The position numbers and the translations under genes are program-made. A DNA stretch of 37,480 bases from an uncultured Erythrobacter sp. (GTDB lineage: Bacteria > Pseudomonadota > Alphaproteobacteria > Sphingomonadales > Sphingomonadaceae), in NCBI GenBank assembly GCA_938015255.1, contig CALLQC010000070.1, forward strand, positions 1-37,480, in the 5' to 3' direction. Within the stretch, counting starts at the first letter, position 1; each line of letters starts with the position of its first letter. This document shows, piece by piece, positions 1 to 37,480 of this stretch. Under the pieces are notes generated by a model that was not told the origin of the DNA, ran no database searches, and worked only from the letters and a program-made list of their open reading frames with translations.

Positions 1-1124
1 CACAGCCAGCGCGCCAGCTTTGCCACGCGCTCGGCCTTGTCCGCGACTGTGCCAAGCTTTTCGTGAAACGTGATCCGCTCCAGCTTCTTCGCGTGCTCGG
101 CAAGCGGCGTTTTCTGGTCCAGTTCCCAAAAAAACCGCGCATCGGAAAGCCGCGCCGCCAGCACCTTGCGGTTGCCATCGACAACCACCGCCGGATCGGC
201 AGCGGCGATATTGGCGGTGCAGACGAACGCATTGGCGAGGCGGTTCTGCCCGTCATTCGCCGCCTCTTCGCAAACGAAATATTTCTGGTTCACGCGCGCG
301 GTCAGCTGGATGACCTCTGGCGGCACGTCCAGATAATCGTCATCAAACCGGCCCATCAGCGGCACGGGCCATTCGGTAAGACCGGCATTCTCGATAACCA
401 GCCCTTCATCCTCGACCAGCGCCAGACCGGCTGCCTCCGCCGCTTCCTTCGCGCCCTCGCGCACCCGGTCCTGACGCTCTTCGTGATCGATGATCACCGA
501 TGCCGCGCGCAGTTTTTCCGCGTAGTCATCCGCGCTGTCGATAGTGATCGGTCCTTGCGAATGGAACCGGTGCCCCAATGTCTCGCGCCCGCTGGCAAGG
601 CCATCCATTACGCATGGCACAACCTCGCCATCCAGCAGCGCGATGATGCCTGATAGCGGGCGGACCCAGCGCAGGCTTTCCGTGCTGATTGATGCCTCAC
701 CCCAGCGCATGCTTTTGGGCCAGGAAAAGTCGCGGATAATCGCCGGAATTGCAGCAGCGAGCAGATCGGCCACAGCCTGACCTGGCTTTTCGATCACGGC
801 AAAATAGGTTTCCCGCCCCTTCACATCGCGCACTTCAAGAGTTTCGCGCGTCACGCCGTTCTTGCGGCAGAACCCATCCACCGCCTGATCGGGCGCGCCC
901 ACAGGCGGGCCCTTGGCCTCTTCGCTTACGGCCTCTGTTTCGGTTGGAAGCCCGCGCGCGATGAGCGCAAGGCGGCGCGGTGTGGACCAAACTGTCAGCT
1001 CGTCAAAGTCCACGCCATACGCCTGCAGCTCGCGGCGAAACAGCTTTTCCAGCTCGCCGCGCGCACCCGCCTGCATCCGTGCGGGAATCTCTTCTGATCT
1101 CAGTTCAAGAAGGAAGTCTGCCAT
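1..1124 (-). CDS. glyS: glycyl-tRNA synthetase beta subunit, C-terminus beyond window (partial)
   Basis: Reverse-strand translation from ATG at 1124: MADFLLELRSEEIPARMQAGARGELEKLF...; open to the window edge, so absent from the ORF track. TAATG overlap with the upstream gene. Confidence 0.93.
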   Translation of the reverse strand, partial: MADFLLELRSEEIPARMQAGARGELEKLFRRELQAYGVDFDELTVWSTPRRLALIARGLPTETEAVSEEAKGPPVGAPDQAVDGFCRKNGVTRETLEVRDVKGRETYFAVIEKPGQAVADLLAAAIPAIIRDFSWPKSMRWGEASISTESLRWVRPLSGIIALLDGEVVPCVMDGLASGRETLGHRFHSQGPITIDSADDYAEKLRAASVIIDHEERQDRVREGAKEAAEAAGLALVEDEGLVIENAGLTEWPVPLMGRFDDDYLDVPPEVIQLTARVNQKYFVCEEAANDGQNRLANAFVCTANIAAADPAVVVDGNRKVLAARLSDARFFWELDQKTPLAEHAKKLERITFHEKLGTVADKAERVAKLARWL

Positions 1125-1975
1125 TATCTCAATTCATATCCAAAAGCGGGAAGCTGATCCGCGAAAGGGCGCAATCCGGCGCTGATACCGTCTATCTGTT
1201 CAGCCGTCAGCTTGCTGATCTGACGGTTGTTCATGTTTTCCAGCGGGCGTGGCTCGTAATCCTTCACCGCCAGTTTCGCCCCCGCATCAATATCGCCAAG
1301 CAGCGGTTCTGCCTGTTTGAGCGGTGCAAGAGCCGATACCGGGTCTTGCGTCAAATCCTCATACCGCAGATCGAAGCTCGATCGGTCTTTGAGCGCGGTT
1401 AGTCTCTGCAATCGCTCACCGTAAATGCGGCCAAGGGCGGTGAAGAACTCAGCGCTGCCCTGTGCCATCGATCCCGTCGCCTCGGCCCAATCGCTGGCGA
1501 CGCGCGCAGGGCCGTATCGCTTCGCCCAGCTCGCACATACGGCGTATGGATCGCGGGTAAGACGCATCAGGCGCAGCGGCATGTCTCCAAACGCCTCAAG
1601 CACCTGCTGCATCCGCACGAGGTTGGGCGGCGATTTCTCGATCACCAGCGATTTGCCGGAGGAACGGCTGGATATGTGTTCCAACCACAATGTCCGCATT
1701 GCGGCGTAGTCGATTTTGGCCGCGGGATCCCATCTCTTGCTTGGCTGGCGCGCATCGAATGTGAGCCATTGCCCTTCCCCGTTCTGCCCTAGAGTGGTGA
1801 CCGATGATCCGGTTAGCAGCAGGCGCGCTAGCGCCGTTGATCCGGCGTTCGGCAGGGTTGCGATAAACAGCCAGGAAATGCCCCGTGTCGGTTCGCTGCG
1901 CAGCCCGAGACGCGTTTTCGCGCCCAGCGTCGCAGCCCGCAGGCGCCGCTTTAGAAAGAGGCGTTCAGTCGGCAT
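1124..1975 (-). CDS. sulfotransferase family protein
   Basis: 283 aa; N-terminal PAPS-loop-like PNAGSTALARLLL and VIEKSPPNLVRM...LTRDPYAVCASW motifs typical of sulfotransferases. Confidence 0.8.
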   Translation of the reverse strand: MPTERLFLKRRLRAATLGAKTRLGLRSEPTRGISWLFIATLPNAGSTALARLLLTGSSVTTLGQNGEGQWLTFDARQPSKRWDPAAKIDYAAMRTLWLEHISSRSSGKSLVIEKSPPNLVRMQQVLEAFGDMPLRLMRLTRDPYAVCASWAKRYGPARVASDWAEATGSMAQGSAEFFTALGRIYGERLQRLTALKDRSSFDLRYEDLTQDPVSALAPLKQAEPLLGDIDAGAKLAVKDYEPRPLENMNNRQISKLTAEQIDGISAGLRPFADQLPAFGYELR

Positions 1976-1996
1976 ATCGCAATGCGCGGACGGTCA

Positions 1997-2920
1997 TTAT
2001 GACCAGCCATTCACCTCCATGTACTTTTCGCAGGATCCGCGCGCCATATCGCGCACGCGCGCCATATAACTGGCGCGTTCCTGCACGCTGATTACGCCGC
2101 GCGCCTGAAGCAGATTGAACAGGTGGCTCGCTTCGATCGCCTGTTCGTAGGCGGCAATCGGAACATCATTATCGAGCGCGTTGCGACATTCCGCTTCTGC
2201 CTTGGAAAACAGATCGAACAGGGCATCGGTGTCGGCGACTTCGAAGTTCCACTTCGACATCTGTTTTTCGTTTTCGAGGAAGACCTCGCCATAAGAAACG
2301 CCGCGCCCGTTGAAATCGAGGTCGTAGACGTTGTCGACGCCCTGAATATACATGGCGAGCCGTTCAAGTCCGTAGGTCAGCTCACCAGCAACCGGCTTGC
2401 AATCAAAACCGCCCATTTGCTGGAAATATGTGAACTGGGTGACTTCCATCCCGTCACACCAGACCTCCCAGCCAAGGCCCCATGCGCCAAGGGTGGGACT
2501 TTCCCAATCATCCTCGACAAAGCGGATATCGTGTTTCAGCGGATCGATACCGATACGCTTCAGGCTTTCGAGATACAGCTCCTGAATGTCAGACGGACTT
2601 GGCTTCAGGATGACCTGATATTGATAATAGTGCTGCAGCCGGTTCGGGTTTTCGCCATATCGCCCGTCGGTTGGCCGGCGGCATGGCTGAACGAATGCAG
2701 CGTTCCACGGGTTCGGGCCGAGCGCGCGCAGCGTCGTCGCCGTGTGGAATGTACCCGCCCCCATGCGCATGTCATAAGGTTGCAGGATAAGACATCCATT
2801 CGCCGCCCAGAAATCGTGCAGCGTCAGGATCATGTCCTGGAAAGATCGGGATGGATCTCGCCCCGTTCCAGCCGGCGCCAAATCCGATTCGTCCATGCCT
2901 GTCTTGACCTCTGATTCCAT
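1997..2920 (-). CDS. glyQ: glycyl-tRNA synthetase alpha subunit
   Basis: 307 aa with [36 protein letters not shown]...; start could be internal. Confidence 0.95.
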
Positions 2921-2996
2921 GCGTTGAGGCCATGGCCCATGCCCCCTTAACCGTCAATGCCGCGCTGCAGCATGATCCCGTTTCCACAACGAAAAC

Positions 2997-3016
2997 CCGC
3001 AGAAATCTGCGGTTTT
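2997..3016. terminator. terminator-like hairpin CCGCAG-AAAT-CTGCGG-TTTT
   Basis: 6-bp perfect GC-rich stem with T-run on + strand and a G/T-run on - strand; sits in the divergent glyQ/UrcA intergenic region. Confidence 0.45.
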
Positions 3017-3035
3017 GGTAAGGTCAGCATTACCT

Positions 3036-3097
3036 AATGTCAGGTCTTATTGACATGGTCAGCGAATCGCGACATAAAGTAAGGGCAACCTGACATT
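3036..3097 (+). promoter_or_regulatory. sigma70-like promoter bracketed by a 10-bp perfect inverted repeat
   Basis: TTGACA (3050-3055), 17-nt spacer, CATAAA (3073-3078); AATGTCAGGT (3036-3045) and ACCTGACATT (3088-3097) are exact reverse complements. Confidence 0.5.
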
Positions 3098-3144
3098 CCG
3101 GAAGGTTGATGCGACAACTTCTCACTCCCCAGGAGAACCCGACC

Positions 3145-3486
3145 ATGCGTACCATTTTTGCTCTTGCCGCTTCCGCCATTGCTTTCACCGCAACGCCCGC
3201 GCTGGCCATTTCGCCCAACGCGACCGATTTCGAAATCGAGATCGATCACGAGGATATCGACCTGTCGACCGAGCAAGGCGTCGCTCTGCTTGACGAGCGG
3301 GTGCGGACCATCATCCGCCGCGAATGCGCCAATGGCGGCCGCGACAGCACCTCAGTTCGCCTGAAACGCGCCTGCCGCGCATCGGCACGCGCTGCCGCCG
3401 AAGACCAGATCCGCTTTGCTGTATCCGAAGCACGGATCACCGCAGTTCGTCTCGCTTCCAAAAAACCAGTTGCACCGGAAGCCTGA
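3145..3486 (+). CDS. UrcA-like secreted/periplasmic small protein
   Basis: Signal peptide MRTIFALAASAIAFTATPALA; body with DLSTEQGVALLDERVRTIIRRECANG and RACRASARAAAEDQI resembling UrcA family proteins. Confidence 0.65.
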   Translation: MRTIFALAASAIAFTATPALAISPNATDFEIEIDHEDIDLSTEQGVALLDERVRTIIRRECANGGRDSTSVRLKRACRASARAAAEDQIRFAVSEARITAVRLASKKPVAPEA

Positions 3487-3588
3487 TGAAACAGCGCCGT
3501 TTCCCGGTGGATGAGGAGGCCTCCCCCCTGTTCTTATCCACCGGGAGCGGTCAAACAATGCGCCTTTCCAGGTAACCGGAGCCGATTG

Positions 3589-3708
3589 ATGAAAAAGCTT
3601 AATAACAAAGTGCCGCTGGCATGGTGGCAGCTGTTCATTCTGATTGCCCTTTCAGGCTACGCGGTCGGTAATCTCGCCGCAAAGTTCATGAACGCCTTTG
3701 GAGGCTGA
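3589..3708 (+). CDS. 39-aa single-TM small protein
   Basis: MKKLNNKVPLAWWQLFILIALSGYAVGNLAAKFMNAFGG; precedes the membrane protein array by 6 nt. Confidence 0.5.
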   Translation: MKKLNNKVPLAWWQLFILIALSGYAVGNLAAKFMNAFGG

Positions 3709-3714
3709 AGCGCG

Positions 3715-4203
3715 ATGTCCGAACGCCAAAAGAAAGTAGACCGATACATGCGCGCTGCCAATATCGGCACGGCTGCAGCGATTGCTTTCCCTTTCATAAA
3801 CCTGGCGATGGAGCCGGTTTTCGTCGGACATGAGGAAGGCGATAGCCTGCTCGTGCCGGTCCTTCTGTTTATCGCCATATTCGTGTTTCTGATCGGCGAG
3901 ACCTACGCTCTTTTCTATGTCTTCCTTCGCCGCAAAACCGACGAGTTCACGCTTTCGATGTGGCACAGCGGAACGACCTACGCATTTTTCGCCGCCATCC
4001 TGTGGCTCCTCGTCGGGGGATACATCGAGATATACTTTGATGGTGTCGCCGCTGGCGAAGCCTTCCAGGCTGCGCAAGCGCAAGGCTTGACCGAAGAAGA
4101 AATCGAGCAGGTTGAAGGCTCAGATATCATTCGCCGCTATGCAACGCATGTGATCCTTGCGGCATTCTTCTTCGGCTTGCAGATCAAAAGATTCAGGGGC
4201 TGA
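3715..4203 (+). CDS. multi-TM protein, member of local paralogous array
   Basis: 162 aa, about four hydrophobic segments, RRKTDEFTLSMWHSGT motif and C-terminal FFFGLQIKRFRG. Confidence 0.75.
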   Translation: MSERQKKVDRYMRAANIGTAAAIAFPFINLAMEPVFVGHEEGDSLLVPVLLFIAIFVFLIGETYALFYVFLRRKTDEFTLSMWHSGTTYAFFAAILWLLVGGYIEIYFDGVAAGEAFQAAQAQGLTEEEIEQVEGSDIIRRYATHVILAAFFFGLQIKRFRG

Positions 4204-4207
4204 CCCG

Positions 4208-4606
4208 ATGAACAAAGCGAACCTGTTCATGAATGCCGGATGGGCCGGTCTTTGTGGAATCGTCCTCTTGGTCGCGGCCTCCGCGTTCGATCTATCGAAA
4301 GCGGTCAATGTCGCTGGCGTGCTGATCGTTATGGCGAGCTGCTGGACCATGCTGTTCACTCGCAACGCCGATGAATACACCCGAGGCCTGTGGACCTCCG
4401 GCGCGAGCCTTGCCTTCGCAACCCTGCTCATCCTCTTCCTTGGACTTCCGTTTGCAGAGGGTGTCTATGATGGCTTTGTAAGTTCGCACGAAGATTCAGG
4501 TGAGGATGAGACCCAACAGGACATCCCCGCAATCGCAAGCATCGTTGCCGCAATCGGCGCTTTTTACATCGGCCTGTTCTGGAAACGTATCAGAGGAGGC
4601 ATGTGA
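4208..4606 (+). CDS. multi-TM protein, member of local paralogous array
   Basis: 132 aa from MNKANLF; TRNADEYTRGLWTSGA motif and C-terminal FYIGLFWKRIRGGM. Confidence 0.75.
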   Translation: MNKANLFMNAGWAGLCGIVLLVAASAFDLSKAVNVAGVLIVMASCWTMLFTRNADEYTRGLWTSGASLAFATLLILFLGLPFAEGVYDGFVSSHEDSGEDETQQDIPAIASIVAAIGAFYIGLFWKRIRGGM

Positions 4607-4992
4607 TGCGGTACGATCCCAAAGCCATCACACAGGAAGACAGGACAAAACAGGCCGCCTGGCTATGGGTGGGCCTACCCGCATCGCTCATAAATGTGCT
4701 CTGGCTGCTATTCTATCCTGATGGATCAGAGGCGGCGAACCTGTTCGGCGTTTTCGCCGCGACCACCGTTGCTTTCATGGTATTCGGATATGGGTATGAT
4801 GAGTTTATGCAGGCACATCTGTGGACAGCATCGCGCTGGGCGCTGAGCGCCGCCGGAGTGATGATGCTGGCAGGAGTATTTCCGATCCTGGATCGGCTGG
4901 ATCTTCTTTCGTCTATTGATCTGACAATGGGCCTCTCGATAATTGTTGCGGTGTTTCATACCGCACTCGCTATCTCCCGGTGGCGTTCATGA
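4606..4992 (+). CDS. multi-TM protein, diverged member of local paralogous array
   Basis: About 128 aa; YGYDEFMQAHLWTAS motif; abuts the previous gene. Confidence 0.7.
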   Translation: MRYDPKAITQEDRTKQAAWLWVGLPASLINVLWLLFYPDGSEAANLFGVFAATTVAFMVFGYGYDEFMQAHLWTASRWALSAAGVMMLAGVFPILDRLDLLSSIDLTMGLSIIVAVFHTALAISRWRS

Positions 4993-5097
4993 TCATCAAC
5001 GCCTCAACAACCAGAACACGCAGAGAGGGGCCTGTATCAATTCCGGCGGTGCCTCACCCTCGGAAGAAGCATCGCGCCTCTTGCTGGAGAGCCAGAC

Positions 5098-5526
5098 TTG
5101 GAAGAAACGACCCTTCGCCAAAAGTACACCAACCGATTTCTAAGGGCATCCGAAGTGGGTCTGCTCGGCTTCGCCTATGCGTCACTGATGTCGGCTGTGT
5201 TGGATCCCCTCAGTGTGTCTGTGCTTACCAGACTAAGCGTAATAGTCGCAGTCGCGGCGTGGGGCGGATCTTTGATCGTGATGTTCCTCTACCGAAGGAC
5301 GGACGAATACACACTCAGCCTCTGGCATGCCGGGACTGGGGCGTCCTTTATCATGACCACTCTCTTGCTCGTTTTCGGTTCGTTTTTCGAACAGCTGTTC
5401 TATTCGATTTTCATGCCCGATCGACTGCTGGACCGGGATGCGGAATTCGCGTTCTATTTTGGAGCGCCCATGCTGATGTTCGCGTTCTATCTGGGCGTCC
5501 TGGGGAAACGGGTTCCTACACGCTGA
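5098..5526 (+). CDS. multi-TM protein, member of local paralogous array
   Basis: 142 aa from TTG start; YRRTDEYTLSLWHAGT motif and C-terminal FYLGVLGKRVPTR. Confidence 0.7.
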   Translation: MEETTLRQKYTNRFLRASEVGLLGFAYASLMSAVLDPLSVSVLTRLSVIVAVAAWGGSLIVMFLYRRTDEYTLSLWHAGTGASFIMTTLLLVFGSFFEQLFYSIFMPDRLLDRDAEFAFYFGAPMLMFAFYLGVLGKRVPTR

Positions 5527-5593
5527 CGCGGTATCGTGAACGCCGCAGCAATGCCTCTGGGTCATTGCATCAGCACGCCCGCTCGCAAGAGGT

Positions 5594-5797
5594 ATGATCG
5601 ACTTGAAGAACCGCCTCAAAGTTCTCCGCGCTGAACGCGACTGGTCACAGGCCGAACTGGCCGGGCATCTCGACGTGTCACGGCAGGCCGTGAACGCCAT
5701 CGAGACCGGCAAGCACGACCCTTCCCTGCCGCTTGCGTTCAAGATCGCGCGGCTTTTCGAAATGACAATTGAAGAGGTTTTCGATGACCAAGCCTGA
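5594..5797 (+). CDS. small XRE (Cro/CI) HTH transcriptional regulator
   Basis: 67 aa: LKVLRAERDWSQAELAGHLDVSRQAVNAIETGKHDPSLPLAFKIARLF. Confidence 0.9.
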   Translation: MIDLKNRLKVLRAERDWSQAELAGHLDVSRQAVNAIETGKHDPSLPLAFKIARLFEMTIEEVFDDQA

Positions 5798-6434
5798 GCC
5801 CGCAAATCGTGAGCTGACACCGGCGCAGAACTATGTGCGGATAATCCTGTGGTCAGTGCTGCTATGCGTTCCCCTGTTCGCTCTCGGCGCGATGATGGCG
5901 GCTGTTGAGCATATCAGCGAGGATGGCGGCGGCTGGGTTGATTATGCTCTGGTCGCAGGCGGCATACTTGTCATCGCTGTCTCGGTTTATTTCCTGTGGC
6001 GCTGGCTCCCGGATTTTACCATGGGAGAGCCCAATACACCGCGCGGCAACAGGATGCGCTGGGTGCTTGTTGCCATTGCAGTCATCAGCGCGCTTATTAC
6101 CATTCCGTTGCTGTCAGGCGGGGATCCGGCGGACGGCCCTCATCCGCTTTTCAGCAATGCGCCGGTGGCACCGACTATTGCTCTGGTTACTGCCTTGGCG
6201 TGGGGACTTCTGATGCCCCCACTGATCCTGTTCTCGCGCCGCAACGCCGATGAGCACAAGCTGCAGACGCAGGACTTTGGCATGATGGTGGGATTTCAGG
6301 CTTTCTCATTGGCCGCACCCGTCTGGTGGATGGGATGGCGCGGAGGATTTCTGCCTGCGCCCGACGTCATGATCCTGTTCGCTGCCACATTGGCTATTTC
6401 GCTCATCGTGACGATTTGGAAGCAATTTGTATGA
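5784..6434 (+). CDS. multi-TM protein coupled to XRE regulator
   Basis: 216 aa, several hydrophobic segments, FSRRNADEHKLQ motif; overlaps the XRE gene by 14 nt. Confidence 0.75.
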   Translation: MTKPEPANRELTPAQNYVRIILWSVLLCVPLFALGAMMAAVEHISEDGGGWVDYALVAGGILVIAVSVYFLWRWLPDFTMGEPNTPRGNRMRWVLVAIAVISALITIPLLSGGDPADGPHPLFSNAPVAPTIALVTALAWGLLMPPLILFSRRNADEHKLQTQDFGMMVGFQAFSLAAPVWWMGWRGGFLPAPDVMILFAATLAISLIVTIWKQFV

Positions 6435-6521
6435 TCGGACAGGAAAACTGAAACCGGTCTGTTAAACCTTCCGCCATCTTCCCTGCGTTACCGACAACGC
6501 TTCTTACCAAGGATACGATTC

Positions 6522-7472
6522 ATGAAACTAAGGTCGCTGATCACCACTTCCGCCGCGGCACTCGCTCTTTTCTCCGGTCCAACGGCAATCGCGCAGGATC
6601 AGGCGGAAAACAGCTGGCCTACTCCCGTTCCTGCAGCGGAAGCCCCCGGCCTACCCGACGATGCAACCGGCGTCCCTGCCCTGTGGAAGCTGGCTGACGA
6701 GGATACGACGGTGTATCTGTTTGGCACGGTTCACATGCTGCCGCCCGGCGTTCCGTGGAACACCGGCCCTGTAAAGGATGCACTTGCCAGCTCGGATACG
6801 CTTGTGACCGAAATTGATATCACGCCAGGGGCAGAGGCCGAGATTGGCGAGATGTTTCAGGCTAAGGGCATGTTGCCACAGGGCGCAACGCTGCGCGGTC
6901 TTATGAACGCAGAACAGCGCGCAACATATGAAGCAGGTCTTGGAAAGCTCGGAATGCCTGCCGAAGCGTTCGACCAGATGGAGCCATGGCTGGTCGCAAT
7001 CGTGCTGGGGCAGGTTGTCGCGCAGGGCGCAGGTTTCAACCCGGAATACGGCGTTGAAGAAGTGCTGGAGCAAACAGCGCCCGCCGGCATTGAGCGCGGC
7101 GCGCTTGAGACGATCGAATTTCAAGTTTCCGTCTTTGACGAGCTGCCCGTTGACCAGCAATTGCTGTATCTCCTTGATGGAGCCGCAGATCCGCTGGAGG
7201 GAATCAAGATACTCAATGATCTGGTCGACATGTGGTCACAGGGCCGGGTCGAGGCATTGGGCGAACTTATGAATGATGGCTTTGAGTCGCACCCCAATCT
7301 GGGAGAGCGCCTGCTTTACCAGCGCAATGCCAACTGGGCAGAGTGGATCGACGATCGCATGGATGCACCGGGCACTGTTTTCATTGCCGTGGGCGCGGGC
7401 CATCTTGCCGGTGAGCGCAGCGTGCAGGATTACCTTGCCGAACGAGGGTTCGAAACCACACGGGTGCAATGA
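6522..7472 (+). CDS. TraB/GumN family protein
   Basis: 316 aa with signal peptide; TTVYLFGTVHMLPPGVPW and C-terminal VFIAVGAGHLAGERSVQDYLAERGF typical of TraB/GumN. Confidence 0.88.
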   Translation: MKLRSLITTSAAALALFSGPTAIAQDQAENSWPTPVPAAEAPGLPDDATGVPALWKLADEDTTVYLFGTVHMLPPGVPWNTGPVKDALASSDTLVTEIDITPGAEAEIGEMFQAKGMLPQGATLRGLMNAEQRATYEAGLGKLGMPAEAFDQMEPWLVAIVLGQVVAQGAGFNPEYGVEEVLEQTAPAGIERGALETIEFQVSVFDELPVDQQLLYLLDGAADPLEGIKILNDLVDMWSQGRVEALGELMNDGFESHPNLGERLLYQRNANWAEWIDDRMDAPGTVFIAVGAGHLAGERSVQDYLAERGFETTRVQ

Positions 7473-8353
7473 TCCGAACGCATTTTATCGCGCTGTTCAC
7501 GGCATTCGCAGCGCTGGCCCTGGCCGGGTGCTCCGAAGCCCAAGAGGCTGAATCGGCAGACCCGCCGCTGTACCGGATCATCGGCAGCGACGGGACTGTC
7601 GAAGGCTGGATGCTCGGCACGATCCATGCCCTGCCGGATGGCGTTCGCTGGCGGACCGGCACTGTTCAGCGCATCATAGATGATGCCGATTATCTGGTGG
7701 TGGAAATTGCCGCGCTGGATGATCGGGAAAGCCTGACCCGCACATTCCGTGAATTGGCGACCACGCCGGGGCAGCCGCACATTTATGACCGCGTAAGCCC
7801 CGCAAACCGGGATGCGCTGAGCGGACTTATCGCGCGGTCGCCCTTCGCCCCGGACGATTTTTCCGCGACAGAAACCTGGGCTGTATCACTGATGCTGGCT
7901 CAGGTTTCTTCGACGGGCAAGACGGCAAATGGTGTCGACAAGGCGGTGATACGCGATTTTCGCGGCCGCGAAGTGCGTGAATTCGAAGGCGGCCCTGAAC
8001 AGCTCGGCATCTTTGACCGGTTGCCGGAACAAGATCAGCGGGACCTGTTAGACGGCGTGCTGATCGAAACAGAGCTCGCCGAAAAGGATCCCGGACAGCT
8101 CAGCCGCGCATGGACATCGGGAGACGAGGCCGCGCTGGAGCAGGCGACGTTGACCGGCATCATGGCGGACCCGGAGCTGCGTGAGGCGCTTTTGGTAAGG
8201 CGTAACCGGAATTGGGTGGCGCAATTGCTGCCGATGCTTGAAGAGCCACAGCGCCCTCTTGTCGCTGTCGGTGCGGGGCACTTGGTGGGCGCTGACAGCA
8301 TCGGCGCAATGCTGAAGAAGCATGGCTATACGGTGGAGCGTATTCGCCAATAA
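7469..8353 (+). CDS. TraB/GumN family lipoprotein-like protein
   Basis: 294 aa; lipobox-like ALALAGCSE; VEGWMLGTIHALPDGVRW; RPLVAVGAGHLVGADSIGAML; ATGA overlap with the previous gene. Confidence 0.85.
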   Translation: MIRTHFIALFTAFAALALAGCSEAQEAESADPPLYRIIGSDGTVEGWMLGTIHALPDGVRWRTGTVQRIIDDADYLVVEIAALDDRESLTRTFRELATTPGQPHIYDRVSPANRDALSGLIARSPFAPDDFSATETWAVSLMLAQVSSTGKTANGVDKAVIRDFRGREVREFEGGPEQLGIFDRLPEQDQRDLLDGVLIETELAEKDPGQLSRAWTSGDEAALEQATLTGIMADPELREALLVRRNRNWVAQLLPMLEEPQRPLVAVGAGHLVGADSIGAMLKKHGYTVERIRQ

Positions 8354-8467
8354 AGCTTGCCAAAGCATCCTGCCCCCTGTACCGGACCGCCCTTCGATGT
8401 CTTGGTCATCCCTGGAGGCGGGCATCGAACACATATTTTCAATTAATGCATTCGAAAGGCACGTACC

Positions 8468-9160
8468 ATGAGCGACGCTCTTACTCTGCCCGCCGAAGCG
8501 CGCGAACGGGCTGGCAAGGGAGCCTCCCGTGCACTTCGCCGCGAAGGTCGGGTCCCCGCTGTTATTTACGGCGGCAAGGAAGAACCAATCACGATCCACG
8601 TCGAGGAAAAGGAACTGATCCGTCAGCTGATGACCGGTCACTTCATGAACTCGATCGTCAAGATTGAGGTTGGTGGCGACACCGTCCGTACTCTGCCTAA
8701 GGATGTGGCCCTTCACCCGGTTACCGATCGCCCTGTGCACGCCGATTTCTATCGTCTTGCCCGCGACGCGAAGATCGAAGTCTCGATCCCGGTAGTGTTT
8801 GTCAACGAAGGCGCATCACCCGGTCTTAAGAAAGGCGGCGTTCTCAACGTGGTCCGTCACGATCTTGAACTGGTCTGCGAAGCGGACAAGATCCCCGGCG
8901 AAATCGAAATCGATGTCACCGGCAAGGACGTTGGCGACTCCATTCACATCAGCGAAATCACTCTGCCCGATGGCAGCGTGAGCGCGATCACTGACCGTGA
9001 CTTCACCATCGCAACACTCGTTGCTCCTTCCGCGCTCAAGAAGAGCGAAGAGGAAGGCAGCGACGCAGAGGAAGTACCCGCAGATGGTGTTGCTGCGACC
9101 GAGCAAGGTCCGGATTCCGATGCTGCGCAGGAACAGGAAGACAAGAGCTCCGACGCTTAA
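8468..9160 (+). CDS. rplY: 50S ribosomal protein L25/general stress protein Ctc
   Basis: 230 aa; [53 protein letters not shown]. Confidence 0.94.
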
Positions 9161-9190
9161 ACTCTGGGTCTTTCAACAGAATCACCAAGG

Positions 9191-9220
9191 CACCGGGCTG
9201 GGAAACCAGTCCGGTGTTTT
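9191..9220 (+). terminator. rho-independent terminator after rplY
   Basis: CACCGGGCTGG-GAAA-CCAGTCCGGTG stem (one G:T) followed by TTTT. Confidence 0.8.
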
Positions 9221-9315
9221 GCGTTTCTGCACCCGATCCGGTGTACAATATCCCCGCTCAAGCGATCAAAGATCGCATTGCTGCGGACCGGCAGTCACCG
9301 CTGCGGAGAAGCCAG

Positions 9316-9349
9316 GCAGCGTGGATACGCCCAAGCAGCGTGGATACGC
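9316..9349. repeat. tandem 15-mer GCAGCGTGGATACGC (2 copies, 19-nt period)
   Basis: Exact copies at 9316-9330 and 9335-9349; each contains GCGT-GGAT-ACGC mini-hairpin. Confidence 0.8.
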
Positions 9350-9395
9350 TACGCCCGGCGCTTGAGAGGCAGGCGCAGCCTGCTAAGGGATAATC

Positions 9396-9968
9396 ATGCA
9401 GATCTGGACTGGCCTCGGAAATCCCGGACCCAAATACGCGATGCACCGGCACAACATCGGCTTCATGGCGTGTGACGTCATTGCTGAAATGCACGGCTTT
9501 GGCCCGATCCAGAAAAAGTTTCAGGGTTGGGTTCAGGAAGGGCGCATTGGCACCCAAAAGGTGCTGCTGCTGAAACCGGCGACCTTTATGAACGAAAGCG
9601 GGCGCAGCGTGGGTGAAGCCTTGCGTTTCTACAAGCTCGGCACGGACGCGCTTACGGTGTTCCACGACGAGCTCGATCTCGCCCCCTTCAAAGTCAAGGT
9701 GAAGCAGGGCGGCGGCCATGCCGGGCATAACGGCCTGCGTTCAATTGACCAGCATCTCGGGCCAGATTTCCGCCGCGTGCGCATTGGCATCGGCCATCCC
9801 GGTCACAAAGACCGCGTGAACAGCTATGTCCTTGGCAATTATGCAAAGTCCGAACAGGATGATCTGGTCCAGATGCTTGGCGCGATTGGCGCCGAAGCAC
9901 AATGGCTCGCCAAAGGTGACGATCCGCGCTTCATGAGCGATATAGCCTTGCGCATGCAAGACGACTAA
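9396..9968 (+). CDS. pth: peptidyl-tRNA hydrolase
   Basis: 190 aa; IWTGLGNPGPKYAMHRHNIGFM, KPATFMNESGRSVGEAL, HDELDLAPFKVKVKQGGGHAGHNGLRSI. Confidence 0.95.
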   Translation: MQIWTGLGNPGPKYAMHRHNIGFMACDVIAEMHGFGPIQKKFQGWVQEGRIGTQKVLLLKPATFMNESGRSVGEALRFYKLGTDALTVFHDELDLAPFKVKVKQGGGHAGHNGLRSIDQHLGPDFRRVRIGIGHPGHKDRVNSYVLGNYAKSEQDDLVQMLGAIGAEAQWLAKGDDPRFMSDIALRMQDD

Positions 9969-10001
9969 CCTGCACGCTCCATTTCATCGGGAGAGAGCGC
10001 A

Positions 10002-10994
10002 ATGACAAAGATTAACCGCAGAAGTCTGCTCGCAGGGGCAGCAGCGACAGGCGCCCTCGCCGCCACGGCCAAAATAGCGGCTCAGGATGCCATCACTGTC
10101 ACACCGGATCTGTCGGGCCAAAGTATCCTCATCACAGGTTGTTCGACCGGCTTCGGGCGGCTTTCGGCGGAATACTTCGCGCGCCTCGGCGCGAAGGTCT
10201 TTGCGACGATGCGCAACATGCCCCGCGCTGAATCGGAACAGCTCGCGCAGCTTGCGATTGATGAACAGCTTGATATCCACCTGATAGAAATCGATGTTCT
10301 CTCGGACGAGCAGGTCGCAGCAGGGGTCGCAACAGCCGAACGGATCAACAACGGCCCGCTCGATGTCCTGATCAACAATGCCGGCCTGTCGTTTGGCGGG
10401 CCGATTGAAATTCAGGATATGGCGGCGACACAGCTGACCTTTGACACCAACCTGTTCGGCCCGCAGCGTATGATCCGCGCTGCCCTTCCCGCCATGCGCT
10501 CAGCAAAGAGCGGGCTGATCATCAATGTCTCCTCGCAACTGGGCCGTGTGATCGCGCCATCCTATGGAATGTACTCGCCGAGCAAATTCGCGCTCGAAGC
10601 GCTGAGCGAAGGCCTTGCCTATGAACTCGTACCGCACGGAGTGGATGTGACGGTGATCGAACCGGGCGGATATCCGACCATGATCTGGAAGAATGCAAAC
10701 GAAAACAGCCTGGCGCTCCTTGCACGCTCGGGCGAAACGCACACCGAAGGATATCCCGCACTCGTCGAGCGGCTTGGACAGCGCACAGGTGGCGGCTCCA
10801 CCGATCCGATGGATGTCCCGCGCGCAATGGCACAGGTAATCGCCATGCCCGCCGGAACGCGCCCCCTGCGCCGCGCAGTGCATCCCGGCAGCAAGCCACA
10901 ATTACCGATCAACGACCTTACAGCGAAGGTGCAGGTCGGGTGGCTCGGAGAAAGCGGCTTTGGTCCATGGGTAAAGGGCGTTCACTTGCGCTGA
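10002..10994 (+). CDS. SDR family oxidoreductase with Tat-like leader
   Basis: 330 aa; NRRSLLAGAAATGALAA leader; ILITGCSTGFGRL, NNAGLSFGG, YGMYSPSKFALEAL. Confidence 0.88.
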   Translation: MTKINRRSLLAGAAATGALAATAKIAAQDAITVTPDLSGQSILITGCSTGFGRLSAEYFARLGAKVFATMRNMPRAESEQLAQLAIDEQLDIHLIEIDVLSDEQVAAGVATAERINNGPLDVLINNAGLSFGGPIEIQDMAATQLTFDTNLFGPQRMIRAALPAMRSAKSGLIINVSSQLGRVIAPSYGMYSPSKFALEALSEGLAYELVPHGVDVTVIEPGGYPTMIWKNANENSLALLARSGETHTEGYPALVERLGQRTGGGSTDPMDVPRAMAQVIAMPAGTRPLRRAVHPGSKPQLPINDLTAKVQVGWLGESGFGPWVKGVHLR

Positions 10995-11059
10995 GGCCTA
11001 GCATTGCCCACTCACCGGCGCTAAGGCGCGCGGCATTCAATCTTTAGAAAGACACACCC

Positions 11060-12160
11060 ATGGGTTTCCGCTGCGGAATCGTGGGCCTGCCCAATGTTGG
11101 CAAGTCCACCCTATTCAATGCTCTCACTGAAACGCAGGCCGCGCAGGCTGCGAATTATCCGTTTTGTACGATCGAACCGAATGTCGGTCAGGTTGCGGTC
11201 CCGGACGAGCGGCTCGAAAAGATCGCTCAGATCGCGGCGAGCAAAAAGGTTATCGCGACCCAGCTGGGCTTTGTGGACATTGCAGGGCTCGTGAAAGGCG
11301 CAAGCGCTGGCGAGGGTCTGGGCAACCAGTTTCTCGGTAATATCCGGGAGGTTGATGCAATCGTTCATGTGCTGCGCTGTTTCGAAGATGACGACATCCA
11401 GCACGTGTCGAACAAAGTGGACCCGATCGCAGACGCAGATGTGGTCGAAACCGAACTGATGCTCGCCGATCTTGAAAGCCTGGAAAAGCGTGTACCCAAC
11501 GCCCAAAAGCGCGCGACCGGCGGTGACAAGGAAGCCAAGATTATGGCCTCTGTACTGGGACAGGCTCTGGAGCTGCTTAAAGACGGCAAGCCTGCACGGT
11601 TGACCCAGCCCAATGACGAGGAAGAAGCGCGCGTTTTCAAACAGGCGCAGCTGCTCACCGCAAAACCGGTGCTATATGTCTGCAACGTCGCGGAGGAAGA
11701 CGCGGCGAACGGGAATTCCCTATCCCAGCAGGTTTTCGCCAAGGCAGAGGCCGAAGGCGCGCAGGCCGTCGTTGTGTCGGCGGCAATCGAGGCAGAACTG
11801 GTGGAAATGCCTGCCGAAGACCGCGCTGAGTTTCTCGCCGAAATGGGGCTGGAGGAAAGCGGCCTCGCCCGCGTGATCCGCGCCGGGTACAAACTGCTCG
11901 ATCTGCAGACCTTCTTCACCGCCGGCCCGAATGAGGCGCGCGCGTGGACCTTCCCGAATGGCGCAAAAGCACCGCAGGCGGCGGGCGAGATCCACACCGA
12001 TTTCGAGCGCGGCTTTATCCGCGCGGAGACGATCGCGTATGAGGATTTTGTGGCTCTGGGCGGCGAAGCAGGCGCCAAGGAGGCAGGCAAGATGCGCCAG
12101 GAAGGCAAAGAATATCTCGTGCAGGACGGCGATATCCTGCTGTTCAAGTTCAACGTGTGA
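11060..12160 (+). CDS. ychF: redox-regulated ATPase YchF
   Basis: 366 aa; [31 protein letters not shown]-terminal [17 protein letters not shown]. Confidence 0.96.
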
Positions 12161-12185
12161 CTTTGCTCCGATAGCTCGCTTGAAG

Positions 12186-12204
12186 TATACCCCCTGGGGG
12201 TATA
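12186..12204. promoter_or_regulatory. palindromic operator TATACCCCC-T-GGGGGTATA, CsoR/FrmR-family-like
   Basis: 19-bp perfect palindrome with one central base, 10 nt upstream of the annotated ATG (12215). Confidence 0.65.
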
Positions 12205-12214
12205 TATCTCAGCT

Positions 12215-12940
12215 ATGAGCAAGACAGCACAATTGCACCGCATGGTGACGGACAAACATGTTTGTCCCTATGGGATCAAAGCCAAGCACCTGCTGGAACG
12301 CAAGGGCTTCACGATTGAGGACCACCACCTCACATCGCGTCCTGAAACAGACGCTTTCAAGGCCAGGCACGACGTCACAACCACGCCTCAGGTGTTTATC
12401 GATGGTGAGCGGATTGGCGGATACGATGCCTTGCGCCAGCATTTCGGTATCGCGAAGAAATCCGGCAAATCCTATCGTCCGGTGCTCGCCGTTTTCGCCG
12501 TAGCCGCGGCCCTCGCAGCTTCATTGTCGATCGCATTGCTGGGCGAGTTCGGTGTCCGAACGGCCGAGTGGTTTGTCGCCTTCTCAATGGCCATGCTCGC
12601 AATGCTGAAACTGCAGGATGTCGAGCAATTCTCGACCATGTTTGTCGGCTATGATCTGCTCGGCCAGCGCTTTGTGCCCTATGCCTATGCCTACCCCTAT
12701 CTGGAGGCGCTGGCGGCGGTGTTGATGGCCGGGCGCGTGCTGCCATGGCTCTCGATCCCTGTTGCATTGACCATAGGGACAATCGGAGCAGTGAGCGTGT
12801 TCTACGCGGTCTACATTCAGAAACGCGACATCAAGTGCGCCTGCGTTGGCGGCAGCGGTGATGTGCCGCTGGGCTTTATCTCGCTCTCCGAAAACCTCGC
12901 GATGGTGGGGATGGCAGTTTGGATGCTTGTGAGCATGTGA
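12215..12940 (+). CDS. glutaredoxin-MauE (methylamine utilization E-like) membrane fusion protein
   Basis: 241 aa; HVCPYGIKAKHLLERKGF...TTTPQVFIDGERIGGYDAL (glutaredoxin) followed by about four TM segments and IKCACVGGSGDVPLGFISLSEN (MauE-like). Confidence 0.83.
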   Translation: MSKTAQLHRMVTDKHVCPYGIKAKHLLERKGFTIEDHHLTSRPETDAFKARHDVTTTPQVFIDGERIGGYDALRQHFGIAKKSGKSYRPVLAVFAVAAALAASLSIALLGEFGVRTAEWFVAFSMAMLAMLKLQDVEQFSTMFVGYDLLGQRFVPYAYAYPYLEALAAVLMAGRVLPWLSIPVALTIGTIGAVSVFYAVYIQKRDIKCACVGGSGDVPLGFISLSENLAMVGMAVWMLVSM

Positions 12941-13066
12941 CTGCAAGGCCGAGTTACTCATCACGCGCTTCTGAAAAACGATTTAGGATTCCGCGATCTC
13001 CAGGATATTGACCATAACGAATTGATACGCGAGGGTCTTTTCAGGATTCTGGCTTAAGGTCTGCAT

Positions 13067-13696
13067 ATGGCTCATGAAAAGAAATCTAGCGGCTGGCACG
13101 GCGCCGCACTTATTGGTTCGGCTGTGGTCGGACTGGGGGCCCTGACGGCGGCGGGCCTTTCAGCAGCTGACGAGCGTTTTTGCAGACCGGTGGTGCCACA
13201 GGTCAATGTCACTCTGATAAAGGATGGAGCGCCCATGAAAGGGGCGGAACTTTACATTCGTTACGCAGAGGTAGCGCGGGAGCCACTTTCCCCGGGATCG
13301 TTTCCGGATAATCTTCGTCATACTTCATGCGAAACGTTCGGGGCGGAATGCATTGCCGAACGCAAACGATATGAAAGACGTTTTGAGGGTGAACGGTTTC
13401 AGGCCGTCCAAATTCTCGGGATGGGCGTGACCGGCAAGGAGGGCCGCACAAATCCGGGTTATCCAATCATCGGCAACATTCGCTGGGAGGGCATGTCATA
13501 CCCCCACCGCCTATCGATAGATTGCGATCTTGATGACCTGAATCCAAAGACTGCATGTCAGTTGAAAGCTGTTGACGTAAGCTGGGCAGACGTCGCCAAA
13601 CCCGCAAGATCATTCGCAAGTGCGCACGATCAATGCCGCCCAAACAGCTTCTCGACGTCTTCCATGCTCAGCTTCACCCAGGTCGGGCGCCCGTGA
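13067..13696 (+). CDS. hypothetical protein with N-terminal TM/signal segment
   Basis: 209 aa ORF; overlaps the 3' end of mutL by 67 nt in convergent orientation. Confidence 0.55.
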   Translation: MAHEKKSSGWHGAALIGSAVVGLGALTAAGLSAADERFCRPVVPQVNVTLIKDGAPMKGAELYIRYAEVAREPLSPGSFPDNLRHTSCETFGAECIAERKRYERRFEGERFQAVQILGMGVTGKEGRTNPGYPIIGNIRWEGMSYPHRLSIDCDLDDLNPKTACQLKAVDVSWADVAKPARSFASAHDQCRPNSFSTSSMLSFTQVGRP

Positions 13697-15465
13697 TTGC
13701 ATTGGCCTGATCGCGGGGTGGATTCCATTTCGCGTAGCAGCGCATTCATTTCGGTGACGTTGAGCACCCGCCCTGCCCTCACCGAGCCGTGGCAGGCCAT
13801 GGTCGCGAGCACATAGTCGAGCTTTTCTGACAGCAGCAGCGCGCCGCTATCCTCGTTTTTGCCATGCTTGGCGATATCATCCGCCAGATCGCGCAGCAGC
13901 TTGCCCGTATCCGCCTTAGCAATAGCTGCGGGGACCGCGCGAACCAGCATGGCGGCCGGTCCAAACCGCTCGATTGAAAGACCGAACCGTGCCAGCCCTT
14001 CGGCAGCGTCCTCCAACCGGTCACAATCGGCCTCGTCCATTTCGACTACATCGGGCACGAGCAGCGCCTGCGAACGCGTCACTGCCTCCCCCGCCCCTGC
14101 GGCCTTCAGCCGCTCCAGCACGAGCCGTTCATGCGCCGCGTGCTGGTCTACCAGCACCAGCCCGTCTGCGCTCTCAGCGACAATATATGTGTTCGCAACC
14201 TGCCCGCGCGCGATGCCGAGCGGGTACTCTTTTGCCTCCGCCGGTATGGGTTCGGCCTGTTCCGCTCGACCTGTTGGCATGGCTTGCGGCAATTGCGCGG
14301 CCCAATCCTGACGCGGCTCGGCAACGCGCGCCTGTGCGGGCGCCCAATCGCGCCCTTCAAAAATCGATCGCAGAGCCGGTGCAGGTTCTGATTGTGCCGG
14401 TTCCTGCTGCCATTTCTCCATAGCTTTCCGGTCGGGGTCATTGGCGGCGCGCCGATCACCTGTCGCAAGCGCCTGTCGCAGCCCCGAAACGATAAAGCCG
14501 CGCACCCCGCTGGCGTCGCGAAAGCGGACCTCGGTTTTTGCCGGATGGACGTTCACATCGACATCCTGCGGCGGCACATCAAGGAACAGCGCCAGCACCG
14601 CATGGCGATCCCGGGCGAGCATATCAGAATACGCTCCGCGCACGGCCCCGGTCAGCAGCCGATCTTTCACCGGGCGGCCATTGACGAACAGATATTGGTG
14701 ATCAGCCACACCGCGATTGTAAGTAGGCAATCCTGCCAATCCGGTGAGCCGCATGATGCCGTGCGGCGTTTCGCGCAGGATTTCGATCTCGACCGCATTG
14801 TCTTTAAGCTCACGCGCGACAATTTGTGAGACTCTGGTGGCGAGCGCTTCATCGGGCTGGGTAGACAAAGCTTTGCGGGATTTTCCTTCCGCGCCGTTCT
14901 CGAGCGTGAAGGCAATTTCAGGCCGCGCCATCGCCAGACGGCGGACGATATCGAGACAAGCGATGTATTCGCTGCGCGGTGTGCGCAGGAATTTTCGGCG
15001 CGCGGGGATCTTGGCAAACAGGTTCTCAACCCGAACGCGCGTGCCTGGCGGTATTGCCGCCGGCCCCTGCTCGATCACTTCGCCGTGATCAATTACCATG
15101 CGCCACCCGCTATCCGCGCCCCGCATCCGGCTTTCGAGCGTCAGCCGGGCCACGCTGGCGATGGAAGGAAGCGCCTCACCGCGGAAGCCCAGGGTCGCAA
15201 CCATTTCAATCGCATCGTCCGGGAGTTTGGACGTAGCGTGCCTTTCCAAGGCCAGCGCCATATCATCACGGCTCATCCCGCAGCCATCGTCAGTCACTTC
15301 GAACCGGGTCAATCCACCATCGGTCAGCGCGACAGCGATTCGCCCTGCACCGGCATCAATTGCGTTCTCGACCAGCTCCTTGAGCGCTGAAGCGGGCCGT
15401 TCGACCACTTCACCGGCGGCAATACGGTTGACCAAATCGTCTGGAAGGCGGCGAATTTGCGGCAT
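13630..15465 (-). CDS. mutL: DNA mismatch repair protein MutL
   Basis: MPQIRRLPDDLVNRIAAGEVVERPASALKELVENAIDAGA, TLGFRGEALPSIASVA, C-terminal QHAAHERLVLERL and ACHGSVRAG. Confidence 0.96.
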   Translation of the reverse strand: MPQIRRLPDDLVNRIAAGEVVERPASALKELVENAIDAGAGRIAVALTDGGLTRFEVTDDGCGMSRDDMALALERHATSKLPDDAIEMVATLGFRGEALPSIASVARLTLESRMRGADSGWRMVIDHGEVIEQGPAAIPPGTRVRVENLFAKIPARRKFLRTPRSEYIACLDIVRRLAMARPEIAFTLENGAEGKSRKALSTQPDEALATRVSQIVARELKDNAVEIEILRETPHGIMRLTGLAGLPTYNRGVADHQYLFVNGRPVKDRLLTGAVRGAYSDMLARDRHAVLALFLDVPPQDVDVNVHPAKTEVRFRDASGVRGFIVSGLRQALATGDRRAANDPDRKAMEKWQQEPAQSEPAPALRSIFEGRDWAPAQARVAEPRQDWAAQLPQAMPTGRAEQAEPIPAEAKEYPLGIARGQVANTYIVAESADGLVLVDQHAAHERLVLERLKAAGAGEAVTRSQALLVPDVVEMDEADCDRLEDAAEGLARFGLSIERFGPAAMLVRAVPAAIAKADTGKLLRDLADDIAKHGKNEDSGALLLSEKLDYVLATMACHGSVRAGRVLNVTEMNALLREMESTPRSGQCNHGRPTWVKLSMEDVEKLFGRH

Positions 15466-15479
15466 TTGTCGCAGACTAG

Positions 15480-16700
<1,221 letters not shown>

Positions 16701-16763
16701 GCGGAATTGATTTTTCTCTGGCAGCAACTTTGAACGCCGGAGCTTGAAAAGGGAAAATGGGGC

Positions 16764-17684
16764 ATGGCGCCGCCTTCATCGCGCCGATCATCGGGTTTTT
16801 CCAAGAAGGCCCAGTATTCGGTCTTCACGGGATATCTGCTGGCCGGTCTCGGCGCGCTGCTCGGCCTGGCTTTGCTCGTCCTATCCCTGTGGCAACCGGC
16901 CGCATTCGCTCCTCTTCGAAGCGGTGCAAGCGATGCGATTGCCCCTGTCGGCACAGGCACAGCACAAGTGCGCGATGCCAGCGGCAGCACGTGGCAAAAC
17001 ATCAAGGCCTATTGGAACGCTGGCAGTCAGAATGCAGCATTGCGCAAAGAGGTAGAGGAGGCCCGCATCCGTCTCAAAGAAGTTGAGGCGGTGGCGCAGG
17101 AGAATGAACGCCTGAAATCCCTGGTCGCTCTATCCGAAAGCGAAATCGAACCTGTAGCGGTGGCACGTCTCGTCGGCTCAAGCCCCACCAGCAGCCGCCG
17201 GTTCGCGTATATCGGTAAAGGGCGCTCGGATGGAATTGAGGTTGGCATGCCGGTCCGAAGCGCGCGCGGAGTTGTAGGGCGGGTTCTTGAAGTCGCGCGC
17301 AATTCATCGCGAATTCTTCTGCTGACGGATAGCGAGAGCGTGCTGCCGGTGCGCCGGTCAACCGATGAAACGGTCGCCTTTGCCGAGGGCCGCGGCGATG
17401 GGTTGCTGCGTATCCGGTTGATCAATCTTGGGCTGAACCCACTCGAAGTTGGCGATGTTTTTGTAACCAGCGGTGCAGGCGGTTATTACAGACCGAACGT
17501 TGCAGTCGCCATTCTGAGCGAAAAGACCCCTGATGGCGGCCTTGCACGTTTGGTCGCTGCACCTTCTGCGACGGACTTCGTCTCGGTAGAACCAAAGTTT
17601 GAACCGGAAGCGGTCGACGCATCTCTCAGCTCTGAAAATTCACCGTTCGATCAGACAGAGGATGGCGGCGAGGCCGCGAACTGA
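16764..17684 (+). CDS. mreC: rod shape-determining protein MreC
   Basis: 306 aa, N-terminal TM, coiled coil, VARLVGSSPTSSRRFAYIGKGRSDGIEVGMPV; position after mreB. Confidence 0.92.
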   Translation: MAPPSSRRSSGFSKKAQYSVFTGYLLAGLGALLGLALLVLSLWQPAAFAPLRSGASDAIAPVGTGTAQVRDASGSTWQNIKAYWNAGSQNAALRKEVEEARIRLKEVEAVAQENERLKSLVALSESEIEPVAVARLVGSSPTSSRRFAYIGKGRSDGIEVGMPVRSARGVVGRVLEVARNSSRILLLTDSESVLPVRRSTDETVAFAEGRGDGLLRIRLINLGLNPLEVGDVFVTSGAGGYYRPNVAVAILSEKTPDGGLARLVAAPSATDFVSVEPKFEPEAVDASLSSENSPFDQTEDGGEAAN

Positions 17685-18241
17685 TGGACAGATTGGGACC
17701 GCCTCAGCGCAGCGCGAGCCGATATTCCGGCGGTATCAACCGCGTTCAGAACCCCTGGCGCGCGAACACTGTGCCGTATGTTACCATTTTGCTCGGGTCA
17801 CTCATTCCGACCGTTCTGGTGGCCGAAGCGATGCCGATTTTGCCGCCGTTGGGATATTTGATGCTGCTTTGCTGGCGCGTCATGCGGCCTGGCTTCTTGC
17901 CCCTATGGGTGGGCGTCCCTCTGGGCGCGTTTGATGATCTGTTCAGCGGCCAGCCCTTTGGCAGCGCAATCCTGCTATGGTCGGTCACAATGATTGTGCT
18001 CGAATTCATTGAAACCCGCTTTCCCTGGCGCGGGTTCTGGCAGGACTGGTTCACCGCAGCGATAGCGATGGTTTTGTATATCGTTTTCGCCATGGTTGTT
18101 TCCGGTGCTCCTTTAACCCTGCCCATGTTTGTCGCGGCGATCCCGCAGATAGCAATTGCTATCCTGCTCTATCCGCCGTTCGCGCGGATGGTCGCGTGGT
18201 TCGATATGTTCCGCCTTGCGCGCGCGCGGAGGGTCGGCTGA
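17684..18241 (+). CDS. mreD: rod shape-determining protein MreD
   Basis: 185 aa hydrophobic; TGATG overlaps with neighbours; PLWVGVPLGAFDDLFSGQPFGSAILLW. Confidence 0.88.
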   Translation: MDRLGPPQRSASRYSGGINRVQNPWRANTVPYVTILLGSLIPTVLVAEAMPILPPLGYLMLLCWRVMRPGFLPLWVGVPLGAFDDLFSGQPFGSAILLWSVTMIVLEFIETRFPWRGFWQDWFTAAIAMVLYIVFAMVVSGAPLTLPMFVAAIPQIAIAILLYPPFARMVAWFDMFRLARARRVG

Positions 18242-20316
18242 TGCTGGGTCTGGGCAAAAAGCGCGGCGCAAAGCGTTCAAGCACCCTTGTCAACGCTTCC
18301 ATGCTCAAAAACGCATTTGACCGGCGCAGCATGGTGATCGGATCGATCCAGGGTGGAATTGGCGTGCTGCTGGCGGTGCGGATGGGCTATCTTGCAATTG
18401 CCGAAAACGAGAAATACCGCCTCGAATCCGAAAGCAACCGTGTCAACCTGACGCTGATACCACCGCGCCGGGGTTGGATACTGGATCGAAACGGCGCTCC
18501 CCTCGCCTCCAATCGCGCCGATTTTCGCGTCGATGTGATCCCCGAGCGGTTGACGGACCCGGATCAGACGATCGACGAGATCGGTGCCCTGCTCGGGCTG
18601 AACGAAGCGCGTATCGCCGACCTGAAGCAGGAGATGGAAACCGCGCGCGGCTTTGCTCCTGTCGAGGTTGCAAGCGGCCTGAATTACGAACAATTTGCTG
18701 CGCTCAGCGTGCGATTACCGGACATGCAGGGCGTGGTTCCGCAGCGCGGTTTCTCCCGTTTCTACCCAACCGCTTCCAGCGTCGGCCACCTGATTGGTTA
18801 TGTCGGGCCTGCGTCTGCGGAGGAATACGAGCAGGATCGCAACCCGCTGCTCATCACGCCGGGATACAAGATCGGCAAAGATGGCCTTGAAAAGCAATTC
18901 GAACAGGATTTGCGCGGCGTGCCGGGCGCGCGCCGCGTAGAGGTAACGGCATCTGGCCGCATCATCCGCGATCTGGAAACCCGTGACGATATTCAGGGCG
19001 ACCCAGTCAAGCTGACCATTGATGGCCCGCTTCAGGATTATGCTGCGCGCCGGATTGGTCTTGAAAGCGGGTCCGTGGTCGTGATGGACTGCGCGACCGG
19101 AGACCTTCTCTGCATGGCTTCCATGCCGAGCTTCGATCCCAACAGCTTTTCTGACGGGATTGGCAGCGTTGAATATGCGATGCTGCGCGAAGATCAGCGC
19201 GTTCCGCTCCGCAATAAAGTCCTTAAGGGGCTTTATCCCCCCGGTTCAACAGTAAAGCCAATGCACTGTATGTCATTCCTTAAGGAGGGTGTAGACCCAG
19301 GAGAGACAATCGTGTGCGGCGGCGGCAGGCGGATTGGCAATCGTTTTTTCCGCTGCCACAGCAATCACGGCGTCGTCGATATGACAAAAGCGATTGCTCA
19401 AAGCTGTGACAGCTATTTCTATCATTTTGCGCAGCAGGTCGGCTTTGACACGGTGGCCAGTTTTGCGAAGGATCTTGGCCTGGGTCAGGAATACCCGCTG
19501 CCCGTAACCAGCCAGTTTTACGGGACAGTCCCGACACCCGATTGGAAGCTCAACAAGTTCGGGCGCGAATGGCAGCCCTTTGACACGGTCAACGCATCAA
19601 TTGGCCAAGGGTATTACCTCACAAGCCCCCTTCAACTTGCGGTTATGAGCACCCGGCTCGCAACAGGTCGCAGAGTCAACCCGAGACTGATTATCGATGG
19701 GCCCGCGAAGGATTTCGTAAGTTATGATTTCCGCGACGAATTCATTACACATATACGCGACGCGATGAGCGAGGTTGTGAACGGAGCCGGCACCGCGCGG
19801 CGCGCGCAACTCCCGCTCGATGGCATCAAAATCGCTGGGAAGACGGGCACCGCGCAGGTCGTTTCGCTTAGCGTGTCGGACGGCCGAAGCGGGCCATGGA
19901 AATATCGCGACCACGGCCTGTTCACTTTCTTCGCACCGCTTGAAAATCCACGTTATGCCGGCGCAGTGGTGATCGAACATGGAGGGGGCTCCGGCTCCGC
20001 ATACCCGATCGCGCGCGACGTAATGACCTTTATGTTCGATCCTGAAAAAGGCCTTGCAGCGCTCACAGCCCTGGAAAAGCAGTGGGGCGGCACGGCGCAG
20101 GAACGCCTTGAAAAGCGTTATGCGGCCTACGCGGCCGAGCGCGGCGCAACGGTCACACCGCCGCCTCGCCGTGACGAGGACATCTTTGACCAGGTCGAGG
20201 CTGAGGCTCGCGTTGCGGCAAGGCAGTCCGAAGCGATTGCCGAAGACGCAATTGCACCGCGCGAGGATCAGGCAGCCTCGGGTTCGCCTCCTCCTGATGC
20301 GGTAACGCGGCCATGA
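18241..20316 (+). CDS. mrdA: penicillin-binding protein 2
   Basis: YPPGSTVKPM (SxxK), KTGTAQVVS, N-terminal PPRRGWILDRNGAPLASN. Confidence 0.94.
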   Translation: MLGLGKKRGAKRSSTLVNASMLKNAFDRRSMVIGSIQGGIGVLLAVRMGYLAIAENEKYRLESESNRVNLTLIPPRRGWILDRNGAPLASNRADFRVDVIPERLTDPDQTIDEIGALLGLNEARIADLKQEMETARGFAPVEVASGLNYEQFAALSVRLPDMQGVVPQRGFSRFYPTASSVGHLIGYVGPASAEEYEQDRNPLLITPGYKIGKDGLEKQFEQDLRGVPGARRVEVTASGRIIRDLETRDDIQGDPVKLTIDGPLQDYAARRIGLESGSVVVMDCATGDLLCMASMPSFDPNSFSDGIGSVEYAMLREDQRVPLRNKVLKGLYPPGSTVKPMHCMSFLKEGVDPGETIVCGGGRRIGNRFFRCHSNHGVVDMTKAIAQSCDSYFYHFAQQVGFDTVASFAKDLGLGQEYPLPVTSQFYGTVPTPDWKLNKFGREWQPFDTVNASIGQGYYLTSPLQLAVMSTRLATGRRVNPRLIIDGPAKDFVSYDFRDEFITHIRDAMSEVVNGAGTARRAQLPLDGIKIAGKTGTAQVVSLSVSDGRSGPWKYRDHGLFTFFAPLENPRYAGAVVIEHGGGSGSAYPIARDVMTFMFDPEKGLAALTALEKQWGGTAQERLEKRYAAYAAERGATVTPPPRRDEDIFDQVEAEARVAARQSEAIAEDAIAPREDQAASGSPPPDAVTRP

Positions 20317-21431
20317 ACACAGTCATACCTGCCCCGATTGCCCGTCAACCATGGAGCATGCTGATCCCGCTATTCCTGCTTGTCGGGTTTGGGGCAGCAG
20401 TGTTGTATTCAGCGGGCGGCGGGTCAATGAGCCCGTTTGCATCGTCTCACCTCTTGCGATTTGGTGTCGCGATGGTGATGGCGTCTGTTATCGCCTCATT
20501 ACCGCGCGAACTCGTGAAGTTTCTGACGTATCCCGCTTATGTCGCTGTGCTTCTACTGCTGATCGCGGTTGAAATTATCGGGCAGGTTGGCGGGGGCAGC
20601 CAAAGATGGCTCGATCTCGGTTTCATGGTTCTTCAGCCGTCAGAGCTGATGAAACCTGTCGTCGTGGTAACACTGGCCCATTTTTACGCCAGCCTGCCGC
20701 TCGGTATGATTACGAGCTGGCGTGCCCTTCTGGTGCCAGGCGCATTTATTGCGGTTCCCGTGGCATTTGTGCTGTTGCAGCCTGATCTGGGGACATCGCT
20801 CGCAATCGCATTTGGCGGAGTGGTCGTAATGCTATTGGCCGGATTGCCGCTTAAATGGTTTCTGGGTGCCGGCGCCGCAGCGGCAGCGGCGGCGCCCGCC
20901 TTATTCTATCTTGCGCTGCAGCCGTACCAACAACGCCGGGTTCTAACGATGTTCAATCCAGAGGCAGATCCGCTCGGCGCGGGCTATCACATTACCCAAT
21001 CGAAAATCGCAATCGGTTCCGGTGGCATTTTCGGAAAAGGCTTCAACAACGGGTCGCAAAGCCACCTGCAATACCTGCCAGAACCGCACACAGACTTTGT
21101 ATTCGCCACCATGGCTGAAGAATGGGGCTTTATCGGCGGCCTGTTTGTAATCGGAATGTTTGCTCTGATCCTGCGCTGGGGTTGGCGAGTGGCTATGGAT
21201 GCGCGGGACCGCTTCTCAAGCTTGCTGGCCGCCGGTATGGTGGCAACAATCTTTTTCTACATCGCGGTCAATTTGCTCATGGTCATGGGCTTCGCACCTG
21301 TTGTTGGCATCCCCTTGCCGTTCATGAGCCACGGGGGATCATCCATGCTCACCAACATGATCTGCATCGGCGCGTTGATGATGGTGAACAGCTGGAACCG
21401 ACGCGCGCCAAGGACGGGATTGGCAGGTTAG
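20313..21431 (+). CDS. rodA: rod shape-determining protein RodA
   Basis: 372 aa SEDS protein; QPDLGTSLAIAFGGVVVMLLAG, GSGGIFGKGFNNGSQSHLQYLPEPHTDFVFA. Confidence 0.95.
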   Translation: MNTVIPAPIARQPWSMLIPLFLLVGFGAAVLYSAGGGSMSPFASSHLLRFGVAMVMASVIASLPRELVKFLTYPAYVAVLLLLIAVEIIGQVGGGSQRWLDLGFMVLQPSELMKPVVVVTLAHFYASLPLGMITSWRALLVPGAFIAVPVAFVLLQPDLGTSLAIAFGGVVVMLLAGLPLKWFLGAGAAAAAAAPALFYLALQPYQQRRVLTMFNPEADPLGAGYHITQSKIAIGSGGIFGKGFNNGSQSHLQYLPEPHTDFVFATMAEEWGFIGGLFVIGMFALILRWGWRVAMDARDRFSSLLAAGMVATIFFYIAVNLLMVMGFAPVVGIPLPFMSHGGSSMLTNMICIGALMMVNSWNRRAPRTGLAG

Positions 21432-21434
21432 ACT

Positions 21435-22145
21435 TCAGGGGGAGACAAGGCCCAGTTTCAACGCCTTGACCACCGCCCCTACTCTGTCCGCTTCGCCAAG
21501 TTTCGCATAGATCCGCTTCGAATAGGTTTTTACCGTATCAGGCGAGATTGCCAGTATGTCAGCAATGACCGAGGCAGATTTGCCCCGGGCAATCCAATCC
21601 AGAACCTCTTGCTCCCTTTGTGATAACTCGACCGGCTCATGCGCCTTGTCGAGCAGCACACAGACCCGCTGATGCGCTGCCTGGGCGACTGCGCGCACAG
21701 TTCCAAGATTGTCGGCACCAACACGATCAAGCGGTTTGCCAAAGTCGAAGGAACCATAAGCGGTTCTCCCCTTGGGGCCGAATAGCGGAAGGCCAAAGCC
21801 ATGGACCAAGCCAAATCGCTTCATCGCTGCGAAGTATTCTTCGTTCTCGGGCGTGTTTGGTCCGAAATTCTGCGCGTCTTTCCATGTCAGCAGCGCAGCG
21901 TGTTTGATCGTTCTTTCAGGTATTGGATCTTTTTGGCGAAAGTCCGATTCGTCATAACACTTGAGCCAGGCCGGGTCGAAGCCTTGCGCATGCACAACTG
22001 TTCGCTCCGATGTCGGCGGTTCAAAAAGAGGTGTAAAATGATAGCTTTGCCGAACTATACCTTGTTGCTCGGCAATTTCGACAGCCGCCCACATTACTTC
22101 GCTGACTTCGCGTAATGCTTCTATCCGGGCGAAATGTGATTGCAT
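21435..22145 (-). CDS. LuxR family transcriptional regulator with autoinducer-binding domain (LuxR solo)
   Basis: 236 aa; WLKCYDESDFRQKDP...LLTW autoinducer-binding pattern and ELSQREQEVLDWIARGKSASVIADILAISPDTVKTYSKRIYAKL HTH. Confidence 0.88.
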   Translation of the reverse strand: MQSHFARIEALREVSEVMWAAVEIAEQQGIVRQSYHFTPLFEPPTSERTVVHAQGFDPAWLKCYDESDFRQKDPIPERTIKHAALLTWKDAQNFGPNTPENEEYFAAMKRFGLVHGFGLPLFGPKGRTAYGSFDFGKPLDRVGADNLGTVRAVAQAAHQRVCVLLDKAHEPVELSQREQEVLDWIARGKSASVIADILAISPDTVKTYSKRIYAKLGEADRVGAVVKALKLGLVSP

Positions 22146-22291
22146 CGTTACACTGTTTTACACCACGTCACCCAACTAGGCGACTTTCCGTAAACGTCAA
22201 CTAAGCCCATAAGGAGGACGGTCGTTCGCAAGATCGCCCGCGTTCGGGTCGTAAGTCCGGCTCTGCCGGATACTAAGTTGAGCGCGAAAGC

Positions 22292-22331
22292 CCTGGCGGC
22301 GGGTTCCCCCCCAACGGACCCTGTCGCCAGG
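22292..22331 (+). ncRNA. putative structured RNA / 5'-leader hairpin with C-rich loop
   Basis: CCTGGCG ... CGCCAGG outer stem, inner GGGT(t)CC/GGACCC stem, CCCCC-containing loop; more small hairpins upstream (22240-22280). Confidence 0.35.
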
Positions 22332-22358
22332 CACCAGTTTACAAAAACGGAGACTTCG

Positions 22359-22697
22359 ATGTTTCGCTTGCGCGGAAAAGGTGCAGAAATGCGGAAAAAA
22401 TTGGCCTCATTCACGCGGGTCAAGGACGCTTCGGCCGACCCTGTTTCGTTGTGCGCGCGCGCAATCATGGATGCACTTTCTGCTCGTGAGCAAGAAGGTG
22501 AAACCACGACACTGCGCCAGCTTCATCTGGTGACCGACTTTTCGCAGCGCGAAGCGCTGAAAGCAGTTGCTGCGCTAGAGGAGCTTGAGCTCGTAGAGGT
22601 TGATCGCAACCTTCACGACGCGCTGGAATCGCGCATCGACCTCACAGAGGAGATGCGCAAGCGGCTCGCTGACAGCAATCGCCGCAGCGCAGCATAA
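22359..22697 (+). CDS. small hypothetical protein, possible winged-helix-like
   Basis: 112 aa from ATG with GGAG ahead; TLRQLHLVTDFSQREALKAVAALEELELVEVDRN resembles an HTH/wing layout. Confidence 0.55.
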   Translation: MFRLRGKGAEMRKKLASFTRVKDASADPVSLCARAIMDALSAREQEGETTTLRQLHLVTDFSQREALKAVAALEELELVEVDRNLHDALESRIDLTEEMRKRLADSNRRSAA

Positions 22698-22802
22698 AAC
22701 CTTTTCATCCGCGAAATGGTCGCTATATGCAGCGCCTCCGGAGATTCTAGGCGCATCGTCTGATGCCATGAAATTCCGGATCTCCGATGCTTCAATCGGC
22801 AC

Positions 22803-22878
<76 letters not shown>

Positions 22879-22892
22879 AACTTTCCAAGCGG

Positions 22893-23585
22893 TTAGTCGG
22901 AATTCTCGTCAGACGCGATTTGCGGTTTGTGAGCATTTTGTGAGGTGCCCAGTGATGGGTCTCGCAAAATCGGCAGGAGCACGCTCTCAAGCGAATCAAT
23001 CGCCTCATCGACAGCGACGCCAATCGGATTACGTTCGGGGACGGTCATTCCCATATCCCACATGTCTTGCTCAATCTTCGTTGTGAAATCGTGGTCAGTC
23101 CTTTTGTCGGTCGAATACATATCGGCAGACACATTCACTCGCGTCACCTGCTGCCAAAGTTTTTGAAGCTGTGCTTCGACGTCTTCACCGAAATACGCCC
23201 TCGCCTTCGGCATAACGTCGAAGATGCGCTCCCAATCAGCATCATATCGTTTCAAGCGCAGTCGGATTAACTGCCCTTGTTGTGCTTGCCGCTGCTTGTC
23301 TTCGGGAAGGCTCTGATACCATTTCGCACCTTTGAGGATCTCGTGCGCCGCTTCACTCTCGTTGCCGCCGCTCATGGGACTTCGAACGGCCGCAAGATTG
23401 CGTTTGATGCGATAGGCGAGCGTCAACACATCATCGGCTGTTTCAAGTCGACGTTCGAACAACTTCTCTTGTCGAAAGCCGTCGATGGTGTTCGCTGCGC
23501 GCCACGCCGCGTAAACAACCGCAGCCACGCCAGCCCACGACGCGAGGGCTCCGATCATCGATCCTGTTGCCGCCCAATCAATCAT
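22893..23585 (-). CDS. membrane-anchored hypothetical protein, partner of TIR protein
   Basis: 230 aa; N-terminal TM GSMIGALASWAGVAAVVYAAWRAA then soluble helical domain; start codon overlaps the TIR stop (TAATG). Confidence 0.7.
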   Translation of the reverse strand: MIDWAATGSMIGALASWAGVAAVVYAAWRAANTIDGFRQEKLFERRLETADDVLTLAYRIKRNLAAVRSPMSGGNESEAAHEILKGAKWYQSLPEDKQRQAQQGQLIRLRLKRYDADWERIFDVMPKARAYFGEDVEAQLQKLWQQVTRVNVSADMYSTDKRTDHDFTTKIEQDMWDMGMTVPERNPIGVAVDEAIDSLESVLLPILRDPSLGTSQNAHKPQIASDENSD

Positions 23586-24679
23586 TAGAACGGCACATCG
23601 TCGTCGAGGTCATCGTATCCACCCTTAGTGTTTTGATCGACCAGCTTCCTGTCCTTGATGACCCAACTGCCGTCGGTGGCACTATCTAGATATTTGATCA
23701 GCCTGCGATGGTGATTCACAAGATAAGCTGCTCGATACAATTGATCGTTCTTTGCGAACGCAGCTACGATCTTCGAAACCTGCTCCTGCGTCAGTTTCTC
23801 AACGTGTGACTTAAGCCTTTCAAACCGAGAGCGAGCATCTGACCAATCCTGAGCGCCGCAGAAGCTGTTTACGAGAATGTCGTTCAATCGTTCTAGTCTC
23901 CGAAGGCGGTCGCCAATGGTGGGAAACAAATCCTTTGCCGCCTTGATCGGATTATCGAGAGAACCTTTTTGCGCTTGCTTCTTCGAGATGAACCCACGCG
24001 GATCCTTTTTTCCGACTTTAAGCGAAATTACAGGAACGCCTCGCCCAAGCGCATAACCCACCTCCTGCATGCAATAGACGGAGTCATGGAAATCGTCGGT
24101 AACTACGGCGACCATCAACTCCATTGTGTCTAACCCATCTTCGATGACTTTTTGCCATTCTTCATCGGCGGGGATCGTTTCGTGTGCAACGAAGCAGGAC
24201 ATTCCGTAGCCTTCGAGTGCGTCTGCGAGATTTTGCACTCGCGCCTTTTCACCATCACGGTGGCTGATGAAAATGCGCGCTAGGCCCGGTTTCCAAATAG
24301 AGACGTGATCGGGGTTGACTGTTGGCTTATCGGAAAACGGCGTCGCGCCTTGGTACTCTGGATCATTCTCGTCTTCGGCTTCAAGCAAGACATCGTGGAC
24401 GTGTTCGTTTTGAGCCGTTGAGATACGCTGAATGTCCGCCTGAATGGCATTGGAGAGTATCGTCAGGTCGTCCGGTTCTATCTCAGCTAACGCCTCCATA
24501 GGAGCAAATAGCACAAGCGAGTGTCCTGTGCTTTCGTTGTAGTTATCGAAATCCACGCCCTCACGGAGTTCCCAACGTCCGTTCGCGATTAGGCCGTGAC
24601 GAGTAGAGTCCTTCTTCCGTTCGTAAACAGCGGCAAGCTGTTTCAAATACTTTGGCATCTTTGTCCGCAATACACTCAT
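23585..24679 (-). CDS. TIR domain-containing protein with SSB-tip-like C-terminus
   Basis: 364 aa; ARIFISHRDGEKARVQNLADALEGYGMSCFVAHETIPADEEWQKVIEDGLDTMELMVAVVTDDFHDSVYCMQEVGYALGRGVPVISLKVG is TIR-like; ends YDDLDDDVPF. Confidence 0.85.
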   Translation of the reverse strand: MSVLRTKMPKYLKQLAAVYERKKDSTRHGLIANGRWELREGVDFDNYNESTGHSLVLFAPMEALAEIEPDDLTILSNAIQADIQRISTAQNEHVHDVLLEAEDENDPEYQGATPFSDKPTVNPDHVSIWKPGLARIFISHRDGEKARVQNLADALEGYGMSCFVAHETIPADEEWQKVIEDGLDTMELMVAVVTDDFHDSVYCMQEVGYALGRGVPVISLKVGKKDPRGFISKKQAQKGSLDNPIKAAKDLFPTIGDRLRRLERLNDILVNSFCGAQDWSDARSRFERLKSHVEKLTQEQVSKIVAAFAKNDQLYRAAYLVNHHRRLIKYLDSATDGSWVIKDRKLVDQNTKGGYDDLDDDVPF

Positions 24680-24944
24680 CCCAATACTCTACTCCGAGTC
24701 GATTTGGTCGCATAGGTTCGTCCGATCAGTCTCCACCGTTTAGACAGGCAACTGATTTTGTTGCTTAATCTGCTTGCACATTCAGCGTCCATCGATCAGA
24801 ACGTGAGCATGTTGATCGAACCTACCTTCTGCATCGGACGCATTCGACGCGCCAACTGAGGGCCACGGCAAAAGCCGGTGACGCCTCAGCCATGGTCTGA
24901 TCGGCGGCACGTTCTTGGCCGGTCATGCAGAAGGGTTTCATCCC

Positions 24945-25208
24945 ATGACCAGTATGCCGAAGGGTCGTCAGACCCATGTCATTGCGAATGCTCTCGCGAC
25001 CGCCATTGTCTTCTTTGACGAAGTGATCGAGGAGAAGCGCTACATTCGCCACAGGGACGTCGGCGATATGCGCAAGCTGCTCGCTCAGCACAACGGCGAG
25101 AAAGTGTATCTGCTTGAGGCGAAGAACCGCCTCCGCGTTTGGCCTCAATCGCAAGAGGAAGCGATGGAGCTCGCTAAAGCGTTCGTCGCCGAGATCAACG
25201 CGGAATGA
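24945..25208 (+). CDS. hypothetical protein
   Basis: 87 aa from MTSMPKGRQTHVIANALATAIVFFDEVIEEK...; ATGA overlap with next ORF. Confidence 0.55.
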   Translation: MTSMPKGRQTHVIANALATAIVFFDEVIEEKRYIRHRDVGDMRKLLAQHNGEKVYLLEAKNRLRVWPQSQEEAMELAKAFVAEINAE

Positions 25209-25600
25209 CGACTATCTTCCATTTGGGAACGCCGAAGAACGACGGGTGGCAGTGGCTCGAAAATCGCTACTGTCGCCGTCGGCTTGTCTCGCTCTATCAG
25301 GGCTACCGTGCGCCGGTTCTGCAATGGGCGCGCGATACAAGGGCCTGTCGCGACGAATATGCGCAAGCGATGGCGGAAGGTCGGGAACACGACGACTTTG
25401 CGTTCTACGCCCGTCGCTACCCCGCTCTGAGGCAGAAGATCGCGCTCACCCATGAGCTGCATTTTTGCGCCCGCGAGAACACCGGAGGAGCAGGTTGGGA
25501 AGACTACAAGAGAAATTTCCTGTCGCTCGCTGACAGGTCGCGTGGTCTGCAGATTTTCAAACAGGCGGATCGAGGTAAACTATGCGTTCCGATCGTCTGA
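25205..25600 (+). CDS. hypothetical protein
   Basis: 131 aa; translationally coupled to the previous ORF (ATGA). Confidence 0.5.
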   Translation: MTTIFHLGTPKNDGWQWLENRYCRRRLVSLYQGYRAPVLQWARDTRACRDEYAQAMAEGREHDDFAFYARRYPALRQKIALTHELHFCARENTGGAGWEDYKRNFLSLADRSRGLQIFKQADRGKLCVPIV

Positions 25601-25762
25601 TACATTGTCAGCAGACCGCTTCTCGTCTGCATACTTTGAACTATCGACGACCAGCATGCCATCGCGGCGGACCGCGTGCTTTCGCACCTCAGTCCAACTT
25701 CGCCCGAACCGCTCGAATGTCTGGCGCGCGACTTGCAATGATTTGTCGGAGTTTATCCGCAT
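25580..25762 (-). CDS. possible small ORF
   Basis: 60 aa MRINSDKSLQVARQTFERFGRSWTEVRKHAVRRDGMLVVDSSKYADEK...; hydrophilic and protein-like but unsupported by homology. Confidence 0.25.
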   Translation of the reverse strand: MRINSDKSLQVARQTFERFGRSWTEVRKHAVRRDGMLVVDSSKYADEKRSADNVSDDRNA

Positions 25763-25855
25763 AGGGCAATTGTAAACGAGGCTGGCGAAAATAAAAATGG
25801 TAGCATTCATTTTTGGAACCGACCGCAGTTTGGGAGTGAGAGGCGGCGTAGTAAC

Positions 25856-26218
25856 ATGAGCGAAATACCAATGTTCGAACGCAAATGGCCAGTGCCACAA
25901 ACCGGAGCTGAGGCGGCGGACCTCGCCATAGCGCTGATGATTACCAAGAAACAGTTGGCTTCTGTGATTGACGTTTCACCATCTTCGCTATCTCGGCCGA
26001 AGCTGTCTGATAGTACTAAGAAGCAGCTTCGCCCTCTTCTCGACGTTTTCAATCCCGCGATATGGATGGCGCGAGATGAGAAGCGCGCTGCATTCTGGAT
26101 GAGCCACCAGCACCCGCAAGGAATGGGTCCTGATAGCCCGCTAGACTGGATCGCGAAAGGCAAAGCACAAATGGTTAAGTCCGCACAGGAAGCTGTACTT
26201 ACAGGTTGGTACGAATAG
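25856..26218 (+). CDS. MbcA/ParS/Xre-like antitoxin (toxin-binding domain-like)
   Basis: 120 aa; N-terminal HTH-like ITKKQLASVIDVSPSSLSR; C-terminal AFWMSHQHPQGMGPDSPLDWIAKGKAQMVKSAQEAVLTGWYE resembles the DUF2384-type domain. Confidence 0.6.
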   Translation: MSEIPMFERKWPVPQTGAEAADLAIALMITKKQLASVIDVSPSSLSRPKLSDSTKKQLRPLLDVFNPAIWMARDEKRAAFWMSHQHPQGMGPDSPLDWIAKGKAQMVKSAQEAVLTGWYE

Positions 26219-26354
26219 CCGAACCTACGCTAGGGGAAATAGTGCAGAACGGATCTTGGCGAATGACGGCTTTGCGCCCCAGTCTAAGACCTAGCCATTC
26301 AAGATCTTAGTCCCTGAAAGCGGACATTCTCTGAGGCCATTCCGGCCAAGGAGA

Positions 26355-26993
26355 ATGACAATGACGTATTCACATTTTGACCCTGCTGCTCAAAACCGAG
26401 TGCCTTGGAACTTTGGCGCGAAAATCGGCCCAAAACGACCATTCAACCAAAAGCAGATTTGGGCGATCCGCTTCTTCCTAGATCGGGAGGAACGCATCAG
26501 AGACCGAGCGCTGTTTGATTTGGCGATCGATAGCAAGCTACGAGGCTGTGATCTCGTTGAGCTGAAGATTGGTGACCTAGTAAGTGGTCCGGAAATCAGG
26601 AGGCGCGCGACGATAACGCAGCGCAAGACGGGACGCCCCGTTCAGTTCGAGATAGCGGCAGACACGCGAGCAAGCCTGTTTGCCTGGCTGGAACTAAGAG
26701 GAGGTGACGTCGAAGACTTTGTCTTTCCGAGCCGAGTGGATCACACCCGTCATTTGAGCACGCGACAATACGCTCGGCTTGTCGATGAGTGGGTTGAAGC
26801 GTTTGGCCTGCGTCCGGAGGAGTACGGCACACATTCGCTTCGTCGAACGAAGGCCTCGATCATCTACAAGGCCACAGGGAACATCCGAGCGATCCAAATT
26901 CTGCTTGGTCATTCCAAGATTGAAAACACAGTCCGATACCTTGGCGTCGACATAGAAGACGCTCTTACACTCGCCGAGAAGACCGAGATCTGA
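26355..26993 (+). CDS. short tyrosine-type recombinase/integrase
   Basis: 212 aa; LRGCDLVELKIGDL (Arg I), HSLRRTKASIIYK (HxxR), LGHSKIENTVRYLGVD (H..Y). Confidence 0.9.
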   Translation: MTMTYSHFDPAAQNRVPWNFGAKIGPKRPFNQKQIWAIRFFLDREERIRDRALFDLAIDSKLRGCDLVELKIGDLVSGPEIRRRATITQRKTGRPVQFEIAADTRASLFAWLELRGGDVEDFVFPSRVDHTRHLSTRQYARLVDEWVEAFGLRPEEYGTHSLRRTKASIIYKATGNIRAIQILLGHSKIENTVRYLGVDIEDALTLAEKTEI

Positions 26994-27124
26994 CTGGAGT
27001 TGGGCGCTGGCCTAAACCTAGTCAGCGTCCGCTTCTGGAGGTGAAAGCGGGCTTTCCGATCAAGATGCTCGATTTCGGTTGAGACCAGTTCGCGCTCCAC
27101 AAATGAGCCCCTTCTCGCGCCCGC

Positions 27125-27184
27125 TTGGCGTGGATGGGCAAGACTCTGGCGGAGTCCGGCAAGAGCCTTAGGCGAATTGAGCCT
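27125..27184 (+). repeat. copy A of 60-bp imperfect direct repeat
   Basis: About 40/60 identities to 33569-33628 without gaps; core TCTGGCGGAGTCCGGCAAG. Confidence 0.6.
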
Positions 27185-27195
27185 AGCTCAGTTGA

Positions 27196-27906
27196 ATGAC
27201 TGCTCTATTCAACACCCAATCACGCTTTCGGCCCCTCATCGATTTCTGCGCGATTGTTGCGCTCGGTTACCTGCTGAAGATTGTTCTTGACCAGTTCATC
27301 TGGCGTTACAGCGGACCGGTCTCGCTCGGGATCATGTTGTCAGTCATCTTCTTCTATCTGAGATCCATGGGAGAAAACTGGTCGTGGATTGGCCTGGTCA
27401 AGATCAAGTCGAGAAAAGGCTTCGCACTGCTGCCGTTCCAGGCATTGCTTGCGCTCTTTGCGATCCTGGCGACCGCCTCCGCTCTTAGCCTCGCTGGTGA
27501 AGCGCTTGGATTGGACTACATGAAGCCCGACAATTCCAGAGCTCAAGATCGCTTTGGTGATGTTGCAGGCAATACGCGGCTCTACATTTTCTGGTTGGCG
27601 ATAGTTTGGTTCGCCGGTCCCGCTGAAGAATTGTACTTTCGAGGTTTCATGATCGGGAAGCTGCGCGAGGCATTGGGTAACTCGACCTGGGCGAGCGCGC
27701 TCAGTGTGCTGGTACCCGCCCTGATCTTCGGCCTTGGCCATGTCTACTATTCGGGGCTGCGCGGGCTCGTCACTACCGGCGGCATAGCGGTGACCCTGGG
27801 CGTTCTTTATATCCTGTATAAGCGCAATATCTGGCCTCTCATGATTGCTCATGGAGCCGCCAACACTCTTACTTTCACGGTGGTCTACCTTCAGCTGGAA
27901 GCCTAA
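27196..27906 (+). CDS. CPBP family intramembrane glutamic endopeptidase
   Basis: 236 aa, multi-TM; AEELYFRGFMIGKL (EExxxR), FGLGHVYY, MIAHGAANT. Confidence 0.88.
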   Translation: MTALFNTQSRFRPLIDFCAIVALGYLLKIVLDQFIWRYSGPVSLGIMLSVIFFYLRSMGENWSWIGLVKIKSRKGFALLPFQALLALFAILATASALSLAGEALGLDYMKPDNSRAQDRFGDVAGNTRLYIFWLAIVWFAGPAEELYFRGFMIGKLREALGNSTWASALSVLVPALIFGLGHVYYSGLRGLVTTGGIAVTLGVLYILYKRNIWPLMIAHGAANTLTFTVVYLQLEA

Positions 27907-27959
27907 CTTGCGGTCACTGGCGCAGTTGGTAAGTTGCCCCCAGATCAGTGGGGCATGCA

Positions 27960-28970
27960 ATGAGCGAGATCACATCTCTCTACGTTCACAAGGTTCTCTC
28001 CCATGTTGGTGGAGGCGTTGAGACACGAGACCTGCTGGAGAGCATGGGTGTCCCGACCGATGGAACAATAGACCCCAAGCTGATGGTTGCAGCCGATCAG
28101 TTCTATGATTTCTTTGCAACCTTGGCGCAGCGCGATCCTGACGGATTGACGTTGCCTCTTCGCATTGGCGCCACGATGAAGAGTGATGAGTACGGTGCTT
28201 TTGGTCTTGCCTGGAAATCTGCACCGAACTTGCGCGGATCGTTTGTGAGATCGGCGCGCTACGGCCACGTGCTCGGCAACGCAGAAACCTATAGCCTTGA
28301 GCAAGGCAAGGATGGCTGGTTCTTCAGCCTGGATAAGGCAGGCAATGCTGGGCCAGGTATGCTTCTTTCAAACGAGGCCAGCATGTCCTCGGTAATGACC
28401 ATATGCCAAGAAGTTGCTTCTCAGCCCTTTCAGCAGCTCGGTGTCTTCTTCAAGCATGGCGCGCGCGGTGCCCCCGCCGTCTATGAGAAGCACTTTAACT
28501 GCCCAGTTCATTTTAACTCTGGACGCGACGCATTGCTTGTCAGCGATGAAAGCCTTGATGTGCCCAACAAGCTTGGTGATGAGACTATTGCTCAGTTCTT
28601 TGACCAACATCTCGAAGCAGAGCTTGCAAAGCATGCCGAGCCAGAAAGCCTTGATAAACGAGTGCGCATGGTGGTCGCCAAAATGCTGAGCGAAGGTGTG
28701 CCAACCCTTTCAACCGTCGCAGGATCGCTTGGAATGAGCGCGCGGACCCTGCAACGAAGGCTCTCAGATCAGGAAAAGTCCTTTCAAAGCCTCGTGGATC
28801 AGGCGCGCAGAGAGCTCTCCCAACAACTGCTTCGTGAGACAAATTATAGCCTTGCAGAGATAGCCTTTCTCACCGGTTTTGCTGAACAAAGCGGCTTTAC
28901 TCGAGCTTTCAAGCGTTGGGCGGGCGAAACGCCCCGCTCTTATCGTTTGGAGTCACAAACAGGCCGCTGA
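27960..28970 (+). CDS. AraC family transcriptional regulator (arabinose-binding-like N-terminal domain)
   Basis: C-terminal LSTVAGSLGMSARTLQRRLSDQEKSFQSLVDQARRELSQQLLRETNYSLAEIAFLTGFAEQSGFTRAFKRWAGETPRSYR. Confidence 0.92.
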   Translation: MSEITSLYVHKVLSHVGGGVETRDLLESMGVPTDGTIDPKLMVAADQFYDFFATLAQRDPDGLTLPLRIGATMKSDEYGAFGLAWKSAPNLRGSFVRSARYGHVLGNAETYSLEQGKDGWFFSLDKAGNAGPGMLLSNEASMSSVMTICQEVASQPFQQLGVFFKHGARGAPAVYEKHFNCPVHFNSGRDALLVSDESLDVPNKLGDETIAQFFDQHLEAELAKHAEPESLDKRVRMVVAKMLSEGVPTLSTVAGSLGMSARTLQRRLSDQEKSFQSLVDQARRELSQQLLRETNYSLAEIAFLTGFAEQSGFTRAFKRWAGETPRSYRLESQTGR

Positions 28971-29062
28971 CGCCATTTGCACAAATCTTGTCGTTGTCGG
29001 GCAAGAGACACTGAGGCTACTCACCTATCCCAAGCTTGTCTCCAACAAACAGGAACAAGCAC

Positions 29063-29908
29063 ATGGCTACTCAAACCGACAATGCACCGATCACCTTGGC
29101 AATCGGTGGAACCGGCAAGACCGGAAAGAGAGTTGCGGACCGCCTGATCAAAAAGGGGCACAAGGTTCGCATTCGCTCTCGCTCCTCCTTCCCATCGTTC
29201 GACTGGGACAAAGAAGCAGGCTGGGATGCCGCGCTTGAGGGCGTCTCGAACATCTACATCACTTACTCCCCGGATCTGGCAATGCCAGGGGCGAAGGATG
29301 CGATCAGCGCTTTGGTCCAGCGCGCCAAGTTGAAAGGCGTCAAGCGCCTCGTTTTGTTATCCGGTCGCGGCGAACAGGAAGCGCAGGACTGCGAGCAGAT
29401 TGTAGCGCAAAGCGGCCTTGAGTGGACGGTTGTCCGCGCCAGCTGGTTCAGCCAGAATTTCTCTGAAGGTGCCTTCATTGAGATGGTGCTTGGCGGAGCG
29501 ATTACTCTTCCAGCAGGTGACACACCAGAACCGTTTGTCGATGTCGATGACATTGCCGATGTGGCCGTCGCTGCACTCAGCGAAGACGGGCACAATGGCG
29601 AGATTTACGAAGTCACAGGCCCAAGGCTGATGACCATGGCTGATATAGCAGCAGACCTCTCTGCTGCGACGGGGCGGGAAATTACCTTCGTCGATGTGCC
29701 GCATGACGCTTTTATCGAAGAGCTCACCAAATCTGGCGCCCCTAAAGATGTTATCTGGATGCTCGACTATCTGTTCTCGACGGTCCTCGATGGTCGCAAT
29801 GCGCACCTGACAGACGGGGTTGAGCGCGCGCTTGGCCGCTCACCCAAAGACTTTGCCGAATACGCCCGCGACGTTGCCGCAACCGGTGTGTGGGCAACTG
29901 CAGCCTGA
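29063..29908 (+). CDS. NAD(P)H-binding / NmrA-like family protein
   Basis: LAIGGTGKTGKRVADRLIKKGHKVRIRSRS Rossmann motif; VVRASWFSQNFSEG. Confidence 0.88.
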   Translation: MATQTDNAPITLAIGGTGKTGKRVADRLIKKGHKVRIRSRSSFPSFDWDKEAGWDAALEGVSNIYITYSPDLAMPGAKDAISALVQRAKLKGVKRLVLLSGRGEQEAQDCEQIVAQSGLEWTVVRASWFSQNFSEGAFIEMVLGGAITLPAGDTPEPFVDVDDIADVAVAALSEDGHNGEIYEVTGPRLMTMADIAADLSAATGREITFVDVPHDAFIEELTKSGAPKDVIWMLDYLFSTVLDGRNAHLTDGVERALGRSPKDFAEYARDVAATGVWATAA

Positions 29909-29985
29909 TCTGGCTGTTCGGAGGCAACCCGGTCGCACTGCCGGTCGAAACTTTCCGAAAAAACCAATGAAAGGACACCCAAACC

Positions 29986-30489
29986 ATGACCTATGACTGG
30001 CCCCTCTATTTTGCCCTCTTCCTCGCGCTTTGGAGCGCGATTATCGGAGGCAATTTCTCGGCATTCTCGGAATTCATCATGTCGGCCCTTAAGAAGACGG
30101 AGCCAGCTGGCGGCATCGAGGCAATGCAGAACATCAACCGCGATGTGATCAAAACGCAGTTCGTCGCCGGCATCCTCTCGATCGCTGCCTTCTCAACGAT
30201 CTTTGCAATTTACAGCCTGTTTGTGTTCGAAGGCGCAGCGCTGGTGACGCTCATCCTGGCGTCCTTGGTTTATCTGACCAGCGTCTTTTTCGTGACGATG
30301 TTTGGTAATGTTCCAATGAATGACGCGCTTGCTCGTCTCGATCACGACAGTCTCGATGCCCGGATCTACTGGGAGAAGTATACCCGGACATGGACGCTGC
30401 TCAATCATGCACGGTCCTTCGGCAGCATTCTGACCTCCGGGCTCTATATCATCGCTTCGATCACCCTGATCACCAGCAGCCAGGTTTGA
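29986..30489 (+). CDS. DUF1772 (anthrone oxygenase-like) membrane protein
   Basis: 167 aa, four TM; FGNVPMNDALARLD...YWEKYTRTWTLLNHARSFGSI. Confidence 0.72.
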   Translation: MTYDWPLYFALFLALWSAIIGGNFSAFSEFIMSALKKTEPAGGIEAMQNINRDVIKTQFVAGILSIAAFSTIFAIYSLFVFEGAALVTLILASLVYLTSVFFVTMFGNVPMNDALARLDHDSLDARIYWEKYTRTWTLLNHARSFGSILTSGLYIIASITLITSSQV

Positions 30490-30515
30490 CGCCATCCAAG
30501 GCGCTGGAGGACATT

Positions 30516-31508
30516 ATGCAGATCAAGCTCCCCCTTCTTGCGGCTGCTGCGGTTGTGGCACTGGCTTCGCCGCTTGCCGCGCAAGATCCACTGGAAGCGG
30601 TCATCGACACAAGCGATGCAGACCGGTTTGCGGCCTTGTTTGTCGAAACTGAGGAGAAGCCCAGCCTAGAACAAATCGAAGCGGACTACCTGTCTCAAGC
30701 AGGAGAGGGTCTCGCCCTCATGCAGACTACTCGCTTTGGAACAGCAGAGGCTCTCCACTCCGCCATCGCGGGGTCTCCGGCCACTTATCGCGACGCCATT
30801 CAAAGGTGTCTGCCCATCGCGAAGGGTATGCAGCGCGATCTAAGGGCAATCTACCTGGCTCTATCGGCGCTGTTTTACGACGAGGCTTTGCCTCGCGTCG
30901 AGGTCGTGATCGGCGCTGGAAAATCGGCTGGAATTGCTTCGCCGAGCGTTCAGGTCATCGGGCTTGAAACTTTGTGCGCCGCAAGTCCGACGGAAACCGA
31001 GTTCAGAAGCGCCTTCAGGTATTTCTTCGCGCATGAACCGGTCCATTCCTTCCAGCCGCCCTTGGACGAGGCCAGGTTGGGGAACGACCCTCTGCTTACT
31101 TTGGCTTTGCATGAAGGCGTTGCGGACATGATCGCGGCCTTGGTCTTGGGACGCGTTCCGGATGTCGAACGTGATGCTTGGGCCATGGCCCGTATGGATG
31201 CGCTTTTCCAGCAGTTTCATGCGGACCGGCAAGTGCTTCGTGCAAGCGTCGCGCGCGGCGAAACATTGGCCACTTTCTCTCCCGAAGCGGGCTCAGCCCT
31301 TGGCCGCTGGTTCTTCAACCACAACCGGGTCGCAGAGGATTGGCGCAGCGATCTTGGATACTGGATCGGCCGCCAGATGGCCTTGGCATATGTCGATCAC
31401 GCGCCGGACAAACGAAAGGCCATCGAGGAACTTGTCCAAGGATTTGATCCAATGACTGTTCTGCAAGCCTCCGGCCTATCGGACACTAACGAATTTGGAG
31501 GGCAGTGA
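30516..31508 (+). CDS. secreted predicted Zn-metallopeptidase-like protein (HExxH, DUF2268-like)
   Basis: Signal peptide; FFAHEPVHSFQ (HEPVH at 31032-31046), downstream LALHEGVADMIAALVLG and GYWIGRQMALAYVD. Confidence 0.6.
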   Translation: MQIKLPLLAAAAVVALASPLAAQDPLEAVIDTSDADRFAALFVETEEKPSLEQIEADYLSQAGEGLALMQTTRFGTAEALHSAIAGSPATYRDAIQRCLPIAKGMQRDLRAIYLALSALFYDEALPRVEVVIGAGKSAGIASPSVQVIGLETLCAASPTETEFRSAFRYFFAHEPVHSFQPPLDEARLGNDPLLTLALHEGVADMIAALVLGRVPDVERDAWAMARMDALFQQFHADRQVLRASVARGETLATFSPEAGSALGRWFFNHNRVAEDWRSDLGYWIGRQMALAYVDHAPDKRKAIEELVQGFDPMTVLQASGLSDTNEFGGQ

Positions 31509-31509
31509 G

Positions 31510-32787
31510 ATGCGGACCACTCTAATGCATATTGGTGCAGCCATTGGTTGTTGCACATTGTGGGGCGCTGCAGTCTTCGCAGGCCTCGATCAAGGCTGGG
31601 GAGATTCTGCGCTCGCCGAAAGTGGAGATGCCATCGAATTTGCACGGGCCGCGCAATCCATCGCCGAGGACAAAAACATCGGCACTGTAAGCTTTGTCTT
31701 GATTGAGGGTGGCGAGACCGCCTCTGAATTTCACCTGTCCAACGGTGATGCGGTCGGCGCACAGTCAGTCTTCCAGGTAGCCTCGCTCGGCAAATGGCTG
31801 ACGGCTTGGGGTGTCATGGCCCTGTTCGAAGAGGGACAGCTTGACCTCGATGCGCCGGTCTCGGACTATCTCTCGCGCTGGACACTCCCGGCTTCGGAAT
31901 TTGATGCATCAGGCGTTACAGTGAGGCGTTTGCTGAGCCACACAGCCGGTCTTAGCGACGGTCTTGGTTATGACGGGTTCGATGCAGCGCAGGATCGCCA
32001 ATCTCTAGAGGCTTCGCTGACTAAGGCTGTGGATGCATCTCCCGGCAAAGATGGGAGAACTCTTCTTGGTAGCGAGCCTGGCTCAGGCTTCGCTTACTCG
32101 GGAGGCGGCTACACCTTGCTTCAACTCCTGATCGAAGAGGTCTCTGGTAAGTCGTTCGCTGAATACATGGATGACAAGGTCTTTGTCCCTCTGGGTATGG
32201 AGAGAACGACGTTTGATCATGCCAGAGCGCTGGAGCTTGGGCTGGCAGAGAATTTCAGACCCGACGGCACAGCGGAGCCATTCCGTTGGTATACAGCTCT
32301 CGCCGCCACGTCCTTGTTTACCACCTCTGAGGACCTGAGTAAGTTTGTGATGGCGCAGGCTCCGGACGGATCGAACCCGGTTCTCTCATCCTCGACTATG
32401 GACCTCCTGCGTCAGCCTCACGCTTCTGAAATGGGCGCGGACATATGGGGGCTTGGCACGATGCTTTACGCGTCCAACAATGCCGGGGGACATATCATTG
32501 GCCATGACGGCAGCAATGAACCTGCCATCAACACTGCGGCGCGACTGGACCCGGCTACGGGAGATGGAATTGTTGTTCTCTCGACTGGCAATCCGATGCT
32601 GGCAACCGAATTGGCTGGCGAATGGGTGTTCTGGAAGACCGGCAAGGTCGACAGCCTGAGTTTCGCATCGCGACTGCCAACAGCGCTTGCGGTGTTTGCT
32701 GGTGGAGTTCTCATCATCCTGACTGGCGCAGGTTTGAGCCTTTGGCTTCGTAAACGCCATGCCTCACGCCAACAAACGCACAGGTAA
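31510..32787 (+). CDS. serine hydrolase, beta-lactamase/class C PBP-like, C-terminal TM
   Basis: VASLGKWL (SxxK), FAYSGGGYTLLQLLIEEVSGKSF, C-terminal hydrophobic segment. Confidence 0.88.
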   Translation: MRTTLMHIGAAIGCCTLWGAAVFAGLDQGWGDSALAESGDAIEFARAAQSIAEDKNIGTVSFVLIEGGETASEFHLSNGDAVGAQSVFQVASLGKWLTAWGVMALFEEGQLDLDAPVSDYLSRWTLPASEFDASGVTVRRLLSHTAGLSDGLGYDGFDAAQDRQSLEASLTKAVDASPGKDGRTLLGSEPGSGFAYSGGGYTLLQLLIEEVSGKSFAEYMDDKVFVPLGMERTTFDHARALELGLAENFRPDGTAEPFRWYTALAATSLFTTSEDLSKFVMAQAPDGSNPVLSSSTMDLLRQPHASEMGADIWGLGTMLYASNNAGGHIIGHDGSNEPAINTAARLDPATGDGIVVLSTGNPMLATELAGEWVFWKTGKVDSLSFASRLPTALAVFAGGVLIILTGAGLSLWLRKRHASRQQTHR

Positions 32788-32792
32788 GCCCA

Positions 32793-33512
32793 ATGTCGCA
32801 GGTTCAAGAAAGTGGCAATGAACAAGTGGATCGACCGCAATCCAAAGAGCGACTCATCGCCTTTCGCGACTTGGCTCTGGTCGTGGCGATGATGGTTGCC
32901 GTCAAACAATCATTGCTTCCCATCACCCAACTTTACGCTGGTCCGGCATCAACCTTTAGCGCAATGATTGTAGCCACATTACTGCTTCGGCATCGGGGGC
33001 GCAGCTGGGGCGATCTTGGCTTTCGCTGGCCCGAAAGCTGGATCAAGACGATTGGCCTCACGCTACTTGCCATGGCTTTCTTCGTTGTTTGCACTCAGCT
33101 CATGGCGCTGGTTGCTGACCAATTTTTCGCAGACGTAGGCACCAGTGATCGCTTCTCTCACATCGAAGGCAACTTGGTCGCCTATGTCCTGATCATGCTT
33201 CTGGTTTGGACGCACGGCTCGTTCTTTGAAGAGCTTCTGTTTCGGGCCTTCATCATAAGCAACGCAAGTGAAGGTCTGGGTGGCGGTCTGCGTGGGGATA
33301 TTATCGCCTTGCTTATCTCGTCCGCCTTCTTCGGCTATCGGCACGCCTACTATCAAGGGTGGCATGGCGCTCTTGTCACGGGTGCAGGAGGGTTTGCCTT
33401 TGGCGTGTTCTACCTGTGGTTTGGAAAGCGTAATATCATGCCGCTGATCTTGGCACATGGCACGTTCAATACCTTGGGCCAGACGTTCAGGTATCTCGGC
33501 ATAGAGGACTAA
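32793..33512 (+). CDS. CPBP family intramembrane glutamic endopeptidase
   Basis: FFEELLFRAFII (EExxxR), FFGYRHAYYQGWHGALVTG, LILAHGTFNTLGQT. Confidence 0.88.
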   Translation: MSQVQESGNEQVDRPQSKERLIAFRDLALVVAMMVAVKQSLLPITQLYAGPASTFSAMIVATLLLRHRGRSWGDLGFRWPESWIKTIGLTLLAMAFFVVCTQLMALVADQFFADVGTSDRFSHIEGNLVAYVLIMLLVWTHGSFFEELLFRAFIISNASEGLGGGLRGDIIALLISSAFFGYRHAYYQGWHGALVTGAGGFAFGVFYLWFGKRNIMPLILAHGTFNTLGQTFRYLGIED

Positions 33513-33568
33513 ACGCGCTGCTCGCTCCAAGAACCCCAAGGGTTCCGCTGCGCTCTTCAAACGCTCAA

Positions 33569-33628
33569 TTGGCGCGAGATGCCAAAAGTCTGGCGGGGTC
33601 CGGCAAGCGCCCCGCTCTCGGCGAGCCT
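33569..33628 (+). repeat. copy B of 60-bp imperfect direct repeat
   Basis: Core TCTGGCGGGGTCCGGCAAG at 33589-33607, same internal spacing as copy A. Confidence 0.6.
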
Positions 33629-33663
33629 ACTCGTTAGGCACTAAGTCGAACGGAGAACTGAGA

Positions 33664-34620
33664 ATGCAACGCCAAGCATCAACCGCAATTAAGCCAACTG
33701 TCGATCATAACCAGCACGTGCCGGATTCCACTCTCGCCCCAATTTCAGGCAAGCCCATATCGATCCGAACGGGCTTCAAGGCCATCAGCTTTAAGCATGC
33801 GATGTTTGATGGGCTTATGGACCCGCTGGTCATGGTCGATCATTACTTGATGGGCGAACCCACGTTTGGCGTTCACCCGCATGCCGGCATGTCTGCCGTT
33901 ACAGTTCTGTTCGAAGACTGCTGCGGGGTGTTTAACAACCGCGATTCACTCGGCAACGATATCGATCTGAAAGCCGGTGATCTTTATTGGCTCAAAGCCG
34001 GAAGTGGAGCGGTGCATGATGAAAAGCCGATGCACGGCGCATTAGCTCACGGACTGCAGGTGTTTGTGAACCTACCCGCCCATATGAAGCATGACGCCCC
34101 CGAGGCGCTCCATGTCCGAGCGAAAGCCATGCCCGTGATTAAAGGCAATGGCGCAAAGGTAAGGCTCGTGTTGGGCGAGAGCAATGGTGTGACGGGGGCT
34201 ATTTCTCCTGCGCTACCGATGACGATCCTCGATGCGAAGATCGATGCGGGTGGCCATTTCGAGCACGAAGTGGCTTTTGGACACTCACAATGGATCCTTG
34301 CAGTTGACGAGGCGATCGAAGTGACTGTTGGCAATCAGACCGTGACACTTCCAGCAGGTGAAGCCTTAGCGATTAGTGCGAGGCAAAATCGAGAAGCTCT
34401 AACTTTACGCGCTCGCTCTGAGAGCCATGCAGTGATCGTTACAAGTAAACCGATCGGAGAACCCTTTGTACAGCGCGGTCCCTTTGTGATGAGCACTGAT
34501 GCCGAGATTGCGGAAGTCGAAGCGGCCTATCGTGCTGGGCGTTTTGGTGAATTAGAGCAGAAAGTGGATGCGAGCACTGGGCCTGACACGTTCTCTCCCT
34601 CGTCTGAAACTGGGTCGTAA
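33664..34620 (+). CDS. pirin family protein
   Basis: FGVHPHAGMSAVTVLFEDCCGVFNNRDSLGNDIDLKAGDLYWLKAGSGAVHDEKP. Confidence 0.9.
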   Translation: MQRQASTAIKPTVDHNQHVPDSTLAPISGKPISIRTGFKAISFKHAMFDGLMDPLVMVDHYLMGEPTFGVHPHAGMSAVTVLFEDCCGVFNNRDSLGNDIDLKAGDLYWLKAGSGAVHDEKPMHGALAHGLQVFVNLPAHMKHDAPEALHVRAKAMPVIKGNGAKVRLVLGESNGVTGAISPALPMTILDAKIDAGGHFEHEVAFGHSQWILAVDEAIEVTVGNQTVTLPAGEALAISARQNREALTLRARSESHAVIVTSKPIGEPFVQRGPFVMSTDAEIAEVEAAYRAGRFGELEQKVDASTGPDTFSPSSETGS

Positions 34621-34669
34621 GCGGAATGACCGCTCTCCGATCCTTCGAAACCTAGAGCAGACGTTCCGC
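34621..34669. repeat. imperfect inverted repeat immediately after pirin stop codon
   Basis: GCGGAA....CGCTCT ... AGAGC.....TTCCGC arms; REP/terminator-like. Confidence 0.4.
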
Positions 34670-34840
34670 TACCGGCCCAACTGCGGTCAGCCAGCAATCT
34701 GCCCAAAGTCGGATGCTCGTTGTCAGTAATTGGACACCTGAACGCTGCCAAACAGCGAGTTGGCTGGGGTGGAGTTAGAGGCTTATGGGGTCTAATGACG
34801 GGCTGCGTCGCTGCAATTCGGCGCCATGGGGGAATTAAGG

Positions 34841-36187
34841 ATGCTGTATCGATTGATGGGTTTTGCCTTTGCATTTGCACTGGCTCTGCCGGCTACGGCA
34901 GAGGAAAATGCGAGCACGACGATCTTCCGGAATGTGACGATAATCGACGGGACGGGAATCGCGGCGCAGCCCGATATGACGATTGTGATTACAGGCGAAA
35001 CGATTGAGCGCGTCGCTCCTTCAGGCTCGATCGACGTAAAGTCCTATCCCGAAGCCGCGATTATTGATGCAAGCGGACAATACGCCCTGCCCGGCCTTAT
35101 CGATACGCACGTGCACACATGGCCGCTTGTGGACACGAAGGACGGCCCGCGCATCTTCGCACGCTTCCTCTATAGCGGCGTCACCTCTGTGCGCGATATG
35201 GCGGGCGATGCGCGCGTTCTGGCCAGCCAAGCGCGCCGCGCGAAGCTCAACCTGACAGCTAGCCCCAACATATATTATTCGGCTCTGATGGCGGGGCCGT
35301 CCTTTTTCACCGATCCGCGTCCCGCCGCCTCGGCGCAAGGCGAAACACCCGGCGAAGTGCCCTGGTTGCAAGCGATCACGCCCGACACCGATATGCCTTT
35401 GGCGGTTGCTCAGGCGAAAGGGACTTTTGCGACCGGCGTCAAAATCTACGCCAATCTGGAAGCCAGCGAAGTGCGCCGCATCACCCAAGAGGCCCACCGC
35501 CAGGGGATGAAGGTGTGGGCGCACAGCACCGTTTTTCCCGCCGGGCCGGGCGACGTGGTGGCGGCAGGCGTCGACAGTATCTCGCATGTGTGCCGGATGG
35601 TGTTCGAAATCTCGAGCGAGCGGCCCGATGTCTACGACCACTCGTTCAGTCCTGACTACGCCAATCTTTCTCCTGGCGATCCGCGCATCCGCGCCATTTA
35701 CGCCGATATGAGGGCGCGCGGCACCATCCTTGATGCGACCGTGTGGCTCTACAAGCTGGTGGAAGAGCGAGAACTCCAAAACCCCGAACGCAAGCCCAAG
35801 CGCCAGAACTGTTCGCTGGATTACGTTGTCGAGCAGACCCGTGTGGCGCACCAAATGGGGGTAGAAATTGCGACCGGCACGGACAGCTATACACCCGTTG
35901 AAGACGCCTATCCGGGGCTGTTTGAGGAGATCGACATCCTTGTCGAACAAGTGGGTATGACCCCGCTCGAAGTCATTCGGTCCGCCACTTTGGTGGGTGC
36001 GAAGACAATTGGGATCGAGGAAACGCATGGGACGCTCGAAGAGGGCAAGCGGGCGGACCTCGTTTTTCTTAGCGCCAATCCGCTGGAGGATATCGGCAAT
36101 TTGCGGACGGTTGTCCTAACGGTTAAAGATGGCCACAGCTTCGCGCGTGAGGATTTTGAAGCAGGAGCCTTCAATGAAGCTGAGTAG
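34841..36187 (+). CDS. amidohydrolase family protein, secreted
   Basis: Signal peptide; ASGQYALPGLIDTHVHTW; HSTVFPAGPGDVVAAGVDSISHV; TGTDSYTP; GTLEEGKRADLVFLSANPLED. Confidence 0.9.
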   Translation: MLYRLMGFAFAFALALPATAEENASTTIFRNVTIIDGTGIAAQPDMTIVITGETIERVAPSGSIDVKSYPEAAIIDASGQYALPGLIDTHVHTWPLVDTKDGPRIFARFLYSGVTSVRDMAGDARVLASQARRAKLNLTASPNIYYSALMAGPSFFTDPRPAASAQGETPGEVPWLQAITPDTDMPLAVAQAKGTFATGVKIYANLEASEVRRITQEAHRQGMKVWAHSTVFPAGPGDVVAAGVDSISHVCRMVFEISSERPDVYDHSFSPDYANLSPGDPRIRAIYADMRARGTILDATVWLYKLVEERELQNPERKPKRQNCSLDYVVEQTRVAHQMGVEIATGTDSYTPVEDAYPGLFEEIDILVEQVGMTPLEVIRSATLVGAKTIGIEETHGTLEEGKRADLVFLSANPLEDIGNLRTVVLTVKDGHSFAREDFEAGAFNEAE

Positions 36188-37331
36188 ACGCGGTTTTGTG
36201 TGCAGCTCTGCGGGCGCTCTGGGCGCGGCGGCGGCTTCAGGCGGTGTGATGGCGGAAACGCTGACGGCGCAGGCGCAAGGTGGTTGGTCGGGTTACAAGG
36301 ACGCGTTGGTTCTCGATAATCTAGGCGGCATTTTCAACCCCAATTTGCCCTATTCGAAAGATGTTCCCTCAACTCTGGATCCGCGCGCATTGCGCGACGC
36401 GATCGCTTCGGGTGTGACGGCGATTAACACAACCATTGGTTTTGTGGCCGGCGATGCGGAACCGTTCGAACACAGCGTCAGATCGGTTGCCCGATCCAAC
36501 CGACAGATTGAGAACCACTCCGAACAACTGCTCAAAGTCCTCTCGGGTGAAGATATCCTTCGCGCAAAGCATGAAGGCAAGATTGGGATCATTCAGGGGT
36601 TCCAGAACGCGGCGATGATGGGCGAGGATGCCAGCCGTGTGACCATTTTCGCTGAACTTGGCGTGCGCATCATCCAACTGACCTACAATGGCCAGAACCA
36701 GCTTGGGGCCGGCTCAATGGTGCCGGAAAATGGAGGCCTGACTGCGTTTGGCCGCGACGTGGTGACCGAATTGAACGCGAACAAAGTGGTGATTGACCTT
36801 AGCCATAGCGGAGAACGCACGTGCCTTGATGCGATCGAGGCTTCGCAAGAGCCTATCTGCATCACGCACACAGGGTGCCAGGCGCTGGCCGACTTGCCAC
36901 GCAACAAGACCGACCGCGAATTGCGCATGGTCGCGGAAAAAGGTGGAGCGGTCGGTATCTATTTCATGCCCTTCCTGCGCGAAGACGGGATGTCGATGGC
37001 GACCGATCTGATTGACCATATCGAACACGCGATCAATGTGTGCGGTGAAGACCACGTCGGAATCGGCACCGATGGAGGGCTGACCGCTGTTGACGATATC
37101 GAAGCGGCCCGCGAGCGTACGCGCAAATCGATTGAACGACGGCGCGCTCTGGGGATATCGGCGAAGGGCGAAATCCCTGGCGTTGTGACCTTCTTGCCTG
37201 ACCTTTCAGGCCCGACCCAGTTCCAGAGACTTGCCGACAAGCTGCAAGCGCGCGGACATTCCTCGGCGCGGATCGAGAAAATTCTGGGCCTCAATTTCTT
37301 CAATTATTATCAGCGAATCTGGAAAGGTTGA
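36174..37331 (+). CDS. membrane dipeptidase (peptidase M19) with Tat-like leader
   Basis: MKLSRRGFVCSSAGALGAAAA; RIIQLTYNGQNQLGAG, VIDLSHSGERTCLDAIEAS..PICITHTGC, HVGIGTDGG. Confidence 0.9.
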   Translation: MKLSRRGFVCSSAGALGAAAASGGVMAETLTAQAQGGWSGYKDALVLDNLGGIFNPNLPYSKDVPSTLDPRALRDAIASGVTAINTTIGFVAGDAEPFEHSVRSVARSNRQIENHSEQLLKVLSGEDILRAKHEGKIGIIQGFQNAAMMGEDASRVTIFAELGVRIIQLTYNGQNQLGAGSMVPENGGLTAFGRDVVTELNANKVVIDLSHSGERTCLDAIEASQEPICITHTGCQALADLPRNKTDRELRMVAEKGGAVGIYFMPFLREDGMSMATDLIDHIEHAINVCGEDHVGIGTDGGLTAVDDIEAARERTRKSIERRRALGISAKGEIPGVVTFLPDLSGPTQFQRLADKLQARGHSSARIEKILGLNFFNYYQRIWKG

Positions 37332-37480
37332 GGCCCCCGGCTTTGATGCGATCAGGATAATGGACCCGCTGTGTCCGCTCACTAATAGCCGTCGTCCAGT
37401 TATCGGCCTATTCACACCGATCAGCTAGGCACCCCATCGACGACATGAATATCCGAAATTCTGGTTCCCACAAGCGGACG

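What the first reader, a model, noticed from the sequence alone, without database searches (positions are those of the whole stretch)
23585..24679. TIR-domain protein ends in an SSB-like acidic tip (YDDLDDDVPF)
The - strand reads ...GGA TAC GAT GAC CTC GAC GAC GAT GTG CCG TTC TAA, so the protein ends GGYDDLDDDVPF*. E. coli SSB ends in MDFDDDIPF, the peptide that recruits many genome-maintenance enzymes. I know of no standard TIR architecture carrying this tip. The protein could dock on SSB-binding replication or repair enzymes, or compete with host or phage SSB, coupling DNA-replication disturbance to TIR (NADase/signalling) output. The central TIR region keeps a Glu in YCMQEVGYAL at a position consistent with the catalytic Glu of NAD-cleaving TIRs.
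Basis: partly seen in the sequence, partly recalled or inferred. Interest (0 to 1): 0.85.

Follow-up and report, generated by a model that had tools for sequence, protein, structure and literature searches.

The report
TIR immune protein with SSB-tail tip
A bacterial TIR protein, probably an antiviral NAD-destroying enzyme, ends in a near-copy of the tail of its own cell's single-strand DNA-binding protein (SSB), and most of its distant relatives carry such a tail too, which suggests these proteins plug into the DNA replication and repair machinery to detect invading viruses.

Summary
The 364-aa minus-strand protein (23585-24679) ends GGYDDLDDDVPF. The host's only SSB ends GGYDDLDDDIPF: 11 of 12 residues match, although the DNA differs at 9 of 39 positions, mostly synonymously.

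I collected 27 non-redundant relatives. They have two clearly different N-terminal domains and forms with or without a C-terminal helical domain. Eighteen end intact in xPF, 13 of them in the strict acidic-[ILV]PF form. Two more have the tip behind a premature stop or frameshift. Among 77 unrelated TIR proteins none has the tip. Among 670 assorted ORFs only one non-family, non-SSB ORF has an acidic tip. AlphaFold models leave the tail disordered, as in SSB. The TIR keeps the invariant Glu of NADases.

Family members lie inside type I and type III restriction-modification loci, phage satellites and prophages.

Best reading: a TIR defence effector recruited through an SSB-tip mimic to SSB-tip-binding replication or recombination proteins, host or phage, where clustering switches on NAD+ cleavage. 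That the tip is a selected SSB-Ct mimic is strongly supported. What it binds, and whether it senses, recruits or acts as decoy, is untested. I found no published description.

The parts
23585..24679 (-). TIR-domain gene, 364 aa, with C-terminal SSB-like tip
24296..24679 (-). N-terminal alpha/beta domain (aa 1-128), variable within the family: replaced by a four-helix domain in many relatives
   Evidence: AlphaFold model; alignment; relatives' model; no Pfam match
23966..24280 (-). TIR domain (about aa 134-238)
   Evidence: Pfam TIR_2; fold matches SpbK, BtpA/TcpB, PdTIR, AbTir, SARM1
24062..24064 (-). codon of E206, the candidate catalytic glutamate (YCMQE206VGYAL)
   Evidence: invariant in 20 sequences; aligns with the W-C/T-x-x-E motif of AbTIR
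23636..23950 (-). C-terminal helical region (about aa 244-348), absent from the short family members, which still keep the tip
   Evidence: weak match to the C-terminus of PD-T7-3
23588..23623 (-). SSB-Ct-like tip GGYDDLDDDVPF (aa 353-364), predicted disordered
   Evidence: pLDDT below 50; host SSB tail; family tails
22893..23585 (-). overlapping downstream gene, 230 aa, hydrophobic N-terminus, no family match; probably co-transcribed with the TIR gene here, not seen beside the Qipengyuania homologue
   Evidence: ATG overlaps the TIR stop (TAATG); no Pfam, PADLOC or NCBIfam family above threshold
22803..22878 (+). tRNA-Lys; the sequence beyond it is the variable side in the genus (likely insertion site of the island)
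26355..26993 (+). phage-type integrase, 212 aa, likely marks the mobile island
   Evidence: Pfam Phage_integrase 1.4e-21

Best explanation
This is a TIR-family immune effector, most likely an NAD+-cleaving antiphage protein, that carries a true functional mimic of the SSB C-terminal tip. SHOWN: the tip copies the host's SSB tail, is conserved across the family independently of the other domains, and is not a trait of TIR proteins in general; the genes sit in restriction loci, satellites, prophages and an integrase-bearing island. INFERRED: the flexible tip docks into the SSB-tip pockets of replication and recombination proteins (host ones such as PriA, RecO, RecQ, Exo I or chi, or phage-encoded annealases, recombinases and primases). 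Many such receptors are multimeric or concentrated on replicating phage DNA. They would gather several TIR proteins, drive TIR self-assembly and switch on NAD+ cleavage, so that infection aborts. The variable N-terminal domains would add a second input or keep the TIR off.
For: Tip GGYDDLDDDVPF versus host SSB GGYDDLDDDIPF. The coding DNA differs at 9 of 39 nt, mostly synonymously, so this is not recent gene conversion from ssb. 20 of 27 non-redundant relatives carry the tip, two of them behind a stop or frameshift; P and F occur in 20 of 20 tips, I/V/L at -3 in 18 of 20, acidic at -5 and -4 in 75% and 70%. In a clade of nine close relatives the last residues are nearly fixed while the residues at -16 to -8 vary. 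Controls: 0 of 77 other TIR_2 proteins; one non-family, non-SSB ORF with an acidic tip among 670. Tails match their own host's SSB better than other hosts' SSBs, permutation p=0.006, 11 hosts. Tail disordered in both models. TIR fold closest to SpbK, BtpA, AbTir and SARM1, with invariant Glu. Context: inside type I R-M (L087; L201), type III R-M with a GajB-like helicase (L195), beside a D5-like primase, a terminase and a portal gene. Precedent: phage Sak4 and Sak bind SSB through its last 6-7 residues (PMC5928155, PMC11846896), and phage SSBs trigger several defence systems (PMC10732053).
Against: No binding, NADase or plaque data exist for this family. Seven of 27 relatives lack the tip, including one inside a type I R-M locus (L020) and a group in viral contigs (L031-L037), so the tip is not indispensable in every context. 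Some tips are weakly acidic (SAQVPF, SAIPF, ELSIPF) or have P or T at -3. The host-matching test is small, and related hosts share both SSB tails and some TIR lineages. No known defence model scores above its curated cut-off for the window protein.
Confidence: 0.5

Rival explanations
1. Integrated decoy: the tip imitates the SSB tail so that phage-encoded proteins which must seize the host SSB tail (annealases, recombinases, mediators, primases) bind the TIR protein instead and trigger it. This is a narrower form of the main explanation with only phage proteins as the relevant partner.
For: Near-copy of the host's own tail, not a generic acidic tail; host-matching trend. Phage HK620 Sak4 needs the NDYPPF tail of its SSB, Sak of phage 80alpha works through the SSB tail, and several defence systems target such recombinases. 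Genes sit on satellites and prophages.
Against: Host tip-binding proteins are abundant and would bind too, so some mechanism must prevent constitutive activation. No phage partner identified.
Confidence: 0.25
2. Replication-damage guard: the tip is normally parked on a host SSB-tip receptor and keeps the TIR inactive; a flood of phage SSB or of free host SSB tails displaces it and releases the NADase.
For: Phage SSBs trigger AbpAB, Hna, Retron-Eco8, Nhi and Hachiman (PMC10732053); the tip would be an ideal competitor of SSB tails.
Against: Short family members have little besides TIR and tip to hold in check. SSB tetramers are abundant in uninfected cells and would compete all the time.
Confidence: 0.15
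3. The tail is a chance acidic end or a relic of recombination with an ssb gene, without function.
For: Seven of 27 relatives lack it; some tips are weakly acidic.
Against: Recurrence in most of a divergent family versus 0 of 77 controls; fixed tip after a variable linker; DNA of the tail differs from ssb at synonymous sites.
Confidence: 0.04

Closest known systems
SpbK (TIR antiphage NADase of Bacillus subtilis) and other stand-alone TIR defence proteins
   Same: TIR domain with an extra N-terminal domain, carried on mobile elements; SpbK is the best structural match for the TIR; weak PADLOC spbK match
   Different: No SSB-like tip is known in SpbK (from my knowledge); N-terminal domains differ; trigger unknown here
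Thoeris ThsB / ThcB4-type TIR proteins
   Same: TIR-domain matches in PADLOC and NCBIfam
   Different: Far below the ThcB4 cut-off (38.4 vs 220 bits); no recognised ThsA-like effector gene beside it in the window
PD-T7-3 (single-gene E. coli antiphage protein)
   Same: C-terminal helical region matches the PD-T7-3 C-terminus in two family members (E about 1e-6)
   Different: Match covers only about 80 residues; a PD-T7-3 C-terminal relative (L074) has no SSB-like tip
SSB C-terminal tip (SSB-Ct)
   Same: Sequence, position at the extreme C-terminus, disordered linker
   Different: No OB-fold domain, so not an SSB; the tip is fused to a TIR effector
Phage-SSB-triggered defence systems (AbpAB, Hna, Retron-Eco8, Nhi, Hachiman)
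   Same: Would link SSB biology to abortive infection (PMC10732053)
   Different: They respond to phage SSB; here the defence protein itself carries the SSB tip

Membership tests
TIR domain proteins (Pfam TIR_2) | Match above curated cut-off | tested here: met
   55.6 bits vs 28
NAD+-cleaving TIR enzymes | Catalytic Glu in the W/Y-C/T-x-x-E motif and TIR fold | tested here: met
   E206 invariant, aligns with AbTIR, fold match to AbTir and SARM1
NAD+-cleaving TIR enzymes | NADase or cyclase activity | not testable with these tools
   needs biochemistry
SSB-Ct motif | Acidic residues followed by hydrophobic-Pro-Phe at the extreme C-terminus | tested here: met
   DDLDDDVPF-stop; 11 of 12 residues equal to host SSB
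SSB-Ct motif | Binds SSB-tip receptors | not testable with these tools
   needs pull-down, anisotropy or complex modelling
SSB proteins | OB-fold SSB domain | tested here: not met
   no SSB match in the protein; the genome's only SSB gene is elsewhere
Thoeris (ThcB4, ThsB) | Family score above cut-off | tested here: not met
   38.4 bits vs 220 for ThcB4; ThsB models weak, E 8.7e-4 at best
Thoeris | Paired effector gene (ThsA or other) | tested here: not met
   overlapping neighbour 22893-23585 matches no Pfam, PADLOC or NCBIfam family above threshold
PD-T7-3 | Match over most of the 432-position model | tested here: not met
   only positions 339-417 of the model
Antiphage defence genes | Located with other defence or mobile genes across relatives | tested here: met
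   type I and III R-M, D5-like primase element, terminase, portal, integrase island

The most novel reading that the evidence does not exclude
A widespread family of bacterial TIR immune proteins senses infection through an integrated decoy, a mimic of the host SSB tail, that phage-encoded SSB-tip-binding recombination or replication proteins seize and thereby trigger NAD+ depletion: a bacterial counterpart of plant NLRs with integrated decoys.
Probability: 0.25. Interest if true: 0.92.

Novelty: new variant of a known kind. Interest (0 to 1): 0.82.

Why it matters
How most stand-alone TIR proteins recognise infection is unknown. A conserved six-residue handle whose binding pockets are already mapped in many proteins turns that question into a direct experiment: candidate partners are known, single-residue controls are obvious (final Phe), and SSB biology already recurs as a trigger of several defence systems. 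If right, it would show that immune proteins copy the host's replication hub peptide to watch phage DNA metabolism.

Tried and rejected
Chance: rejected with 77 control TIR proteins and 670 background ORFs. Frameshift or sequencing artefact in the window gene: no sign, and the 53%-identical Qipengyuania homologue has the same end. Recent gene conversion from ssb: rejected by synonymous differences. PD-T7-3 as a tip-bearing relative: its C-terminal relative L074 ends without a tip. E. coli genomes and GenBank phages: no family members found. Literature: no paper in the library described an SSB-like tip on a TIR protein. Attachment repeats of the island were sought, without a convincing pair. 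The last viral scan with alignment A2 gave no new relatives.

Full report
OBSERVATION. The minus-strand ORF 23585-24679 encodes 364 aa and ends ...KGGYDDLDDDVPF-TAA. Pfam TIR_2 covers residues 136-227. Coordinates, reading frame and the quoted peptide are all correct.

HOST SSB. The genome in which the window lies holds one SSB gene. It ends GGGYDDLDDDIPF. The TIR protein ends KGGYDDLDDDVPF, so the last 12 residues differ only by Val/Ile. The coding DNA of the two tails differs at 9 of 39 positions, mostly by synonymous changes. The likeness is therefore at protein level, not a fresh copy of the ssb 3' end.

FAMILY. Relatives were gathered from same-family, order, class and phylum genomes, plasmids, viral contigs and one genome scan. 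Intact tails include YDDLDDIPF (Qipengyuania aestuarii, 53% identical over the whole length), EWDDIPF, NDEIPF, EDEEIPF, GDLDDDIPF, DDAVPF, DDDDIPF, EVDDLPF, ESDDIPF (Klebsiella plasmid), PDEDLPF, SEAIPF, HELPF, SAIPF, SAQVPF. Two damaged genes keep the tip beyond the damage. The Megaira plasmid gene has NDEEIPF after an in-frame stop, and locus L021 has VLDDEIPF in the +1 frame, where its host's SSB ends SLDDEIPF. Removing near-duplicates (90% identity in the TIR) and one partial gene leaves 27 members. Eighteen end intact in xPF; by my count 13 of these have the strict acidic-[ILV]PF form. With the two damaged genes 20 of 27 carry the tip. The tip-less members are scattered among tip-bearers on the tree, whose deeper forks are poorly supported.

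The tip is kept while the rest changes. There are at least two unrelated N-terminal domains: an alpha/beta one in the window protein, and a four-helix one in the IGRELQSRM type. Short members lack the C-terminal helical region altogether, yet still end in the tip. In nine close relatives the last five residues are nearly fixed whereas most residues from -16 to -8 are not. Across 20 tips, Pro and Phe are invariant, I/V/L fills position -3 in 18, and positions -5 and -4 are acidic in 75% and 70%.

CONTROLS. Of 77 other TIR_2 proteins with a resolved C-terminus, mostly from proteobacterial genomes, none ends in [hydrophobic]PF. Among 670 distinct ORFs of at least 150 aa in all fetched DNA, the xPF endings are SSBs, this family, one Megaira plasmid ORF (DDLIPF) and one IPPF without acidic residues. 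Fisher tests are extreme, though relatedness makes their p-values nominal. For 11 hosts whose SSB was also read, each TIR tail matches its own host's SSB tail better than shuffled hosts (p=0.006). This is suggestive only, since related hosts share both traits.

STRUCTURE. AlphaFold models (mean pLDDT 84-85) leave the last 12 residues disordered, as expected of an SSB-like tail. The TIR is closest to SpbK, BtpA/TcpB, PdTIR and AbTir in the PDB; the relative's model is closest to SARM1 and BtpA, with AbTir bound to an NAD analogue at TM 0.74 to the target. E206 is invariant and aligns with the TIR catalytic-Glu motif. NADase activity is inferred, not shown.

CONTEXT. In the genus the order rodA - luxR - wHTH - tRNA-Lys is kept in several genomes, while within about 1.5 kb beyond the tRNA none of the ten congeners examined has the window's genes. 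The window carries an integrase (26355-26993) and an Xre-like protein there, so the TIR gene probably sits in an integrated island; attachment repeats were not identified. Elsewhere, family members lie between hsdS/FRG and hsdR (L087), between hsdS and hsdR (L201), next to a type III methyltransferase and a NERD/GajB-like UvrD helicase (L195), directly after a D5-type primase-helicase typical of P4-like satellites (L084), beside a terminase (L082) and downstream of a portal gene (L086). This is a defence and mobile-element setting.

MECHANISM. Shown: a TIR family with a selected SSB-tip mimic in defence settings. Inferred: the tip docks on SSB-tip receptors and couples their state to TIR assembly and NAD+ cleavage. 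Literature makes phage partners plausible. HK620 Sak4 needs the NDYPPF tail of its SSB (PMC5928155). Sak of phage 80alpha and its SSB act through their C-terminal regions, and various defence systems target phage recombinases (PMC11846896). YbcN binding to SSB needs the SSB tail (PMC4118853). Phage SSBs trigger several defence systems (PMC10732053). Whether the tip recruits, decoys or restrains is open; the main explanation and rivals are ranked in their sections.

KNOWN FAMILIES. It is a TIR protein. It is not an SSB (no OB fold), not Thoeris by score or gene pairing, and not PD-T7-3 although the C-terminal helical part looks distantly related. I found no paper describing an SSB-like tip on a TIR protein; subscription papers are largely not in the library.

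Noticed in passing
L006 7449-7925 (Candidatus Megaira plasmid pMegNEIS296): A 158-aa hypothetical protein on the same plasmid as a TIR family member ends LIDDLIPF, another SSB-like end outside SSB.
   Followed up: no
window 22893-23585 (-): 230-aa protein with a hydrophobic N-terminus whose ATG overlaps the TIR stop codon; no family match. Possible partner gene of this TIR, not seen beside the Qipengyuania homologue.
   Followed up: partly
L006 5951-6062 and L202 / L021: Two relatives have lost the tip only through a premature stop or a frameshift near the C-terminus, with the tip sequence still intact downstream; could be recent inactivation of a costly gene or assembly error.
   Followed up: partly
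L201 8384-12683; L126 1-8227: TIR genes inserted between hsdS and hsdR of type I restriction systems in two unrelated sources, one with an FRG-domain gene (PDC-S15) and one whose HsdS-region ORF carries a nucleotidyltransferase domain.
   Followed up: partly
window 25205-26218 (+): Island genes between the TIR and the integrase: a 131-aa ORF without family and an Xre/ParS-antitoxin-like 120-aa protein with no recognisable toxin partner.
   Followed up: no
L010 6214-8586 (+): 790-aa protein without Pfam or PADLOC match directly downstream of the Qipengyuania TIR homologue.
   Followed up: no
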